NCBI GenBank assembly: GCA_017883205.1
Contig: JADGNZ010000014.1
Coordinates: 1 to 64,000 of the forward strand
From: Thermoanaerobaculia bacterium
Lineage (GTDB): Bacteria; Acidobacteriota; Thermoanaerobaculia; Gp7-AA8
Length of the DNA stretch: 64,000 bases
Direction: 5' to 3'
In this document: positions 1-64,000 of the stretch, in pieces
Position numbering within the stretch: position 1 is the stretch's first letter
Layout of the letters: every line of letters starts with the position of its first letter
Made by a program: the position numbers and the translations under genes
Notes under the pieces: model-generated
Database searches by the model: none
Told to the model about the DNA's origin: nothing
Seen by the model: the letters and a program-made list of their open reading frames with translations, nothing else

Positions 1-483
1 GTGGGACACGCAGTCCGCGCGGTGGGACACGCAGTCCGCGCGGTGGGACACGCAGTCCGCGCGGTGGGACACGCAGTCCGCGCGGTGGGACACGCAGTCC
101 GCGCGGTGGGACACGCGGTCCGCGCGGTGGGACACGCGGTCCGCGCGGTGGGACACGCGGTCCGCACGGTGGAACACGCGGTCCGCGCGGTGGGACACGC
201 AGCCCGCGCGGTGGGACACGCAGTCCGCACGGTGGGACACGCAGTCCGCACGGTGGGACACGCAGTCCGCGCGGTGGGACACGCAGCCCGCGCGGTGGGA
301 CACGCAGCCCGCGCGGTGGGACACGCGGTCCGCGCGGTGAGACACGCAGTCCGCACGGTGGGACACGCAGTCCGCGCGGTGGAACACGCGGTCCGCACGG
401 TGGGACACGCAGTCCGCGCGGTGGGACACGCGGTCCGCGCGGTGGGACACGCGGTCCGCACGGTGGGACACCTGGTCCGCACG
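1..483. repeat. 21-bp minisatellite 1, 23 units
   Basis: There are 23 consecutive 21-bp units of the type GTGGGACACGCAGTCCGCGC + G with no indels; variation is mostly C/T and A/G changes at a few fixed sites. The plus frame stays open through the array and would encode a heptad close to VGHAVRA. There is no ribosome binding site in view and the array reaches base 1, so more units may lie upstream. I regard it as non-coding. Confidence 0.95.
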
Positions 484-530
484 GTGATATCGCCCGTTCC
501 CGATCGCGACCTCTCCGATCCCGCTGCGAT

Positions 531-578
531 TTCCCACCCACCACCCACCACCCCCCACACCCCACCCCCCACTTCCCA
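531..578. repeat. C-rich arm of hairpin family A, partner not in window
   Basis: A run of CCCACC/CCCCACACCCC words matches the 3' arm of the family A hairpins seen at 4691, 27508, 28341, 50522 and 59755. No G-rich partner lies between it and base 1. By analogy with 51577-52516, the partner may lie upstream of the minisatellite, outside the window. The rest of 484-629 shows nothing recognisable. Confidence 0.6.
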
Positions 579-629
579 AAAACAGAAAATCCGCTAACCT
601 TGATATCAGCAACAAAACAGGAGGACATC

Positions 630-692
630 ATGGCCAAAGGAAACAACGCTCGGAAGAAAGAAACGAAGAAGCCCAAGAAAGACAAGAAGTAG
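630..692 (+). CDS. 20-residue Lys-rich small protein
   Basis: A 20-codon gene begins with ATG at 630 after a strong Shine-Dalgarno (aggagg, 619-624). The product starts MAKGNN and is dominated by Lys with KKP and KKE clusters, giving a very basic peptide with no signal or membrane segment. I recall very similar short hypothetical proteins (MAKGN-RKKE-KKPKK type) in unrelated bacteria, so it is probably real; this is memory, not a search. Function is unknown; charge suggests nucleic acid or ribosome contact. The GNAT gene starts 19 bases downstream, so the two may be co-transcribed. Confidence 0.7.
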   Translation: MAKGNNARKKETKKPKKDKK

Positions 693-710
693 CGGTTCGA
701 TCGGGCACCC

Positions 711-1232
711 ATGTTTCGACTCGAGACGGATCGTCTCTTCATCCGGCCGTGGACGCCGGCCGACAGGCCGGCCTTCACCGGACTCACCGAAGACCCCGAG
801 GTCATGCGATACGTGCATGGCGGGCAGCCGTATGCAGAGGACGAAGTGGATGAGTGGTTCACCCGCCAGGCACGCCAGTTGGCGGAGCACGACGTCTGCA
901 TGGGGGCGCTGATCGAAAAGGCTACCGGCCGCCTCGTCGGCATCGCCGGTACCCAACCCCTCGGCACGACCGGCAACTTCGAGATCGGCTGGTGGCTGGC
1001 ACGCGATGTCTGGGGACGCGGCTACGCCACCGAAGCCGGGGACGCCGCCATGCGCCATGTGCTCGAAACGCTTGGCCACAAGCGTGTCGTTGCCATCATC
1101 GACCCTGACAACGAGCCCTCGAAGCGCGTCGTCGGCCGGCTCGGGATGCACTACGAGTCCCGCGTCACCGGCGAGCAGCTAGGTCATCGCAAGCCGCAGA
1201 TCGTGGTCGACCTCTTCGCTAAAGAAGCGTAG
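711..1232 (+). CDS. GNAT family N-acetyltransferase (RimJ/RimL-like)
   Basis: This 173-residue protein begins with LETDRLFIRPW, the usual opening of RimJ/RimL-type acetyltransferases. It carries the acetyl-CoA pyrophosphate-binding segment WGRGYATEAG near residues 103-112 and the late NEPSKRVVGRLGM segment typical of the family. It transfers an acetyl group from acetyl-CoA to an amine; the acceptor cannot be read from sequence (ribosomal protein N-termini, antibiotics and small amines are all known for the group). It is cytoplasmic. It follows the small Lys-rich gene directly. Confidence 0.9.
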   Translation: MFRLETDRLFIRPWTPADRPAFTGLTEDPEVMRYVHGGQPYAEDEVDEWFTRQARQLAEHDVCMGALIEKATGRLVGIAGTQPLGTTGNFEIGWWLARDVWGRGYATEAGDAAMRHVLETLGHKRVVAIIDPDNEPSKRVVGRLGMHYESRVTGEQLGHRKPQIVVDLFAKEA

Positions 1233-1259
1233 GGGACGAGTCCCGGAACCCCAGATCTG

Positions 1260-1281
1260 ATCGCTCCGCAGCGATTATTTT
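1260..1281 (+). terminator. Weak intrinsic terminator after the GNAT gene
   Basis: A 6-bp stem (ATCGCT / AGCGAT, 4-nt loop) is followed by TATTTT, about 28 bases after the GNAT stop codon. The stem is short, so this is a moderate call. Confidence 0.45.
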
Positions 1282-1396
1282 CCCCTCCGCACATCGTACG
1301 AAGGTCAGTCACGTGACGCAGCTCACGTGATTACGCCCTCCTTTCCATTCGGGCGTAGCATGTAAACATTCCCATGTGACAGGAGTCCAAAGCGAC

Positions 1397-3235
1397 ATGA
1401 AACAATGGATTGCTCTCGCGGTTGTGGCGCCGACTCTCCTTCTCGGCGCTGAAAAGGAAACGTGCCCGTTCGGTCCGTTTGACCTCCGCTCGCCGCGCGA
1501 GCAGCAGGCCAGCCTGAACCACCAGCTCTCGGTCGTGGCCGAGGCGGTGGCACCGAGCGGACGCCGTCGCTCGGCCGCTCCTCCTATTGGCGACGTTTCG
1601 TACCCGGTGTCGGTCAACTACATCGACGACGAGATCTTCGGCAAGATGAAGACCGACGGCATCCGGCCAGCCCCGATGTCGACCGACGAAGAGTTTCTCC
1701 GTCGCGTGACCCTCGACCTCACCGGCCAGATTCCCGATCCGGCCACGGTGCAGGCCTTCCTCGCCGACAAGTCCGCGGGCAAGCGGACCAAGACGATCGA
1801 TGCGCTCCTTGCTTCCGACGCCTTCAACGACCGCTGGACGATGTGGTTCGGCGATCTCGTGCAGAACGTCCAGGTCTCCGCAAACAGCCGCGAGTTCCCG
1901 CAGGGACGCAACGCCTATTACAACTACATCCACGATTCGATCAAAGCAAGCAAGCCCTACGACCAGATGGTGCGCGAGCTACTCGGCGGCATGGGAGACA
2001 GCTTCCTGACCGGGCCGCCGAACTTCCTGGTGCGCCAGATCCAACCAAACGGTCCGATCCAGGACACCTACGACAACCTTGCCGCGGAATCGGGCCGGAT
2101 GTTTCTCGGGATGCCGATGCAGTGCCTCTCCTGCCACAACGGCCTTGGCCATCTCGATCAGGTCAACGTCTATCTGAAGGGACATGCACGCTACGACTTC
2201 TGGGGCAACGCGTCGTTCTTCTCGCGCGGCCGCTTCGCGAAGTCCGACAAGAGCGTTAACAACTCAAGCTACGTCATCACCGAATCCCCCACCGGCACCT
2301 ATCAATTGAATACGACCTCGGGAAACAAGACCGCCCGCGCTCCAATCGGAACGCAGACCACCGTTTCGCCCGCCTTCCTCATGACCGGCGAGACGCCGCG
2401 TGCGGGTGAGGCGTGGCGCGATGCCTACGGACGCATTCTCACCGCCAATCCGCAGTTCGCTCTCGCGGCCGTGAACTACCTCTGGCAACAGATGTTTGGC
2501 CTCGGCATCGTCGAGCCGGCCAACAACATGGATCCGACGCGCTACGACCCGAACAACCTCCCGGCGGGACAAACCGTCCAGCCGAATCATCCCGCGCTCC
2601 TGACCCGCCTCGGCAACGACTTCACCGCCAATCATTACGACCTGCGCGCGATTCTGCGAACGATGGCGATGTCGAATGCCTATCAGCTTTCGACGCAGTA
2701 CAACGCCAGCACATGGAACGAATCGTGGACGCCGTACTACGCGCGCCATATTCCGCGCCGGCTCATGGCCGAATCGCTGCTCGATGCGATCACGAAGGCC
2801 ACCAATGTTCCGATCACCTACGCCATCAGCGGAGGCGGCTCGACCACCTCGGCGATGAAGCTCCCCGACACGCTCGAAGTACGCGGCAATGTTTACGGAC
2901 GCTTTCTCGACGAATTCGGCCGCGGCAACCGCGACGACGAGTCTCGCGAGAACGACTCCTCGATTGCCCAGGCTCTCTCGTTGATGAATGACGGCACTGT
3001 GGTCGTGAATCGCACACATCGGGCTACGGCGAATTCGACGGTGGCAAAGGTGCTGGCTTCGACCACAGATGCCAACACCATCGCGGATCAGCTCTATCTG
3101 AATACGCTCTCCCGCTACCCGACCGCGACCGAGAAGTCGCAGGCCGTTGCCTATCTGAAGAGCGGAACACTCGCGAACAAGACCGAAGATCTGCAGTGGG
3201 TGCTGCTCAACTCGCTCGAGTTTCTGTTTGATTGA
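1397..3235 (+). CDS. Secreted DUF1549/DUF1553 protein with one haem-type CXXCH
   Basis: This 612-residue protein has an N-terminal signal peptide (about residues 1-18, LALAVV-like hydrophobic core ending near LLGA). A DUF1549-like region (roughly 75-290) and a DUF1553-like region (roughly 320-600) follow. One CLSCH motif at about residues 243-247 could bind haem c covalently. I chose ATG 1397 because aggag lies 11 bases upstream; the GTG at 1376 has no such site. Such proteins are usually encoded next to a DUF1501 protein, as here, and are common in Planctomycetota and Acidobacteriota. The role is not established; a periplasmic redox or polymer-degrading complex is the usual guess. Confidence 0.88.
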   Translation: MKQWIALAVVAPTLLLGAEKETCPFGPFDLRSPREQQASLNHQLSVVAEAVAPSGRRRSAAPPIGDVSYPVSVNYIDDEIFGKMKTDGIRPAPMSTDEEFLRRVTLDLTGQIPDPATVQAFLADKSAGKRTKTIDALLASDAFNDRWTMWFGDLVQNVQVSANSREFPQGRNAYYNYIHDSIKASKPYDQMVRELLGGMGDSFLTGPPNFLVRQIQPNGPIQDTYDNLAAESGRMFLGMPMQCLSCHNGLGHLDQVNVYLKGHARYDFWGNASFFSRGRFAKSDKSVNNSSYVITESPTGTYQLNTTSGNKTARAPIGTQTTVSPAFLMTGETPRAGEAWRDAYGRILTANPQFALAAVNYLWQQMFGLGIVEPANNMDPTRYDPNNLPAGQTVQPNHPALLTRLGNDFTANHYDLRAILRTMAMSNAYQLSTQYNASTWNESWTPYYARHIPRRLMAESLLDAITKATNVPITYAISGGGSTTSAMKLPDTLEVRGNVYGRFLDEFGRGNRDDESRENDSSIAQALSLMNDGTVVVNRTHRATANSTVAKVLASTTDANTIADQLYLNTLSRYPTATEKSQAVAYLKSGTLANKTEDLQWVLLNSLEFLFD

Positions 3236-3241
3236 GGACTG

Positions 3242-4687
3242 ATGACCATGGCAAGACCGAGACTTCCGAAGAGCACGATCGAGTGCCCCGACTGCACGAA
3301 GGCCAGCGGCTTTCCGCTCGGCCAGAGTGAGGGCTTCTCCCGCCGCCGCTTCATGCAGATTGCCGGCACCGGCCTCGTGGCCTCGTACTTCGCCGACGTC
3401 ATCAGCCCCCGGCTGCTGCAAGGCGCGACGACTGCGGGGGGCGTCTATCTGCGCAACACCGCGAAGAACGCCATCTTCATCTTCCTCCCCGGCGCGCCGA
3501 GCAACATCGACACATGGGACCTGAAGGAAGGAGCCTGGACGCCAACTGACTTCAATCCGACGTCGTACGACAACAACAATGTGCGCTTCCCGCAGGGACT
3601 GATGCCGATGACCGCGGCGCAGCTCGACAAAATGACGTTCGTCCGGTCCGGTCTCTCCTGGGCTGCGGTACACACGCTGGGACAGGCGTGGGTGCAGATC
3701 GCCCGGAATCCGGGCGGCGCGACCGGATCGATCGCTCCGCATATCGGCGCTGTCGTCGCACTCGAGTCGCAAATCAATCGAAAGCCCTCCGACGTTCTGC
3801 CGGGCTTCATCGCTCTCAACTCCACCGGCATCCCGGCGTCCGGCTACTTCCCGGCATCGTATGCACCGTTTCAGGTCGTGCCGGCCGCAACCGGCTTGCC
3901 GACCATCTCGCATCCTGACGGAACCGCACGCTTCTCCGACCGCTGGTCGTTCCTGCAGCAGCTCGACTCCAGCCGCACCACCGGCGCGCTCGGCAAGGCC
4001 ACGCTGGACATGAATGACTTCTACACGCAGTCGAAGGCCTTGATGGACGCTCCTAACATCAACGCCGTCTTCAGCTTCTCGGCGGCCGAGCACACCAAGT
4101 ACGGCGCGACGAGCTTCGGCGATTCTCTGATCGTGGCGCGCAACGTCGTCGCGGCAGGCAAGGGAACCCGCTTCGTTCAAGCCACCCTCGGCGGATGGGA
4201 TCACCACAGCGGCATCTACACGAAGCCCGCGAACGGCGTGAATTCGCTCTACACGCAGTGCGCGCAGTTCGATCCCGCCTACGCCTCGCTCCTCGCCGAC
4301 CTGGCGACGATGCCTGGCTCCGTCTCCGGGAAAACGCTTCTCGATGAGACGCTCGTCGTCGTCGTGGCCGAGTTCGGCCGCACCGTAGGCGTCCTCAACA
4401 ATCAAGCCGGACGCGATCACAACCTCCGCATGACGACGGTGTGGGCAGGGGGCGGCATCCGCGGCGGCAATGTGATCGGGAAGACTGATGTCACCGGCGG
4501 CAGCGTGGCTGACTTTGGATGGAGCGGCAACCGCGACATCCGTCCCGAGGACGTGGTGTCGACGATCTACTCAGCCCTCGGCATCGACTACACCACGATG
4601 CGCCACGACGATCCGCTCAACCGCGGCTTCGAGTACGTCCCGTTCGCGAAGGACGGCACATACAAACCGGTCGACGAAATGTTCTGA
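3242..4687 (+). CDS. DUF1501 family Tat-exported protein
   Basis: The 481-residue product carries a twin-arginine signal, SRRRFMQIAG at about residues 33-42, so it is exported folded, probably with metal bound. The body contains the HPDG and GGWDHH segments and a C-terminal VVAEFGRT motif of DUF1501 proteins, which resemble the alkaline phosphatase/sulfatase fold. It starts six bases after the DUF1549/1553 stop; ATG 3248 is an equally good start. The two genes form an operon and their products probably act together in the periplasm. Substrate unknown. A CPDC pair before the Tat motif is unusual and could bind metal before cleavage. Confidence 0.9.
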   Translation: MTMARPRLPKSTIECPDCTKASGFPLGQSEGFSRRRFMQIAGTGLVASYFADVISPRLLQGATTAGGVYLRNTAKNAIFIFLPGAPSNIDTWDLKEGAWTPTDFNPTSYDNNNVRFPQGLMPMTAAQLDKMTFVRSGLSWAAVHTLGQAWVQIARNPGGATGSIAPHIGAVVALESQINRKPSDVLPGFIALNSTGIPASGYFPASYAPFQVVPAATGLPTISHPDGTARFSDRWSFLQQLDSSRTTGALGKATLDMNDFYTQSKALMDAPNINAVFSFSAAEHTKYGATSFGDSLIVARNVVAAGKGTRFVQATLGGWDHHSGIYTKPANGVNSLYTQCAQFDPAYASLLADLATMPGSVSGKTLLDETLVVVVAEFGRTVGVLNNQAGRDHNLRMTTVWAGGGIRGGNVIGKTDVTGGSVADFGWSGNRDIRPEDVVSTIYSALGIDYTTMRHDDPLNRGFEYVPFAKDGTYKPVDEMF

Positions 4688-4690
4688 TCT

Positions 4691-4782
4691 GCGGGGAGTG
4701 GGGTGTAGGGAGTGGGGTGTGGGAGAAAACCAATCTCTCGGTTCTGTCTTCTCCACACCCTACCCCCCACTCCCCACCCCCC
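4691..4782. repeat. Hairpin family A (copy A1)
   Basis: A G-rich arm (4691-4725; GGGGAGTGGGGTG words) and a C-rich arm (4751-4782) are reverse complements around a 25-base loop. It lies between the convergent DUF1501 and msrA genes, so here it could serve as a bidirectional terminator. Confidence 0.85.
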
Positions 4783-4787
4783 AAACA

Positions 4788-5378
4788 TCAATGCTCCGGT
4801 GCCGCGCCCCACACGTCCTTTAACCGCTGATCTCGCCCACAGTTGAAGCGGTAGAACTTGTAGCGGAGCGGGTTCTTCTTGTAGTAGTGCTGGTGATACT
4901 CCTCGGCACGATAGAACGGCCCTGCGGGCAGGACGTCGGCGAAGACATCGCGGTGAAATCGCACGCCCACGGCCTGTTTCGACGCCTCGGCCAATCGTCG
5001 CTGCTCGGCATCGTGAACGAAGATCGCCGCGCGATACTGTCCGCCTTTGTCGCAGAACTGCCCCGATTGATCGAATGGATCGACGTTGTGCCAGTAGACG
5101 TTGAGGAGTTGCTGATACGAGATCTGCGCAGGGTCATAAACGATCTCGACGGCCTCGCGATGGCCCGTGAAGCCCTCTGAGACTTGATCGTACGTCGGCC
5201 GGTCAACGCGCCCGCCCGTGTAACCCGAAGTCACGGAGAAGACGCCCTTCAAATGCTCGAACGGCGGTTCCATGCACCAGAAGCAGCCGCCCGCGAATGT
5301 GGCCGTCGCGCGGCGCGGTTGCGGCGCGGCAGCGAAGAGGAACATCAGTGCGGCGAGGGAGAGAAGGATGCGGTTCAT
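4788..5378 (-). CDS. msrA: Peptide-methionine (S)-S-oxide reductase, exported form
   Basis: MsrA reduces methionine-S-sulfoxide in proteins. The catalytic motif GCFWC is at residues 31-35, with Cys32 the nucleophile, followed by the family segments [31 protein letters not shown] and a late YHQHYY. The protein is 196 residues when started at ATG 5378. This start gives a clean signal peptide (about 1-18, [13 protein letters not shown]), so the enzyme likely works in the periplasm on oxidised envelope proteins. A longer in-frame start (5426) would bury the signal. It is a single-domain MsrA with no MsrB partner nearby. Confidence 0.93.
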
Positions 5379-5443
5379 GTGATTGTGAGCGCCCCTAACC
5401 GAATGTTGAATCTGACGAAAATGCATGTGACACAGCCTGCAAT

Positions 5444-5659
5444 TGATGTGTCATCCTGAGGCCGCCGGAGCCGCCATTCGTACTCGCGCGTTCAGCGTCG
5501 GGCAGGCTTGGCGGCGGAGGACGCCGAAGGATCTCCGAATGCGCGGCACGTGGCATGTGCGTCGTGGCCGAGATCCTTCGCCGTCCTGCGGCGCCTGGGA
5601 CGTCTACGCGGGAATCGTGAGCAACGCGGCGCCTCCGGCAGGCTCAGGATGACACATCA
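5444..5659. repeat. 216-bp inverted-repeat element with GTCATCCTGAG ends
   Basis: The ends are long inverted repeats: TGATGTGTCATCCTGAG at 5444-5460 mirrors the end near 5643-5659. A second nested pair (GAAGGATCTC at about 5525 and GAGATCCTTC at about 5572) lies inside. No gene is visible. It fills most of the gap between the divergent msrA and the ABC-importer operon. This GTCATCCTGAG...AAGGATCTC arrangement resembles a widespread bacterial intergenic palindrome, from memory. Confidence 0.8.
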
Positions 5660-5727
5660 CGTTTCGATTCGAGACACGTTCATCCGGCGCTGAACGCACA
5701 CACCATTCTGCTATCCTCCGGCGCAAC

Positions 5728-6483
5728 GTGTCGCGCTCGCGTCTGCTTCCGCTCACCGGGATCCTTGCCGCGGTCGCCGCGTGGCAACTCGGCGTTTCGT
5801 TGCATCCTTCCTCTCTCATTCCGGGGCCGATCGCAGTGGCCCGCGGCATCGGCGAACTGGCGGTGCGCGGCCTCCTCGTCAAGTATGTCGTGGCCTCACT
5901 TTTTCGCGTGACGTGGGGTTACCTGACCGCGCTCATCGTCGCTGTCCCACTTGGGCTGGCGCTTGGACTGCGGCGGCGCGCCGAGGCGGCGATCAATCCG
6001 GTGCTGCAAGTGCTGCGTCCGATCTCACCGCTGGCCTGGATCCCGATCGCAATTCTCTGGTTTGGCGTCGGCGATCTCTCCGCGATCTTTCTCATCTTTC
6101 TGGCGTCGCTCCTTCCGTTGACCGTTGCCACGATGAATGCGGTGCACAACATCGATCCGGTTCATCTTGCCGCGGCGCTGAATTTCGGTATCCCGCTGCG
6201 AGCGCGGATCACACGAGTCCTCGTCCCGGCCATCCTTCCCCAGCTCATCGTGGCCATGCGCATCGCACTCGGCGTTGCCTGGCTCGTCGTCGTGGCCGCG
6301 GAAATGATCGCGGTCAACTCCGGACTCGGATTCCTCATCGTCGATGCCCGCAACGCCGGAAACCGGTATGACCTCGTCATCGCCGGGATGGTCCTCATCG
6401 GCGCGATCGGCATCGTCCTCGATCTCCTGATGCGACGCATCGAGCGTCTCGATTCGGTCCGCTGGGGTTACGCCGCCGAATGA
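5728..6483 (+). CDS. ABC transporter permease (SsuC/TauC type)
   Basis: This 251-residue inner-membrane protein of BPD_transp_1 type has about six hydrophobic segments. The EAA-like coupling loop lies at about residues 145-165 (the ALNFGIP segment), and the late GLGFLIVDARNAGNRYD motif is typical of taurine/sulfonate/nitrate-type importers. It starts with GTG at 5728, 25 bases after a gap without an obvious ribosome site. It overlaps the ATPase start by four bases (ATGA). It probably forms the membrane channel together with the second permease (7238) and the ATPase. The imported solute is not evident. Confidence 0.92.
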   Translation: MSRSRLLPLTGILAAVAAWQLGVSLHPSSLIPGPIAVARGIGELAVRGLLVKYVVASLFRVTWGYLTALIVAVPLGLALGLRRRAEAAINPVLQVLRPISPLAWIPIAILWFGVGDLSAIFLIFLASLLPLTVATMNAVHNIDPVHLAAALNFGIPLRARITRVLVPAILPQLIVAMRIALGVAWLVVVAAEMIAVNSGLGFLIVDARNAGNRYDLVIAGMVLIGAIGIVLDLLMRRIERLDSVRWGYAAE

Positions 6484-7214
6484 AAGTTCAGTTCTCCGAC
6501 ATTTCGATGCGGTTCGGCGCGATGGACGTCCTGCAGGATGTGACCATCTCTGTCGAAGAAGGCGAGTTCCTCTGCATCGTTGGACCCTCCGGCTGCGGCA
6601 AATCGACGCTCCTCAACATTGCCGGCGGTTTTCTTTCGCCGGTGATGGGAACCGTGACCATCGACGGCGATCCAGTGACCGGGCCGGACCGGCGCCGCAT
6701 TTTCGTGTTCCAGGAGCGCGGCGTCTTCCCGTGGCTCACCGTGGAAGGAAACATCGGATTCGGCCTCTTCGACCTGCCTGATGAGGAGCGGCAGCGTCGT
6801 GTCGCGCAGTACGTCCACCTCGTCGGCCTCGAGGGTTTCGAGAAAGCGTATCCACGCGAACTGTCCGGCGGCATGAAGCAGCGCGTGGAAGTGGCGCGCG
6901 CGCTGGCCGTCAACCCCGACGTCCTCTTTCTCGATGAGCCCTTCGGCGCGCTGGACTCGATCACGCGCCTGCAGATGCGCAGCGAGCTCCTGCGCATCTG
7001 GCGTGCTGCGCGCAAGACGGTGCTCTTCGTCACGCACGACATCGATGAGTCAGTGCAGCTCGCCGACCGCGTCGTGGTGATGAGCGCGCGGCCTGGACGT
7101 ATCAGGCGCGTCGTCGAGATCGACATCGCGCATCCGCGCGACTTGTCGTCCAGGCGGTATATCGAGCTACGCGATCTGATCTTCGGGGAAATTGGATTGG
7201 CGCATCAGGTCTGA
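6480..7214 (+). CDS. ABC transporter ATP-binding protein (SsuB/TauB type)
   Basis: This 244-residue ATPase has Walker A GPSGCGKST at 35-43, a Q-loop (FQERGVFPW), the signature LSGGMKQR near 128, Walker B with LFLDEPFGALD and the H-loop VTHDIDES. It powers import by the flanking permeases. Its start overlaps the upstream permease stop (ATGA), showing translational coupling. Sequence features match nitrate/sulfonate/taurine importers, whose substrates are small organic acids, nitriles or metal-linked compounds. Confidence 0.95.
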   Translation: MKVQFSDISMRFGAMDVLQDVTISVEEGEFLCIVGPSGCGKSTLLNIAGGFLSPVMGTVTIDGDPVTGPDRRRIFVFQERGVFPWLTVEGNIGFGLFDLPDEERQRRVAQYVHLVGLEGFEKAYPRELSGGMKQRVEVARALAVNPDVLFLDEPFGALDSITRLQMRSELLRIWRAARKTVLFVTHDIDESVQLADRVVVMSARPGRIRRVVEIDIAHPRDLSSRRYIELRDLIFGEIGLAHQV

Positions 7215-7217
7215 AAC

Positions 7218-7304
7218 TGAATGAAGCCGAATGCTGAATGAAGAATGTGACCATGCAACGCCCCATGCAACACGCAGCATCCAACATTGAACATTCAACA
7301 TTCG
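7218..7304. repeat. Hairpin family D (copy D1)
   Basis: The 5' arm (about 7220-7247, GAATGCTGAATGAAGAATG) and the 3' arm (about 7274-7304, CATCCAACATTGAACATTC) are imperfect reverse complements. The element spans the junction between the ATPase stop and the second permease, and its 3' half is inside the permease reading frame. Confidence 0.75.
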
Positions 7305-8032
7305 AAAAGTTCGCGCTGCCGTTGCTCACGGTGGCAGTCATCATCGCCACCTGGTCCGCAGCGGTGGAGTTCTCCGGCACGAAGATCTTTCCCTCGCCGA
7401 TCGCAGTCGCAAGCGCCATCGGCACGCTTGGCGAGAAGAGTCTGCTGTGGCGCTACATCGCCGATTCGCTCACGCGCGTCTTTGCCGGCTACGCCGTAGC
7501 TATCGTCGCCGGCATCCCACTCGGATTTCTCTTAGGGTGGAACGCATCGCTGGCGCGTGCAGTGAATCCGCTGATCCAGATGTTGCGGCCAATCTCGCCG
7601 CTGGCGTGGATGCCGCTGGCGGTGATCTGGTTCGGCGTCAGCAACGCCGCGCCAATATTTCTCATATTCCTGGCGTCATTCTTCCCGATCGTCGTCGCGG
7701 CGATGAACGGCGTGCGCAACGTCCCGCCGATGTATTTGCAGGCCGGCCGCAACTTCGGACTGTCGACGTGGCAATTGATGATCCGCGTCGTCATTCCCGC
7801 GGTCCTGCCGCGCATCATCGTCGGCCTGCGCTTGGCGTTCGGAATCGCCTGGGTGGTCCTCGTCGCCGCCGAGATGATCGCCGTCGACTCCGGCCTCGGA
7901 TACCTCATCATCGATGCCCGCAACGCCGGCAAGCGCTACGACCTGGTCGTCGCCGGCATGCTCCTGATCGGCGTGATCGGATTGTTGCTCGATACAGGGA
8001 TTCGGCGGGTGGAGGAGTGGATTAGTGAGTGA
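7238..8032 (+). CDS. ABC transporter permease, second subunit (SsuC/TauC type)
   Basis: This is a close paralogue of the permease at 5728, sharing LRPISPLAW, a loop of the LIFLASFFP type and the GLGYLIIDARNAGKRYD ending. About six membrane segments are visible over 264 residues. The first ~22 residues are encoded by the family D repeat: ATG codons at 7238, 7253 and 7265 all lie in it. Aligned with its sister permease, true homology begins only at about residue 25 (ALPLLTVAV). The repeat has therefore apparently supplied the translation start. Probably it pairs with the other permease as a heterodimeric channel. Confidence 0.88.
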   Translation: MKNVTMQRPMQHAASNIEHSTFEKFALPLLTVAVIIATWSAAVEFSGTKIFPSPIAVASAIGTLGEKSLLWRYIADSLTRVFAGYAVAIVAGIPLGFLLGWNASLARAVNPLIQMLRPISPLAWMPLAVIWFGVSNAAPIFLIFLASFFPIVVAAMNGVRNVPPMYLQAGRNFGLSTWQLMIRVVIPAVLPRIIVGLRLAFGIAWVVLVAAEMIAVDSGLGYLIIDARNAGKRYDLVVAGMLLIGVIGLLLDTGIRRVEEWISE

Positions 8033-8045
8033 AGAGAGAATAGAA

Positions 8046-8175
8046 ACAGAGATCAGAGACAAGAGATCAGAGATCAGGTGTCTTTCTGGTCTCTGTCTCT
8101 GTGAAGAGAGATTAGTGACAAGAGATCTGAGATCAGGGCTTGGGCGTCTTTCTGATCTCTAGTCTCTGATCTCTG
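8046..8175. repeat. Hairpin family C (copy C1, double)
   Basis: AGAGATCAGAGACAAGAGATC words face GTCTCTGTCTCTG and CTGATCTCTAGTCTCTGATC words; two hairpin units follow each other. It lies between the second permease and the binding-protein gene of the same transporter, inside the presumed operon. Confidence 0.85.
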
Positions 8176-8199
8176 CTTCAAACAGGAGGTGATCGGAAC

Positions 8200-9261
8200 A
8201 TGCGGAAACTCGTCCTTGCCATCGGCGCCTGGATCATTGCCATCACATCCGCGCACTTTGTGCTGAACGTGAATTGGCAGGTGCTGATGAATGACCGGCT
8301 GCCGGAGGGACAGCGGAAACTGAATGTCGCGTACATCCCGGTAACGTGACATCTGGCTTGCCCGGTCACCGACTACATCTCCGCCTACTCGCAGTCCGGA
8401 CATCTGTTCATCCCGCGCATGTTTCAGGGATTCCCTGAGATCAAAGAAGCGCTGATGTCCAACAAGATGCAGGCGGCGTTCATGGTCGCGCCGATGGCAA
8501 TCGCTCTGCGGGCTCAGGGCGTTCCGGTGAAGATTGTGTACCTCGGCCACCGCTACGGTTCGGCTGTCGTCGTCCGCAGTGACGGCCCGGTCCATCGTGT
8601 GTCCGATCTGCGCGGACGGATCGTGGCCGTGCCCAGCCGTTTTTCGGACGAGCGGCTGATTGTCTTCCGGGCCATGGCCGCGAATGGTCTGGATGCGAAG
8701 AAAGACCTTCGCATGGTGGAGATGGCGCCGCCGGATGTGGCCGGAGCCCTTGCCGCGGGCGCGATCGACGCGTTCTCGATGGGCGAGCCGTATCCGTCAC
8801 AAGCGGAGATCGGAGGTTTCGGCCGTGTACTCTTTCACGCGAGGGAGTACTGGCCCGATTTCATCTCCTGCGTGCTCGTCGTCCGGCAGGACGTGATCGA
8901 TAAGCGCCCCGATGCGGTGCAGGTGCTGGTCGACGGCATCGCGCGATCGGGACTCTGGCTCGACGAAAAGGAGCGCGCGAAACGCCATCGTCTGCACGCC
9001 GCCGATTTCGTCGGACGCTTCTACTACCACCAGGATCCGAAACTCCTCCGCTGGGCGCTGACGAATCCGATCGACCGCGTGAAGTACGAGCCGCTCTCGC
9101 CGCGCCGCGCCGACTTCGAAACGATCGTCAATCTGATGGTGCAGACCGGAGTTCTCGACCACGCCATCCCGTTCGAAGACTTCGTCGACACACGTTTCGC
9201 CGAGGGCGCGCACGCGATGACGGCATGGAAGTACGAAGCGGGGGATGATCGGGCGAGGTGA
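8200..9261 (+). CDS. ABC importer substrate-binding protein with in-frame UGA (candidate selenoprotein or pseudogene)
   Basis: Translation from ATG 8200 follows a near-perfect ribosome site (aggaggt, 8184-8190) and gives a signal/anchor segment (about residues 2-19). It then reads LNVAYIPVT, meets TGA at codon 50 (8347-8349) and continues in the same frame for 303 codons as an NMT1/SsuA-type binding protein without other breaks. Around the stop the reading is VT-(UGA)-HLACPVTDY. In relatives I recall Cys at this place (VTCHLTCPVTD), so UGA could encode selenocysteine. I remember NCBI family names describing an ABC substrate-binding '(seleno)protein' SaoB; membership is unverified. No fdhF-like SECIS is visible, so a nonsense mutation remains possible. 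Confidence 0.7.
8347..8349 (+). other. In-frame TGA at codon 50 of the binding protein
   Basis: The TGA lies where a Cys is expected, four codons before a conserved-looking Cys (UGA-H-L-A-C). Downstream there is only a weak 4-bp hairpin at 8364-8374 with an ACC loop. This does not match the two clear SECIS elements elsewhere in the window. Confidence 0.6.
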
Positions 9262-9351
9262 AAAGACAGTTGATGGTTTTAGCGCCTTTCCCAAACGTGC
9301 GAAATCATCGAGCGATTGTTTCTCCACGCGCACCACCGTCGTCGAACTACC

Positions 9352-9384
9352 TTGAAATCTCGTCATCAGATGGCGAGATTTCAA
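9352..9384. terminator. Bidirectional hairpin between convergent genes
   Basis: A perfect 11-bp stem (TTGAAATCTCG / CGAGATTTCAA) with an 11-base loop sits between the binding-protein stop and the end of rsmA. No T-tract follows on either strand, so a terminator role is inferred from position. Confidence 0.5.
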
Positions 9385-9406
9385 TGAAGAACCGTAGGAA
9401 TCACGC

Positions 9407-10159
9407 TTACGGGGCGAGTGCGCTGCCGAGCTTCGCAAAATCCTCGAGCGCCAGCCTCTCCGCACGAACGCCTTCATCGATTCCTGCCGACGCCATCGCG
9501 GCGAGGATCTCCTCGCGCGTCCACAGGTCGAGCAGGTTGTTGACCAGTTTCTTGCGGCGCATGCGGAACGAGGCGCTGATGAGCGCGATCAGTTCGTCGG
9601 ACACGAAGGGCTTGCGGTCGGGATCGAGCACGACGACGGCGCTCCGGACTTTCGGCGGCGGGTAGAACGACTTCGGCTCCAGCGTCATGAGGATGCGTGC
9701 CGAGGCGTAGAGACGGACGAAGAGGGTGAGGTAGCCGTAGGCTTCGTCGCCGGGGCGGGCCACCAGCCGGTCCGCGACCTCTTTCTGCAGCATGAAGACG
9801 GCGCGGCGGCAGTTGGGATCGGCGACGACGCGCCGCAGGATGGGCGTGCCGGCGTTGTACGGAAGATTGCCAACGGCGCGGTAGGGTTGGGCGGGGAGGG
9901 GCGCGTTGATGGCGTCTTCATTCACGAGCGTAATGCGATCGCCGAACTGCGCGCGAAGACGCTCCGATAGCTCGGGATCGATCTCGACGGCGACTAGTGC
10001 ATTCGGCAGCTCTGCCAGCTTCTCTGTGAGCACGCCCTCGCCCGGCCCGATCTCGACGACGATGTCATCAGCCTCCGGTTCGACCGCCTCGACGATGCGC
10101 ACCACCGCCCCGCGATTGCGGAGAAAGTGCTGGCCCCACTTCTTTTTTGGATGGCTCAT
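9407..10159 (-). CDS. rsmA: 16S rRNA dimethyladenosine transferase RsmA (KsgA)
   Basis: RsmA dimethylates two adjacent adenines in the 3'-terminal helix of 16S rRNA, a late quality check in small-subunit assembly. The 250-residue product shows KKWGQHFL (6-13), the SAM-binding EIGPGEGVLT (about 36-45), the acidic VEIDP loop and the catalytic NLPYN (about 97-101). A C-terminal helical domain with FRMRRKKLVNNL follows. Length is normal. It stands alone on the minus strand. Confidence 0.97.
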   Translation of the reverse strand: MSHPKKKWGQHFLRNRGAVVRIVEAVEPEADDIVVEIGPGEGVLTEKLAELPNALVAVEIDPELSERLRAQFGDRITLVNEDAINAPLPAQPYRAVGNLPYNAGTPILRRVVADPNCRRAVFMLQKEVADRLVARPGDEAYGYLTLFVRLYASARILMTLEPKSFYPPPKVRSAVVVLDPDRKPFVSDELIALISASFRMRRKKLVNNLLDLWTREEILAAMASAGIDEGVRAERLALEDFAKLGSALAP

Positions 10160-10166
10160 GTGAGGG

Positions 10167-10248
10167 GTGTCGGGTGTCGGGGGTCGGGAGTCGAAATGAG
10201 AAAGGGGAGCGTGAATCCACGTCGCTCCGACTCCCGACTCCCGACTGC
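10167..10248. repeat. Hairpin family B (copy B1)
   Basis: GTCGGGTGTCGGGGGTCGGG words (10167-10193) face CGACTCCCGACTCCCGACTG words (10225-10248) across a ~30-base loop. It sits in the divergent gap between rsmA and moxR, where both promoters should lie. Confidence 0.85.
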
Positions 10249-10286
10249 CGCGTCATTCATCATCGTCCCACGATAAACTCCCAACC

Positions 10287-11276
10287 ATGGATCAGGCCAC
10301 GATCAGTTCGCACATCGCCGCGGCGCACGATGTCATTGCGCGGCTACGCGCCGAGGTAGGGAAGGCGGTGATCGGGCAGGAGGCGATCGTCGACCGGCTC
10401 GTCATCGCGCTCCTGATCCGCGGACACGTTCTCCTCGAAGGCGTTCCCGGACTTGCCAAAACGCTCCTCGCGCGCACGCTCGCCGGCGCCATCGACGCTT
10501 CGTTTCACCGCATCCAGTTCACGCCCGACCTGTTGCCGGCCGACATCACCGGCACGCTGATCTTCGATCCTGCCGGCCGCGCCTTCACGCCGCGGCAGGG
10601 ACCGATCTTCGCGAACCTCGTGCTTGCCGATGAGATCAATCGCGCACCCGCGAAAGTGCAGTCGGCGCTGCTCGAGGCGATGCAGGAACGGCAAGTCACG
10701 ATCGGCGATACTTCCTACCGGCTGCCCGAACCGTTCATCGTGATCGCCACGCAGAACCCGATCGAGCATGAAGGAACGTACGCGCTTCCGGAAGCGCAGG
10801 TCGACCGCTTCGTGATGAAGCTGCGCGTCGGCTATCCGACGCAGGACGAAGAGCTGCGGATGCTCGGCATCTACCTCGATCCGACGGCGCAGCAGATCAG
10901 CATTCAACGCATCCTGAGAATCGTCGAGATCGAGCAGATCGCACACCTCGTGGCCAGCGTCCATGTCGACGAGCGGATCAGCCGCTACATCATCCAGCTC
11001 GTCAGCGCCACGCGGAATCCGGCAAACTTCAAGCTCTCCTCGCTCGTGCCGCACATCGAGTTCGGTGCTTCGCCGCGCGCAACGCTCGCGCTTGCGCACG
11101 TGGCGAAGGGCTACGCGTTCATCCAGGGACGCCCGTACGTGATCCCCGAGGATGTGAAAGCGATTGCGCCGGATGTGCTGCGTCACCGGCTGGTGCTCAG
11201 CTACGAAGCGGCCGCCGAGCAGGTGACCGCCGATGCGATCGTCGAGCAGGTGCTTGGCGCGGTGGCGGTGCCTTGA
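10287..11276 (+). CDS. MoxR family AAA+ ATPase
   Basis: This 329-residue ATPase has Walker A GVPGLAKT at 52-59, Walker B with LVLADEIN near 110-117, the ATQNPIEHEGTY sensor segment and a C-terminal lid. MoxR ATPases work as chaperones with VWA-domain partners; here it heads the operon with DUF58 and two VWA proteins. It most likely remodels or activates those envelope partners. It begins at ATG 10287, 38 bases after the family B hairpin. Confidence 0.95.
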   Translation: MDQATISSHIAAAHDVIARLRAEVGKAVIGQEAIVDRLVIALLIRGHVLLEGVPGLAKTLLARTLAGAIDASFHRIQFTPDLLPADITGTLIFDPAGRAFTPRQGPIFANLVLADEINRAPAKVQSALLEAMQERQVTIGDTSYRLPEPFIVIATQNPIEHEGTYALPEAQVDRFVMKLRVGYPTQDEELRMLGIYLDPTAQQISIQRILRIVEIEQIAHLVASVHVDERISRYIIQLVSATRNPANFKLSSLVPHIEFGASPRATLALAHVAKGYAFIQGRPYVIPEDVKAIAPDVLRHRLVLSYEAAAEQVTADAIVEQVLGAVAVP

Positions 11277-11331
11277 TGGCGGTGCGCGGTTGCGAAGTTG
11301 CGCGGTCCGTACGTTGATCAGTCAAAGGCTC

Positions 11332-11700
11332 ATGGTCCAGACATCCGAAGGCGCCGCGATTCAGAATCTCTTCGAGTCGGACAAATCGCGATTCCCGATC
11401 GAAGGTTGTCGTGCGCTGGTTGCACTACGGTTCAAACAAGATGACCTCGTCCCCAATCTCGACGTTTACTTCTCGACGATCGCCGGTTACGCGTCATCGG
11501 CGGCGACGATAAGTACCTGGGCGCAGGAGCGCGTAGAACGGGCGCGCGACGATCTCGCCTCTTCGTTTCTCGAGAGGTATCCCGATTACGAGGCACTCTT
11601 TCGCGATATTAACGACAGTACAGCGCCTGATCTTGCATGGAGGTTGGACCTTTACGAGGAACTGCGAACGAAGCTTCTTGAATTGATCCGCAGAATGTAG
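11332..11700 (+). CDS. Hypothetical protein inserted in the Bat operon
   Basis: The product is about 122 residues when started at ATG 11332; the frame is open from 11233. It is soluble, with no signal or membrane segment, and has a charged helical C-terminal half (AQERVERARDDLASSF, YEELRTKLLELIRR). I do not recognise a family. It lies between moxR and the DUF58 gene, which are normally adjacent, with gaps of 55 and 51 bases. It may be an insertion by transfer or a lineage-specific partner. The start is uncertain because no clear ribosome site is visible. Confidence 0.55.
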   Translation: MVQTSEGAAIQNLFESDKSRFPIEGCRALVALRFKQDDLVPNLDVYFSTIAGYASSAATISTWAQERVERARDDLASSFLERYPDYEALFRDINDSTAPDLAWRLDLYEELRTKLLELIRRM

Positions 11701-11751
11701 CCCGCGCTATCAAAGGCGGCGACCCGACAACAGGAGCAACCCAACAGAACC

Positions 11752-12648
11752 ATGTTCATCCGCCGCAAGAAGCCGATCCTACGACCACCGCTGGCGCGGC
11801 GTGTTCGCGATCTTGAAGTTCTTTCCGCGCGATTGATCCGAGCCGGGTTCGCGGGCGATTATCACTCGGCGTTTCATGGACGTGGGATCGAGTTTTCGCA
11901 GGTCCGCGAGTACCAGCCGGGGGACGACGTGCGAACGATCGACTGGAACGTCACTGCCCGCAGCGGGGCGCCGCACGTGAAGGAGTTCATCGAAGAGCGC
12001 GACCTGACGGTGCTCGTAGCCATCGACGTCTCCGGCTCGATGGCGTTCGGCTCGGTCGACTGGCGCAAGTGCGACATCGCGGCGGAGCTGGCGGCAGTCT
12101 TCGCATTCTCTGCCGCGGAGAGCTCGGACCGGATCGGATTGCTTCTCTTCTCGAACAACGTTCGCCGCTACATTCCGCCGCGGCGCGGCCGGATGCACGC
12201 GCAAGTGATCGTCCGTGCCGCGGTCGATGCAGCCATGCGCGGATGCGAGGGGGTCGCGGATCTCGACGCCGCGGCGCGTTATCTCGAGCACGTTAGCGCG
12301 CGGCGTGCGGTGGTCATCGTCATCAGCGACTTCCTCGATCAGAATTTCGAGCGGACGATGCGCCGCCTCAATCGCCGCCACGATGTGGTGGCCATCGCCG
12401 TAACCGATCCGCGCGAGGATCGGTTTCCCGAAGGAGGTCTGGCCCGCGTGATCGATGCGGAGCGCGGCGTGCAGCGGCTGGTCGATCTTCGACGGGCTGG
12501 CGTCGGAGGCCGCGCCGAGGCGCGGCGGACGCTGAATGAAAGGCGCTTCCGCGCCGCCGGGATCGATCACCTGTCGGTGTCGACCGCGATTGGATACGAC
12601 CGCGACCTCTTGCGATTCTTCCGCGAGCGTGGCATCCGGAGGCGATGA
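11752..12648 (+). CDS. DUF58 domain protein (Bat operon)
   Basis: This 298-residue protein has the DUF58 hallmark (GRGIEFSQVREYQPGDD then RTIDWNVTARSG, about residues 44-72) followed by a VWA-like fold with DVSGSM near 92-97. The latter could bind a divalent metal. DUF58 proteins are encoded next to MoxR ATPases and VWA membrane proteins and are thought to belong to the same envelope complex. No signal peptide is visible, so it is likely cytoplasmic or peripheral. The ribosome site is weak (caggagcaa ~15 bases upstream). Confidence 0.92.
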   Translation: MFIRRKKPILRPPLARRVRDLEVLSARLIRAGFAGDYHSAFHGRGIEFSQVREYQPGDDVRTIDWNVTARSGAPHVKEFIEERDLTVLVAIDVSGSMAFGSVDWRKCDIAAELAAVFAFSAAESSDRIGLLLFSNNVRRYIPPRRGRMHAQVIVRAAVDAAMRGCEGVADLDAAARYLEHVSARRAVVIVISDFLDQNFERTMRRLNRRHDVVAIAVTDPREDRFPEGGLARVIDAERGVQRLVDLRRAGVGGRAEARRTLNERRFRAAGIDHLSVSTAIGYDRDLLRFFRERGIRRR

Positions 12649-12722
12649 ATGCCGAACGATGAACGGCCGGCATCGCGTGAATTTGTGTTCCTCGTTCCTC
12701 GTTCCTCCTTCGGCATTCGATA
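12645..12722. repeat. Hairpin related to family D (copy D3)
   Basis: GAATGCCGAACGATGAACG (12649 onward) faces CGTTCCTCCTTCGGCATTCG (about 12700-12720). It overlaps the DUF58 stop and ends four bases before the start codon of the next gene, within one operon. Confidence 0.75.
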
Positions 12723-12725
12723 GAG

Positions 12726-13562
12726 ATGCTCGCTCTCCTGCTCCTCACCGCGATCACGACCTTTCAGCCAGCCCGGCCGACGGTCGGCGATCCCATCACG
12801 ATCGATTTCGCGGCCCCCACCACGGTCGATCCATCGCCCGACTACGAGGTCGTTTCGCGCAACAACCGGCAGGTCGTGATTCGGACGTTCGTGCCGCACA
12901 CGATCGCGGTAACCGGGAAAACGGCAGACGGACCAGTCAGCGTGATGATTCCGATTCATTCGGTGCTGAAACCGGACGACAAGCTGGAGCCGGCGCCGTT
13001 GAAGCCGCCGAAGGCAGAGCCGTGGCCGCGTCTGCCTTTTATCGTCATCGGCATCGCGGCGCTGTGCGCGATTGGGGCTTGGACAGCGGTGGTCCTGCTG
13101 GCCAGAAGGCGGACACCAAAGCCGGTTGTCGTGATCGTGCCGGCGGAGGAGTTTCGGTCGCGAGTACTTCGGCTGCGGCGCGCGGCGATCGGGATGCGCT
13201 GGGCTTATCTCGCCGACGCGGTTCGCTCCTATCTCGCCTCGGTCCGCTCTGACCTCGGCGCGGAGTTGACGACGGCAGAGTTGCTGGCGCGGGTGGAAGA
13301 GCGCGACCAACTTCATGAAGTCGCCGGCGAGCCGCCGGCGGAACAGCCGCCGGGCCGGCGGCGCTACGACACGACGGGCTACGATGCGCGCGAGACTCTC
13401 GGGGAGATCCTTCATCAGGGGGATCTCGAAAAGTTCTCGCCGTGGGGACCGGCGCCGGCGGATTTCGATGATGCGGTCAAACGTGCGCTGGAGATTCCGT
13501 TGTGGATTGAGCCTCCGCCCGAGCCTGCGGCCGCGCCTATCGAGCAGGAGGCGGCGGCGTGA
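12726..13562 (+). CDS. DUF4381-like single-pass membrane protein of the Bat operon
   Basis: This 278-residue protein has an N-terminal signal-like segment, an extracytoplasmic part of about 80 residues, a membrane helix at about 100-122 (PFIVIGIAALCAIGAWTAVV) and a cytoplasmic tail. The tail is rich in Arg, Pro and Ala, with segments VRSYLA and TTAELLARV that resemble DUF4381 proteins found in Bat operons. Function is unknown; it probably bridges the periplasmic and cytoplasmic parts of the complex. The stop overlaps the next gene's GTG start by four bases, showing coupling. Confidence 0.75.
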   Translation: MLALLLLTAITTFQPARPTVGDPITIDFAAPTTVDPSPDYEVVSRNNRQVVIRTFVPHTIAVTGKTADGPVSVMIPIHSVLKPDDKLEPAPLKPPKAEPWPRLPFIVIGIAALCAIGAWTAVVLLARRRTPKPVVVIVPAEEFRSRVLRLRRAAIGMRWAYLADAVRSYLASVRSDLGAELTTAELLARVEERDQLHEVAGEPPAEQPPGRRRYDTTGYDARETLGEILHQGDLEKFSPWGPAPADFDDAVKRALEIPLWIEPPPEPAAAPIEQEAAA

Positions 13563-14566
13563 TTCGCTTTGCCAATCCGCTCTGGCTTTTGCTGATCCTG
13601 GCGGTTGCTGCGCGCATCGCGCTGGTCGTGCGCGACCGGCGCAGAGGCTTTGCCTCATTCACGATCTCCTCGCTCTCGCTGGTCAGTCCGAAACAGAGTC
13701 TGCGGGCGCAGCTTGCGGGCGTGCCGTTTCTGCTGGAGTCGCTCGCTGCGCTGGCGATGATCGTGGCGCTTTCGCGGCCGCAGCGCGTGACGAGGATGGC
13801 CTCGAACGACCGTTACGGCATCGACATCGTGATCGCGCTCGATGCCTCGGGCAGCATGGCAGCTGAAGATTTCAAACCACGCAATCGATTCGCGGTGGCC
13901 AAGGAGCTGATCGGCAACTTCATCGACCGCAGACAGGACGACCGGATCGGAATCGTGACGTTCGGCGTGCGTGCCGCGACGCGCGTGCCGATCACGTACG
14001 ACCGCGATATCGCCGGCGCGATTCTCGAGCGTGCCGAAGTCGGCGAGAATGGCGATGGCACCGCGATCGGCCACGCTATCGCAACCTGTGTCAACCGATT
14101 GCGCACATCGAAGACGCGCAGCCGGATCATCATTCTGGTCACGGACGGCGTGAATAACGCCGGCTCAATCGATCCGCTCACGGCGGCGCAGCTTGCCGCT
14201 CGGTCCGGCATCAAGATCTACACGATCGGCGTCGGCAGCCGCGGTCCGGTGCCGATTCCGATGAAGCGCCAGGATCCGTTCACGGGCGAGATCGTGACGA
14301 CGTATCAACTCGTCCGCGCCGACATCGACGAGGAGACGCTGGCCGCAATTGCAAAAGCGACGAACGGCGAGTACTTCCGCGCCACGGACGCGCACACGAT
14401 GGGCGCGGTGCTCGACCGCATCGATCATCTCGAGAAAACGCGACTCAGCGCGCCCAAGAGCGAGCGGATCGAAGAGCTGTACGGCGCGCCGCTCGCGGCC
14501 GGGATCGCAGCGCTTGCGCTTGCGCTGCTGGCGGGAGAAACGGTGTGGCAGAAGGTGACGGCGTGA
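13559..14566 (+). CDS. VWA domain membrane protein (BatA-like)
   Basis: This 335-residue protein has membrane segments at about 8-24 and 54-72, a VWA domain with the MIDAS motif DASGSM (95-100), and a C-terminal membrane helix at about 308-325. VWA domains use a bound Mg ion to hold partner proteins. Members of this family stand next to MoxR and are implicated in aerotolerance, virulence or complex assembly in different bacteria. The start is GTG 13559, overlapping the previous stop (GTGA). Confidence 0.92.
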   Translation: MIRFANPLWLLLILAVAARIALVVRDRRRGFASFTISSLSLVSPKQSLRAQLAGVPFLLESLAALAMIVALSRPQRVTRMASNDRYGIDIVIALDASGSMAAEDFKPRNRFAVAKELIGNFIDRRQDDRIGIVTFGVRAATRVPITYDRDIAGAILERAEVGENGDGTAIGHAIATCVNRLRTSKTRSRIIILVTDGVNNAGSIDPLTAAQLAARSGIKIYTIGVGSRGPVPIPMKRQDPFTGEIVTTYQLVRADIDEETLAAIAKATNGEYFRATDAHTMGAVLDRIDHLEKTRLSAPKSERIEELYGAPLAAGIAALALALLAGETVWQKVTA

Positions 14567-14584
14567 AGGCAGGGAGCAGGGAAA

Positions 14585-14740
14585 CCAGAGATCAGAGATC
14601 GAGGGCCCGCGCTGGCCGTCCTCGTCTGATCTCTGCTTCCTTGTCTCTGAATCACCGATCAGCGATCAGAGATCAGAGATCAGGAATCGGAGCCTGCGCA
14701 GACCGTCATCACCTGATATCTGATCTCTTGTCTCTGATCA
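14585..14740. repeat. Hairpin family C (copy C2, double)
   Basis: Several AGAGATCAGAGATC words face CTGATCTCTGCTTCCTTGTC and CTGATATCTGATCTCTTGTC words. It separates the two VWA genes of one operon, so it is unlikely to be a full terminator. Confidence 0.85.
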
Positions 14741-14768
14741 CTCCGGAGCCAGGCAGGAGCCACCTCCC

Positions 14769-15731
14769 GTGACCGCCTTCACTTTCCGCGCGCCCCAACT
14801 TCTCTGGCTCGCGCTAATCGTTCCTCTCGCGCTGCTCTTTTTCGTCTCGCGAGAGCGCACACGAACGCGCATTGCGCGGCGTTTTGTCTCGGAGCGGCTC
14901 CGCGGGATTACCAATCCGCTGCGATCGATCCGTCCGTGGCTCGTTGCGCTGGCGCTGCTGGGCTGCGTGGCCGCGCTGGCGGGACCGGAAATGGGCTTTC
15001 GCATCGTTCCGATCGAAGCGCGCGAGACGAACCGTGTGATCGTGATGGACGTCTCGCTCAGCATGCTGGCGCAGGATGTCGGCACCTCGCGCCTCGACGC
15101 GGCAAAGGCAATCGCCAAGCGAATCATCGACGCGCAGTCGGGACGCGTCGGTCTGGTCATCTTCGAGTCGGCGGCCGAGGTTGGTTCGCCGCTGACGAGC
15201 GACGGCGAGGCGGTGGAGGCTCTGCTCGATTCGATTCAGGCAGGCGAGGTCTCGAATCCAGGCTCTGACATTTCGGTGGCGTTGAGCGCGGCGCTCCGCC
15301 TGGTCGCCGGTGATCCAGCGCAGAGCGGCGACATCGTCGTCATCAGCGACGGCGAGGATCAGGGTACGAAGCTCGACGAGGCGATCGCTAAACTGGCGCA
15401 GCGCGGAATTCCGGTCTCGACGATCCTCGTCGGCACCAGCGGGGGAAGCACGATTCCGCGACCGGAAGGTGGCGGCAATCTTCGCGACGACAGCGGCCAG
15501 ATCGTCACGACGTACGCGCGTCCCGAGGTGCTGCAGAAGATTGCCAGCGCAACAGGAGGAACGTTTTATGCGAATCCGTTCGGCGAGCACGCGCTTGATT
15601 CGCTTGCCGCGGCCGGCGGCGTGAAGCGACAGAAGAATGTCCGCATTCCGATCGAGCGCTATCAGTGGCCGCTTGCGTTTGCATGGGTCGCCTTCTTCCT
15701 CGGGTCGCTGGCCAATCGAGGCGCAGAATGA
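14769..15731 (+). CDS. VWA domain membrane protein (BatB-like)
   Basis: This 320-residue paralogue of the upstream VWA protein has membrane segments at about 10-26 and 56-72. Its MIDAS-like motif is DVSLSM (94-99), with Leu replacing the usual Gly, and a C-terminal helix near 300-315 follows. A late IVTTYARPEVLQKIASATGG segment resembles the corresponding one in the first VWA protein. It starts with GTG 14769 after the hairpin and overlaps the next gene's ATG by four bases. It probably forms a pair with the BatA-like protein. Confidence 0.92.
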   Translation: MTAFTFRAPQLLWLALIVPLALLFFVSRERTRTRIARRFVSERLRGITNPLRSIRPWLVALALLGCVAALAGPEMGFRIVPIEARETNRVIVMDVSLSMLAQDVGTSRLDAAKAIAKRIIDAQSGRVGLVIFESAAEVGSPLTSDGEAVEALLDSIQAGEVSNPGSDISVALSAALRLVAGDPAQSGDIVVISDGEDQGTKLDEAIAKLAQRGIPVSTILVGTSGGSTIPRPEGGGNLRDDSGQIVTTYARPEVLQKIASATGGTFYANPFGEHALDSLAAAGGVKRQKNVRIPIERYQWPLAFAWVAFFLGSLANRGAE

Positions 15732-16357
15732 AAATCGCCATTGCGATTCTCCTCATCGCGGGACTTCCATTCGTCGAGCGGTTCACTCGCGAAAGCAATT
15801 CGCATGCGGCCAACGCGCGCGGTGTGAAGCAATTCGCTGCGAAGAAGTACGCCGAGGCGCAGCAGTCGTTCGCCACGGCCAACAGCACCGCTACCTCACC
15901 AACCCGCGCCTTCAACATCGGCACGGCCGAGATCGCAGCAGGAAACCGCGAGGCTGGAGCGGCGACGATCGCAAAGGCACTGGCGGATCCTTCGCTCCGT
16001 CCCGACGCGCTCTTCAACCGCGGCAACAGCGCGCTGGCCGCGAATGCGTTCGATTATGCCATCCGCGACTACACCGAAACGTTGCGGCTCAGGCCATCAG
16101 ACACCGCGGCCAAGCGCAACCTCGAGATCGCTCTTCGCAAGAAGCAGGCGATGCAACAGCAGCAGGGAGGCAATGGCGGCAAACAACCGAATGCCGGCCA
16201 GCAGCCGCAACCGAAACCGGTGCCGCAACCGGGTGACCAAAAGAAGAAGAGCGATTCGTATGAGGATGCGTTGTTGCGGTCTGTGCAACAGCAGGAACAG
16301 GAAGAGCTGACGCGGATGCACAAGCCCAGCCGCGAGAATCTGCATGTGGGTTGGTGA
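15728..16357 (+). CDS. TPR protein (BatC-like)
   Basis: This 209-residue protein starts at ATG 15728, overlapping the BatB-like stop. It has an N-terminal hydrophobic signal or anchor (about 2-15) and TPR repeats over 25-140 (for example PDALFNRGNSALAANAFDYA). A Gln/Pro/Gly-rich linker and a charged end with EDALLRSVQQQEQEEL follow. TPR proteins of Bat operons are thought to hold the complex together in the periplasm. Confidence 0.85.
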   Translation: MKIAIAILLIAGLPFVERFTRESNSHAANARGVKQFAAKKYAEAQQSFATANSTATSPTRAFNIGTAEIAAGNREAGAATIAKALADPSLRPDALFNRGNSALAANAFDYAIRDYTETLRLRPSDTAAKRNLEIALRKKQAMQQQQGGNGGKQPNAGQQPQPKPVPQPGDQKKKSDSYEDALLRSVQQQEQEELTRMHKPSRENLHVGW

Positions 16358-18027
16358 GCGTGAGACGCGGAATGTTGGATGTTGAGTGTTCAGTGTTGAA
16401 TGAAGCCCCGGAGCATCACGGGACTCCTCATTCAACATTCAGCATCCAAGTTTTGACAGTCACCATTCTGCTCTTCCTCTTCACCTTTCCTCTTTTCGCG
16501 AACGACCTTCAAGTCGACAAGCACACGCTTTCCGTCGATGACAGCGTCACGATCACGGTGTTGCTCACCGATGCGTTCGCGTCGCTCGACAGCGTGCAGC
16601 TCCCGTTGCAGAACCTCGTCATCGACGGATCGCCTTCGGTCTCCTCGGAGTTTTCGTGGATCAATGGCCAGTCGACGCGGCGGAAAGTCTTCACGTACAC
16701 GGCGCATCCCCGAGGAGCGGGCGCGGCGCTGATCGGACCGGTCGTTCTGCGCAGCAGCGACGGACAGGTCGAGACGCTGGCGCCGGTGGCAATTCAGGTG
16801 CTTCCTGACCGCACGGCTGGAAGCAACGATCCCGTGCGCATCCTGCACGAGTTGCTTGCCACGGGTCGGGATCCGATCTTCGTGGTGGCCGAGGCGGACA
16901 AGACGAGCGCGTTTGTCGGCGAACAGGTCATCGTGACCTGGACGATCTACAACGCGGCCAACGTGCAGCAACACGGGCTGGGCGACTTTCCCAAGTTCAG
17001 CGACTTCTGGACCGAAGAGCTCGACGTGCGCAGCGAGACATTGCAACAGGTCGTCGTCGGCGGTGTGCCGATGCAGAAGCTCGTCATCCGCCGCGTGGCG
17101 CTTTTCCCGTTGCGCAGCGGGACGCTCACGGTCGAGCCGATGTCGATCGAAGGGCAGATCATGAGGCGCTCGGATACCGGAAGTCCTTTCGGCATGTTCG
17201 AAGGAACGATCGTCGACATCCATCGCCGTTCCGCCGCGCTGACGATCGAGGCGCGGCCGATTCCGCCCGGCCCGCCTGTCGCATCGGTCGGCGATGTCTC
17301 GATGCAGTGCCAGGCGCCGCAGCAGAAGAGCGGCGGGCCGGTGTCGATCGACGTGGTAATGAGCGGCCGGGCGAATCTTCGCGCCGCGCCGCCGCCCGCG
17401 TTTGCGCGCGCGCTCGACGGAAGCATGCAGATCGGCGAGAAGGGAGTGACGGTTGAGCGCCGCGAAGGCACGATGACGCGCCGCTGGAAGTTTCTGATTT
17501 TCCCATCGAGTAGCGGCGTGTTCGTCGTCCCTCCGCTGGTGAGCACGATCCTGACGCCGGCCGGTACGAGGCGCGACCTTCGATGTGAAGAGCGGAGCGT
17601 GCTCGTGGAAGCGGCGAGCGCCGCCGCCAATCCGCCGGCTGCGTCGTCGCCGCCGCGCGATGCCAGGCTCGAAGCGGCGCGACGGTCGTTGCCGGCCGCG
17701 GGTGTGCTGGCCGTCATCGCGATCATCGTCGCCATCGCGGGGCCGCGCGTACAGCGCGTCATGCGCATCCGTCGCGAGACGCAGTCGCTCTTGCGCGAGA
17801 CACCGGCCGAGACGCGTATCGCTGTCGACGCGTGGCTCGTGGCCGGTGGCGCCGATCTGTCGCTCATCGTCCGCGAGCAGTCGGATCGAGGGGACGCCTA
17901 TCGCGCCCTTCGCTCGCTGCTGGAAGCGGCGGAGCGTGATCGTCTGACTGCCGAGCCTGGCGAGATTCGGGCGCGGGTGCGGGAGGTGGTGTTGGCTAGA
18001 TCCAACGCTCCGAGGTCTAATACCTAA
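16354..18027 (+). CDS. BatD-like protein
   Basis: The body is a large periplasmic region with beta-sandwich-like repeats, including the EQVIVTWTIYN and RRVALFPLRSGTLTV segments of BatD. A membrane helix follows at about 455-475 (GVLAVIAIIVAIAG), then a cytoplasmic tail. GTG 16354 overlaps the previous stop (GTGA), like other starts in this operon, but puts ~33 residues encoded by a family D hairpin before the hydrophobic signal (TVTILLFLFTFPLFA). A TTG at 16453 would give a normal short signal peptide but lacks a ribosome site. Either start is possible. Confidence 0.82.
   Translation: MSVRRGMLDVECSVLNEAPEHHGTPHSTFSIQVLTVTILLFLFTFPLFANDLQVDKHTLSVDDSVTITVLLTDAFASLDSVQLPLQNLVIDGSPSVSSEFSWINGQSTRRKVFTYTAHPRGAGAALIGPVVLRSSDGQVETLAPVAIQVLPDRTAGSNDPVRILHELLATGRDPIFVVAEADKTSAFVGEQVIVTWTIYNAANVQQHGLGDFPKFSDFWTEELDVRSETLQQVVVGGVPMQKLVIRRVALFPLRSGTLTVEPMSIEGQIMRRSDTGSPFGMFEGTIVDIHRRSAALTIEARPIPPGPPVASVGDVSMQCQAPQQKSGGPVSIDVVMSGRANLRAAPPPAFARALDGSMQIGEKGVTVERREGTMTRRWKFLIFPSSSGVFVVPPLVSTILTPAGTRRDLRCEERSVLVEAASAAANPPAASSPPRDARLEAARRSLPAAGVLAVIAIIVAIAGPRVQRVMRIRRETQSLLRETPAETRIAVDAWLVAGGADLSLIVREQSDRGDAYRALRSLLEAAERDRLTAEPGEIRARVREVVLARSNAPRSNT
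16369..16450. repeat. Hairpin family D (copy D2)
   Basis: GGAATGTTGGATGTTGAGTG words (16369-16403) face CATTCAACATTCAGCATCC (16432-16450). It covers the TPR/BatD junction and the 5' end of the BatD reading frame. Confidence 0.8.
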
Positions 18028-18030
18028 ACC

Positions 18031-18297
18031 ATGAGCCGCCGCACGTTCTCAACCATGGATGCCGACGGCCAGCTGGTGCTGCCGCGAGCGATTTGCGACG
18101 AGGCTCATCTGGAGCCGGGAATGCCGTTGCGCATCACCTGCCGGGATGGCCGTGTTGAGATCGAGCCAGCGGAACGGGAAGTCCGGCTTGTCCGAAAGGC
18201 TGGGATACGAGTCGCAATACCAGTCGAGGCGAATGAGCCCTTGCGGAGCGATACCGTTCGTGAAACGACGGCCTCTCTTCGTGCTCGCCGGGGTTAA
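18031..18297 (+). CDS. AbrB/MazE/SpoVT-type DNA-binding protein
   Basis: This 88-residue protein has an N-terminal swapped-hairpin domain: MDADGQLVLPRAICDEAHLE, then a GMPLRI strand and a VEIEPA end, as in AbrB and MazE antitoxins. It starts three bases after the BatD stop. No PIN or MazF toxin follows, so it is either a solitary regulator or an orphan antitoxin. Its target is unknown. Confidence 0.8.
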   Translation: MSRRTFSTMDADGQLVLPRAICDEAHLEPGMPLRITCRDGRVEIEPAEREVRLVRKAGIRVAIPVEANEPLRSDTVRETTASLRARRG

Positions 18298-18303
18298 CGT
18301 GTC

Positions 18304-18327
18304 GGCGGGCAGAAAACCCGGCCCGCC
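18304..18327 (+). terminator. GC hairpin after the AbrB-like gene
   Basis: GGCGGGC and GCCCGCC form a 7-bp stem with a 10-base loop, seven bases after the stop codon. There is no T-run, so a terminator role is tentative. Confidence 0.35.
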
Positions 18328-18376
18328 TGCGTTCGTATGTAACAATCCAAACGTCCAAACATAATCAGGAGGATTC

Positions 18377-19147
18377 ATGTCGAAGAAACTGTTGCTTTCC
18401 CTTTGCGCCGTGGCGCTGCTTGCGATATCGGCGTTCGGTCAGACCGCCGATGAATTGCTGGAGAAGAACCTCAAAGCGATGGGTGGGAAGGACAAGCTCA
18501 TGGCGTTGAAGTCGGTGCAGATGACCGGCAAGATGAAGATGGGGCCGATCGAGGCTCCTTTCACGCTCACCAAGGCGCGCCCTTCCCAAATGCGCGTCGA
18601 TTTCACGATTCAGGGAATGACCGGCAGCCAGGCATACGACGGTACGACCGGCTGGATGGTGATGCCGTTCCAGGGCAACAAAGATCCCCAGAAGATGGCC
18701 GAAGAGCAGTTGAAGGACATCCGCACCGAGGCCGATTTTGATGGTCCCACCTTCGACTACAAGGCCAAGGGCAACAAGGTCGAATACGTCGGAAAAGAGG
18801 ACGTGCAGGGGACACCGTCCTACAAGCTGAAACTCACGACGAAGGACGGCAAAGAGTCGAACATTTATCTCGACGCCGAGACCTATCTCGTCATCCGCAC
18901 CGACACAACGGTGAACATGATGGGCCAGGAGGTCGAAACGGAAACGACGATCGGCGACTACAAGGAAGTGAACGGTCTCTACTTCCCCTACTCGCTCGAG
19001 AGCCATCAGAAGGGGAAGGAAGGGATGGGCGGACGGGCCATCGCATTCGAGAAGATCGAGCTCGATCCGAAGGTTGACGCGGCGATGTTCGTGATGCCTG
19101 CGGTAGCAGCTAAGCCGGTTGAAAAGAGTGAGCCGAAGAAGCAGTAG
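18377..19147 (+). CDS. LolA-like outer-membrane lipoprotein-sorting protein homologue
   Basis: This 256-residue exported protein has a signal peptide (about 1-21, LLSLCAVALLAISAFG) and the opening ADELLEKNLKAMGGKDKL common to LolA/LolB-fold proteins of Acidobacteriota and relatives. A long beta-rich body follows, with YDGTTGWMVMP and a repeated DAETYLVIRTDT strand. The fold is an incomplete beta-barrel that holds lipid chains; actual lipoprotein sorting is not shown. The ribosome site aggagg precedes ATG 18377. It is monocistronic. Confidence 0.78.
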   Translation: MSKKLLLSLCAVALLAISAFGQTADELLEKNLKAMGGKDKLMALKSVQMTGKMKMGPIEAPFTLTKARPSQMRVDFTIQGMTGSQAYDGTTGWMVMPFQGNKDPQKMAEEQLKDIRTEADFDGPTFDYKAKGNKVEYVGKEDVQGTPSYKLKLTTKDGKESNIYLDAETYLVIRTDTTVNMMGQEVETETTIGDYKEVNGLYFPYSLESHQKGKEGMGGRAIAFEKIELDPKVDAAMFVMPAVAAKPVEKSEPKKQ

Positions 19148-19149
19148 CG

Positions 19150-19377
19150 AGGGAGTCGCGGGTCGGGAGTCGGGGGTCGTAGCGATCCGCGGGGATCGCT
19201 GATCGGGAGTCGGGGGTCGTAGCGATCCGCGGGGGTCGCTGGTCGGGAGTCGGGAGTCGTAGCAAACAAGAAGCTGCGTCTCCGACCCCCGACAGCAAAC
19301 AAGAAGCTGCATCTCCGACACCCGACACCCGACACCCGACACCCGACACCCGACACCCGGCCCCCGACACCCGCAAC
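19150..19377. repeat. Hairpin family B (copy B2, largest)
   Basis: Three direct GGTCGGGAGTCGGGGGTCG + TAGCGATCCGCGG units form the 5' side. Two loops with AACAAGAAGCTGC(G/A)TCTCC and a long run of CCGACACCCGACACC words form the 3' side. No gene is seen in this 236-bp gap. Confidence 0.9.
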
Positions 19378-19383
19378 AGCACC

Positions 19384-19923
19384 ATGCCTCGCCCCATCCT
19401 CACGACCGAACGTCTCGTTCTGCGCCCGTTCGTACTTGCAGACGCGCCCGCGGTGCAACGGCTGGCCGGCGATCGCGAGATTGCTGCGAACACGCTCCTG
19501 ATCCCGCATCCGTATCCCGAGGGAGCGGCGGAGGAGTGGATCAAGGGACATGACGAGCAGTCCCCCAATCAGATCTTCGCGATCTCGTTGCGCGGCGTAG
19601 GCGAGGCCATGGGTGCGATCGGACTGCACGTGGAGCGAAAACACGAGCGTGCCGAGATCGGGTACTGGCTTGGCGTTCCGTACTGGGGACATGGGTACAC
19701 GACGGAAGCGGCGCGCGCGGTGGTCGGCTATGCCTTCGCCGAGGGCGGCATCAATCGGGTTTTCGCATATCACTTCAGCCGCAATCCGGCCTCTGGACGC
19801 GTGCTGCTGAAGCTCGGAATGCAACCCGAAGGAACGATGCGGCAGCACATCGTGAAGTGGGGTGAGCGCGTCGATGTCGATTTCTACGGAATCATCCGCG
19901 AAGATTGGGAGAAATCCCGTTAG
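19384..19923 (+). CDS. GNAT family N-acetyltransferase (RimJ/RimL-like)
   Basis: This 179-residue enzyme has the family opening [10 protein letters not shown], the acetyl-CoA loop [13 protein letters not shown] (about 98-110), and the [14 protein letters not shown] segment. The closing VDFYGI strand fits ribosomal-protein or small-molecule acetyltransferases. Substrate is unknown. Its stop codon overlaps that of the convergent aldo/keto reductase gene. It is clearly distinct from the GNAT at 711. Confidence 0.9.
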
Positions 19924-20780
19924 CCGCTGATAGCGTCGAATTCCTCGTCGGACAGTTCAATCGACGCAGCCCCGATGTTCTCCTCGAGATGGTTGACGCG
20001 TCCGGTCCCCGGAATCGGCAACATGACCTTGGAGCGCTTGAGCAGCCAGGCAAGCGCGATCTGGGCGGGCGTAGCGTTGTGACGCGCGGCGATGACGCTC
20101 AGCGGTCCGCCCTTTCCGGCCAGCTTGCCGGTCTGCAGCGGGAACCAGGGGATGAATCCGATGTTCTCGCGGCCGCAATAGTCGAGCACCGGCTCCCACT
20201 CGCGGTCGGCGAGGTTGTAGCGGTTCTGCACGGAGACGATGTCGAAGACCTTTTGCGCCCGCTCGATCTGCTCGATCGTCACTTCCGAAAGTCCGGCGTG
20301 CTTGATTTTCCCCTCTTTCTGAAACTCGCGGATCGCGCCGAACTGATCCTCCTCGGCGACGTCAGGATCGATGCGATGCAACTGCCAGAGGTCGATGCGG
20401 TCGAGCCGTAGCCGGCGCAGGCTGCCTTCCAGCCCTTCGCGCAAACGCTCCGGCCTTCCGTTGACCGGCCACTGGTTGGGACCGGTTCGTTCCAGTCCGC
20501 CCTTCGTTGCGATCACGAGGCCTTTCGGATACGGATAGAGAGCCTCGGCGATCAGCTCTTCGCTGACATGCGGACCATACGACTCCGCCGTATCGATGAA
20601 ATTCACGCCCAACGCGACGGCGCGCCGGAGGACGTCGATCGCTTCCGCATGATCCTTCGGAGGTCCCCACACGCCGTTGCCGGTGATGCGCATCGCACCA
20701 AACCCGAGGCGGTGGACGAGGAGATCGCCGCCGAGATGGAAGGTCCCGCTCTGCGCGGCATTGAGAGTTGCGGTGGTCAT
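19920..20780 (-). CDS. Aldo/keto reductase
   Basis: This 286-residue NADPH-dependent reductase has the catalytic tetrad: Asp63 and Tyr68 in [10 protein letters not shown], Lys in ATKGG (about 92) and His in LWQLHRID (about 134). The C-terminal cofactor region [14 protein letters not shown] is typical of the AKR family. It reduces aldehydes or ketones to alcohols; substrate is not inferable. It is cytosolic and monocistronic. Confidence 0.93.
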
Positions 20781-20794
20781 CGGTAGCTCCTTTG

Positions 20795-20948
20795 CGGGGG
20801 TCGGGGGTCGGGAGTCGGGGGTCGGAAAGCAGAGATCAGAGACGCAGAGATCAGAGACGCAGAGATCAGAGACTGAAGGCTATCTCTGATCGCTGATCTC
20901 TGTTTCATCCCACTCCGACTCCCCACCCCCGAATCGCGACCCCCGATT
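20795..20948. repeat. Nested hairpin: family B outside, family C inside (B3/C3)
   Basis: The outer arms are GGGGGTCGGGGGTCGGGAG words (20795-20825) and CTCCGACTCCCCACCCCCG (20912 onward). Between them lie three GCAGAGATCAGAGAC units (20829-20873) and their complement (20882-20903). One element is thus folded inside another. The last bases touch the oxidoreductase stop codon. Confidence 0.85.
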
Positions 20949-22012
20949 CACAATTTCGCCCGTTCGTATTGCGGTGGCCATTTCACCTCGGCGCCGAGCG
21001 TTCGCGCCGCGTGGAGTGGCCAATACGGATCGCGCAGCAGTTCCCGCGCCAGCATCACTGCATCGGCGGAGTCGCTGGCGATGATCTCGTCCGCCTGGTG
21101 AGCCTCCGTGATCAGGCCGACCGCCACGGTAGCGATGCCTGCTTCGGCGCGGATGGCGCGGGCGAATGGAACCTGATAGCCCGGTCCGAGGACGATCTTC
21201 GCGCCGGGCACGGCTCCACCGCTGGAGCAATCGATGAGGTCAACGCCGAGGTCACGAAGCCTCTTTGCGAGCTCAATCGATTGAGGGAGATCCCATCCGC
21301 CTTCGACCCAATCCGAGGCGGAGATGCGAACGAAGAGCGCCCGGTCATCGGGCCAGGCCTGACGTACTCGCTCCGCCACGCGCAGAGCAAAGCGCATCCG
21401 GTTTTCGAGCGAGCCTCCGTACTCGTCCGTCCGCACGTTGCAGAGCGGCGAGAGAAACTCGTGGAGTAGATAGCCGTGAGCCATGTGCAGTTCGATGACG
21501 TGAAATCCCGCCAGCACCGCCAGCCTGGTAGCGTTCTCGAACTGATCGACGATTGCGTCGATCTCAGCGCCGGTCAGCGCGTGGGGAAGAGGATCGCTCT
21601 CGCGGAACGGAATTGCGCTGGGAGCCACTGTCTGCCACGATGCTGGTCCTTCGCGAATGACAGCTCCCCCGCGCCACGGAACGTCGGTCGATGCCTTCCT
21701 GCCAGCGTGCGCCAGCTGGATGCCGGCGACGGCACCATTGCCTTCGATGAAGGCCGCGATGCGCGCGAACGCTTCGGCGTGCTCCTGCGACCAGAAGCCG
21801 CTGTCCCAGGCCGTGATGCGGCCAGTCGGCGAAACGCCGCTCGCCTCCACCATGACCAGACCTGCGCCGCCGACGGCGCGGGTGCCGAGGTGAACGAAAT
21901 GCCAGTCGTTGGGCAGGCCGTCGTCGCTCGAGTATTGGCACATCGGAGAGACGAATACGCGGTTGCGGAAGGTCACGGAGCGGATGGCGTAAGGATCGAA
22001 GAGGTGAGGCAT
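20948..22012 (-). CDS. NADH:flavin oxidoreductase, old yellow enzyme family (YqjM-like)
   Basis: This 354-residue FMN enzyme reduces activated C=C bonds. It has SPMCQYSS near the N-terminus (with the Cys typical of YqjM-class enzymes), QLAHAGRKAS, the HMAHGYLLHEFLSPL active-site segment and the C-terminal DAVMLARELLRDPYWP. The frame is open upstream to 22474, but homology begins at ATG 22012 (MPHLFDPY), which I take as the start. Likely roles are detoxification of unsaturated carbonyls. Confidence 0.95.
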   Translation of the reverse strand: MPHLFDPYAIRSVTFRNRVFVSPMCQYSSDDGLPNDWHFVHLGTRAVGGAGLVMVEASGVSPTGRITAWDSGFWSQEHAEAFARIAAFIEGNGAVAGIQLAHAGRKASTDVPWRGGAVIREGPASWQTVAPSAIPFRESDPLPHALTGAEIDAIVDQFENATRLAVLAGFHVIELHMAHGYLLHEFLSPLCNVRTDEYGGSLENRMRFALRVAERVRQAWPDDRALFVRISASDWVEGGWDLPQSIELAKRLRDLGVDLIDCSSGGAVPGAKIVLGPGYQVPFARAIRAEAGIATVAVGLITEAHQADEIIASDSADAVMLARELLRDPYWPLHAARTLGAEVKWPPQYERAKL

Positions 22013-22151
22013 CGTTGTGCGGAATCCTCTGAGGGGCGGCAGTATAGCTGTGCCCGTCTGGTAACGTTTGCCCGGTCGTACGCGTATATCCTTACGACTA
22101 CCATGACGCCGACCGCGGCTTGCCCGCAGCCGGCCGATTAAAGGAGATTTC

Positions 22152-22886
22152 ATGACTCTCGTTTCCCGCATTTCCGTCTGCCTGCTTGTCGCGCTGGCAA
22201 CCATTCCCGCCGGGGCGCAGGCTTCGCGGCGCCGCGCCGTATCGCCTGCGAACGCGACAGGACCTACGACCTCGGTTCTCATTACCGCGACGGACGCTTC
22301 GAACGGCATCGCGATCGCGGCGGCCACGGTGACGTACGCTGGCCAAACCGCGACTACGGCCACCAATGGACAGACCAGAATCAACCTGCCGATCGGGAAG
22401 CCGGCTGTCGTTTTGGTTGGCCATGCCGCCTTCGTGCCCTTCTCGCAGTCGATCACGGCGCAGGCCGGCGGCACCTACGAACTGAAGCTCACCGAGAAAC
22501 CGTCCGTAACGATCAAGACGAAGACGCTTGAGACGCATATCGTCGATATCGGTACGGCCCAATTCGCGTACGCCGCAACGGTCTTCAGCAATCCGACTCG
22601 CGCCGACAATGCGAACTTCTGCAAAGATGACGGATCTGATTTCACTCCCGACAAGAACGCATTCACGCGCATCCTCGGTCCGGCCGTGCCGGTCACTGCC
22701 CCTCAGTGCTGCCAGAGCGGGAACGTGATGTCGGCCGACGTGGAGATGAAGACGGGCGACAAATTCAAGGTCTACTTCAAAGACAGTTGTTCCGGTAGCG
22801 AAGTCGATTTCGTCGGCCGCGAAAAAGCGACCGGCCTATATCAGTACTTCCGCTTCACGGATATCGCCGAGATCGACTTCCCGTAG
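22152..22886 (+). CDS. Secreted protein with carboxypeptidase-regulatory-like domain
   Basis: This 244-residue protein starts at ATG 22152 after aaggag. A signal peptide (about 1-23) is followed by a beta-sandwich domain (about 40-115, with GIAIAAATVTYAGQTATT) like those in carboxypeptidase-regulatory folds. The C-terminal domain has three Cys, two of them adjacent (QCCQSG), and no recognised match. The Cys residues suggest disulfides outside the cytoplasm. Function unknown. Confidence 0.65.
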   Translation: MTLVSRISVCLLVALATIPAGAQASRRRAVSPANATGPTTSVLITATDASNGIAIAAATVTYAGQTATTATNGQTRINLPIGKPAVVLVGHAAFVPFSQSITAQAGGTYELKLTEKPSVTIKTKTLETHIVDIGTAQFAYAATVFSNPTRADNANFCKDDGSDFTPDKNAFTRILGPAVPVTAPQCCQSGNVMSADVEMKTGDKFKVYFKDSCSGSEVDFVGREKATGLYQYFRFTDIAEIDFP

Positions 22887-22928
22887 CTCCGCTCGCGGGC
22901 ATGGGTCGATGCGCGGTAGACTTCCTTT

Positions 22929-24329
22929 GTGGTCAGCATCGATCCTCGCTTTGCCGTTGCCGCCGCTTCCGACGAGATCGAAAGGGTCTACGCGAAGCAA
23001 CGGGAGCATCGCGACGCGGTAGCTGCGACCACGGCCGTTGGTCGGATCGCAAAACTTCGCCGCTTGCACGATGCGATTTTTGCGCACCGCGAAGACATCT
23101 ACGCCGCGCTGTGGGCCGACTACGAGAAGCCTCCTTCGGAGGTTGATTTGTCGGAGATCTATCCGGCGGTCTCCGAAGCCCGGCACGCGATGAGGCATCT
23201 GCGGCGCTGGATGCGTCCCCGGCGCGTCAGCACGGCGCTGGCTCTCCTCGGGTCGCGCTCGCACATCGTCTACGAGCCGAAAGGCGTCGTGCTGATCATC
23301 TCGCCGTGGAACTTCCCGGTGAACCTGACGTTCGGCCCGCTCGTTTCGGCGATTGCCGCCGGCAACTGCGTCGTGATCAAGCCATCCGAAATGACGCCGC
23401 ACACGAGCGCGTGCATGAAGCAGATCCTCGGCGGCATCTTCGACGAGAGCGAAGTGGCCGTGATCGAAGGCGACTCGGCCGTTGCCGGCGAACTGCTGCT
23501 GAAGAAGTGGGATCACATCTTCTTCACCGGCAGCCCGGCGGTCGGCCGGGTGGTGATGCGCGCCGCAGCCGAGCACCTCACGCCGGTCACGCTGGAGCTG
23601 GGCGGCAAGTCGCCGGTCATCGTCGACCGCACGGCCAACCTGGACGAAGCGGCGAAGAAGATCGCCTGGGGCAAGTTCTTCAACTCCGGCCAGATCTGCA
23701 TCGCTCCCGACTACCTGCTGGTCGACGAAGCCATTCGCGAACCGTTCATCGAGAAGCTTCGCGCGGCGATAGCGCCGGAGACGGGGCTGATCGTCAACGA
23801 CCGGCACGCAGCGCGGGTGAAGAAGTTGTTCGATGATGCGGTGGCGGGCGGAGCGGAGGTTGTCGCAGGTGGCCAGTTCAATCAGCGCGCCCTCGGTCCC
23901 ACACTGCTGTCGAATGTCGATCCCGAGTCACCGCTGATGCAGCAGGAGATCTTCGGACCCCTTCTGCCGATGATGACCTACCGCACCATCGACGACGCGC
24001 TGGAACTGATCGCGACGCGCGAAAAGCCGCTCGTGCTTTACCTCTTCAGCCGCAGCCGCAATGTGATCCGCAAAGTGCTGCGCCGGACGACTGCCGGCGG
24101 AACTGCGATCAACGACACGCTCCTCCACTTCTTCCAGTTGAACCTGCCGTTCGGCGGAGTCGGCGAGAGCGGCGTCGGCAAAGCCCACGGCCAATTCGGG
24201 TTCGAAGCCTTCTCGAACGCCCGCGGCGTCTTCGAGCAACCAACCCGCTTCAGCACGATGCAGCTTCTCTATCCGCCCTACACGAAGTTCAAGAAGAAGC
24301 TGATCGATCTGACGATCAAGTACTTCTAG
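22929..24329 (+). CDS. Aldehyde dehydrogenase (ALDH3-like)
   Basis: This 466-residue NAD(P)-dependent enzyme oxidises aldehydes to acids. It shows the cofactor segment SPWNFPVNL, the FFTGSPAVGR turn, the general-base Glu in LELGGKSP and the catalytic Cys in NSGQICIAPDY. The C-terminal extension (YPPYTKFKKKLIDL) is characteristic of class 3 / fatty-aldehyde enzymes, which often associate with membranes. The start is GTG 22929. A role in clearing lipid-derived aldehydes would fit the neighbouring OYE and aldo/keto reductase. Confidence 0.95.
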   Translation: MVSIDPRFAVAAASDEIERVYAKQREHRDAVAATTAVGRIAKLRRLHDAIFAHREDIYAALWADYEKPPSEVDLSEIYPAVSEARHAMRHLRRWMRPRRVSTALALLGSRSHIVYEPKGVVLIISPWNFPVNLTFGPLVSAIAAGNCVVIKPSEMTPHTSACMKQILGGIFDESEVAVIEGDSAVAGELLLKKWDHIFFTGSPAVGRVVMRAAAEHLTPVTLELGGKSPVIVDRTANLDEAAKKIAWGKFFNSGQICIAPDYLLVDEAIREPFIEKLRAAIAPETGLIVNDRHAARVKKLFDDAVAGGAEVVAGGQFNQRALGPTLLSNVDPESPLMQQEIFGPLLPMMTYRTIDDALELIATREKPLVLYLFSRSRNVIRKVLRRTTAGGTAINDTLLHFFQLNLPFGGVGESGVGKAHGQFGFEAFSNARGVFEQPTRFSTMQLLYPPYTKFKKKLIDLTIKYF

Positions 24330-24375
24330 AGCGCGTCGCCTGCCGGCGCGGTGCCATTGGCATCAGCGCCTTGGG

Positions 24376-26160
24376 TCATCGTGGGACGTAGTAAACGCGA
24401 ATCGATTTGCCGATTCTCCGCACCGGCTTGTATGCGTTGAGCCATTCGTAGCCTTCGCCGCGGTCGTTTCTTCCACCGAGCTTGAGCTCCACCTCGCTGA
24501 CGGCGATCCAGCCGGTGGCCGGAATGCCTCGCACCAGAAGTTCCGCCGGCATCGAAAAGCGCTCCCAGTTGCCGAACACGGCAACGTGAATGTGTTCGAT
24601 CTTTTCGCGGCGCACGAAATCGTTGAGCCGCTGAATGTCCTGGCCCCAGTCCAGATTGCTATCCGTCGCGATCTCCTCGGGATGTGCGCCTGCGAGCTCA
24701 TTGAAGTAGGCCAGATAGTCAGGATGAGCGATCGCCGTGGCGACGAAGTACCAGCCAAGCAGAATGGCCACGGCCCAACGCAGCGTCGTGTGTCTCCACC
24801 ACTTCGTTGCCGCGTACGCCGCACAGATGGCGAGTAGCGGATACAGCGGCAGGATGTGCCGTAGCCCGATGTTGATTCCTGCAGTCATCGCCGGGACGAG
24901 CATGGCCAGAGGCACTAGCGCGACACCCCGAACCGCGGCGCTGCCTTTCCAGATCATGAGGACGATCCCAGCCAACGAGAGAATCACGAAGGGCACCGGA
25001 GTCTTGAAGAACCAGACGACCGGGAAGTAATACCACCAGCCCTCGTAGCGGTAGCGTCCGAGGAGAAACGCCGCGTGGCCGCGACTCGAGTGCCGGCGCA
25101 CCCAGTCAAGTCCGACAAAGAACATCGGCGCCGGGACCGGAACGGTTGCGCTGAGGCGTTCAAGGATCGGCCGGGCTCGTTTCGGAATGAACGAGTCCGG
25201 ATCGCGATCCACCGGCGGAGCACCGATCATCGTGTCGCGTCCTGAGCGTTTCGCGTTCGGCGAGGGGTACCCCGCCGCTTTCGCCCAGTCGACGAAGTCG
25301 ATGCCGGTGATGTCTCGGAGCGCTGCCTTTCCCGCATAATTCTGATATCGCAGCACATGATCGCTGGTTACCCATTGGTAGCCGGGCACCGCAGAGTAAC
25401 GCGTGGCTGCCGCCTGCGCCTGCTCGTTACCGACGACATGCGAATATGCCTCTTTGATCGTTCCTACGGAGAAGCGATAACCGCCCCACACGATAAGCGC
25501 CGCGAGCGGAACCGTCACCATGAGCCGCGGAAGCCGTGGGAGCGCGCGCCGCGCGGCCGCCAATGCGATCGCGCCGGTCGGAAAGAACAAAAGAAAAGAG
25601 AACTTCGACAGGCATCCCAGTCCGATGGCCACCCCCAGGAGCACGGCGTTTGCCCACACCGGCCGGTCGAGCCACTCGGAGAAGAGGAACAACGCCAAGG
25701 CCGTTGTCGCCATTGCCGCGGCATCGGTCGTTGCCAGTCCTGCATGCGCGAGAACCGGAGGGAGAGCTCCAAACAGCGCCAGGGCGAGCGCTGCGGTTCG
25801 CCAGCCGAAGAGACGGTTGGACCAGAGCGCGACAACTGCCATGGCCATCGCCAGGAACAGCAGGTTGCCTGCGCGCGAGGTGGCTAGGTTGTGCCGATAT
25901 CGGTCATGGCGCGCCAGCAACACGTTGGTATCGACGTCACGTGCGCCCTCCAGATACGGCCAAAGGCCGAACATCACGCGTGCCAGCGGTGGATGTTCCG
26001 GGTCCCGATTGTAGGTGCCTTGTACGAGCCACTCCATGCCCGCAGAGATATGAGCCGGCTCGTCGATCGTCTGACTGAAGACCCGAAATGTCGAAGCGAC
26101 TCGAATCAACGGAATCACTGCCAGCACGACGAATAACGCGACAGGAATCGAGCGTCTCAT
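24376..26160 (-). CDS. Polytopic membrane protein, GT39/ArnT-like glycosyltransferase
   Basis: This 594-residue protein has ~10-12 hydrophobic segments and an acidic motif TIDEPAHISAG in the first loop (about 30-40), as in GT-C fold transferases of the GT39/GT83 group. RDPEHPPLARV follows, then a soluble C-terminal part (about 500-594) with DSNLDWGQD. Such enzymes move sugars from polyprenyl phosphates to proteins or lipids on the periplasmic side. Donor and acceptor are unknown. It is monocistronic. Confidence 0.82.
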   Translation of the reverse strand: MRRSIPVALFVVLAVIPLIRVASTFRVFSQTIDEPAHISAGMEWLVQGTYNRDPEHPPLARVMFGLWPYLEGARDVDTNVLLARHDRYRHNLATSRAGNLLFLAMAMAVVALWSNRLFGWRTAALALALFGALPPVLAHAGLATTDAAAMATTALALFLFSEWLDRPVWANAVLLGVAIGLGCLSKFSFLLFFPTGAIALAAARRALPRLPRLMVTVPLAALIVWGGYRFSVGTIKEAYSHVVGNEQAQAAATRYSAVPGYQWVTSDHVLRYQNYAGKAALRDITGIDFVDWAKAAGYPSPNAKRSGRDTMIGAPPVDRDPDSFIPKRARPILERLSATVPVPAPMFFVGLDWVRRHSSRGHAAFLLGRYRYEGWWYYFPVVWFFKTPVPFVILSLAGIVLMIWKGSAAVRGVALVPLAMLVPAMTAGINIGLRHILPLYPLLAICAAYAATKWWRHTTLRWAVAILLGWYFVATAIAHPDYLAYFNELAGAHPEEIATDSNLDWGQDIQRLNDFVRREKIEHIHVAVFGNWERFSMPAELLVRGIPATGWIAVSEVELKLGGRNDRGEGYEWLNAYKPVRRIGKSIRVYYVPR

Positions 26161-26271
26161 CGATCGGCAATCATATTCGCCGATAAGGTGGTGAGGGTGG
26201 GGGGCTTCCCGCAGTGAAACCTTCCCCCTCCTCGAACGTTATACGTCGCAACAACAGTCGAGGAGCGTCCT

Positions 26272-27501
26272 ATGAGCGGCAAGCGGAAGAAAAAACTCGC
26301 GGTGTGGTCCGGCATTGTCCTGGTGATTGCCATCGTCATCACACTCGTAGCGATGAAGGCGGCCGGGAAGAAGCCGGAAGCGAAACTGCCGGTCAAGGTG
26401 GGCAAGGCCGAGGTTGCGGACATTCAGGTGAAGGTCACCGAGGTCGGCAACGTGGAGCCCGAGGTGAAGGTGGACGTGAAAAGCGTCGTCTCGGGCAAGG
26501 TCGTCGAGATCCTTCACCGCGACGGCGATCAGGTGAAGCGCGGCGAGACGCTGGCGCGGATCGAGCCGGACATGAACCAGGCCCAGTCGATCGCGGATGT
26601 GAAGAACGCGCTGACGTCATCGAAGATCCGCTACGACCAGGCCAAGAAGAACTACGAGTCCGATCACAGCCTGTTCGAGTCCGGCCTCCTCGCCGGAAAG
26701 CAGAATCGCGATTCCGAGGCTGAGTTTCTGGCGGCGAAGCAGGAGTACGAGAAGACCGAAGAGAAGTACGCGATCGTCGAGCGTAGCGGCATTCCGATCG
26801 CCCAGGCCGCGAACAAGTTCCAGGGCTCGAATGTCGTCGCTCCGATGGACGGCGTCGTGCTGACGAAGAACGTTGAGATCGGCGACACGATCACCAGCGG
26901 CATCTCCTCGTTCAACGCAGGAACGATCCTCTTCAGCGTCGCGGACGTCTCGAAGATGATCGTGAAAGCGGGCGTGAACGAAGTCGACATCGGCAAGATC
27001 CGCGTCGGCATGCCGGTCAAGGTGACGTTGGACGCGTATTCGAAGATCGCCTTCGCCGGACGTATCGACCGCATCGCGCCTGCTGTCCGCATCGATGACA
27101 AGGTCCGCGTGTTCGACGTCGAGATCCGTCTCGATGCTCAGGGCCGCGAGCTGCGCTCCGGGATGACGGCGAATATCGAAGTCAATGGCGAGCGCAAAGA
27201 CAAGGTTCTGACAGTCCCAGTCGAGTCAGTCTTCCAGCGCGACGGCGTCGAGCTGGTGTTCGTGAAGAAGAAGCTCGATCCGAACGTCGTCCCGACCAAA
27301 GACGTGAAAAAAGAAGGCCAGGCCCCCTCGGATGTCGACAAGGATAGCTGGAAGAAGTTCTTCGAGAAGCGAACGATCGTGACCGGCCTCTCCGACAACT
27401 CACGAGTCGAGATCGTCAAAGGTCTGAAGGTGGGCGAAGAAGTCGCGCTCGAAGATCCGACACTGCCAGCGGACAAGAAGAAGGACGAGAACGACGATTA
27501 G
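26272..27501 (+). CDS. HlyD/MacA-type periplasmic adaptor
   Basis: This 409-residue membrane-fusion protein has an N-terminal anchor (about 11-28), a split biotinyl-lipoyl domain (VSGKVVEILHRDGDQVKRG near 80; VVAPMDGVVLTKNVEIGD near 190), a coiled-coil hairpin between them, and beta-barrel/MP domains after. It would link an inner-membrane MacB-like pump to an outer-membrane channel. The ATPase and two permeases follow. A Lys/Asp-rich tail ends the protein. No TolC gene is present nearby. Confidence 0.92.
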   Translation: MSGKRKKKLAVWSGIVLVIAIVITLVAMKAAGKKPEAKLPVKVGKAEVADIQVKVTEVGNVEPEVKVDVKSVVSGKVVEILHRDGDQVKRGETLARIEPDMNQAQSIADVKNALTSSKIRYDQAKKNYESDHSLFESGLLAGKQNRDSEAEFLAAKQEYEKTEEKYAIVERSGIPIAQAANKFQGSNVVAPMDGVVLTKNVEIGDTITSGISSFNAGTILFSVADVSKMIVKAGVNEVDIGKIRVGMPVKVTLDAYSKIAFAGRIDRIAPAVRIDDKVRVFDVEIRLDAQGRELRSGMTANIEVNGERKDKVLTVPVESVFQRDGVELVFVKKKLDPNVVPTKDVKKEGQAPSDVDKDSWKKFFEKRTIVTGLSDNSRVEIVKGLKVGEEVALEDPTLPADKKKDENDD

Positions 27502-27507
27502 TGCTTT

Positions 27508-27603
27508 GGGGGGTGGGGAGTAGCGGGTGGGGAGTGGAGGAAACGGCGAGCACCTTACGGTCGCTTTTTTCTACCACACCCCACTCCCCACACCCCACCC
27601 CCC
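27508..27603. repeat. Hairpin family A (copy A2)
   Basis: The G-rich arm (27508-27540) and C-rich arm (27571-27603) flank a loop ending in a T6 run. Directly after it comes CGCGAGCGAAGCGAGC (27603-27618), six bases before the ATPase start. It is inside the efflux operon. Confidence 0.85.
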
Positions 27604-27623
27604 GCGAGCGAAGCGAGCAAACC

Positions 27624-28349
27624 ATGAGCGCACTCCTCCAATACGAACAGCCTGTCGCAGCAAGTTCAGCGCAGAAAGCACTCATCCAGCTCGATGAGAT
27701 CTGCAAGACCTACGATTCCGGCGAGAACGCGGTGCAGGCGCTGCGCGGCGTCGACGTGGCCATCGAGAAGGGAGAGTTCGTCTCGATCATTGGCCCCTCG
27801 GGCTCCGGCAAATCGACGCTCATGCACATCCTTGGCTGCCTCGACACGCCGACGACCGGCAAGTACTGGCTGGACGGCGAAGACGTCGCCGAGATGTCCG
27901 CACGCCAACTGGCTCGCGTGCGCAATCAGAAGATCGGATTCGTGTTCCAGACGTTCAACCTGCTGCCGCGCGCGTCGATCCTCAAGAATGTAGAGCTGCC
28001 GCTGCTGTACGCCGGCGCAAGCCGGGAGGACCGGCGCGAGCGCGCGTTCAAAGCCTTGCAGCGCGTCGGTCTCGATAAGCGCGCCAAGCATCGTCCCAAC
28101 GAGCTCTCCGGCGGACAGCGCCAGCGCGTCGCCATCGCCCGCGCGCTGGTGAACGATCCGTCGCTGATTCTGGCCGACGAGCCGACCGGAAACCTCGATC
28201 AGAAGACCGGCTCCGACATCATCAACATCTTCGAAGAGCTGGCCGGACACGGCGAGACGATCGTCCTCGTCACGCACGATCAAGCGATCGCCGCGCGCAC
28301 GCAGCGTCGGATCACACTTGTCGATGGAGAGATTGTTGATGGGGAGTAG
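27624..28349 (+). CDS. MacB-type ABC transporter ATP-binding protein
   Basis: This 241-residue ATPase has Walker [10 protein letters not shown] (near 53), the signature LSGGQRQR and Walker B ending [10 protein letters not shown], the sequence class of LolD/MacB ATPases. It drives the FtsX-fold permeases downstream. ATG 27624 is chosen over the longer frame because homology begins after it and the upstream part is hairpin sequence. No Shine-Dalgarno is visible; the GCGAGCGAAGCGAGC motif is there instead. Confidence 0.93.
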
Positions 28350-28419
28350 GGGGTTGGGTGTGGGGAGTGGGAGCTGAACCGTTTTTCTCCCACCCCCCAC
28401 ACCCCACTCCCCACACCCC
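28341..28419. repeat. Hairpin family A (copy A3)
   Basis: The G-rich arm (28341-28373) begins within the last codons of the ATPase gene; the C-rich arm is at 28387-28419. CGCGAGCGCAGCGAGC follows, six bases before the next start codon, exactly as after copy A2. Confidence 0.85.
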
Positions 28420-28439
28420 GCGAGCGCAGCGAGCACACA

Positions 28440-29669
28440 ATGATCCTTTTCGAATCCATCATCGACGGCATCCGCGACATCAAGGACCACTTCGGCCGCA
28501 CGATGCTGCAGCTCGTCGGGATCATTCTCGGCGCGGGCTCGATCGTGGCCACGTTCTCGCTGTCCGTGGCCGGCAAGTCGGCGGCGATGAACTATTACAA
28601 AGTCTCCGGCGGCATCCAGAAGATCTGGGTCTCCGACAAGCCGACGGGCAAAGTGACGCTCGATGCCAAAGCGCTGGCCTCGAAGGGGCTGACGTATCAC
28701 GACGCGATGGTGCTCAAGCGCGAAGGGAAAGAGATCGATCTGGTCTCGCCGGTCGCGAACGAGAACATGACGCTGCGCTACCGCGACATCGAGAAGCCGC
28801 GCAGCATCATGGGCGTTACGCCCGCCTATTCGCCGATGAACGATTTTCACGCCGGTGAGGGCCGCTTCATCACTGACAACGATCTGACCACCGCGGCGCG
28901 CGTCGTCGTTCTCGGAACCGAGCGCGCCCAGGAGTTCTTCGGCAGCGACGATCCCATCGGCAAGACGATGTCGATCAACGGCACGGGCTACCTGGTCGTC
29001 GGCGTGATGGAGGAGAAGTACTTCAGCTTCGACCACAAGCGCAACGTCATGCGCTGGATGAACCGCCAGATCTACATCCCGCTCACAACGTACGTCACCC
29101 GCAAGGGCGAATCGCTGGAGCGCGGGAAAGTGAGCTTCATGCACGTCCGCATGAAGGATGTGAAGCGCAATCAGGAAGCGGTCGATGAGATCAAGGCCAT
29201 CCTCTTCCGCGAGCACGGCACGAAGGACGTCGATGTCTTCTCGCGCGTCGCCAACCTGAAACGCAATGAGGCGAACAACAAGATGTACGACATGACGTTC
29301 ATGATCTGCGGGATCATCTCGCTGCTCGTGGGCGGCATCGTGGTGATGAACATCCAGTTGGCGTCGTTCAACGAGCGGGTCCGCGAAGTGGGGACGCGCA
29401 AAGCGGTCGGCGCGTCGCCGGCGCAGATCTTTTTCCAGTTCCTTTCCGAGACCGTCCTCGTCTCCGTCCTGGGCGGCTTTCTCGGCATCGTCGTCGGCAA
29501 GTTCTTCACCGACGGTATCGCCGCGCTGACCCGCGACCCCGCTGCGATCACAGTGGGTACCGCGGTCTGGGCCATCGTCTTTGCGGCCGGAACCGGATTG
29601 GTCTTCGGGATGTACCCGGCAATCCGCGCCTCACGTTTGAATCCGATCGAGGCGTTGAGGGCGGAGTGA
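28440..29669 (+). CDS. MacB-type ABC permease 1 (FtsX fold)
   Basis: This 409-residue permease has one N-terminal membrane helix (about 23-45), a large periplasmic domain (about 50-270, MacB_PCD type) and three C-terminal helices (about 285-395). The closing YPAIRASRLNPIEALRAE is typical of MacB/LolC/FtsX proteins. It works with the adaptor at 26272 and the ATPase at 27624. Its periplasmic domain differs clearly from that of the second permease, so the pump may be a heterodimer. Confidence 0.92.
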   Translation: MILFESIIDGIRDIKDHFGRTMLQLVGIILGAGSIVATFSLSVAGKSAAMNYYKVSGGIQKIWVSDKPTGKVTLDAKALASKGLTYHDAMVLKREGKEIDLVSPVANENMTLRYRDIEKPRSIMGVTPAYSPMNDFHAGEGRFITDNDLTTAARVVVLGTERAQEFFGSDDPIGKTMSINGTGYLVVGVMEEKYFSFDHKRNVMRWMNRQIYIPLTTYVTRKGESLERGKVSFMHVRMKDVKRNQEAVDEIKAILFREHGTKDVDVFSRVANLKRNEANNKMYDMTFMICGIISLLVGGIVVMNIQLASFNERVREVGTRKAVGASPAQIFFQFLSETVLVSVLGGFLGIVVGKFFTDGIAALTRDPAAITVGTAVWAIVFAAGTGLVFGMYPAIRASRLNPIEALRAE

Positions 29670-29675
29670 TGAGAG

Positions 29676-29781
29676 GCAGAGATCAGGAAAGCAGAGATCA
29701 GAGATGAGAGACAAGAGAACAGAGACATGTTCGCGGTTGCAGCAGCTTTCCTTGTCTCTGATCTCTAATCTCTGATCTCTC
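29676..29781. repeat. Hairpin family C (copy C4)
   Basis: GCAGAGATCAGAGATGAGAG words face CTTGTCTCTGATCTCTAATC words across a ~30-base loop. It fills the gap between the two permease genes of the efflux operon. Confidence 0.85.
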
Positions 29782-29791
29782 GAGAACACCC

Positions 29792-31018
29792 ATGCAAATC
29801 ACCGAATCCATTCGCACCAGTTTCGAGGAAGTGAGAGGGCATCCACTTCGCTCGTTCTTCACGCTCATCGGCGTGATCCTCGGTACGCTGGCGATCGTCG
29901 TTGTCATGTCGGTGCTCGATGGTGTGGAGCGAGGCGTTTGGCAGGGTGTCGAAGACCTCGGCATGGACGGCGTGCTCGTGTTGTCGCAGCGCAAACCGTC
30001 CGATCCGATGGAGCGCGCCAAGGCGTATCTCTCGCACGGACTTCGCCTCGAAGATCAGAAGTACTTCGAGGGGAGCACGCTCATCTCGTCGATCGGTCCC
30101 GTTGGTGAGACGCGCGCCGTAGTCACGGCCGGCAAGGTGACGCGACGGATCGATGTCTACGGCATCACGCCTGCGTTCGTAGCGATCAAAGGTCGGAAGA
30201 CGAGCGACGGCCGCTTCTTCGGCGAGAGCGACATCGAATCGAAGAAACCGGTCTGCGTTCTTGGATTCAAGCTCAAGGAACAGCTCTTCGGCGGCGACAA
30301 AGCAGTTGGTCAGCAAGTCAGCGTCGGCGGACGGCGCCTCACGGTCGTCGGCGTCGGCACCAAGTTCAACATGGAATTCGTCAACGACGACGACATGCGC
30401 AAAGAGACCGGCGGGGTCTACATCCCGTTCACCGTTTATGAGGACATGTTCGGCCGCGCGAATGCGATCTCATACCTCCTGGCCAAGACCGACGATCCGG
30501 AGAAGAGCATCGATGCCGAGGATGAGGCGGCGGGGATCGTGGCACACGCGCACAACAACATTCACGACGTGCGCGTCGAGAATGTCGGCAAAGAGATCCT
30601 CAAAGAGCGCGGCAACATCGTCAACATCCTGCGCAACTGGCGCATCGTCTTCTTCTCGATCGCCGGCATCTCGCTGCTGATCGGCGGCGTCGGCATCTTC
30701 TCGGTTCTGAAGATCTCGATCGGCGAGCGCCTGTTCGAGATCGGACTGCGCAAAGCGATCGGTGCGGGTGACGGCGAGATCTTCATGCAGTTCCTCATCG
30801 AGGCGGTCACTCTGTCCGTCGTCGGCGCCACGATCGGCGTCGGGTGCGGCATCGGAGTCGTGAAGCTCATATCGAGCTTTTTCCCGGCTGGCCTTCCGGT
30901 CTCGCTCTTCGGGCTCTCAGTTGCCAGCGGTTTCGCCGTGTCGATGGGATTGCTGGCCGGGTTGTATCCGTCGATCAGCGCCTCGCGAATGCAGCCGGTG
31001 GATGCGTTGCGCGCATAG
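29792..31018 (+). CDS. MacB-type ABC permease 2 (FtsX fold)
   Basis: This 408-residue permease has the same layout as permease 1: helix at about 22-44, a periplasmic MacB_PCD-like domain, and three C-terminal helices ending LYPSISASRMQPVDALRA. The GERLFEIGLRKAIGAGDGEI coupling segment is conserved. Two separate permeases with a single ATPase suggest a heteromeric LolCDE/MacB-like export or lipoprotein pump. Confidence 0.92.
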   Translation: MQITESIRTSFEEVRGHPLRSFFTLIGVILGTLAIVVVMSVLDGVERGVWQGVEDLGMDGVLVLSQRKPSDPMERAKAYLSHGLRLEDQKYFEGSTLISSIGPVGETRAVVTAGKVTRRIDVYGITPAFVAIKGRKTSDGRFFGESDIESKKPVCVLGFKLKEQLFGGDKAVGQQVSVGGRRLTVVGVGTKFNMEFVNDDDMRKETGGVYIPFTVYEDMFGRANAISYLLAKTDDPEKSIDAEDEAAGIVAHAHNNIHDVRVENVGKEILKERGNIVNILRNWRIVFFSIAGISLLIGGVGIFSVLKISIGERLFEIGLRKAIGAGDGEIFMQFLIEAVTLSVVGATIGVGCGIGVVKLISSFFPAGLPVSLFGLSVASGFAVSMGLLAGLYPSISASRMQPVDALRA

Positions 31019-31064
31019 GGTTCGCCCATGCCTAAACCGTGGGCATGTTACGATTTCCACTTCG

Positions 31065-31742
31065 ATGCGCACCGCGTCCCTCTCGATCGTCCTCCTCTTC
31101 CTCGGCGCCAGCCTTCAGGCGGAGGTGCGGCTCACGATTAAGCGCGATGGCACGAAAGTCATCTCGAACTTCGGCGCGAACGCTTCTCCCAAGAGCAACG
31201 ACTGGAACTGGTGGGCGAAGCAGCGCGACCGGCGCTCGAGCTACGACGCGTTCATCGATCGCTATGCGGCGCAGTACCGCGTCGATCCCGTCCTGGTTCG
31301 CGCCGTCATCCAGGTGGAATCGAATTTCAATCCGCGCTGCGTCTCCAACAAGGGAGCGCGCGGCTTGATGCAACTGATGCCGGAGACGGAGCGGGAGTAC
31401 CGCGTTCGCAATGTGTTCGATCCGGAAGACAACATCCGAGCCGGCGTTCACAACCTCGCCGATCTTCTCGGCCGCTACAGCGGTGACCTCCATCGCACGC
31501 TGGCCGCCTACAACGCCGGTAGCGGTGCCGTTGCAAAGTATCGCGGCATCCCGCCGTACGAAGAGACGATGACCTACGTCAAGCGCGCACTGACCGTCTA
31601 CTACGGCACGCCATACGGCCAAGCCATCGGTTTCGCCGGCGGCGGTGCCCGCGGCGGCCGCAAGCTGACGGGCGGCTTCACCTCGCGCATCCAGCCGATC
31701 GTGGCGCTGCTGCCGGGGATGCGGTATCTCGGAAGCCGCTGA
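31065..31742 (+). CDS. Lytic transglycosylase (SLT family)
   Basis: This 225-residue exported enzyme cleaves peptidoglycan glycan strands. The signal peptide is at about 1-18. The SLT domain has the catalytic Glu in VIQVESNFNP (about 93), then GARGLMQLMPET, the NIRAGVHNLADLL helix and LAAYNAGSGAV. The tail is Gly- and Arg-rich. I chose ATG 31065 for the signal peptide; the frame is open further upstream. It follows permease 2 by 46 bases and may be co-transcribed. Confidence 0.9.
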   Translation: MRTASLSIVLLFLGASLQAEVRLTIKRDGTKVISNFGANASPKSNDWNWWAKQRDRRSSYDAFIDRYAAQYRVDPVLVRAVIQVESNFNPRCVSNKGARGLMQLMPETEREYRVRNVFDPEDNIRAGVHNLADLLGRYSGDLHRTLAAYNAGSGAVAKYRGIPPYEETMTYVKRALTVYYGTPYGQAIGFAGGGARGGRKLTGGFTSRIQPIVALLPGMRYLGSR

Positions 31743-31743
31743 A

Positions 31744-31865
31744 CGGGTGTCGGTTGTCGGGAGTCGGGGGTCGGAGAGAACCCATTACATCCCAGGTGAT
31801 CCTGAAAGCTGCACCGCAGCCGCACACCACACGCCCAACTACGACCCCCGACCCCCGACACCCGC
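31744..31865. repeat. Hairpin family B (copy B4)
   Basis: CGGGTGTCGGTTGTCGGGAG words (31744-31777) face CGACCCCCGACCCCCGACAC words (31845-31865). The loop is about 65 bases. Confidence 0.85.
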
Positions 31866-31900
31866 GGCTCTCCGCCCACGCTGATACAATCGCCCACCGA

Positions 31901-33238
31901 ATGCCCGAACGTGATCCCCTTGTCGCACCGCCGTTCGACCAGGGCGTGTTTCTGCTTCACTACAACCGCGGACGCGAAGCGTTTCAGGAAGCGCGGTACG
32001 CCGAGGCGCGGCGCGAGCTCGAGAATGCGCAGCGGATGCGGCCGGACGACGCCGATGTCCTGAATCTGCTCGGCCTCGTCTACTTCAAGACGAACGCGTT
32101 TCCGGAAGCCGAGGTGATTTACCGGCGGCTCGCGGACGAGAATCCCAATGTCTTCATCCTTCACTCGAATCTTGGGCTGATCCTCTTCAAACAAGGCAAG
32201 CTCGATGAGTCGGAGACTTTCCTCCTTCGCGCGATCGAGCTTCGCCCGAACTACGCGAAGTCTCATCTCTACCTCGGCCTGTTGTATCGCCAGCGCCGCA
32301 AGTACGCGCTGGCGCTGGAGCATCTTCGTTTTGCCGGCGCCGACAAGATCGTGCGCGAGGTCGAGGCGGAGATCCGGCCGCAGAGTCCCGCGCCACTTCC
32401 GATGCCGGTAGTGCCCACTCCGCCACCGCTACGCCGCGAGACGCAGCGAATCAACACGCAGAAGATCACTCCGATCACCGACGCCCGCACCGCTCCGGGC
32501 AGAACGATGATGACGCAGCCGGGAAAGGTGCCGATGCCTGCCGGCTCGACGCAGCCCGGCGTAATCGACACGGCGCACACGGCTGCGCGAAAACTGCAGG
32601 ATGCGGTCGACGAGACACAACTGGCGGATGACAAGCGGCTGGACCTCGCGCACAAGATCGAAGGAGCGTCGAAGACCTTCACGCTGCACGAGAACGGCTT
32701 CCTCGAGATCAACTTCGGACGCAGCGTCCACGTCAAGCGCGGCACCGTTTCGAGTTACTCGGGCAATCTCAAATTCGTCGCTGAGTCCGGCCTGCTCGGC
32801 ACGACCGCGCAGACCCTCGTGAAAGCGGTGGGACAGGGAAAGATTTTCGTCTACGAGAAAGGCCGCAAGACGTTCCTGCTCGATCTCAATGAAGAGTTCA
32901 TCTACGTCGAGGGGAGCAACCTTCTGGCCCTCGAAGACACGCTGACGTATCGCGTGGAGCCGATCTACGACAGCACCTATCAGCGCAAGATCGACACGGT
33001 AAAAATCTTCGGCAAAGGCTCACTGGCGATCTCCACGCACATCGAGCCGCTGACGCTCCGCGTGACGCGCGAGTATCCGTTGTCGATCTCTTCGAATGCG
33101 CTCGTGGCCTGGACCGGCAATGTGATTCCGACGGTCATGGACGACAAGTCACTCGAGAATGTGATGATCGAGAACGTCGACGAGGCCGGGTTCAAGATCC
33201 GCTTCGAAGGCGATGGCGTGGTCGTCAGCGAACAGTAG
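31901..33238 (+). CDS. TPR-AIM24 fusion protein
   Basis: The 445-residue protein starts at ATG 31901. Residues about 10-150 are TPR repeats (NRGREAFQEARYAEARREL; NLLGLVYFKTNAFPEAE; HLYLGLLYRQRRKYALA). A Pro/Thr-rich linker (about 160-215) joins an AIM24-like beta-roll domain (about 235-445) with NFGRSVHVKRGTVSSYSG and LLALEDTLTY. AIM24 domains are widespread in bacteria without a settled role; the mitochondrial relative affects inner-membrane organisation. There is no signal peptide, so it is probably cytosolic. The fusion suggests a scaffold. Confidence 0.8.
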   Translation: MPERDPLVAPPFDQGVFLLHYNRGREAFQEARYAEARRELENAQRMRPDDADVLNLLGLVYFKTNAFPEAEVIYRRLADENPNVFILHSNLGLILFKQGKLDESETFLLRAIELRPNYAKSHLYLGLLYRQRRKYALALEHLRFAGADKIVREVEAEIRPQSPAPLPMPVVPTPPPLRRETQRINTQKITPITDARTAPGRTMMTQPGKVPMPAGSTQPGVIDTAHTAARKLQDAVDETQLADDKRLDLAHKIEGASKTFTLHENGFLEINFGRSVHVKRGTVSSYSGNLKFVAESGLLGTTAQTLVKAVGQGKIFVYEKGRKTFLLDLNEEFIYVEGSNLLALEDTLTYRVEPIYDSTYQRKIDTVKIFGKGSLAISTHIEPLTLRVTREYPLSISSNALVAWTGNVIPTVMDDKSLENVMIENVDEAGFKIRFEGDGVVVSEQ

Positions 33239-33291
33239 CTTTTGCGTGTCGCGTCGGACTTATGCCCACATGGGGCGGTACAATCTCGCGC

Positions 33292-33570
33292 ATGCGAAAA
33301 CGCGACCAGGCTCCCCTTGTTCCACCCGGTGAAACGTGGTCGAAGATCACTGTTGTATTGCTCGATCGCCATGTGGCGTATCTCGATCGCATTGCGGTCG
33401 ACATCCGACTGCAGCGCGGCGTAGCCATTTCGCGAGCCGAGCTGATTCGCGGACTGATCGAGGCCGCGTCGAAGACCGGCGTCAACCTTTCCGATGCGCC
33501 GGGCAATTTGGAAATGATTAGTTTGCTTCGCAATGCGTGGGCTCGAGGCGGCTCGCGCAAACGGCGTTAA
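33292..33570 (+). CDS. Small putative DNA-binding protein (RHH-like)
   Basis: This 92-residue protein has a strand WSKITVVLLDRHVAYLDRIAV followed by helices (ISRAELIRGLIEAA), an order seen in ribbon-helix-helix regulators. The C-terminal tail is basic (RGGSRKRR). No toxin is adjacent. Its stop overlaps that of the convergent AhpD-like selenoprotein gene by three bases. The family assignment is by pattern only. Confidence 0.6.
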   Translation: MRKRDQAPLVPPGETWSKITVVLLDRHVAYLDRIAVDIRLQRGVAISRAELIRGLIEAASKTGVNLSDAPGNLEMISLLRNAWARGGSRKRR

Positions 33571-34106
33571 CGCTTCCACAGCCTCTGCGATGGGATTCGC
33601 AACGCGCGGTTGAATTTCGACGACGCGTTTTCCCACGCTACGATCTCTGTCAGCTCGACGATCGCATCATCGTCGAAGTGCTCACGGACGCGTGCGAACA
33701 GCTCCTCGGATACATCGCGGCCGGTGATCGTCATGGCATCGGCGTACTCGAGCACGAGCCGCTCGACGTTGTCGAACAACGGAGACGAATCCCATTCCGG
33801 CAACGCCAGGAGCTTCTCATCCGGAATGCCGAGCGCGCTGCCGACCGCAGCGTTGATGTCCTGTCAGAATTCGCAGCCGTTGAGAAACGCGACGCGCCGG
33901 TTGATCAGCGCCGTGAGCTTGCCATCGATCAACCCGGAGGCATCGAGCCCGCTCCACATCATGCGTGCGCCTTTGAAAATCGACGGCCGGCGCGCGTAGA
34001 TCAAATGGTTGAGCAGCGGCGCGCCCCAGCGTTTTGACTGCGCCTCCAGGACTGCGCGAATGGAACGATCGAGTTGACTGACTTCCGCATCCGGAACACG
34101 CGCCAT
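33567..34106 (-). CDS. AhpD/carboxymuconolactone decarboxylase-like selenoprotein
   Basis: Reading through one UGA (33864-33866) gives a 179-residue AhpD/CMD-fold protein. The helical core has GKLTALINRRVAFLNGCEF-(UGA)-QDINAAVG. The family's redox pair is C-x-x-C, so the UGA takes the place of the second Cys: C-E-F-U. AhpD-like proteins reduce peroxidase or other disulfide partners. Start ATG 34106 is preceded by gaggt; an ATG at 34154 is less likely because it overlaps the divergent mutM start. The frame is intact on both sides and a strong SECIS follows the UGA. Ordinary gene finders would give two fragments (34106-33864 and 33803-33567). Confidence 0.88.
33836..33866 (-). promoter_or_regulatory. 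Bacterial SECIS element with its UGA codon
   Basis: UGA is at 33866-33864, the 11-nt spacer at 33863-33853 and the stem-loop at 33852-33836: CGCUGC - GGUCG - GCAGCG, a perfect 6-bp stem with a 5-nt loop. The E. coli fdhF SECIS has a GGUCU loop and a minimal 17-nt upper stem-loop 11 nt from the UGA; this copy has the same length and spacing. SelB would bind the loop. Confidence 0.9.
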
Positions 34107-34152
34107 CGATGACCTCAGCTCGGAGTTTGCGGCATCGTACACTTCCCGCCGC

Positions 34153-34953
34153 ATGCCTGAGCTACCCGAGGTTGAACTGTACTGCCGCTACTTCGCCGGT
34201 CACGCGCTGGGCCGCCGCGTGGCCGCGGTCCGCGTGCTCGACGCGCGCATTCTCGCGGTGCGCGAGCACGTGCTGCGCCGTGCGCTCATCGGCCACGAAT
34301 TTGTGGACGTCCGCCGGCACGGCAAGCACCTATTCGCCAATGCGGGGACTTCGTGGCTGCACCTTCATTTCGGCATGAGCGGCGATCTGGCCTTCTACCG
34401 TGACGACGCCGAGGCGCCCCGATTTGCGCGTGTGATTCTCGATTTCGAAGACGGGAACCATCTGGCATACGACGACATGCGACTCTTCGGCGTCGTCGAC
34501 GTAACGCCTGATCCCGACGCGTTCATCGCCGCGCATCGGCTTGGGCCCGATCCGCTCGATCCTGCATTCCGGCTACGTGACTTCCGCCAGATCGTGAGCA
34601 AGCGACGGGGCGCGGTGAAGTCGCTGCTGATGTCGCAGGAGATCATCGCCGGGATGGGCAATCTCTATGCCGACGAGACGCTGTATCGCTCGGCCATCCA
34701 TCCGCGAACGTCCGTTGACGCGCTCTCCGAGGCCGAGGTCAAAACGATCTTCACGAATATGCGCGCGATCCTGAAGGAGGCGATCGCCTTCAAGTCGCGC
34801 GGCGGCGACTATCCCGGCCGCTACCTCGTGCAGCACCGCGAAGAAGGCGACCGCTGCCCGCAGTGTGGCGGGACGATCCAACGGACAGTCGTGTTCGGCA
34901 GAACGACTTACTTCTGCGCGAAGCACCAGATGCTTCCTCGGCGGAAGAAGTAG
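34153..34953 (+). CDS. mutM: Formamidopyrimidine-DNA glycosylase
   Basis: MutM/Fpg removes 8-oxoguanine and other oxidised purines and cuts the abasic site. The 266-residue protein begins MPELPEVE, with Pro2 the catalytic nucleophile and Glu3 beside it. It has the H2TH region (AGMGNLYADETLYRSAIHP) and a C-terminal zinc-finger-like segment: CPQC at about 236-239, then CAKHQ near the end. The usual CxxC...CxxC finger has its fourth Cys replaced by His here. It is divergent from the AhpD-like gene. Confidence 0.93.
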   Translation: MPELPEVELYCRYFAGHALGRRVAAVRVLDARILAVREHVLRRALIGHEFVDVRRHGKHLFANAGTSWLHLHFGMSGDLAFYRDDAEAPRFARVILDFEDGNHLAYDDMRLFGVVDVTPDPDAFIAAHRLGPDPLDPAFRLRDFRQIVSKRRGAVKSLLMSQEIIAGMGNLYADETLYRSAIHPRTSVDALSEAEVKTIFTNMRAILKEAIAFKSRGGDYPGRYLVQHREEGDRCPQCGGTIQRTVVFGRTTYFCAKHQMLPRRKK

Positions 34954-34978
34954 CGGCGCGCGTCCGCTGAGGCATCGC

Positions 34979-35440
34979 TCAACCCGTAACGTCTTGCGAC
35001 ACCGCCGCCTTGAGGACTTCGTTGCGAGCGATGAGCATGCGCCGCAAGTACGCCGCAAGGACCAGTCGATCGACGATCGTACCGATGAACCCGAGCGGCG
35101 AGGCGAACGTCAGCACGTCGGTCATCCTGGTCCATTGATCGACCGGTTCGAAGTAGTGATCGTGAACGAACGAATGGAACGCCCCTTTCACCATCGAATC
35201 CTGAAAATACGCCGGCCGGTCGAACGCCGTGATCTTCGAAGTGAAGCGCTGGCGCACGCCGAAATGCCGTCCCTCCCACGTAACCTGCTCGCCCAGCTCG
35301 ATGAGCCCGGACGTCCTCCCGGCCACCGCCTTCTCCCCAGTTCCCTTCATGGACGTAACGTGAAGATCGAGATCACGCGACGCGTCGAAGCATCGTTCGG
35401 GCGAGGCGGGGAGGAGGGTCTCGATGGTGATGATGGGCAT
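34979..35440 (-). CDS. SRPBCC superfamily protein
   Basis: This 153-residue single-domain protein has the helix-grip opening MPIITIETLLPASPERCFDASRD. The following strands VTWEGRHFGVRQRFTSKITAFD and FHSFVHDHYFEP, with a long C-terminal helix (RLVLAAYLRRMLIARNEVL), match cyclase/ligand-binding SRPBCC proteins. They bind hydrophobic ligands; ligand unknown. It is cytosolic. Its C-terminus is convergent with mutM and its start faces minisatellite 3. Confidence 0.85.
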   Translation of the reverse strand: MPIITIETLLPASPERCFDASRDLDLHVTSMKGTGEKAVAGRTSGLIELGEQVTWEGRHFGVRQRFTSKITAFDRPAYFQDSMVKGAFHSFVHDHYFEPVDQWTRMTDVLTFASPLGFIGTIVDRLVLAAYLRRMLIARNEVLKAAVSQDVTG

Positions 35441-35466
35441 GGGGATGTGTCAACGCCGTCATCGTT

Positions 35467-35765
35467 GAAGTGAAATCAACATCTTTTCAGGCGATTTCGT
35501 CTTCTTTCAAGTGAAATCAACTTCTTTCCAAGTGATTTCGCCTTCTTTCAAGTGAAATCAACTTGTTTTCAAGTGATTTCGCCTTCTTTTGAGTGAAATC
35601 AACTTGTTTTCAAGTGATTTCGCCTTCTTTTGAGTGAAATCAACTTGTCTTCAAGTGATTTTGCCTTCTTTTGAGTGAAATCAACTTGTCTTCAAGTGAT
35701 TTTGCCTTCTTTTAAGTGAAATCAACTTGTCTTCCAGGCAATCCCACCAGCTTTTGAGTGAAATC
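35467..35765. repeat. 41-bp minisatellite 3 built from two ~20-bp half-units
   Basis: AGTGAAATCAACTTGTTTTC alternates with AGTGATTTCGCCTTCTTTTG. Marker bases at 35471, 35512, 35553, 35594, 35635, 35676 and 35717 are spaced by exactly 41, then the array decays. It is AT-rich unlike its surroundings. The following ~200 bases (35766-35971) hold no gene I can support. Confidence 0.95.
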
Positions 35766-35971
35766 GTCATCCTTCGATGGCAATCTCTCGTTCTCGATGG
35801 CGCGCTCATCAAACGTCGAGTCGAAACCAGCCAGATCGAGACGATTTCCACAGACGATGCACCGCGATCAGACCCCGCGCCAGCAATCCAGCCATTCCGG
35901 TGAGCGCGCGAAGGTCGTTGTTTCTCTTCCGGGACGACTTTTCTTGCGCTCGCTTGATCCATGTGTCCTAC

Positions 35972-36706
35972 CTATAGATCCACCAACAGCGGCGGCCTGA
36001 CCTCCCTCCGCTCCGTGAGCGCCATCGCCGCCTCGATCACCGCCCTTTGCCGCGCAGGATCGTGCGGGCGATCCAGCGGGTACCCATGCCGGAACGGTAC
36101 GAACAGCGCTCTTGGCGGGTGGACTTTCTCCGCCACTTCGCGGAGGAGGACGATGCAGACGGTCGTGATTCCGCGGCGTTCCAGTTCGGCGGCGATCAGA
36201 CTGACCGTCTGATTGCACATCGGTCAGACGGGGACGAGGAGGGCGACGTCGACGCTGTCCTCTACGAGTATTTGCGCGGCGGCCGGCGCAGAGTCGCGCA
36301 TCAGCCGGCCGGGTGCGGTGATCGAGCCCATGAACGAGAGGTGGCGCTCGCTCACGCGGCCGATCCGTCCGTCGCGCGCGAGCTCGTGCAGGCGGTCGAG
36401 CGGGAAGGCGAGGTTCGGATCGGACTGGATGCCGCTGTGGTCGAAGGTCTCGCTGCGATGCGTGTCGATCAGCGATGCGACATCGGCGTCGTGTGGGATG
36501 ACACGGAAGCTGGAGTCGCCGCCTTTGACGTCGTTATCGAACGTCGCCTGATCCGGCATCACCAACCCCGCCGTCGTCACCAGCGCCACCTTCGCCTCGG
36601 CCAGCGGTTTTCTCAGCGGCGTCCACGGAATCGGATCGATGCGGCGCCATGGATAGACCTTCAGGAAGGCGCGGGTGGCGAACGAGAACTCGGATGTGTC
36701 GCCCAT
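35972..36706 (-). CDS. Glycine/sarcosine/betaine reductase selenoprotein B-like protein
   Basis: Reading through one UGA (36224-36226) gives a 244-residue protein of the GrdB/PrdB-like family. The first part has RIDPIPWTPLRKPLAEAKVA, SSFRVIPHDADV, the FPLDRLHEL segment and SFMGSITAPGRLM. It then reads VDVALLVPV-(UGA)-PMCNQTVSLIAAELERRG. The UGA is in the family's redox motif, giving U-P-M-C, where relatives have Sec or Cys. The remainder ends EVRPPLLVDL. Full glycine reductase needs GrdA and GrdC, absent here. Homologues of this short type occur widely outside amino-acid fermenters and their substrate is unknown. Split annotation into two fragments would be wrong. Confidence 0.92.
36196..36226 (-). 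promoter_or_regulatory. Bacterial SECIS element with its UGA codon
   Basis: UGA is at 36226-36224, the 11-nt spacer at 36223-36213 and the stem-loop at 36212-36196: UCAGAC - GGUCA - GUCUGA, a perfect 6-bp stem with a 5-nt loop. Length, spacing and the GGUC loop equal those of the element at 33836-33866, though stem sequences differ entirely. Confidence 0.92.
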
Positions 36707-36788
36707 GCGCCGAGTGTATCGGTTCCGTCGTGGCCCTGCTTTCTGCCACGGGCGCGGTGAATTGCGCGCGGTGGGTTGTTTGGAAACG

Positions 36789-36848
36789 CCCCCTCATCCG
36801 CCTTCGGCACCTTCTCCCCCACAAAAAGCGTGGGGGAGAAGGCGCTCG
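36789..36848 (+). repeat. REP-like palindrome G1 (forward)
   Basis: CCCCTCATCCGCCTTCGGCA is followed by CCTTCTCCCCCAC-AAAAAGC-GTGGGGGAGAAGG. The stem is ~12 bp. It belongs to a widespread CCTCATCCG...CCTTCTCCC family, from memory. The gap 36707-37089 contains only G1, G2 and unrecognised sequence. Confidence 0.85.
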
Positions 36849-36955
36849 TGGGGAGATGGCGTCGCGAAGGGGTAGTGAAGCTAGGCAGTCGCGCGTTCGC
36901 GTGATCGCTGCTCGCGTGCTCCCGCGTTCAGTAGTCATGCCATGCTCTCCAATCG

Positions 36956-37013
36956 AGCGCCTTCTCCCCTCGTGCTTTTCGAGGGGAGAAGGTGGCGAAG
37001 CCGGATGAGGGGT
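36956..37013 (-). repeat. REP-like palindrome G2 (reverse)
   Basis: CGCCTTCTCCCCTCG-TGCTTTT-CGAGGGGAGAAGG is followed by CCGGATGAGGGG. It is an inverted partner of G1, about 110 bases away. Confidence 0.85.
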
Positions 37014-37089
37014 GCGGTGCAATCGACTGGCAGAAAGTTTCGGCGCCCCTTCGGCAACGTTGTCGCGACATGTGGCAGGATAAATACCC

Positions 37090-37794
37090 ATGCACATCCG
37101 AGTCGGCACCAGCGGCTACAGCTACAAAGAGTGGAAGGGAACCTTCTACCCGGACGATCTGCCAGCGGCGAAGATGCTGCCGTATTACAGCGAGCGGTTC
37201 GATTCGGTTGAGATCAACAACACGTTCTATCGGATGCCGGACGCGAAGATGGTGGCGAAGTGGGGCGAGCAGGTGCCGGACGGATTCACGTTCGTGTTGA
37301 AGGCGCCGCAGCGGATCACGCATCAGAAACGGCTCGTTGGTGCGGGGGACGATCTCAGGCTTTTGTTCGAGGCTGGGGAAGTGCTCGGATCGAAGCTCGG
37401 TCCCGTTCTCTTTCAGCTTCCGCCGTTTTCGCGGAAGGATGCGCTGAAGTTGCGCGAGTTCGTCGCCATCCTGCCGCCGGATCGGAGAGTGGCATTCGAG
37501 TTCCGTCACGACTCCTGGTTCGACGAGGAGATCTACGCCATTCTCCGCGGGCGCGACATCGCGCTCTGCGCTGCCGACACCGACGAAGTGACCGATCCGG
37601 ACGCGCTCGTCGTGCCAACCGCTTCGTGGGGCTACATGCGTTTGCGCCGCACCGAGTACGCGCCGGGCCAGCTCACCGCCTGGGCCGAGCGCGTCGAGAA
37701 ACAGGCCTGGAGCGATGCTTACGTGTTCTTCAAACATGAGGATGAGGGGAAGGGGCCGCGCTTCGCGGTGGAGTTCCGCGCGCAGCTTCATTGA
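37090..37794 (+). CDS. DUF72 family protein (YecE-like)
   Basis: This 234-residue protein has the family opening MHIRVGTSGYSYKEWKG, the FDSVEINNTFYRMP segment, LFQLPPFSRKD, VAFEFRHDSWF and a late AYVFFKHEDEG. DUF72 has a TIM-barrel fold with a conserved pocket; its enzymatic role is not established. It is soluble. The acyltransferase gene follows at once. Confidence 0.92.
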   Translation: MHIRVGTSGYSYKEWKGTFYPDDLPAAKMLPYYSERFDSVEINNTFYRMPDAKMVAKWGEQVPDGFTFVLKAPQRITHQKRLVGAGDDLRLLFEAGEVLGSKLGPVLFQLPPFSRKDALKLREFVAILPPDRRVAFEFRHDSWFDEEIYAILRGRDIALCAADTDEVTDPDALVVPTASWGYMRLRRTEYAPGQLTAWAERVEKQAWSDAYVFFKHEDEGKGPRFAVEFRAQLH

Positions 37795-37829
37795 CGGCGC
37801 GCCCGCTACGTCGTTACCCTCTGTGCACC

Positions 37830-38540
37830 GTGACACTCCTGCGTACCCTGATGGTGTTTTCGATGCTGACTGCGCTCAAGGTCGTGAGCCGCATCTTCTT
37901 TCGATACGACATCAGTTGGGTTGGAGACGTGCCACCGGACCCTTGGGGACAGCATCGTCTCGTGTCCTTCCTCAACCACACCAGCCTCTTCGAGCCCGTC
38001 TTCCTCGGCGGCGTCCCAAACAACTTCGTCTGGCGGCTGGCTGCGCACGGCGTCGTCCCCGCAGCGGAGAAGACGACGGGACGGCCGCTCGTGGGGATCA
38101 TTTTCAAGTTTGTCGCGCACCACGTCGTCGCCATCACCCGTGAGCGCGACCACACTTGGTTTCAGGTGCTCAACAGCATCGACCCGAAGTCGATGGTCAT
38201 CATTGCTCCCGAGGGCCGCATGAAGCGTGCGAATGGGCTGGATGTGCATGGCAATCCGATGAGCGTGCGCGGCGGCATCGCGGACATTCTGCTGGCGGTG
38301 AAAGAAGGACGGATGCTGATCGCGTACAGCGGCGGTCTGCATCACGTGCAGGTGCCCGGCAAACTTCCGCGCGCGTTCAAGACGGTGCGGCTGCGGCTGG
38401 AGATCGTCGACATCGCCACCTACATCGCCGACATGCAGCGCAACGGCGGCGCCGATCAGTTCAAGAAGAACGTGATGCAGGACCTCGATCGACGGCGCGA
38501 TTTCTATTGTCCGAACGAGGTGCTGCGGAAGACGGCATAG
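37830..38540 (+). CDS. 1-acylglycerol-3-phosphate acyltransferase-like protein (PlsC fold)
   Basis: The PlsC-type motifs are NHTSLFE (an H-x4-E variant of HX4D) and APEGRMKR, the block usually written FPEGTR. A hydrophobic N-terminal segment (LLRTLMVFSMLTAL) could anchor it to the inner membrane. With GTG 37830 it has 236 residues; a TTG at 37791 overlaps the DUF72 stop and would add 13. The Glu in place of Asp in the catalytic motif is unusual, so substrate and activity are uncertain. Confidence 0.7.
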   Translation: MTLLRTLMVFSMLTALKVVSRIFFRYDISWVGDVPPDPWGQHRLVSFLNHTSLFEPVFLGGVPNNFVWRLAAHGVVPAAEKTTGRPLVGIIFKFVAHHVVAITRERDHTWFQVLNSIDPKSMVIIAPEGRMKRANGLDVHGNPMSVRGGIADILLAVKEGRMLIAYSGGLHHVQVPGKLPRAFKTVRLRLEIVDIATYIADMQRNGGADQFKKNVMQDLDRRRDFYCPNEVLRKTA

Positions 38541-38570
38541 CCCGCGCGGCTGTCCGAGGTCCGGTGTCGC

Positions 38571-39476
38571 TCAGGGTTCGCCGATCGGAATCCCGGGGCC
38601 GGCATCCTGCCGCGCCGGATAGAGGTAGAACAGCTCGTTCTGGCGCACGAAGGCGTTGCGGAGAAGGAAGACGTAGGGGCGCTGGCTCTTGTAGGTCAGC
38701 AGGACTTCGGCCTTCGTCTGCTGCACAGCCGTCGACAGTCCGTAGGTCGCCCATGAGTAGCGCTTCATCCTCGCCGGCGGAAGAATGGCGCGGCGCGGAG
38801 TCTTCATGAAGGCAGTGTGGATGCGGCTAATGGCGGTGTGCACGAGGTAGCCGAGGCGTGACGGATGGAGATCCAACTCATGGAGCGCGGCGTCGGTGAT
38901 CTCCGCGGCGGCGCTGTGATCGGAGTGGTGATCGAACGGAACCGGCGCGATGACGGTGGTCGGCTTGACGATGGTCATGACCTTCATGAGATCGCGTATC
39001 AGGCTGTCGTAGTTGTAATCGGCCCGAGGGGTGACCGCGTCAGCGTAGGGAACGCTGTTCTCGCGCGTCGCCGTGGAGCGGATGATGGCGCCCGGGTTAT
39101 CGACCATGGTGCGAAGGCCGCGGTCGGGGTACCCGAGCACGAAATAGTGATCGCGTGGGATGCCGAGGAGATGCATGGCCTGGCCGGCCTCGCGGATGCG
39201 GGCGTTGCCGACGCCGAGAAAGTCCGACGCGGTCGGCTCGAGCGTCTTGAACATCAGTCGGGCCGCGAAGCGATTGCAGTCGCCGGCAGTGAGAAAGACG
39301 ACGTAAACATCGGCGCCGTTGGCGATGGCGTCGATGGCATAACCACCGGCTCCGATCGACTCGTCGTCGATGTGCGGAGCGACGATGAGAATGCGGTCCG
39401 TCTTGCTTGCCGTGTGCAAGGTCGGGTACCGCTGGATTTTCGCGCCGCTGGTGCGGGCAGGATTGAGCAGGAGCAT
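38571..39476 (-). CDS. PIG-L family deacetylase
   Basis: This 301-residue hydrolase has the zinc-site motif APHIDDESIGAGG (about 33-45) and the matching VPFDHHSDH (about 195). These sites are used by LmbE/PIG-L enzymes to remove acetyl groups from N-acetylglucosamine-like substrates. The C-terminal part is strand-rich and lacks a known domain. No mycothiol or bacillithiol gene is adjacent, so the substrate is open. It is convergent with the acyltransferase gene. Confidence 0.9.
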   Translation of the reverse strand: MLLLNPARTSGAKIQRYPTLHTASKTDRILIVAPHIDDESIGAGGYAIDAIANGADVYVVFLTAGDCNRFAARLMFKTLEPTASDFLGVGNARIREAGQAMHLLGIPRDHYFVLGYPDRGLRTMVDNPGAIIRSTATRENSVPYADAVTPRADYNYDSLIRDLMKVMTIVKPTTVIAPVPFDHHSDHSAAAEITDAALHELDLHPSRLGYLVHTAISRIHTAFMKTPRRAILPPARMKRYSWATYGLSTAVQQTKAEVLLTYKSQRPYVFLLRNAFVRQNELFYLYPARQDAGPGIPIGEP

Positions 39477-39655
39477 CGTGGCGAGGATCGTCAGGGAAAC
39501 ATCGCAGTCGGGGGCGGATAACCGAGGAGGATTATACGGAATTCTGGTGGGCGGGATCCGGGTCGCGGTCTGAGTCGAGGCGTCTCTCAGGCTCGCTCTG
39601 TGGTTAGCCCGAAGGTCTCACACGCTGATGAAATTGTTCGTACGACATCATCATC

Positions 39656-39716
39656 GAGCGCCTTCTCCCCATCGCTTCTCAGATGGGGAGAAGGTGGCCG
39701 AAGGCCGGATGAGGGG
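39656..39716 (-). repeat. REP-like palindrome G3 (reverse)
   Basis: GAGCGCCTTCTCCCCAT-CGCTTCTC-AGATGGGGAGAAGG is followed by GGCCGGATGAGGGG; same family as G1/G2. The surrounding 39477-39913 has no gene: upstream DNA of the deacetylase, then G3 and G4. Confidence 0.85.
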
Positions 39717-39792
39717 GTGCTGGCCGGTGTTTCGCGCGCGCGTGGAGGCCGATTGGACGTGCCTCGATGATTAAGCATCGTGAACTGCGCGT

Positions 39793-39855
39793 CCCCCCTC
39801 ATCCGCCTTCGGCACCTTCTCCCCCCGCAAAAAGCGCGGGGGGCGAAGGCGCTCG
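39793..39855 (+). repeat. REP-like palindrome G4 (forward)
   Basis: CCCCCTCATCCGCCTTCGGCA is followed by CCTTCTCCCCCCGC-AAAAA-GCGCGGGGGG and GAAGGCGC. It forms an inverted pair with G3 (order G3 reverse, G4 forward), opposite to the G1/G2 pair. Confidence 0.85.
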
Positions 39856-39913
39856 ATTGGGAGAGCCCTACTCCATTGGAAAAGGGTCCATCAGGATAAT
39901 TGGAAAGCCGCAA

Positions 39914-41125
39914 TCAGAATCCGTATCTCAACTCCACCGTCACCGACCGGCCGTCGGTGTTTGGGCTGGCGCCGGATTGCTGTGCGGCGGGACGGTCGCC
40001 CGTGACCTGGGCGAGCTCGGTGCCGAGGCGGACGTTGGGCTTGAGGTCGTGCATCCAGGCCAGGACCCAGGAGTGGCCGTGCTCCGTGTTGTTTTCGGCG
40101 ACGTGGTCGCGGTCCTTTGTCGAAAAGGTGTCGAAGCGGAGGGAGAAGCGGTCGTTGGCTCGTTTCCAGGAGCCGAGCAGATACCATGTGGCGAAGCCGG
40201 CCTGAACGAAATGCGGCGCGTCTCCCATGCCGGTCGCCCCCCAGCAGTATTCGGCGGCGAGTGTGGCGGGCGACGTCAGACCGGCTTGCGCGCCGGCGAT
40301 GTTGAAGTGCGTCTGCCACGCGTACTCGCTGCGATACTCGTCGCGCTCGCCGCGGTTGTCGACGCGCGTGAGCTGGACCATGGCCCGCTCGGGGATTTGC
40401 ATGCGCAGGCGCGCGGAGACGCCCGTGCGGCCGTCGAGATCGCGCTCGAAGGGGACTGTCCCATCGTGCCGCTGATCGGCAAAAACGGTTGGCAGAGAGA
40501 AGAGCGGCGGCAGCGGAAGAACTTCGTTGTAGACGCTGAGCCGGTTGCCGACGGTCCAGCCGCGCCATGCGATCAATGCGCCGAGCGTGTCGTTGTTGCG
40601 GAATGCGGTGGCGCCGGCGGTGACGTAGAAGTTCGGCTTCCAGGCCAGGTCGACGCCGACGGGACGAAACTCTTCGCCGATCCATGAGTTGAGCGGAGAG
40701 AAATTGATCGTGTAGGGCGAGGTCCAGAGCGGGTCGGTGTTCTCGCGCGACGTACCGAGAAAGAACTGGCCGGCGCGAAGCTGGAAGTGCTCGGAGTGAA
40801 GGTCGACATAAGCCTCGACCAGACCCGCGCGTTTGCCGTGCGCGTCCGATTGCTCGCGGCGCGCCACGCCATCCGCGTGAAGCTCGAGCCACGCCGCCGG
40901 CGTCCACGTCGCGCCGATCTGCGCGACGCCGAGGGTGGTGTTGCGATGCTCGTCCACGCCGCCGGCGCCGGTGTCGAACCGCCCGAAGCCGCCCTGCAAC
41001 CACGATGACTGACCGGTCGTGTAGACCTCACGTGCGGAGAGAAAGCCGTGAAGCTGGAAGGTGGATTGGGCGAGTGCCGGTGCCGCGAAGATGAGTGTCA
41101 AGAAGACGAGTCGAGTCGAGCGCAT
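39914..41125 (-). CDS. Outer-membrane beta-barrel protein (porin-like) 1
   Basis: This 403-residue protein has a signal peptide (about 1-19, LVFLTLIFAAPALAQ) and alternating strands throughout. A C-terminal Phe after VTVELRYGF is the usual BAM-recognition ending. Shared features with the next gene include QGGFGRFD, SRENTDPLWTSPYTI and NNDTLGALIAWRGWTVGN, showing tandem duplication. Substrate or pore role is unknown. Confidence 0.85.
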   Translation of the reverse strand: MRSTRLVFLTLIFAAPALAQSTFQLHGFLSAREVYTTGQSSWLQGGFGRFDTGAGGVDEHRNTTLGVAQIGATWTPAAWLELHADGVARREQSDAHGKRAGLVEAYVDLHSEHFQLRAGQFFLGTSRENTDPLWTSPYTINFSPLNSWIGEEFRPVGVDLAWKPNFYVTAGATAFRNNDTLGALIAWRGWTVGNRLSVYNEVLPLPPLFSLPTVFADQRHDGTVPFERDLDGRTGVSARLRMQIPERAMVQLTRVDNRGERDEYRSEYAWQTHFNIAGAQAGLTSPATLAAEYCWGATGMGDAPHFVQAGFATWYLLGSWKRANDRFSLRFDTFSTKDRDHVAENNTEHGHSWVLAWMHDLKPNVRLGTELAQVTGDRPAAQQSGASPNTDGRSVTVELRYGF

Positions 41126-41192
41126 TGCGTGGATTCTACGAGATGGTCAGCGACCAGTTGCGAGGTCAGGAGTTAAGTTGATGTGTCTTATT

Positions 41193-41346
41193 GCGCTGCG
41201 CGCGTTGTCGGTTGCCGGTTGATTGCGCTTGGCGCGTTACCGGCGGAAGCCCATTGATGTCGATTGCGCAATCGCAATCGATCTCCCGTTCTTCTGACAA
41301 CGCGCGAAGCGCATCGAACCGACAACCGACAACGCGCGCAGCGCAG
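41193..41346. repeat. Hairpin family F (copy F1)
   Basis: TTGCGCTGCGCGCGTTGTCG + GTTGCCGG (41191-41219) faces CCGACAACCGACAACGCGCG + CAGCGC (about 41319-41346). Smaller palindromes such as GATTGCGCAATCGCAATCG lie in the loop. It occupies the gap between the two porin-like genes. Confidence 0.8.
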
Positions 41347-41356
41347 CGGTGATCGC

Positions 41357-42559
41357 TCAAAAGCTGTAGCGATACTCGAGCGAGATCGTCGATCCGCTCG
41401 TGCGCGGGTCGAAGTCCGGCGACACGCCGGGGCGGTCGCCGGTGACGCGGACGTATTCGAGTCCGGTGCGGGATCGTGCGCTGGTTTCGTGCATCCACGC
41501 CACCGTCCACGCGCGGCCATGCTCGCGAGCAGCGTCGTCGGGTGGGCGTGTTGCGTTGCGCGTGGAGAAGCGCTCCACGCGTGCGCTGAGGCGCTCGTGG
41601 CCGAACACGTGCGATAGCAGCAGATACGCGGTGTCGAAGTCCATCGTGAAGCTGCCGCCCGGGAATCCGACGGCGGTCGATCCAGAGGCCCACTCCGCGG
41701 CGATGGTCGTCGGGCCTTTCGATCCTGCGTCAGCGCTGATGACGTTGAAGTGCGTCTGCCACGGCGTCTGTCCTTTGAGAGGATTGGGAGTGATTGGGGC
41801 GCGGTTGTCGATGTGAGCGAACTGGATCATTGCGCGCTCCGGCAGCGAAAGGCGGAGGCGCTCGGAGTAGCCGTTCTTGTGATCGAGATCGGCGCCGATC
41901 GGCTTTGTGGTCTCCGCGTAGGGGAGGGGCATATTCTCGTTGTAGGTTGTGAGGTAGTTTCCGAAGGTCCAGCCGCGGGCGGCGAGAAGGGTTCCCATCG
42001 TGTCGTTTCCGCGGAAGGCCGTGGCTCCGAGCGTGACGTAGAAGCCGGGTGACCACTGCAGGTCCGCGCCGATGGGACGCACTTCCTGCGCGATCCAGGA
42101 GTTCAGCGCGGAGTACGTGATCGTGTATTTCGATGTCCAGAGCGGATCGGTGTTCTCGCGCGAGGTAGGCAGCCAGAACTCGCCCGCGCGAAGGCGCCAG
42201 TGATCGTTGTAGACATCGGCGTAGGCCTGGACGATGCCGAGGCGCTTACCGTGAAAGCCGGATTGCTCCTGCCGCGCGATGCCGTCGGCGTGCAGCAGCA
42301 GCCAGCCCGACGGGGTCCAGTCGATGCCGAGTTGCGCGCTGTCGACGTTCACGAGACGATGATCATCGGGAGTGTCAGCGCCGACGTCGAAACGTCCGAC
42401 GCCACCCTGAAGCCACGATGGTTGTGCATTCACGTACGTTTCCCGGCCGGTGAGAAAGCCGTGGAACTGCCACGTCTGCGCATTCGCGGACGCGGCGATG
42501 ATCAGAGTGACGATCAGAGTGACGATCAGAGTGATGAGCGTGCGGCGCATGGCGGGCAT
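41357..42559 (-). CDS. Outer-membrane beta-barrel protein (porin-like) 2
   Basis: This 400-residue paralogue of the preceding barrel has a signal peptide containing the repeated segment TLIVTLIVTLI, coded by three tandem GTGACGATCAGA-type units on the complementary strand. The body shares QGGVGRFD, SRENTDPLWTSKYTI and GNDTMGTLLAARGWTFGN with its neighbour and ends LEYRYSF. It is transcribed upstream of barrel 1, so the two are probably one operon with the family F hairpin between. Confidence 0.85.
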   Translation of the reverse strand: MPAMRRTLITLIVTLIVTLIIAASANAQTWQFHGFLTGRETYVNAQPSWLQGGVGRFDVGADTPDDHRLVNVDSAQLGIDWTPSGWLLLHADGIARQEQSGFHGKRLGIVQAYADVYNDHWRLRAGEFWLPTSRENTDPLWTSKYTITYSALNSWIAQEVRPIGADLQWSPGFYVTLGATAFRGNDTMGTLLAARGWTFGNYLTTYNENMPLPYAETTKPIGADLDHKNGYSERLRLSLPERAMIQFAHIDNRAPITPNPLKGQTPWQTHFNVISADAGSKGPTTIAAEWASGSTAVGFPGGSFTMDFDTAYLLLSHVFGHERLSARVERFSTRNATRPPDDAAREHGRAWTVAWMHETSARSRTGLEYVRVTGDRPGVSPDFDPRTSGSTISLEYRYSF

Positions 42560-42569
42560 TGTAGTGGTG

Positions 42570-43307
42570 CTACTGCGTGCGAGGGTCGCGCCAGAGGCCT
42601 ACTTCCCGTTTTCCGTAGTCAATCGTGACCAGAAATTTCGACAGGATGCGGTTGCCCACGCGCGGCGCGGAAACGTTCGCCAGCCGGATGTCGATCGTTC
42701 CTAAGTCGGTGCCGGCCAACTGCACATGCGCCTTCGTCCGCGACGCCGGCGCGTTGCCACGCGGCAGGATGAGCGTGTCGGGCGATGTGGTGTCGACGAT
42801 GGCAGCGATCTCTTTTCCATCCACGACGATGTTCACCCGCGGTTCGGCGTCGAAACGAAAGATGGTCATCAGCTCCGGATGGATGCCTTCCTTCTGATAC
42901 GTGATGAGCCCCGAGGCGAAGTCGATCGAGATTGCGCGGCTGCCCCAGACGTCGGCGCCGACGATTGCATCCGCCACTCCATGCATGTCGATCACGGCAG
43001 GTGTGAAACGGAGCGATTCCTTCTGGTTGAGCTCCAGCCGCATCTGGCGAGAAGTCTGGCTGCCGGCGAACGCGCGATCGATCACCGTGTGCTGCTCGGC
43101 GGTGCCGAGGAGATACTGTCCGGAGCGCCCGTCGATGGTCGCCGACGGGAGGAATAGGAGGTTGTTCCGAATCACGAAGGCGAGGTTGATCTCCTGGCCG
43201 ATCGGTTCGTGCGCCCACGGCAACGTGACCGAGCAGGATGCCCAGAAGAGCACGTTGAGCACGCTGAGCGCGCTCACGATTGCGGTGATTCGAGTTTTCG
43301 AGTACAT
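42570..43307 (-). CDS. Retropepsin-like aspartyl protease family protein, membrane-anchored
   Basis: This 245-residue protein has an N-terminal hydrophobic segment (about 8-27) followed by Cys at a possible lipobox (WASC). The second half holds IAAIVDTTSPDTLILPRG, which resembles the D-T-G/S signature of retropepsin-like proteases, with Thr-Thr instead of Thr-Gly. The first half has a similar strand pattern (QHTVIDRAFAG) without a clear catalytic Asp. It may be an inactive homologue or pair as a dimer. It is upstream of, and probably co-transcribed with, the barrel genes. Confidence 0.6.
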   Translation of the reverse strand: MYSKTRITAIVSALSVLNVLFWASCSVTLPWAHEPIGQEINLAFVIRNNLLFLPSATIDGRSGQYLLGTAEQHTVIDRAFAGSQTSRQMRLELNQKESLRFTPAVIDMHGVADAIVGADVWGSRAISIDFASGLITYQKEGIHPELMTIFRFDAEPRVNIVVDGKEIAAIVDTTSPDTLILPRGNAPASRTKAHVQLAGTDLGTIDIRLANVSAPRVGNRILSKFLVTIDYGKREVGLWRDPRTQ

Positions 43308-43311
43308 AAAA

Positions 43312-43453
43312 AGCAGAGATCAGGAAACAGAGATCAGGAATCGGAGACCCTGTGGCATTTCCTGGCTCTGATCTCGATTTGTCACGGTTTCGCGGTCTCC
43401 ATTCCCTGATCGCTGATCTCTAGTCCCTGATTCCTGACTCCTGATCTCTGCAA
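43312..43453. repeat. Hairpin family C (copy C5)
   Basis: AGCAGAGATCAGGAAACAGAG words face CTGATCGCTGATCTCTAGTC and CTGACTCCTGATCTCTGC. It lies in the divergent gap between the aspartyl-protease-like gene and pruA, on top of both promoter regions. Confidence 0.85.
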
Positions 43454-43477
43454 CATGAAGACCCACCCGGAGGAACG

Positions 43478-45070
43478 ATGCTGACTGAATTCAAGAATGA
43501 GCCGCTGACCGACTTTACCAAACCGGAGGAGAAAGCAGCGATGGAAGCGGCACTGGCCACCGTGCGTGGCGAGTTTGGCCGCGAATATCCGGTCGTCATC
43601 GGCGGTGAACAGATTACAGGACTGAAGACCTACGACTCGATCAATCCTTCCCACAAGTCCCAGCTCCTCGGGCGTTTTAACAAGGCGACGAAACAACACG
43701 TCGAGCAGGCGCTCGATGCCGCGTGGAAGGCGTTCGAAACGTGGAAGCGCGAGCCGCTCGAAGTCCGGGCCGGACTCCTTGTCAGGGCTGCGGCGCTGAT
43801 GCGGCAACGCAAGCATGAGTTCTCCGCGGCAATGGTGTACGAAGTCGGCAAGACGTGGCCCGAGGCCGACGCCGATACCGCCGAGGCGATCGACTTTCTC
43901 GAGTTCTACGCGCGGGAAGCGTACCGCTGGGGCGGCGAGCATCCGATCACGAAGATCGAGTCCGAGGACAACGCCCTCGTCTACGTCCCCCTCGGCGTCG
44001 GCGGCGTGATTCCTCCCTGGAACTTCCCTCTCGCAATCATGGCCGGCATGACCACGGCCGCTGTCGCCACCGGCAACTGCGTCATCCTCAAACCGTCGTC
44101 GGATGCGCCCTGGATCGCGTGGCGCTTCTTCGCGCTGCTCGAAGAGGCCGGGATGCCGCCCGGCGTCGTCAACTTCCTGAGCGGCTCGGGTGCGGAGGTC
44201 GGCGATCCGCTCGTCATGAGTCCGCGTCTTCGCTTCATCTCGTTTACCGGCTCGAAGGAAGTGGGACTGCACATCAACGAAGAGGCGGCGAAGTCGCGTC
44301 CGGGTCAGCTCTGGATCAAGCGCGTCGTCGCGGAGATGGGTGGCAAGGACGCCATCATCGTCGACCGCGACTGGAAGAATCTCGATGAGGCCGCGACCGC
44401 TGTCGTCGCCTCGGCGTTCGGATTCCAGGGGCAGAAGTGCTCCGCTTGCTCGCGGCTCATCGTCGACGACGCCATCTACGACGCGTTCGTGCCGATGGTG
44501 GTCGCGAAGACGAAAGCGCTTCGCATCGGACCACCCGAGGATGCGGAATCGCAGGTCGGTCCGGTCGTGAACGAGTCGGCCATGCGGAAGATCAAGGAGT
44601 TCATCGAGAAGGGCAAGAGCGACGGCGGCAAGCTGCTCGCCGGCGGCAGTCTGCGCGAAGGCGAGGGCTTCTACATCGAGCCGACCGTCATCGGCGACGT
44701 TGCCCCCGAAGCCACGATCTCGCAGGAAGAGATCTTCGGACCGGTCCTTGCCGTGACCCGCGCCAAGGATTTCGATGACGCGCTGCGCATCGCCAACAAC
44801 ACGCAGTACGGACTGACGGGCGCGGTTTTCACGGACGATGAATCGAAGCTCGATCGTGCGCGTGAAGAGTTCTTCGTCGGCAATCTCTATCTCAACCGCA
44901 AATGCACCGGCGCGCTCGTCGGCGTGCATCCGTTCGGCGGTTTCAACATGTCCGGCACCGATTCCAAAGCCGGCGGCCGCGACTACCTCGGCCTCTTCCT
45001 GCAAGCGAAAGCGATCTCGCGAAAAGTGGGGAAACAGCCGCGAGTGGTGGCCGAGGCCGAGGCGTTTTAG
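43478..45070 (+). CDS. pruA: L-glutamate gamma-semialdehyde dehydrogenase (P5C dehydrogenase)
   Basis: This 530-residue NAD-dependent enzyme oxidises glutamate semialdehyde to glutamate, the second step of proline use. It shows IPPWNFPLAIMAGM, the SFTGSKEVGL turn, the general-base Glu in VVAEMGGKDAIIVD and the catalytic Cys in FQGQKCSACSR. The closing GGFNMSGTDSKAGGRDYL is typical of RocA/PruA. The ribosome site (cggagg, 43469-43474) precedes ATG 43478. No proline dehydrogenase is adjacent. Confidence 0.95.
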   Translation: MLTEFKNEPLTDFTKPEEKAAMEAALATVRGEFGREYPVVIGGEQITGLKTYDSINPSHKSQLLGRFNKATKQHVEQALDAAWKAFETWKREPLEVRAGLLVRAAALMRQRKHEFSAAMVYEVGKTWPEADADTAEAIDFLEFYAREAYRWGGEHPITKIESEDNALVYVPLGVGGVIPPWNFPLAIMAGMTTAAVATGNCVILKPSSDAPWIAWRFFALLEEAGMPPGVVNFLSGSGAEVGDPLVMSPRLRFISFTGSKEVGLHINEEAAKSRPGQLWIKRVVAEMGGKDAIIVDRDWKNLDEAATAVVASAFGFQGQKCSACSRLIVDDAIYDAFVPMVVAKTKALRIGPPEDAESQVGPVVNESAMRKIKEFIEKGKSDGGKLLAGGSLREGEGFYIEPTVIGDVAPEATISQEEIFGPVLAVTRAKDFDDALRIANNTQYGLTGAVFTDDESKLDRAREEFFVGNLYLNRKCTGALVGVHPFGGFNMSGTDSKAGGRDYLGLFLQAKAISRKVGKQPRVVAEAEAF

Positions 45071-45338
45071 GAGTGCGGTCGTCTCGACCGCGGCCATCGG
45101 GGCGTCCCGCCCCGATGGTTTTCACGAGCGTCGGAGCAGTTAAACGCAATGTCATCGAGGATCTCGCGAGGATGGGACGCACATCTCGCGCGACCAACTC
45201 GTTTGACATGAAGTTGCCGTCGCCGCGCTGAATGGTCCGGAAGCGCGCGACGATGGAATCGGATGCCTTTCGGCGGAGACCTCGAGCATACGCACTTGGG
45301 CGAGACGCCCAAGTGCCCGCGGACGAGACGTCCGCACT
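45071..45338. repeat. Composite inverted-repeat region (family H)
   Basis: GAGTGCGGTCGTCTCGACCG (45071-45090) mirrors CGGACGAGACGTCCGCACTC (45319-45338). Inside are perfect small hairpins ATCGGGGCG-TCC-CGCCCCGAT and GCACTTGGGCG-AGA-CGCCCAAGTGC. No gene is convincing between pruA and the next gene. Confidence 0.85.
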
Positions 45339-45344
45339 CCTCGT

Positions 45345-46175
45345 TCAGAACCCGATGCTCACCTTTGCCGCGTAGCTTCGTACCTCCGCTTGCGTCACTT
45401 CGACGACGAGCTTCGGCACGAGCAGCGAGAGACGGACTCCCGCGGTGTAGCGATTGAAGCTGCTCCTGTCGGTCAGCCGGAAGGCGGCAGTTCTCGATGT
45501 GGCGGGGATGTCGCCTGCGGCATTGATGTGCATGATGCCAACCGCCGCATACGGTGTGATCGGGCCGAATCCTTTGCTGAGAAACACCTCGGCGCCGTAC
45601 GTCTTCTCACGGAACACATCGACGCCGGACAGCGCCGAATACGAGACGCGCAGCGCCAGCTCGGGTTTCAGCACGCCGCCGCGCAGCAGTGGCGCATCGA
45701 GCGCGCCGCCCCACATCTTGATGCCGCTGTTCGAGACCTTCGCGTACGTTCCGGAGATCGTCCCGAAGCCGAACCCCTTCGATGCCACCAGGCGCGGCAC
45801 GCCGACGTAGCCGTGTGTCGTGAAGCTGCTGCTGGCCGGCACGGCGGCGCGCCAGTACGCGGCTTTCTCGTCGACCGGCACGACCGTCGCGGCGATGCCG
45901 GCATCGAAACCGAGGACTCCGCTGGTGCGGGCCGGCTGCACAGGATCGGCGAAGATGGCCTGGCCGACGATGCGCGAGAACTGGCTGAAGTTCGCCTGCG
46001 TGACGAGATTCGGATCGAACTTCACATCCTGCCCAAACACCGGCAGCGATACCGCCAGCGCAGTCAGAAAAGCTGCGAGATGTACTCGTTGCTCAGCAAG
46101 AAACCGGAAGGGGTGAAGGCCACTCGCGCTCCCACCCGCCGCAACCACCCGTCGCCCAAGCCGCGCTCCATCCAT
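45345..46175 (-). CDS. Putative outer-membrane protein
   Basis: From the signal-like segment AAFLTALAVSLPVFGQ to the end (RSYAAKVSIGF) the protein is about 240 residues with alternating strands and terminal Phe, as in small outer-membrane barrels. The start is uncertain: the only ATG in frame (46175) lies deep inside hemW, and nearer to the hydrophobic core there are just CTG codons. Translation may be coupled to hemW, whose stop is at 46064-46066. Function unknown. Confidence 0.6.
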   Translation of the reverse strand: MDGARLGRRVVAAGGSASGLHPFRFLAEQRVHLAAFLTALAVSLPVFGQDVKFDPNLVTQANFSQFSRIVGQAIFADPVQPARTSGVLGFDAGIAATVVPVDEKAAYWRAAVPASSSFTTHGYVGVPRLVASKGFGFGTISGTYAKVSNSGIKMWGGALDAPLLRGGVLKPELALRVSYSALSGVDVFREKTYGAEVFLSKGFGPITPYAAVGIMHINAAGDIPATSRTAAFRLTDRSSFNRYTAGVRLSLLVPKLVVEVTQAEVRSYAAKVSIGF

Positions 46176-47152
46176 TCGATCCCCCCATTCCCACAGAGCC
46201 GCACGATGTCGTCATAGTGTACGCCTGTGGCTTGCCGCAGCCCGAGGAAGATAGTCTCGCGGCGCACTTCGCCGTCGCCGAGGACCTCAGCGAAAACGGG
46301 ATCGTGCGCGCCTTCGATGTAGTGATGAATGTCGCGCGTGTTGGCGAAGCGGCGGTCGCCGACGAAGGAATGCGCGCCGATGCCGAAGCCGAGGTACTCC
46401 TCGCGGCGCCAGTAGCGGAGATTGTGGCGGCACTCCTCACCGGGTTTTGCGAAATTGCTGATCTCGTACTGCGCGAGACCTGCCTTTGCGAAGCGCTCGA
46501 TTGCCTCGGTGTAGAGCGAAGCGACGAGGTCCTCGTCCGGCAACGACACGCGCCCCCCTTCGACCTGCCGGATCAGCGCGGTGCCTTCCTCGAGGTCGAG
46601 GATGTAGAGCGAGATGTGCCCGGCGCCGGTTGCGATGGCGGTCTCCATCGTTTCGGCGAAGCTGGCCGCGGTCTGGCGCGGCAACCCGAGGATCAGATCG
46701 AGGCTGGTGCGGATGCCGGACTCGGTGGCGAGGCGGACCGCCTCGAGCGCCTGCGCGCGGCCATGCACGCGCCCGAGCGGACGAAGCTCAGCTTCATGGA
46801 AAGATTGCACCCCGATGCTGAGCCGGTTGACGCCAAGGCTGCGCCAGAACGCGATGGCGTCCTCGGTCACGTCCTCCGGATTTGCTTCAAGCGAGAGCTC
46901 GACTCCGTCAGCGATCGCGAACTTCTCGTGCAGCCGCGCGACGACGCGCGTGAGATTCTCGCGCGACGTCCGCGAAGGTGTGCCGCCGCCAAGAAACACG
47001 CTGTCGGCCGCACCACCCCCTCGGGCATCGATCTCCGCGATCAGCGCATCGCAGTACCGGTCCTGCAGCGCAATGTCCGTCGACACAGCAAACGGACAAT
47101 ACGTGCAGTGAACGCGGCAGAAGGGAAGGTGGATGTAGAGACCGATGGGCAT
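46064..47152 (-). CDS. hemW: Radical SAM haem chaperone HemW
   Basis: This 362-residue protein starts PIGLYIHLPFCRVHCTYCPF; the CxxxCxxC motif (12, 16, 19) binds the 4Fe-4S cluster. Then come FLGGGTPS, the LSLEANPEDV strand, RLSIGVQSF and QYEISNFAKPG. The C-terminal HemN domain is present (YWRREEYLGFGIGAHSF). HemW is a haem-inserting chaperone rather than a coproporphyrinogen oxidase. Confidence 0.94.
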   Translation of the reverse strand: MPIGLYIHLPFCRVHCTYCPFAVSTDIALQDRYCDALIAEIDARGGGAADSVFLGGGTPSRTSRENLTRVVARLHEKFAIADGVELSLEANPEDVTEDAIAFWRSLGVNRLSIGVQSFHEAELRPLGRVHGRAQALEAVRLATESGIRTSLDLILGLPRQTAASFAETMETAIATGAGHISLYILDLEEGTALIRQVEGGRVSLPDEDLVASLYTEAIERFAKAGLAQYEISNFAKPGEECRHNLRYWRREEYLGFGIGAHSFVGDRRFANTRDIHHYIEGAHDPVFAEVLGDGEVRRETIFLGLRQATGVHYDDIVRLCGNGGIEWMERGLGDGWLRRVGARVAFTPSGFLLSNEYISQLF

Positions 47153-47169
47153 GGCTTAGAGCTTGTGGA

Positions 47170-47583
47170 TCAGCTCCGCCACGGATTGAGAGTCTTGACA
47201 CCCGTTCGCGCAAAATCAGCAATGTTTCTTGTCACTACAGTCAGATCCCGTACCTTCGCGGTCGCGGCGATCAAGCCATCGACCGCTGGCAGCGGATTGG
47301 GAACGTTCAGACGTCCCCATTCGTCAACGATGTCGATATCAATTGGGAAAATGCGGTCTTGAAAATGGTCAATCAGCCACGAAAGCCACTCTTCGATGAC
47401 ACCGGCAGTCCGAACATCGCGGCGACGGACGTTCTCAACTCCTCTGCGTATCTCGCCGACGGTGAGCACGCTCACGAAGATCTCATTCTCGGCAACGGAG
47501 GACCACCATGAAGCGACCGACTCGTTGCACCGGTGACCTTTGCGCACTTCGGACAGCACGTTGGTGTCGACCAGGAAGCTCAC
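47170..47583 (-). CDS. PIN-domain toxin (VapC/FitB-like)
   Basis: This 137-residue PIN nuclease opens FLVDTNVLSEVRKG with the first catalytic Asp. The second acidic site is in TVGEIRRGVE and the third in AVDGLIAATAKV. The order and the SEVRKG segment match FitB-type ribonucleases, which cut RNA and arrest growth until the antitoxin binds. Its start overlaps the antitoxin stop by four bases. Confidence 0.92.
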   Translation of the reverse strand: MSFLVDTNVLSEVRKGHRCNESVASWWSSVAENEIFVSVLTVGEIRRGVENVRRRDVRTAGVIEEWLSWLIDHFQDRIFPIDIDIVDEWGRLNVPNPLPAVDGLIAATAKVRDLTVVTRNIADFARTGVKTLNPWRS

Positions 47584-47813
47584 AAGTCAACCGGTCGCCC
47601 AAGATCCCGGCTACGCTCGAAGTCCTCGTCAGTGCCGACGTCCGGCATTTGCTCCAGGAACTCCTTGAACGAGGAACTGAAAGGCGAGGGTGCGAGCGCA
47701 CGGCGCAGAATCTGCCGATGCTCCTCCTCGGCTGATTGCCCGTTCCGAGAGGCACGAAGCTCCAGCTCTTCTACTAGCTCGTCTTCGATGTCTTGCACAA
47801 TTAGCTTCGCCAT
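47580..47813 (-). CDS. FitA/VapB-like antitoxin
   Basis: This 77-residue protein has the ribbon-helix-helix opening AKLIVQDIEDELVEELELRA, then GQSAEEEHRQILRRAL, a pattern seen in FitA-type antitoxins, and an acidic tail that would block the toxin active site. ATG 47813 is chosen since homology starts there. It would autoregulate the pair. Confidence 0.88.
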   Translation of the reverse strand: MAKLIVQDIEDELVEELELRASRNGQSAEEEHRQILRRALAPSPFSSSFKEFLEQMPDVGTDEDFERSRDLGRPVDL

Positions 47814-47910
47814 GATCTGACTCCAGCGTTCATAGCAATGATATCGCGACCTTGATTCCCAGCGAGACTTCGCGACCCGCCGCGACCAGCCCTCGCTATA
47901 ATCGCCCTCG

Positions 47911-49653
47911 ATGTCCGAAGTAGAACCCACCCCCCCGCCCGCCCGCCGCGCCCGCCTGCTCTGGACGCTGCTCGGCGCGATGATCATCGTCGGGCTGGTG
48001 CCGCTCGTGGTCTCGCACTACTTCCTCATCAGCATCAACCGCGATTCGCTGGAGACGCTCGAGAAGAAGTATCTGACGCGCTCGGCGGTCGGCATCGCCA
48101 CCGACATTCAGAACCTGCTCGCGAACAACACGCAGCAACTGACGCAGATCGGCGGGAGCGTACGGGCGATGAAGGGGGCGTTGCCGGCCGGATCCGATCC
48201 CTTCATCTACGGCGAGCAGCGCGGCACGATCACGAACTACCTCACTCCTGACGGCGATCTCCTCGGCCTGCGCATTCTCAACCGCGAAGGGAAGGGAGCG
48301 ACTGCCACTCCGGCGCATCTCGATCCGTCGGTGCGCCAGGAGCTCGATCTGGCGCTGCAGGCGGCGCTCACCGGTCAGGTTTACACCGGCACGTTTCAGT
48401 TCGTGACGGCGGCGAATCAGCCCGCGGTCATCATCGCCGTGCCGGTCATCGACGAAGGTGCGACGATCGGGACCGTCGAGGCGATCGTGAGCCTGCGCCG
48501 GATCGGCGATCGGATCCGCGAGGAAGGCAAAGGCGACGTGACTGCATTTCTCGTCGACCGGAACGGACGCGTGCTGATGCATAGCGAGCCGTCCGTCGAA
48601 GTGCAGCATCCCGACTTCTCCAATCTGAAGATCGTGCAGGAGTTCTCGAAAGCTCCCGTCCATCTGACCATTCCCTACGATGACAATCGCACAGGCGAGC
48701 GCGTGGCCATGCTCGGCACCGTGGCGCCGGTCGGCCATCCCGACTGGGGAGTCGTCGTTCAGAAACCGGAGCGGCTCGCCTACGCGTCGGTCTCGAAGAT
48801 GGTGCGGGCGACGATCACATGGATCTCGATCGCGCTGCTGGTGGCGATTCTCGCCGCGATTGTCTTCTCCGCCGGCATCGCCGGACCGATCCGCGCGCTG
48901 GCGCAGCGCTCGCGCGAGATCGCCAACGGCAACTACCACCAACGCATCGAGCTGAAGACGCGCAACGAGATCGGCGAGCTGGCCGACAATTTCAATTCAA
49001 TGTCCGGCGCGATCGAGACCGCGATCGAGCAACTCAAGAAAGCGGCGCACGAGAACCACCTTCTCTTCATCAATTCGGTGCGCATGCTCGCGGCGGCCAT
49101 CGATGCCAAGGATCCGTACACCCGAGGACATTCGGAGCGTGTGGCGCGCTACTCGGTCGCGATCGGAAAGAACCTGAGCCTCGGAGAGCAGGAGATGCGC
49201 AACTTACGCATCAGCGCGCTGCTGCACGACGTCGGCAAGATCGGCATCGACGACCGCATCCTCCGCAAACCTGGCGCGCTGAGTGAAGACGAGTTCGAAG
49301 TGATGAAAGGACATCCGGCCAAAGGCGCTGCGATCATGAGCGGCGTGGCCCAGCTCATCGACATCATTCCCGGCATGAAGTATCACCACGAGAAATGGAG
49401 CGGCGGCGGCTATCCCGACGGCCTCACGGCCGAGGAGATCCCGATGCAGGCGCGCATCGTCGCCATTGCTGATACCTTCGATGCCATGACCACCAACCGG
49501 CCGTATCAGAAGGCGATGGAGATCCACTACGTCGTCGAGAAGATCCGGAGCTTTGGCGGAACACGCTTCGATCCGCGCGTCGTGGAGGCGTTCGCGAACG
49601 CGGTTCAGCGCGGCGACATCACCATCGACGATCAGGTGCGGGGCGCTGCGTAG
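47911..49653 (+). CDS. Membrane HD-GYP domain protein with cache sensor and HAMP
   Basis: This 580-residue protein has helix 1 (about 18-40), an extracytoplasmic cache-like sensor (about 45-290), helix 2 (about 300-322), a HAMP domain (about 323-380) and an HD-GYP phosphodiesterase domain (about 385-570). The last has LLHDVGKIGIDD, HPAKGA and HHEKWSGGGYPDGL. HD-GYP enzymes hydrolyse cyclic-di-GMP. An external signal would thus change c-di-GMP level. Start ATG 47911. Confidence 0.93.
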   Translation: MSEVEPTPPPARRARLLWTLLGAMIIVGLVPLVVSHYFLISINRDSLETLEKKYLTRSAVGIATDIQNLLANNTQQLTQIGGSVRAMKGALPAGSDPFIYGEQRGTITNYLTPDGDLLGLRILNREGKGATATPAHLDPSVRQELDLALQAALTGQVYTGTFQFVTAANQPAVIIAVPVIDEGATIGTVEAIVSLRRIGDRIREEGKGDVTAFLVDRNGRVLMHSEPSVEVQHPDFSNLKIVQEFSKAPVHLTIPYDDNRTGERVAMLGTVAPVGHPDWGVVVQKPERLAYASVSKMVRATITWISIALLVAILAAIVFSAGIAGPIRALAQRSREIANGNYHQRIELKTRNEIGELADNFNSMSGAIETAIEQLKKAAHENHLLFINSVRMLAAAIDAKDPYTRGHSERVARYSVAIGKNLSLGEQEMRNLRISALLHDVGKIGIDDRILRKPGALSEDEFEVMKGHPAKGAAIMSGVAQLIDIIPGMKYHHEKWSGGGYPDGLTAEEIPMQARIVAIADTFDAMTTNRPYQKAMEIHYVVEKIRSFGGTRFDPRVVEAFANAVQRGDITIDDQVRGAA

Positions 49654-49654
49654 C

Positions 49655-50026
49655 GTGCTGTTCGGCGACATCCTGCACGACGTCCTGGAATCGACACACG
49701 GTGCGATCGGCGCCGTGTTTCTGGATTCCGAGGGCGAGAGCGTCGAGGTAGTGACCGCGCGGCCATTCGAGACCGACGATCACGATCTTCGCGTCATCGG
49801 CGCCTATGCCGGCATTTTCATGTCGCAGCTCCGGCGCGTCGCGGACGCCACTGACGGCGGCGACGTGGCTCGGTACAAGTTCGATTTCGCGGCCAGCAGG
49901 ATCTTCTGCTGCAATCTGAACGAGGGCTACTACCTTGTGCTGATCGTCGATGCCGGTGCGGTCGAGGGGATCGTCTGGAAGCGGCTGGACCAGTGCCGGA
50001 CGGCGTTGCTGCGGGAGATGTCATGA
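49655..50026 (+). CDS. Roadblock/LC7-like small protein
   Basis: About 123 residues from GTG 49655, one base after the HD-GYP stop codon. The pattern VLESTHGAIGAVFLDSEGESVEVV, a helix HDLRVIGAYAGIFMSQL and a strand YYLVLIVDAGAVEGIVW resembles roadblock domains that partner small GTPases or c-di-GMP pathways. No GTPase is adjacent. The direct linkage suggests a partner of the HD-GYP protein. Family assignment is moderate. Confidence 0.6.
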   Translation: MLFGDILHDVLESTHGAIGAVFLDSEGESVEVVTARPFETDDHDLRVIGAYAGIFMSQLRRVADATDGGDVARYKFDFAASRIFCCNLNEGYYLVLIVDAGAVEGIVWKRLDQCRTALLREMS

Positions 50027-50517
50027 CCCGCTCGTTGGCTTGCTGCCTGCACAGACCGGAAGTCACGTTGAATCGCGCTCCCAGCGTCGTTTCGCTTGCC
50101 GCCCTGTCGCTCGCCGTCATCGTTGCGGCATGCCGCCCGAGCTCTCGCGTGGACAATCCCAAACCGCAGACGAAAGCAGAGATGCGAACCATCGACTCAG
50201 GCAACGTCCAGCCGGCCAGGATCGACGCACCGCCTGTGCTCACCGATGAAGCGCCGCCGCCGAAGACGGCGACCAATCTCGCCCAGGTCGACGCTCCGCC
50301 GCCGCCGACGGCGCAGGACGAAGCCATGCGTGCGGCACTTCCATTCGCTCCCGCGATCGCCATGGACGCCGTCGACGGGAACAAGATCTCGATCCGCGCC
50401 TCGACGCCGACCACCGAGTACAAGAACAAGCTCTACTACTTCTCGTCCGAGGATCACAAGCGAACGTTCCTGGCGAACCCGGAGCAGTACACGAAGGGGC
50501 TGTTTTCGCATTTGTGA
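50023..50517 (+). CDS. YHS-domain lipoprotein
   Basis: This 164-residue protein overlaps the preceding stop by four bases (ATGA). A hydrophobic segment ends VIVAAC, a plausible lipobox, with a Pro/Ala-rich linker and a C-terminal YHS-like motif YKNKLYYFSSEDHKRTFLANPEQY. YHS domains often accompany metal-handling proteins. A TTG at 50068 might be the true start since it shortens the n-region. Confidence 0.72.
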   Translation: MTRSLACCLHRPEVTLNRAPSVVSLAALSLAVIVAACRPSSRVDNPKPQTKAEMRTIDSGNVQPARIDAPPVLTDEAPPPKTATNLAQVDAPPPPTAQDEAMRAALPFAPAIAMDAVDGNKISIRASTPTTEYKNKLYYFSSEDHKRTFLANPEQYTKGLFSHL

Positions 50518-50521
50518 TTTT

Positions 50522-50672
50522 GCGGGGGGTGGGGAGTGGGGGGTGGGGTGTGGGAGTTCGCAAGCGGGCGCCGTGAATCCGTAAACTTTGAGCGCCGATG
50601 TCCGCAAGGAACCTCGGCGCGCGACACATCCATCTCCCACCCCCCACACCCAACACCCCACTCCCCACCCCC
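50522..50672. repeat. Hairpin family A, long-loop type (copy A4)
   Basis: The G-rich arm (50522-50556) and C-rich arm (50634-50672) flank an ~77-base loop. The loop shares GAG(C/T)GCCGATGTCCGC and CGACACATCCATCTCC with the loop of copy A5 near 59755. Confidence 0.85.
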
Positions 50673-50711
50673 GGAAGTTCTGCTACCCTCCCGCCGTTTC
50701 CCGCCGCGAGT

Positions 50712-50788
50712 GGCCCCGTAGCTCAGGTGGATAGAGCAGCGGTTTCCTAAACCGTTTGTCGGGCGTTCGAGTCGCCCCGGGGCCACCA
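50712..50788 (+). tRNA. tRNA-Arg (anticodon CCT)
   Basis: Cloverleaf: acceptor GGCCCCG pairs with CGGGGCC; D arm GCTC/GAGC; anticodon stem GCGGT/ACCGT with loop TTCCTAA, so the anticodon is CCT (50746-50748), reading AGG. The T arm is GGGCG-TTCGAGT-CGCCC and the 3' CCA is encoded (50786-50788). Confidence 0.96.
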
Positions 50789-50800
50789 GAATCCTTCTCG

Positions 50801-50879
50801 CCGGGGGTCGCGGGTCGGGTGTCGGGTGTCGTAGCAAGAGCGATCCTGCGATCTCCGACCCCCGACCCGCGACCCCCGC
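50801..50879. repeat. Hairpin family B (copy B5)
   Basis: CGGGGGTCGCGGGTCGGGTG words face CGACCCCCGACCCGCGACCC words with a short loop. It begins 12 bases after the tRNA and could end or process that transcript. Confidence 0.85.
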
Positions 50880-50910
50880 TTCTGGCGTCGATCTCGCACC
50901 GAGTTATTCG

Positions 50911-51576
50911 GTGCGACTGAATCCGTCAACGAAATTGCTCAGCCGGGGGCTCCTCGTGCTGAGTTTGATCCTCGGTGTTTCGCTCTCCGCGCAGACGAAT
51001 CCAACAGACCAGCCGAGGAAGTGTCACTGGTGGCAGTTTGGTCGTTGCGATGAAGTTGAGGGGATCGAAGGGCTGCCGCCCGTTGCTCCGCGAATTGGGA
51101 CGGTGATCACGGTAGACGTCTCGACCAACAGCCTCTATCTCTTCAAAGATGGCCAGCTCGTCGAGAAATCGCCCGCTGCAACGGGAACCGAGAAGCTCTT
51201 GAAGCACGGAGACCACGTGTGGCTTTTTCGCACGCCGGAGGGACACATGAAAGTGCTGCGCAAGATCGTCGATCCTGTCTGGAGGAAGCCGGATTGGGCC
51301 TTCATCGAAGCGGGAGAGCGGGTACCACCGCCCGATTCACCGCGGCGCAACGTCCGAGGCCACCTCGGCAAATACGCACTCGACCTCGGCGACGGCATCA
51401 TGATCCACGGTACCGACGAAGCCAGGTCCATCGGGCGAAGAGCGTCGCACGGTTGCATTCGCCTCCCCGACGACATGCTCAAGTTCCTGTACAAGAGCGT
51501 CCCGGTGGGAACCGACGTCTTCATCTTCGAGAGCCAGATGCGCCAGACGGTGGAACGGCATAGCGATTTGGATTGA
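50911..51576 (+). CDS. L,D-transpeptidase (YkuD family)
   Basis: This 221-residue exported enzyme forms 3-3 peptidoglycan cross-links or links proteins to the wall. The signal segment (about 8-27) ends LSLSAQ. The YkuD domain has [20 protein letters not shown] with the catalytic His and Cys, then [27 protein letters not shown] loop precedes it. GTG 50911 is the start. Two Cys flank a Trp pair (CHWWQFGRC), possibly a disulfide. Confidence 0.93.
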
Positions 51577-52516
51577 GGGGGGTGGGGGGTGGGGAGTGGT
51601 AGCGCGGGAATGATGCTTTTGTCAGCGATTGAGAGTCGCCGCCGAGCCGGCGGCGGTCCAGCCAGCGGGCCGCTGGCGTTACGTTCTTCCGATGTGGACG
51701 TTCATCGATGAGAACCTCGGCGCGAAGGTAGAGCAGTAGCGCCGTAGGAGTAGCGCCGCAGGAGTAGCGCCGCCGGCTCGGCGGCTGTACCGCAGGCGGC
51801 TCGCCTGCGACTTTGGTGTTCTCTCCTGCAGTCGCGTTCACCCGGCGTGCAGTCGCGTTTGTCGGCCGAAAAACGCGTTTATCCGCCGAAAAACGCGTTC
51901 ATCCGGCGTGCTGTCGCGTCCACCCGCCGTGCCGTCGCGTTTTACGGGCGTGCTGTCGCGTTCATCTGCCGTGCTGTCGCGTTTTACGGGCAGGCTGTCG
52001 CGTCCACCCGCCGTGCCGTCGCGTTTTACGGGCATGCTGTCGCGTCCATCCGGCGTGCTGTCGCGTTTTACGGGCATGCTGTCGCGTCCACCCGCCGTGC
52101 CGTCGCGTTTTACGGGCGTGCTGTCGCGTTCATCTGCCCGTGCAGTCGCGTTTTACGGGCGTGCTGTCGCGTTCACCCGCCGTGCCGTCGCGTTTTACGG
52201 GCGTGCTGTCGCGTTCACCCGCCGTGCCGTCGCGTTTTACCGGCGTGGCTGTCGCGTTCACCCGCAGTGCCGTCGCGTTTTACCGGCGTGCTGTCGCGTT
52301 CACCCGCCGTGCCGTCGCGTTTATCGGTCGAAAATCGTGTTCATCGGGCGTGCTGTCGCGTTTTTTAGCCGAAAATCGCGTTCATACTCCGGATTGTCGC
52401 GATCATCCGTCCAGCTGCGCGGCAACACGGGCGACCAGCTCGTAATATTTGCCAGTCGCTCTGAGGGAGCATGCTTTCTCCCAGTCCACCCCCGACCCCC
52501 CCACACCCCACCCCCC
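51577..52516. repeat. Split family A hairpin enclosing minisatellite 2 (copy A6)
   Basis: A G-rich arm (51577-51599) follows the transpeptidase stop and a C-rich arm (52485-52516) ends just before the NtrC-like stop. Between them lie small GC palindromes (GCCGCCGAGCCGGCGGC near 51640, repeated GGAGTAGCGCCGCA units near 51740) and minisatellite 2. No gene is seen in these 940 bases. Confidence 0.7.
51829..52395. repeat. 21-bp minisatellite 2
   Basis: CGCGTTTTACGGGCGTGCTG and CGCGTTCACCCGCCGTGCCG units (21 bp each) alternate for over 20 copies. GTCGCG marks at 51913, 51934, 51955, 51976, 51997 and 52018 are exactly 21 apart; a few units are 20 or 22 bp, and the ends carry a CCGAAAAACGCG variant. 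Several frames stay open but none has a ribosome site. Confidence 0.95.
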
Positions 52517-52524
52517 AAAAAACC

Positions 52525-53877
<1,353 letters not shown>

Positions 53878-54023
53878 TGTCCGAAAATCATACAGCCGTA
53901 TCGTTCCCAAACAGCGACCAATCCATCCCGTTTAGCTAACTCTCTGATTTCAAAGCGATTTCAAAGCCGTGGCCCGATGGTATCGGCCTTGGAGTATGTC
54001 GCTGCCATGAAAGGAGAATTCAC

Positions 54024-54158
54024 ATGGCCCAAATCAAACACTTCGTCATCGAGACCACCTCGGACCTTCGCAGCGGACGTCACTCCTGGCGCGTGCTGAG
54101 CGCGCTCTGGTCCTTCGCACTCCTCATCTCGGTCACCGCCGCGATGTTTCATCATTGA
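54024..54158 (+). CDS. 44-residue single-pass membrane protein
   Basis: ATG 54024 follows aaggag by six bases. The product begins MAQIKHFVIETTSD and has one hydrophobic C-terminal segment (ALWSFALLISVTAAMF) ending in His-His. It lies divergent from the NtrC-like gene and 12 bases before the next gene. No family is recognised. The ribosome site and coupling suggest that it is real; the neighbouring Tol genes hint at an envelope role. Confidence 0.7.
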   Translation: MAQIKHFVIETTSDLRSGRHSWRVLSALWSFALLISVTAAMFHH

Positions 54159-54170
54159 AGGAGGTCCGCG

Positions 54171-54542
54171 ATGTTCAACGATCCCCGCCGCATCACTCTT
54201 CTCGCCCGCGCCGCCGCGTCGCCCACGCGGGCGTGGAACGTCTCGCGAAAGGCGCCGAACCGCGTGATTTTCGTCGACGCGGTTTCGATGCTCAACTTCG
54301 CCCTCGACCGGGCCAACCACGATGTCGACCGCGTGCTGATCGACGGCACGGCGACATCGACCGAGTATCTGGAACTGCTCTCCACACTGCCCCGCGATTT
54401 TGTGGGCGATGTGCTCTACATGCCCGCCGCCGGAAACTCGTTCCTCAGCACCGTCGGGCGCGGCGGCGGCCGGCTCCTCTACTCGCTGACTGCGAGTGAT
54501 GTCGAGTTCTATCTGCAAACCTTTCGTTTACTTGCCGCCTGA
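54171..54542 (+). CDS. Hypothetical protein, receiver-like fold
   Basis: The 123-residue product starts at ATG 54171 after ggaggt. Strands VIFVDAVS, RVLIDG, DVLYMPA and LLYSLTA with helices between them resemble a receiver domain, but the acidic phosphorylation triad is not clearly present. It could be a degenerate receiver or an unrelated alpha/beta protein. It overlaps no other gene and precedes tolQ by 51 bases. Confidence 0.6.
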   Translation: MFNDPRRITLLARAAASPTRAWNVSRKAPNRVIFVDAVSMLNFALDRANHDVDRVLIDGTATSTEYLELLSTLPRDFVGDVLYMPAAGNSFLSTVGRGGGRLLYSLTASDVEFYLQTFRLLAA

Positions 54543-54593
54543 GTCCGCAACGGAAGGGGCGCACGGCCACAGCGTCGTGCTACCTTTATCGGA

Positions 54594-55247
54594 GTGCAAC
54601 TCTGGACGTCGTTTCTGCATACAGGTTGGGTGGGGAAGGCTGTCCTCGGTGTACTGCTTCTCTTTTCCGTCGGGTCGTGGTCGGTGATCTTCGTGATCGC
54701 CCTTCGGTTTCGGAGATCCGCTGCCGCATCGCGCCGTTTCATGTTCGCGTTTCGCCGCGCCAAGAAGCTTGCCGACGTGCAGGCGGTGACCGCGCAGGAG
54801 ACGCACTCGTCGCTGGTCGGTCTGTTCAAAGCGGGCTACGCGGAGATCGAAGCGCAGATTGCGCACGCGAACGGCGCCACCATCCGCTCGCTCGATAGCG
54901 TGGAGCGGTCGCTGCTGCGCGCATCGCGCATCGAAGCAGCGCGCATCTCGCGATACCTCCCGTTCCTTGCCACCACCGCCGCGGCCTCTCCGTTCATCGG
55001 ACTCTTCGGCACGGTGTGGGGAATCATGGATGCCTTCGCCACGATCGGATCGATGCAGACCTCGTCGATCACCGCAGTCGCTCCCGGCATCAGCGAGGCG
55101 CTCATCAACACCGCCGCGGGACTTTTCGCCGCAATCCCGGCCCTGCTCGCGTACAACCACTTCGTTCAACGCATGCGCAATGCGCGCGGCGAGATGGAGG
55201 ACTTTACGTTGGAGTTTTTGAATCTTACGGAGAGAAACTTTATGTAG
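54594..55247 (+). CDS. tolQ: TolQ/ExbB-type proton-channel protein
   Basis: This 217-residue protein has three membrane helices (about 18-38, 125-145, 160-182) and the conserved stretch [15 protein letters not shown]; the late helix has [18 protein letters not shown]. It forms the pentameric proton channel with TolR. The start is GTG 54594. It heads the complete tol-pal set. Confidence 0.93.
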
Positions 55248-55264
55248 GGGCAACGTAGGTCGGA

Positions 55265-55330
55265 CAACGTAGGTCGGACTCTCTAGTCCGACATCGGAAG
55301 CAGTCGGACTAGAGAGTCCGACCTACGTTG
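55265..55330. repeat. Perfect 28-bp hairpin (family E) between tolQ and tolR
   Basis: The arms 55265-55292 and 55303-55330 are exact reverse complements (28 bp; GTAGGTCGGACTCTCTAGTC words) around a 10-base loop. A partial direct copy of the arm lies just before it (55251-55264). Confidence 0.92.
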
Positions 55331-55373
55331 CGGTTACCTAACTTTCGACACGGACGTCTAACAACCACACACA

Positions 55374-55806
<433 letters not shown>

Positions 55807-55826
<20 letters not shown>

Positions 55827-56544
55827 ACTGCTCGCCGAGCGTGCCCGCCTTGGCGGCGGCGCTGGTGGCGGAATCGCGCTCTCGATCCTCCTTCACGGAT
55901 CGATCGCCGCAGCCATCGTCTACGCCGCGATGCATGCAACGGCGCCGCAGGAGGTCTCGACGCTGAGCATCCGATTCGCGCCCGCTCCGGCAATCCAACA
56001 GCCGGCGACGCCAGCTCCCACCCCCCACGCTCCACTCCCCACCCCCCCCAAGCTCAAGATCCCCGAACCGGTAGCCGAGGCTCCGAAAACCGTCGCGAAA
56101 CCGATTCCGAAGAGCGTCCCGTTTTCCCCGTTCGGCCAATCGACGAAGAAAGGCTCCGACAAACCGCCCGCTCCCGTTTCAACTCCCACCCCCCACACCC
56201 AACCCCCCACTCCCTCCGTAGCAGGCAACATGGACATCCCGCTCGGCGCCACCGGCGTGACCGGACTCGACGCCGATTTTCCCTACACCATCTACATCGA
56301 GCGGATGAAATCCCTCATCGGCCAGCGCTGGCTGCGGCCGCAAGTCGGCAACGGAACCGTGGTCACCATCTCCTTCACGATCGACCGCGACGGGGCGATC
56401 CGCGACGCGAAAAACGAAATCTCCAGCGGCAACGGCACGTTCGACCGCGCAGCCCTCCGTGCAGTTCTCGAAGCTTCTCCGCTTCCGCCCCTTCCCTTCG
56501 GCTACAACGGCACGTTCCTTGGAGTGCATCTGACCTTCCGATGA
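55807..56544 (+). CDS. tolA: TolA/TonB-like energy-transducing protein
   Basis: This 245-residue protein has one N-terminal helix (about 22-40, [18 protein letters not shown]), a Pro-rich periplasmic linker (about 60-140) and a C-terminal TonB/TolA domain with [18 protein letters not shown] and a [14 protein letters not shown] strand. Two stretches of the linker ([26 protein letters not shown]) are written in the C-rich words of hairpin family A. It passes motor force to TolB/Pal. Confidence 0.88.
56011..56217. repeat. Family A C-rich words inside tolA
   Basis: CTCCCACCCCCCACGCTCCA at about 56011-56050 and CTCCCACCCCCCACACCCAA at about 56184-56215 match the C-rich arm of hairpin family A and are read in frame as the Pro/Thr/His linker. 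Confidence 0.75.
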
Positions 56545-57887
56545 AACCGACAACTTTTCTGCTCTCGCTGACCCTTCTGCTCGCGGCGCTTCCGCTGGCG
56601 GCCCAGACGCAAATCCATCCGGAGCTGAACCAGAATCAGGCCCTCACGATCGCGCGCATTGCTGTTCCGCGTCCGGAAACGACGCTGCCTCTGGAGACGA
56701 TCAACACGCCCTTCTTCGCGCCGCTGACGCGCGATCTCGCCTATTCCGGCGTTTTCGCGATCGCGCCGATTCCGCCGGGGATACTCTCCGGCGTCGAGCT
56801 CATCAAAGCTGCGGGCGCGCAGTTCCTCCTCGCGCTCAAGATCGACCAGCAGGGCGAGGAGTACATCGTCGATGCACGGCTTATCGACTCGACCGGCGCG
56901 CTGCAGTCGGGACGCCGTTATCGCGGCGGCGCCGGCGCGCTTCCGCGCATCGCGCACACGCTGGCGAACGATCTCGTCAAGGTCGTCAACGGCAAGCCCG
57001 GCATCTTCATGTCGATGATCGGCTTCGCATCGAACCGCTCCGGCAACTTCGAGATCTGGCTGATGGATTGGGACGGCGCGAATCAGCGCCAGATCACGCA
57101 CCACAACGCGCTCTCGATTCTTCCGAGCTGGTCCGCCGACAGTCAGCGGATGGTCTATACCTCGTTCTTCCGCGGCACCAGCGACATGTACATCATCAGC
57201 CGCCGCGGCGGCGCGCGCGTCCACGTGCCCACCGGGCTCAATCTCAACACCTCGGCCACCTTCTCGCCGATCAGCAACGACATCGCCTTCGTCGGCTCCG
57301 TCGCCGGCAATCCCGACATCTACGTCGTGAAGGATGACGGCACCAACCTGCGCCGGCTGACGCATGACTCCTCGATCGAATCGACGCCGGAGTGGAGTCC
57401 GAACGGAACACAGATCTCCTTCACCTCGGGACGCAGCGGTTCACCGCAGATCTATACGATGGACGCCGACGGGTCGAACGTGCAGCGGATATCGTTCGAG
57501 GGCGAGTGGAATGATGACGCCACCTGGTCGCCGGACGGATCGCAGCTTGCCTACACATCGCGCGTCAACGGACGCTTCCAGATCCGCATCGCCGACCTGG
57601 CAACGCACCAGAGCCGCATCCTGGCCGGCGAAGGCTCGAACGAACAACCAACCTGGTCGCCGGACGGCAAGTGGATTGCTTTCCAATCGAACCGCAGTGG
57701 CAGATGGCAGATCTACCGGATGCGTGTCGACGGCAATGACTTGCTGCAACTGACATTCGATGGAGAGAACAAAGATCCTGATTGGTCGAAGAAAGAAGCG
57801 GCCAGCGGCCAGCAGTCAGAACTGATCCGACAACCGACAACCGACAACCGACAACTGACAACCGACAACCAACGCACGGACCACTAA
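56541..57887 (+). CDS. tolB: TolB beta-propeller protein
   Basis: This 448-residue periplasmic protein has a signal peptide (about 1-21), an N-terminal TolB domain (about 25-150) and six PD40-type blades with repeated WSPDG motifs (SASFSPISNDIAF; PEWSPNGTQISF; TWSPDGSQLAY; TWSPDGKWIAFQSNRSG). It docks TolA with Pal. The start overlaps tolA (ATGA). The last ~17 residues (PTTDNRQLTTDNQRTDH) are encoded by family F repeat words. Confidence 0.94.
   Translation: MKPTTFLLSLTLLLAALPLAAQTQIHPELNQNQALTIARIAVPRPETTLPLETINTPFFAPLTRDLAYSGVFAIAPIPPGILSGVELIKAAGAQFLLALKIDQQGEEYIVDARLIDSTGALQSGRRYRGGAGALPRIAHTLANDLVKVVNGKPGIFMSMIGFASNRSGNFEIWLMDWDGANQRQITHHNALSILPSWSADSQRMVYTSFFRGTSDMYIISRRGGARVHVPTGLNLNTSATFSPISNDIAFVGSVAGNPDIYVVKDDGTNLRRLTHDSSIESTPEWSPNGTQISFTSGRSGSPQIYTMDADGSNVQRISFEGEWNDDATWSPDGSQLAYTSRVNGRFQIRIADLATHQSRILAGEGSNEQPTWSPDGKWIAFQSNRSGRWQIYRMRVDGNDLLQLTFDGENKDPDWSKKEAASGQQSELIRQPTTDNRQLTTDNQRTDH
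57828..57870. repeat. Family F words at the 3' end of tolB
   Basis: CCGACAACCGACAACCGACA is repeated with small changes; only this arm is present and no complementary arm follows. It matches the 3' arm of F1 near 41319. Confidence 0.75.
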
Positions 57888-57925
57888 CCACTCCGCTGAT
57901 AGAATCCGCAAAGAGGTAACTAACA

Positions 57926-58528
57926 ATGAATAAAACATTCAAAGCCTTCGCCGTGACCATCGCCCTTCTCGCGCTCATCGTCGCGCCGGCCTGCCACAAG
58001 AAAGTGGCGCCGGTCGTGACTCCCACAGTCGATACATCGATGACGGTTCCGCCCGTCCCGCTGACGGTGACGACCGCGACCGCGCAGCCGGTCACCGACA
58101 CCGCCGACTTCGTCAGCCCGAAGACCGACACGGTCGCGGTCGATACGCTTCCTGGCGACATCGAGGAGTTGAACCGCGTCGCCCAGTCGCGCGGCTATGT
58201 GCAGGACGCGTTCTTCGAGTTCAACGACTCCACGCTCTCAGCCGCCGCGCAGACCGCGCTGACCTCGTCGGCGACCTGGCTCAAGAAGAACGGGCAGTAC
58301 AACCTGCTCATCGAAGGTCACTGCGACGAGCGTGGCACCGAGCAGTACAACCTCGCCCTCGGCGACCGCCGCGCGAACCAGGCCAAAGAGTATCTCGTCA
58401 CGCTCGGCGTCGATGCAGGCCGCATCCGCACCGTGAGCTACGGCGAAGAGCGTCCGTTCGATCCAGGTCACGACGAATCCGCGTGGGCGAAGAACCGCCG
58501 CGACCATCTCGTCCTTGTAGGGAAATAG
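57926..58528 (+). CDS. pal: Peptidoglycan-associated lipoprotein Pal
   Basis: This 200-residue lipoprotein has a signal ending IVAPAC (lipidated Cys about 23). A Thr/Val-rich linker and an OmpA-type domain follow with [26 protein letters not shown] and [13 protein letters not shown], the peptidoglycan-binding loop. It anchors the outer membrane to the wall and completes the Tol-Pal bridge. Confidence 0.96.
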
Positions 58529-58542
58529 CGGGGAAATAGCGA

Positions 58543-59391
58543 ATGCGATCTCTCATCCGAATCGCGCTGAGCATCACTCTGCTCGGGGCCGCCACGCTGT
58601 CGTCGGTCGCGTGCGTGACCAGCTCCGACGTCGAGAAACTGCAGAGCCAGATCTCCGATCTTCAGGAGCAGCTCGTTCAGGTCAAGCGCACATCGTCGAG
58701 CAAGGAAGAAGTGCAGAACGTCAACAAGACGATCGCCGACCAGACGCAGATGCTGTTGAAGTCGAATGCCACGCTGGTGGCGAAAGTCGGTCAGATCGAA
58801 GACAAGATGCAGAGCGGGCAGGGAGCGATCGAGCAGGTCAATAACCGTCTCGACCGCATGGCGCAGCAGCTCACGCAGACGCAGCACGACATCGACGCGT
58901 TGAAAGCGGCCATTGCCCAGGCCTCGGCTGCCGCGACGGCGAACGTAACGCTGCCGGCCACGTCCGGCAGTGAGCTCACCGTGCAGCCTCCCGCGGTGCC
59001 GGCCGAAGACCCGATGCAGGTCTATCAATCGGCGTATCGCGACTACCAGCGAGGCAACTACGATCTGGCCATTGCCGGCTTCCGCGACTTCGTTTCGAGG
59101 AACCCGAATTCGGAGCTTTCCGGCAACGCCGCCTACTGGATCGGCGAGAGCCTTTACTCGCAGAAGAAATATCGAGAGGCGATCCAGCAGTTTGACAGCG
59201 TCGTCACGAGATACCCGAAGTCCGACAAGGTGGCCGGAGCGCTGCTGAAGAAAGGTTACGGATACATCGCGCTCGGCGAGAAATCGCAGGGCATCGTGCA
59301 GCTTCAGTACGTCGTACACGAGCACCCCACCTCAGCCGAGGCGGCGCTGGCACGGCAGAAACTGAAGTCGTTGGGCGTCGATTCGAAGTAG
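58543..59391 (+). CDS. cpoB: CpoB/YbgF-type TPR protein of the Tol-Pal cluster
   Basis: This 282-residue protein has a lipoprotein-like signal ending SSVAC, a coiled-coil trimerisation part (about 30-115, EKLQSQISDLQEQLVQV) and C-terminal TPRs (YQSAYRDYQRGNYDLAIAGF; SLYSQKKYREAIQQFD). YbgF/CpoB ties outer-membrane constriction to wall synthesis during division. It starts 14 bases after pal. Confidence 0.93.
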   Translation: MRSLIRIALSITLLGAATLSSVACVTSSDVEKLQSQISDLQEQLVQVKRTSSSKEEVQNVNKTIADQTQMLLKSNATLVAKVGQIEDKMQSGQGAIEQVNNRLDRMAQQLTQTQHDIDALKAAIAQASAAATANVTLPATSGSELTVQPPAVPAEDPMQVYQSAYRDYQRGNYDLAIAGFRDFVSRNPNSELSGNAAYWIGESLYSQKKYREAIQQFDSVVTRYPKSDKVAGALLKKGYGYIALGEKSQGIVQLQYVVHEHPTSAEAALARQKLKSLGVDSK

Positions 59392-59436
59392 AATACGCGG
59401 CTCGAAACCGCACAAACTTACGTAGGAGCAACATTC

Positions 59437-59697
59437 ATGGCGAACACCCGATCGGCCGAAAAACAGCAGCGACAGGCCGAAAAAGCAAATACCCGCAACC
59501 GCGCCGGCAAATCGCGGCTGCGCTCGGCGCTCAAAAAGACCCGCGCGGCAGTCGATGCCGGCGGCGCCGACGCGAGCGTCCTCTCCACCGGCTTCTCCGA
59601 GATCGACAAAGCCGCCCGCCGCGGCGTGATCAAGGGCAACACCGCCGACCGCTATAAATCGCGGCTGGCCAAAGCCTCCAAACGCGCCGCGAAGTAA
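59437..59697 (+). CDS. rpsT: 30S ribosomal protein S20
   Basis: This 86-residue basic protein has the S20 opening ANTRSAEKQQRQAEKANTRN and the late GVIKGNTADRYKSRLAKA. It binds 16S rRNA early in assembly. The ribosome site aggagc precedes ATG 59437. A clear terminator follows. Confidence 0.96.
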   Translation: MANTRSAEKQQRQAEKANTRNRAGKSRLRSALKKTRAAVDAGGADASVLSTGFSEIDKAARRGVIKGNTADRYKSRLAKASKRAAK

Positions 59698-59719
59698 CGC
59701 GCGTCCCGATCCGGTCTCC

Positions 59720-59750
59720 AAACGGCGCACCTCGGTGCGCCGTTTTCTTT
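59720..59750 (+). terminator. Intrinsic terminator after rpsT
   Basis: An 11-bp stem (AAACGGCGCAC / GTGCGCCGTTT) with a 4-base loop is followed by TCTTTT. This is the clearest rho-independent terminator in the window. Confidence 0.92.
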
Positions 59751-59754
59751 TGTA

Positions 59755-59908
59755 GGGGAGCGGGGTGTGGGGGGTGGGGGGTGGGAGTTCACGACTTGCG
59801 CCCTTACTCCCTGGACTCTGAGTGCCGATGTCCGCGTGAGCTCCAATACTCGACACATCCATCTCCACTCTCCACTCTCCACTCTCCACACCCCACCCCC
59901 CACACCCC
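59755..59908. repeat. Hairpin family A, long-loop type (copy A5)
   Basis: The G-rich arm (59755-59787) and C-rich arm (59862-59908, with CTCCACTCTCCACTCTCCAC) flank a loop sharing GAGTGCCGATGTCCGC and CGACACATCCATCTCC with copy A4. Confidence 0.85.
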
Positions 59909-59954
59909 TGCATCCCTTCAGCAATTCTGGCATTATGATGGTGGGACTCCGCCC

Positions 59955-60788
59955 ATGCAGCCCACGCAGTTATTCGAGGCGAACCTCGATGTGATCGAGC
60001 GTGCGATCGCGCAGGTTGCGCGTCAGGTCCGCCTGCGCGGCGCCGACGCGGAGGACTTCGCCTCGTCTGCGCGGATCGCACTGCTCGCCGGCGACTGCGC
60101 AATCCTTCGCAAGTTCGAAGGACGCTCATCCTTCGCCAGCTACGTGGCCATCGTCGTCCGCCGGCTCTTCCTCGATCAGAAGCGCTCCGAAGGTCGCTGG
60201 TATCCCTCGGCGGAAGCGACGCGGCAGGGAGACGCCGCAATCACGCTCGAGCGCCTGCTTCATCACGACCGGCGGCCGCTCAGCGAAGCGCTGAGCATCA
60301 CGAAGGAACAACATCCCGAGGCTGATATCAGGCAGCTCGAAGCCACCGCGGCGTCGCTCCCCGAACGCGCTCCTCGTCCCCGGCTGGTGCCCGTCATCGA
60401 TGGCGACGAGGATCGGTTTGCCAGTGCCTCGTCCGCCGATGACCGCGTCCTGGACGCCGACCTCAACCGCGCCTCGGACCGGACTTCCTGCGCCGTCCAG
60501 GAAGCGCTCGCCGCGATGACGGCGCAGGACCGCGTCACGCTTCGTCTGCGCTTCTCCAAGGGCATGGCCATCTCCGATATCGCGCGCGCCCTCGACGTGG
60601 CGCAACGTCCGCTCTATCGCCGCATCGAGTCGATGCTGAAGGATCTCCGCGCATCGCTCGAGCGCGCCGGAATCGACGCCGAAGAAGCGGCCAATCTCGT
60701 CGCCTCCGCCGGCGACCGGCTCGATTTCGGCCTGCAATCAGGGAAAACGGACCCGGATCAGCCGTCCGAACAAGCGGAGAAGCAATGA
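59955..60788 (+). CDS. RNA polymerase sigma-70 family factor (ECF-like)
   Basis: About 277 residues from ATG 59955 (homology starts here; upstream is hairpin sequence). Region 2 is VIERAIAQVARQVRLRGADAEDFASS with YVAIVVRRLFLDQKRSEG. Region 4 is MTAQDRVTLRLRFSKGMAISDIARALDVAQRPLYRRIESML. It lacks regions 1.1 and 3, as in ECF factors. It overlaps by four bases (ATGA) with the anti-sigma/CHAT gene, so the two are a regulatory pair. Confidence 0.88.
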   Translation: MQPTQLFEANLDVIERAIAQVARQVRLRGADAEDFASSARIALLAGDCAILRKFEGRSSFASYVAIVVRRLFLDQKRSEGRWYPSAEATRQGDAAITLERLLHHDRRPLSEALSITKEQHPEADIRQLEATAASLPERAPRPRLVPVIDGDEDRFASASSADDRVLDADLNRASDRTSCAVQEALAAMTAQDRVTLRLRFSKGMAISDIARALDVAQRPLYRRIESMLKDLRASLERAGIDAEEAANLVASAGDRLDFGLQSGKTDPDQPSEQAEKQ

Positions 60789-63700
60789 GAAGCCCGTCCC
60801 AGCACATCGATCCCGAAACGCTCGCAGCGTTCGCGGAAGGGAAGCTCGATGCGGCATCACGCAATGAAGTGATCGCACATCTCGATCGTTGCGAAGAGTG
60901 CTTGAGCGACGTCGCCCTCGTAATGCCCTCGGTTGGTGCGGAGTCGGAGAAGCGCCGCTTCCTGCGCCCGACGTGGATCATTGCCATCGCCGCATTAGTC
61001 GTTCTTGCGATCGCACTTCCGGCCCTGCGGCAGGCCATTCATCCAAGCTCCCCAACGGACACGCTCGTAGCTCTGGCCCCCCGCTCGGCGCGCCTCGTCG
61101 AGCCGCGCCTGACCGGCGGATTCCCCTGGGCCGGCTATCACGGCCCGATGCGCGCCACCGGACTCACTCCTGACGCGCAGCAACTGAAGCTTGGCGGCGC
61201 AGCCGGAGATCTGATCGAGCGCGCCGAGCACGATCAGAGCGCCGAGGCACAACACGCCGCCGGAGTAGCGATGGTGCTGGTCGAAAAACCGGACGAAGCG
61301 ATCGCCAAACTGGAGACCGCCGCCCGCGCCTCGCACGACGCGAAGTCGTGGAGCGACCTGGCCGCAGCGCGCTACGCCACGGCATCGAAGCTCGGACGTG
61401 CGTCGCTCTATCCCGAGGCGCTCGCCGCGGCGGACGCCGCGCTGCGCATCGACCCGAATCTCCCCGAGGCGCTCTTCAACCGCGCGCTCATCCTCGAGCG
61501 GCTCGGTTTGACGGACGAGGCAAAGCGCGCATGGCAACGCTACCTCGAGACCGACTCTTCGTCAGACTGGGCTACCGAGGCGCGGTCGCGCATCGCGCAA
61601 TTGCCGGCGACAACGCACGCATCGCAGTTCGAGCACGATCGCCCCCTCCTTGAGCGCGCGGCCGAACGCGGCGACACCGCAAGCGTGCGCCGGTATGTCG
61701 ATGTGCACCGCGAGCGCGCCCGCGCCTATGCCGAGGGCGAATACCTCGGCCACTGGGCCGAGGCGCTCCAGCGTAGCGACAAGACCGAAGCGGCGCGATG
61801 GCTTTCCATCGCCCGCGCCACAGGCAACGCTCTCGTCGAGATCTCCGGCGAATCGCTCCTTCGCGATGCCGTGCACGCCATCGATGAGGCTGCGCCGGCG
61901 GAGCAGGGCTCGATCGCCTCGGCGCACGTCCTCTATCGCAACGGGCGCATTGCGTACAGCCGGGGACAACGCGATGCTGCCGAGCGCGATCTTCTCCGCG
62001 CCGCCGAGGCGTTCGAGGCAGTGCGCGATCCGATGGCGCTTCAGGCCCGCTACTACGCGGCCAGCTCGCGATTGGCGCGAAACGATGCGGTTGGTGCGCG
62101 CGCTGATCTCGAGCGCGCTCGCGCCGCGGCCGACGCGCATCCCGAGTACGTCAGCCTCGGCGCGCACGTGCGGTGGGAGCTTGGACGGACGCTGGTGCTT
62201 GGCTACGACTGGTCGAGGGCGGTGTCCGCGCTCAGTGATGGCGCGGTGATGTTCCATCGTTCGGGTGATCGTGCCAGCGAAGCGTTCGTCGAGACGTTGC
62301 TCGCCGAGGCGCTCGGTTCACTTGGGCGCGAGGACGACGCGTGGCTCGCGAGGATAAGCGCGTTCGCTGCGTTGAGTGTTGAAGGCGAAGCGAGTCTGCT
62401 GGCGACCAGCGTCACAGGAGCGATGCGTAGCGAATTGGCGGGCGGGCGGCGCGAAGCGGCGCTCGCGTTATCCGCGATCGAGCTATCGATCGCTCGCGCA
62501 GGATCGCGCCCTCAACTCATCCTTGAGGCGCTTGTGCAGCGCTCCTTGCTGGAGGCGATGAGCGGACATCCTGCCGAAGCGCTGCCGTTGGCGCAGCAGG
62601 CCGAGGAAATCGCCAACGCCACCGCAGACGCGTCGATCCGCGCGCGCAATCTCGCGATCGTAGCAGTCGCCAGAGGCGGTGCTCTGGCCGAGGCCGATCC
62701 ACACGCGGCGGCCGAGGCGTTGACACGAGCCATTGACTTCAACGCGGCGCACGACCTTCCGTTCCATCTTCTCGAGCCGCTGCTTCTCCGGTCGCGTTGC
62801 GAGGAGCGCACGGGCGATCCGGCTGCAGCGATGCACGATCTCGAGCGCGGAATGGCCATCCTGGAAAGTCATCCTCCGACTCTGGGTGGCATCTTTATCG
62901 GCGAGGGCGTCCTGGACGCGGAACACGCGTTGTTCGAGGACGCGATCCGGCTCAGCCTGGACCGCAACGAAAACGCCGCCGCATTCGCGTTCGCCGAGCG
63001 CTCGCGCGGTGAAACGATCACGCTCCCAGAGCTGCAACGCCGGCTCGCCGGCAGCGGAACGGTGGTGCTGGAGATCGTGGCCCTTCCCGATGAGTTGGTC
63101 ACCTTCGCGATCGCCGATGGCGATGCGAGCGTTGGGCGGCGCATGCGCGCGAGCAATACGTTGGCATCACTGGCGGACGAAAGCCTGTCGGAATCGGGAA
63201 CCACAGCCGCGGCGACGTTGTACGACGACGTGATCCGTCCTATCGACGCAGTTCTTGCCCACGCGCGCGAGGTGGTAATCGTTCCCGATCGGCGCCTCGA
63301 GAGCGTGCCGTTCGCTGCGCTTTTTGATAGCGGCCTACGGCGTCATCTCATCGAGCGGTTCGCGGTGTCGATAGCCTCCAACGCTGGATCTCTGTCGCGG
63401 GAAGACGCTCGTACCGGCTCGCCGTCGGTAGTGGCGATCGCGCTACCGAGCGGAAACGCGGAATCAGCCGCGCTTCCCGAAGCGGAGCGAGAAGCACACG
63501 ATGTTGCCGCGCTCTACACACACGCTGAGTCGATTCCGCCCGCCCGTGCGACGCTCGCTGCGCTAAGGAGCGCGGTTGCCCAAGCGGATGTGGTCCACAT
63601 CTCCGGCCACACGGAGCGGCAATCGGGCGGTGGAGAGGAGGCGCTGCTCGTGGCTGGGAACCCTGGCTACCTGGAACGCGTGTCGTGGATGACTGTCCTC

Positions 63701-64000
63701 GCTCCGTCGCCGATTCATGCGGATCTGATCGTCCTGGCGGCGTGCGAAACCTTGCGCGCTCCCGCGTCGGCGGCAACGCATACACTCAGCCTGGGCAAGG
63801 CCTTCTCGGCCGCTGGCGTGGCGAACATCGTCGGCACGCTCGCACCCATCGGCGACCGCGACGCACGGGATCTCTTCGGCGCGCTGCATCGACACCTCGT
63901 TTCCGGTGTTCGTCCTGCGGAAGCGCTCCGCGCGGCGCAACTCGAAGCAATCGCTAGAAACAAGACAAACGGCGGGAGCCGCGCTTGGGGCGCGGTTGCG
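60785..64000 (+). CDS. Anti-sigma zinc finger / TPR / CHAT-domain protein (cut by window end)
   Basis: The 1072 residues in view form one open frame. The N-terminal zf-HC2-like motif has His32, Cys36 and Cys39 (HLDRCEEC). One membrane helix at about 61-77 (IIAIAALVVLAIALPAL) is followed by a long TPR array (about 150-860) and a CHAT domain (about 880-end). CHAT has the caspase-like His in HISGHTE (His942) and the Cys in AACETL (Cys987). The protease would face outward if the zinc finger is cytoplasmic, which is odd. The overlap with the sigma gene implies that it restrains that factor. The end (AWGAVA) is near the domain's last strand. Confidence 0.88.
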   Translation, partial: MRSPSQHIDPETLAAFAEGKLDAASRNEVIAHLDRCEECLSDVALVMPSVGAESEKRRFLRPTWIIAIAALVVLAIALPALRQAIHPSSPTDTLVALAPRSARLVEPRLTGGFPWAGYHGPMRATGLTPDAQQLKLGGAAGDLIERAEHDQSAEAQHAAGVAMVLVEKPDEAIAKLETAARASHDAKSWSDLAAARYATASKLGRASLYPEALAAADAALRIDPNLPEALFNRALILERLGLTDEAKRAWQRYLETDSSSDWATEARSRIAQLPATTHASQFEHDRPLLERAAERGDTASVRRYVDVHRERARAYAEGEYLGHWAEALQRSDKTEAARWLSIARATGNALVEISGESLLRDAVHAIDEAAPAEQGSIASAHVLYRNGRIAYSRGQRDAAERDLLRAAEAFEAVRDPMALQARYYAASSRLARNDAVGARADLERARAAADAHPEYVSLGAHVRWELGRTLVLGYDWSRAVSALSDGAVMFHRSGDRASEAFVETLLAEALGSLGREDDAWLARISAFAALSVEGEASLLATSVTGAMRSELAGGRREAALALSAIELSIARAGSRPQLILEALVQRSLLEAMSGHPAEALPLAQQAEEIANATADASIRARNLAIVAVARGGALAEADPHAAAEALTRAIDFNAAHDLPFHLLEPLLLRSRCEERTGDPAAAMHDLERGMAILESHPPTLGGIFIGEGVLDAEHALFEDAIRLSLDRNENAAAFAFAERSRGETITLPELQRRLAGSGTVVLEIVALPDELVTFAIADGDASVGRRMRASNTLASLADESLSESGTTAAATLYDDVIRPIDAVLAHAREVVIVPDRRLESVPFAALFDSGLRRHLIERFAVSIASNAGSLSREDARTGSPSVVAIALPSGNAESAALPEAEREAHDVAALYTHAESIPPARATLAALRSAVAQADVVHISGHTERQSGGGEEALLVAGNPGYLERVSWMTVLAPSPIHADLIVLAACETLRAPASAATHTLSLGKAFSAAGVANIVGTLAPIGDRDARDLFGALHRHLVSGVRPAEALRAAQLEAIARNKTNGGSRAWGAVA

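What the first reader, a model, noticed from the sequence alone, without database searches (positions are those of the whole stretch)
35972..36706. GrdB-like selenoprotein with UGA-x-x-C and a matching SECIS
An in-frame UGA (36224-36226) lies in VPV-U-PMC-NQTV, the redox motif of the glycine-reductase selenoprotein B-like family. Eleven bases later is a perfect 6-bp stem with GGUCA loop. GrdB itself is an established selenoprotein. This short form has no GrdA or GrdC nearby, so its reductive substrate in a non-fermenting type of organism is open.
Basis: partly seen in the sequence, partly recalled or inferred. Interest (0 to 1): 0.85.

Follow-up and report, generated by a model that had tools for sequence, protein, structure and literature searches.

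The report
Orphan selenoenzyme distantly related to PrdB
This bacterial gene uses a stop codon to insert selenocysteine into a small redox protein that resembles one subunit of amino-acid reductases but seems to lack the known partner, and in some relatives it sits beside genes for making organic arsenic compounds, which hints at what it may do.

Summary
It is very probably a real selenoprotein gene. All 72 readable relatives (of 73 loci) carry UGA here. The stem pairs far beyond a synonymous-codon null (588 of 623 strict pairs; null 417.8, sd 8.9). The genome has SelA, SelB, tRNA-Sec and a SelD with its own in-frame TGA. "GrdB-like short form" is only partly right: PrdB is the nearest named family (122 bits) but below its cut-off (300), and the gene lies in a separate clade with UPxC[NH]Q instead of UGTCHR. 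The PrdA/GrdE partner was not found in this genome and in only 1 of 40 searched genomes that carry the gene. Ocean surveys already list Sec proteins of this superfamily as "proline reductase PrdB", so the selenoprotein as such is not new. New here, as far as my searches show, is the orphan clade plus a neighbour lead: 8 of 73 relative loci, against 0 of 57 control stretches, have arsenosugar-type genes nearby, three in near contact. The window has none of these.

The parts
35972..36706 (-). Coding sequence of the orphan PrdB-related selenoprotein, 244 aa plus stop codon TAG (35974-35972)
   Evidence: Translation with TGA=U; Pfam GRDB; PrdB best in NCBIfam; only PF07355 match in the genome; alignment of 50 members
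36224..36226 (-). In-frame UGA read as selenocysteine, residue 161
   Evidence: TGA in 72 of 72 readable loci of 73; equal coding constraint on both sides
36215..36217 (-). Codon of Cys164, the second member of the UxxC pair
   Evidence: Column invariant in the 50-row alignment; L037 (Ser) and L038 (UGA) outside that alignment differ
36195..36213 (-). SECIS-like hairpin: 7-bp stem (36213-36207 with 36201-36195), loop GGUCA (36206-36202)
   Evidence: 588 of 623 strict pairs against a synonymous null of 417.8, sd 8.9; energy test gives no support

Best explanation
A functional bacterial selenoprotein gene. SelB with Sec-tRNA(Sec) binds the hairpin that begins about ten bases after the UGA, and selenocysteine is inserted at position 161 (inferred from comparison and machinery, not measured). 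The product belongs to an orphan clade of the GrdB/PrdB superfamily. In the predicted structure Sec161 lies between a strand (154-158) and a helix that begins at Cys164 (164-177), the layout of a UxxC redox pair. I infer that it works without the pyruvoyl subunit (PrdA or GrdE) as a stand-alone reductase: the selenolate attacks the substrate, Cys164 resolves the intermediate to a selenenylsulfide, and a thioredoxin-like system regenerates it. The substrate is not known; organoarsenic metabolism is the best lead and is given separately as the novel case.
For: UGA in 72 of 72 readable loci of 73. Stem far above a synonymous-codon null. tRNA-Sec, SelB, SelA and a SelD with an in-frame TGA in the genome. 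In 297 genomes of the phylum, strong SelA in 50 of 52 genomes with a UGA form and in 142 of the other 245. Tree: core clade (33 rows, 91/91, not starred) apart from PrdB (100/96) and GrdB (100/100). PrdB score below cut-off. PF09338 not found in the own genome and found in 1 of 40 genomes with the gene. Confident model, pLDDT 95.0, pTM 0.93.
Against: No Se incorporation or activity was measured. Folding energy of the hairpin is not unusual. Two genomes with a UGA form, G144 (91% complete) and G266 (77%), show no SelA match. Support for the core clade is 91/91, below the starred level, and only four PrdB and two GrdB references were used. PF09338 was run on 40 of the genomes behind 73 loci, whose completeness is not given. 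The stand-alone reductase mechanism is inference.
Confidence: 0.82

Rival explanations
1. It is the Sec subunit PrdB of a D-proline reductase, or GrdB of a glycine-type reductase, as the label 'proline reductase PrdB' of the ocean surveys suggests.
For: All 50 aligned members match the PrdB model and the GrdB-type models; length as PrdB; UxxC at the same place; surveys use the name PrdB.
Against: 122.1 bits against a cut-off of 300; outside the PrdB clade; UPMCNQ instead of UGTCHR; PF09338 absent from the own genome and from 39 of 40 genomes with the gene, whereas prdA lies two genes upstream of prdB in 3 of 5 PrdB-type plasmid loci (not); no GrdB N-terminal half.
Confidence: 0.05
2. The UGA is an ordinary stop codon (or the gene is a decayed one) and only a 160-aa protein is made.
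For: Folding energy of the hairpin is not unusual; mechanical ORF lists stop here.
Against: UGA, never UAA, UAG or a sense codon, in 72 of 72 readable loci; same coding constraint after the UGA; covarying stem; Sec machinery present.
Confidence: 0.02
3. It is a general thiol/selenol redox protein whose arsenosugar neighbours in a few genomes are incidental, for instance because such genes move together or because Sec-using genomes often hold both.
For: 65 of 73 loci and the window itself show no such neighbour; no neighbour family is shared across all phyla; in four annotated plasmid ArsS neighbourhoods this family is not listed (the PLSDB gene table is incomplete).
Against: 8 of 73 loci against 0 of 57 control stretches, with a 4-base overlap (L054), direct abutment (L056), a gap of under 4 bp (L072) and divergent starts 141 bp apart from ArsS (L162), in at least four phylum-level groups by record title.
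Confidence: 0.5

Closest known systems
D-proline reductase selenoprotein subunit PrdB (TIGR04483)
   Same: Homologous over residues 27-229; same length; Sec (or Cys) at the same aligned place; Cys three residues later
   Different: 122.1 bits against cut-off 300; UPMCNQ instead of UGTCHR; separate clade; no PrdA found
Glycine/sarcosine/betaine reductase component B selenoproteins GrdB, GrdF, GrdH
   Same: Homologous to their C-terminal half, including the UxxC site
   Different: No N-terminal half of about 200 residues; UPMCNQ instead of UGTCTRCG; GrdA and GrdE not found (the GrdA search without positive control)
Cys-containing 'glycine/sarcosine/betaine reductase selenoprotein B family protein' of Roseomonas and Haematobacter plasmids
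   Same: Homologous (36.6% and 35.7% identity), CPVCHQT and CPICHQT at the same place
   Different: Cys instead of Sec; only 4 of 7 stem pairs
'Proline reductase PrdB' selenoproteins of the Sargasso Sea and GOS surveys (PMC1088965, PMC2398784; passages seen)
   Same: Sec in UxxC, pfam07355 in GOS; probably includes this clade (inference; their sequences were not compared)
   Different: Named for D-proline reduction; PrdA is not mentioned in the GOS main text (0 occurrences)

Membership tests
Bacterial selenoprotein | In-frame UGA conserved in relatives, coding sequence continuing after it | tested here: met
   72 of 72 readable loci of 73; equal constraint on both sides
Bacterial selenoprotein | Hairpin shortly after the UGA | tested here: met
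   588 of 623 strict pairs, null 417.8, sd 8.9; the energy test alone fails
Bacterial selenoprotein | Sec machinery in the genome (SelA, SelB, SelD, tRNA-Sec) | tested here: met
   each over its curated cut-off
Bacterial selenoprotein | Selenium found in the protein | not testable with these tools
   Needs 75Se labelling or mass spectrometry
Pfam GRDB (PF07355) | Score over the gathering cut-off | tested here: met
   40.3 bits, cut-off 22, C-terminal part of the model (200-345 of 347)
D-proline reductase PrdB (TIGR04483) | Score over the curated cut-off | tested here: not met
   122.1 bits, cut-off 300
D-proline reductase PrdB (TIGR04483) | Falls in the PrdB clade | tested here: not met
   Tree of 63 rows with four PrdB references
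D-proline reductase PrdB (TIGR04483) | PrdA partner gene (sought as PF09338) | tested here: not met
   None in the own genome, 99.73% complete; the same search rings in 1 of 40 genomes, so it can find the family; that PF09338 covers PrdA is recalled
Glycine reductase GrdB (TIGR01917) | Full length of about 430 aa with N-terminal half; score over cut-off | tested here: not met
   41.1 bits, cut-off 602.2, model positions 200-416 only
Glycine reductase GrdB (TIGR01917) | GrdA in the genome | tested here: inconclusive
   No match, but the search rang in no control genome
Arsenosugar-type gene cluster | ArsS, ArsM, TIGR04282 or TIGR04283 beside the gene in the window | tested here: not met
   No hit in the 64-kb window; met in 8 of 73 other loci; the rest of the window's genome was not searched for them
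Fold of a solved protein | Clear match to a solved structure | tested here: inconclusive
   No Foldseek match at E 0.001; best VIA-align Z 9.2 among many unrelated folds

The most novel reading that the evidence does not exclude
The orphan clade is a selenoenzyme of organoarsenic metabolism, for example a Sec-dependent reductase that returns pentavalent methylated or ribosylated arsenicals to the trivalent state needed for ArsM/ArsS chemistry, and many environmental sequences labelled 'proline reductase PrdB' are this enzyme.
Probability: 0.3. Interest if true: 0.78.

Novelty: new variant of a known kind. Interest (0 to 1): 0.55.

Why it matters
Sec proteins filed as 'proline reductase PrdB' are among the more abundant selenoproteins in ocean surveys, yet this clade has neither the partner (as far as searched) nor the active-site motif of a proline reductase. 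If those sequences belong here, a widespread selenoenzyme carries a misleading name. The core clade showed no Cys form at the Sec position in the loci read, so its chemistry seems to need selenium. The arsenosugar neighbours give a first testable idea of the substrate.

Tried and rejected
Gene-neighbour clusters: the largest shared cluster is generic ABC ATPases (10 loci); many others join closely related loci or are shadow frames in GC-rich DNA and were ignored. My ORF calling is a crude rule, not a gene finder. Family scans of 392 neighbour proteins from 57 of the 73 loci (output shows only the 25 most frequent families per batch) were swamped by ABC and FAD superfamilies; TIGR04283 was visible only in batch A3 (3 members).

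Solved structures by sequence: none with one sequence at E 1, one chance hit with the profile. By fold: no Foldseek match at E 0.001; VIA-align best Z 9.2 (microcystinase C, rmsd 3.7, 158 aligned), next 8.1, then many unrelated folds, so I draw nothing from it.

Hairpin energy: no support. Rfam: none. Print: ten searches of the open-licence library listed no paper whose title or shown abstract joins this family to arsenosugar genes; I saw listings, and passages of eight papers; subscription papers are not held.

PF09338 was run on 40 genomes (loci L010-L051 without L024 and L025), not on all 73 loci.

Facts mended: five, not four, stem pairs exceed the null; the ArsM-like parts of L018 and L073 are below curated cut-offs; L162 and L078 were assigned by phmmer only.

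Full report
What is there. The window's minus strand from 36706 to 35972 reads ATG to TAG, 244 residues, if the UGA at 36226-36224 is read as selenocysteine. The coordinates in the finding are right; the strand was not given. The gene is the only match to Pfam GRDB in the genome. The genome is acidobacterial by inference: two of its same-family genomes have contigs whose lengths (63,619 and 155,479) equal those of contigs titled Acidobacteria.

Is the UGA selenocysteine? Four lines agree. (a) Machinery: tRNA-Sec with anticodon tca, SelB 346.2 bits, SelA 476.6 bits, SelD 367.3 bits with one in-frame TGA, each over its cut-off. (b) Conservation: a scan of named genomes gave 73 loci. In 72 the Sec position could be read and all 72 have TGA; L078 ends before it. 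The six search patterns came from the window's own protein, so this reaches close relatives; one of them held the Cys reading of the motif, so the search did not favour UGA. In a second sample, 297 genomes of the phylum, 81 have a match and 52 of these have at least one UGA form. SelA is strong in 50 of those 52 and in 142 of the other 245 (Fisher p 7e-9; I judged 'strong' by hand from best E-values and got 192 genomes, the tool's tally over the cut-off is 191). The two exceptions are G144 and G266. (c) Coding constraint is alike before and after the UGA. (d) The hairpin: 100 core sequences (window, 72 loci, 27 from the phylum sample) give 89 distinct ones; 588 of 623 stem positions are strict Watson-Crick, 609 with G-U, and 75 of 89 sequences pair at all seven places. 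Redrawing synonymous codons 500 times gives 417.8 (sd 8.9, maximum 444) strict pairs. Five pairs exceed the maximum of the null; two lie on second codon positions and say nothing. The pair 18-26 changes as A-U, G-C and U-A in step with Thr, Ala and Ser codons, and a C-G / G-C swap flanks the loop GU (75 of 89, null 32.8, maximum 45). Related sequences are not independent, so the null overstates significance. Against this stands the energy test, which is flat.

What family? NCBIfam ranks PrdB first (122.1 bits, cut-off 300), then GrdH, GrdF and GrdB-type models at 57-41 bits; all 50 aligned members match these five models. Pfam GRDB passes, on the last part of the model. In a tree of 63 rows the core clade (33 rows) is one group with 91/91 support (90% of 200 bootstrap trees; not starred). 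It stays apart from four PrdB sequences plus L145 (100/96) and from two GrdB sequences plus L137 (100/100). The motif differs: UPxC[NH]Q in most of the core, UGTCHR in PrdB (in two of the four references the U is Cys), UGTCTRCG in GrdB. Exceptions in the core include L026 and L032 (CSQ), L027 (CTQ), L037 (UPMS) and L038 (UPMU). More distant relatives in the phylum have Sec, Cys, Ser, Glu or Asp in this place; the twelve non-UGA ones keep 3 to 5 of the seven stem pairs (G-U counted), while 7 of 13 distant UGA ones keep all seven and the rest 4 to 6 (insertions near the motif shift the register in a few).

Is it a proline or glycine reductase? PF09338, which by my recollection covers PrdA and GrdE, is not found in the own genome and is found in 1 of 40 genomes that carry the gene. 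That one hit shows the search can find the family; it lies in a 278-aa frame beside frames that look like ABC transporter permeases and ATPase (the transporter reading is mine). Three of five PrdB-type plasmid loci have prdA two genes upstream; of the other two, L158 has sparse annotation and L145 shows no prdA within 6 kb. GrdA was not found, but that search had no positive control. So I do not file it as PrdB or GrdB.

Structure. AlphaFold2 with the 50-row alignment gives pLDDT 95.0, pTM 0.93. Residue 161 sits between a strand (154-158) and a helix beginning at 164. No solved relative stands out. The mechanism (attack by the selenolate, resolution by Cys164, recycling by a thioredoxin-like system) is inference from this layout and from general UxxC chemistry.

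A lead to function. No neighbour is conserved across the loci as a whole. But in L054 (Myxococcales) the gene overlaps by 4 bases a TIGR04282 gene followed by TIGR04283, with ArsS (438.9 bits, cut-off 300) on the other strand. In L056 (Proteobacteria) a fused TIGR04282-TIGR04283 gene ends directly before it. In L072 (Bryobacteraceae) a TIGR04283 gene ends under 4 bp before it. L018 (Gemmatimonadetes) has TIGR04283 4.4 kb away and, 0.8 kb away, a radical SAM protein fused to an ArsM-like methyltransferase domain (231.2 bits, cut-off 263); L073 (Acidobacteria) has a similar fusion 2.5 kb away (182.6 bits, contig ends within it). L035 has a TIGR04283 piece cut by the contig end (128.9 bits, cut-off 182) 4.6 kb away. 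With seeds fixed, two more turned up, by phmmer only: L078 (TIGR04282-like) and L162 (genome G266: an ArsS-like gene starting 141 bp from this gene in divergent orientation, then TIGR04282-like and TIGR04283-like genes). NCBIfam names these families as arsenosugar biosynthesis genes. Count at E 1e-15: 8 of 73 test loci (696 kb) against 0 of 57 control stretches (590 kb: 35 from genomes with the gene, 21 short ones from the own genome, and the window), one-sided Fisher p 0.008; if each genome held one such cluster at a random place 0.23 loci would be expected.

Caveats to the lead. Six of the eight were seen before the test was designed. The test set leaves out 13 of the first 73 loci and 14 of the 27 later ones as near-copies, judged by eye from contig lengths and relatedness. 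G266 shows no SelA match in its 77%-complete assembly. 65 loci and the window have no such neighbour. Of five plasmid ArsS neighbourhoods fetched the other way round, four are annotated and none lists this family (one search has no annotation). Hence a probability of only 0.3 for the arsenic role.

What is known. Passages of PMC1088965 and PMC2398784 list 'proline reductase PrdB' with UxxC as an abundant ocean selenoprotein (42 and 235 Sec sequences; 110 Cys homologues in GOS), and PMC1794560 lists Sec 'proline reductase' in Anaeromyxobacter and Geobacter. The 2026 review PMC13188914 (passages) names prdB-prdC operons and the SAO organometallic system; its passages on arsenic and operons name no link of this family to arsenosugars. 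So Sec proteins under this name outside Stickland fermenters are not new. The separate clade, its motif, the missing partner and the arsenosugar neighbours are what I add, with no claim beyond the searches named.

Noticed in passing
window 35468-35734: Tandem array of a 41-bp unit, 6.5 copies, 94% match, beginning about 240 bp beyond the 3' end of the gene.
   Followed up: no
window 51832-52385 and 1-486: Further tandem arrays: a 42-bp unit (about 10-13 copies) and a 21-bp unit (23 copies).
   Followed up: no
window 36780-37020: By eye: long inverted repeats with CTTCTCCCC / GGGGAGAAG cores between this gene and the next; possibly a dispersed repeat element.
   Followed up: no
L152 (own genome, C35:91437-92372): SelD match with one in-frame TGA, so probably a second selenoprotein of this genome.
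   Followed up: partly
L038 and L140: UxxC became UxxU: a second in-frame TGA at the Cys place (UPMUNQ, UPIUHQ), possible double-Sec forms; L037 has Ser there.
   Followed up: no
L018:1752-4223 and L073:4670-7105: Radical SAM/SPASM domain fused to an arsenite-methyltransferase-like domain; all named models below their cut-offs.
   Followed up: partly
L124-L129, L131: Subfamilies of the same fold in the phylum with Ser, Glu or Asp in the Sec place; perhaps non-redox relatives.
   Followed up: partly
L145:5977-6690 (Peptoclostridium acidaminophilum plasmid): A gene annotated prdB with no prdA annotated in the 12.6-kb stretch.
   Followed up: no
L147:8317-9153 (genome G023): Lone PF09338 (GrdE/PrdA-type) frame beside frames that look like ABC transporter genes.
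   Followed up: no
L018, L021, L072, L073: DUF3179-like genes (name recalled) in the neighbourhood of four loci, three of them also with arsenosugar-type genes.
   Followed up: no
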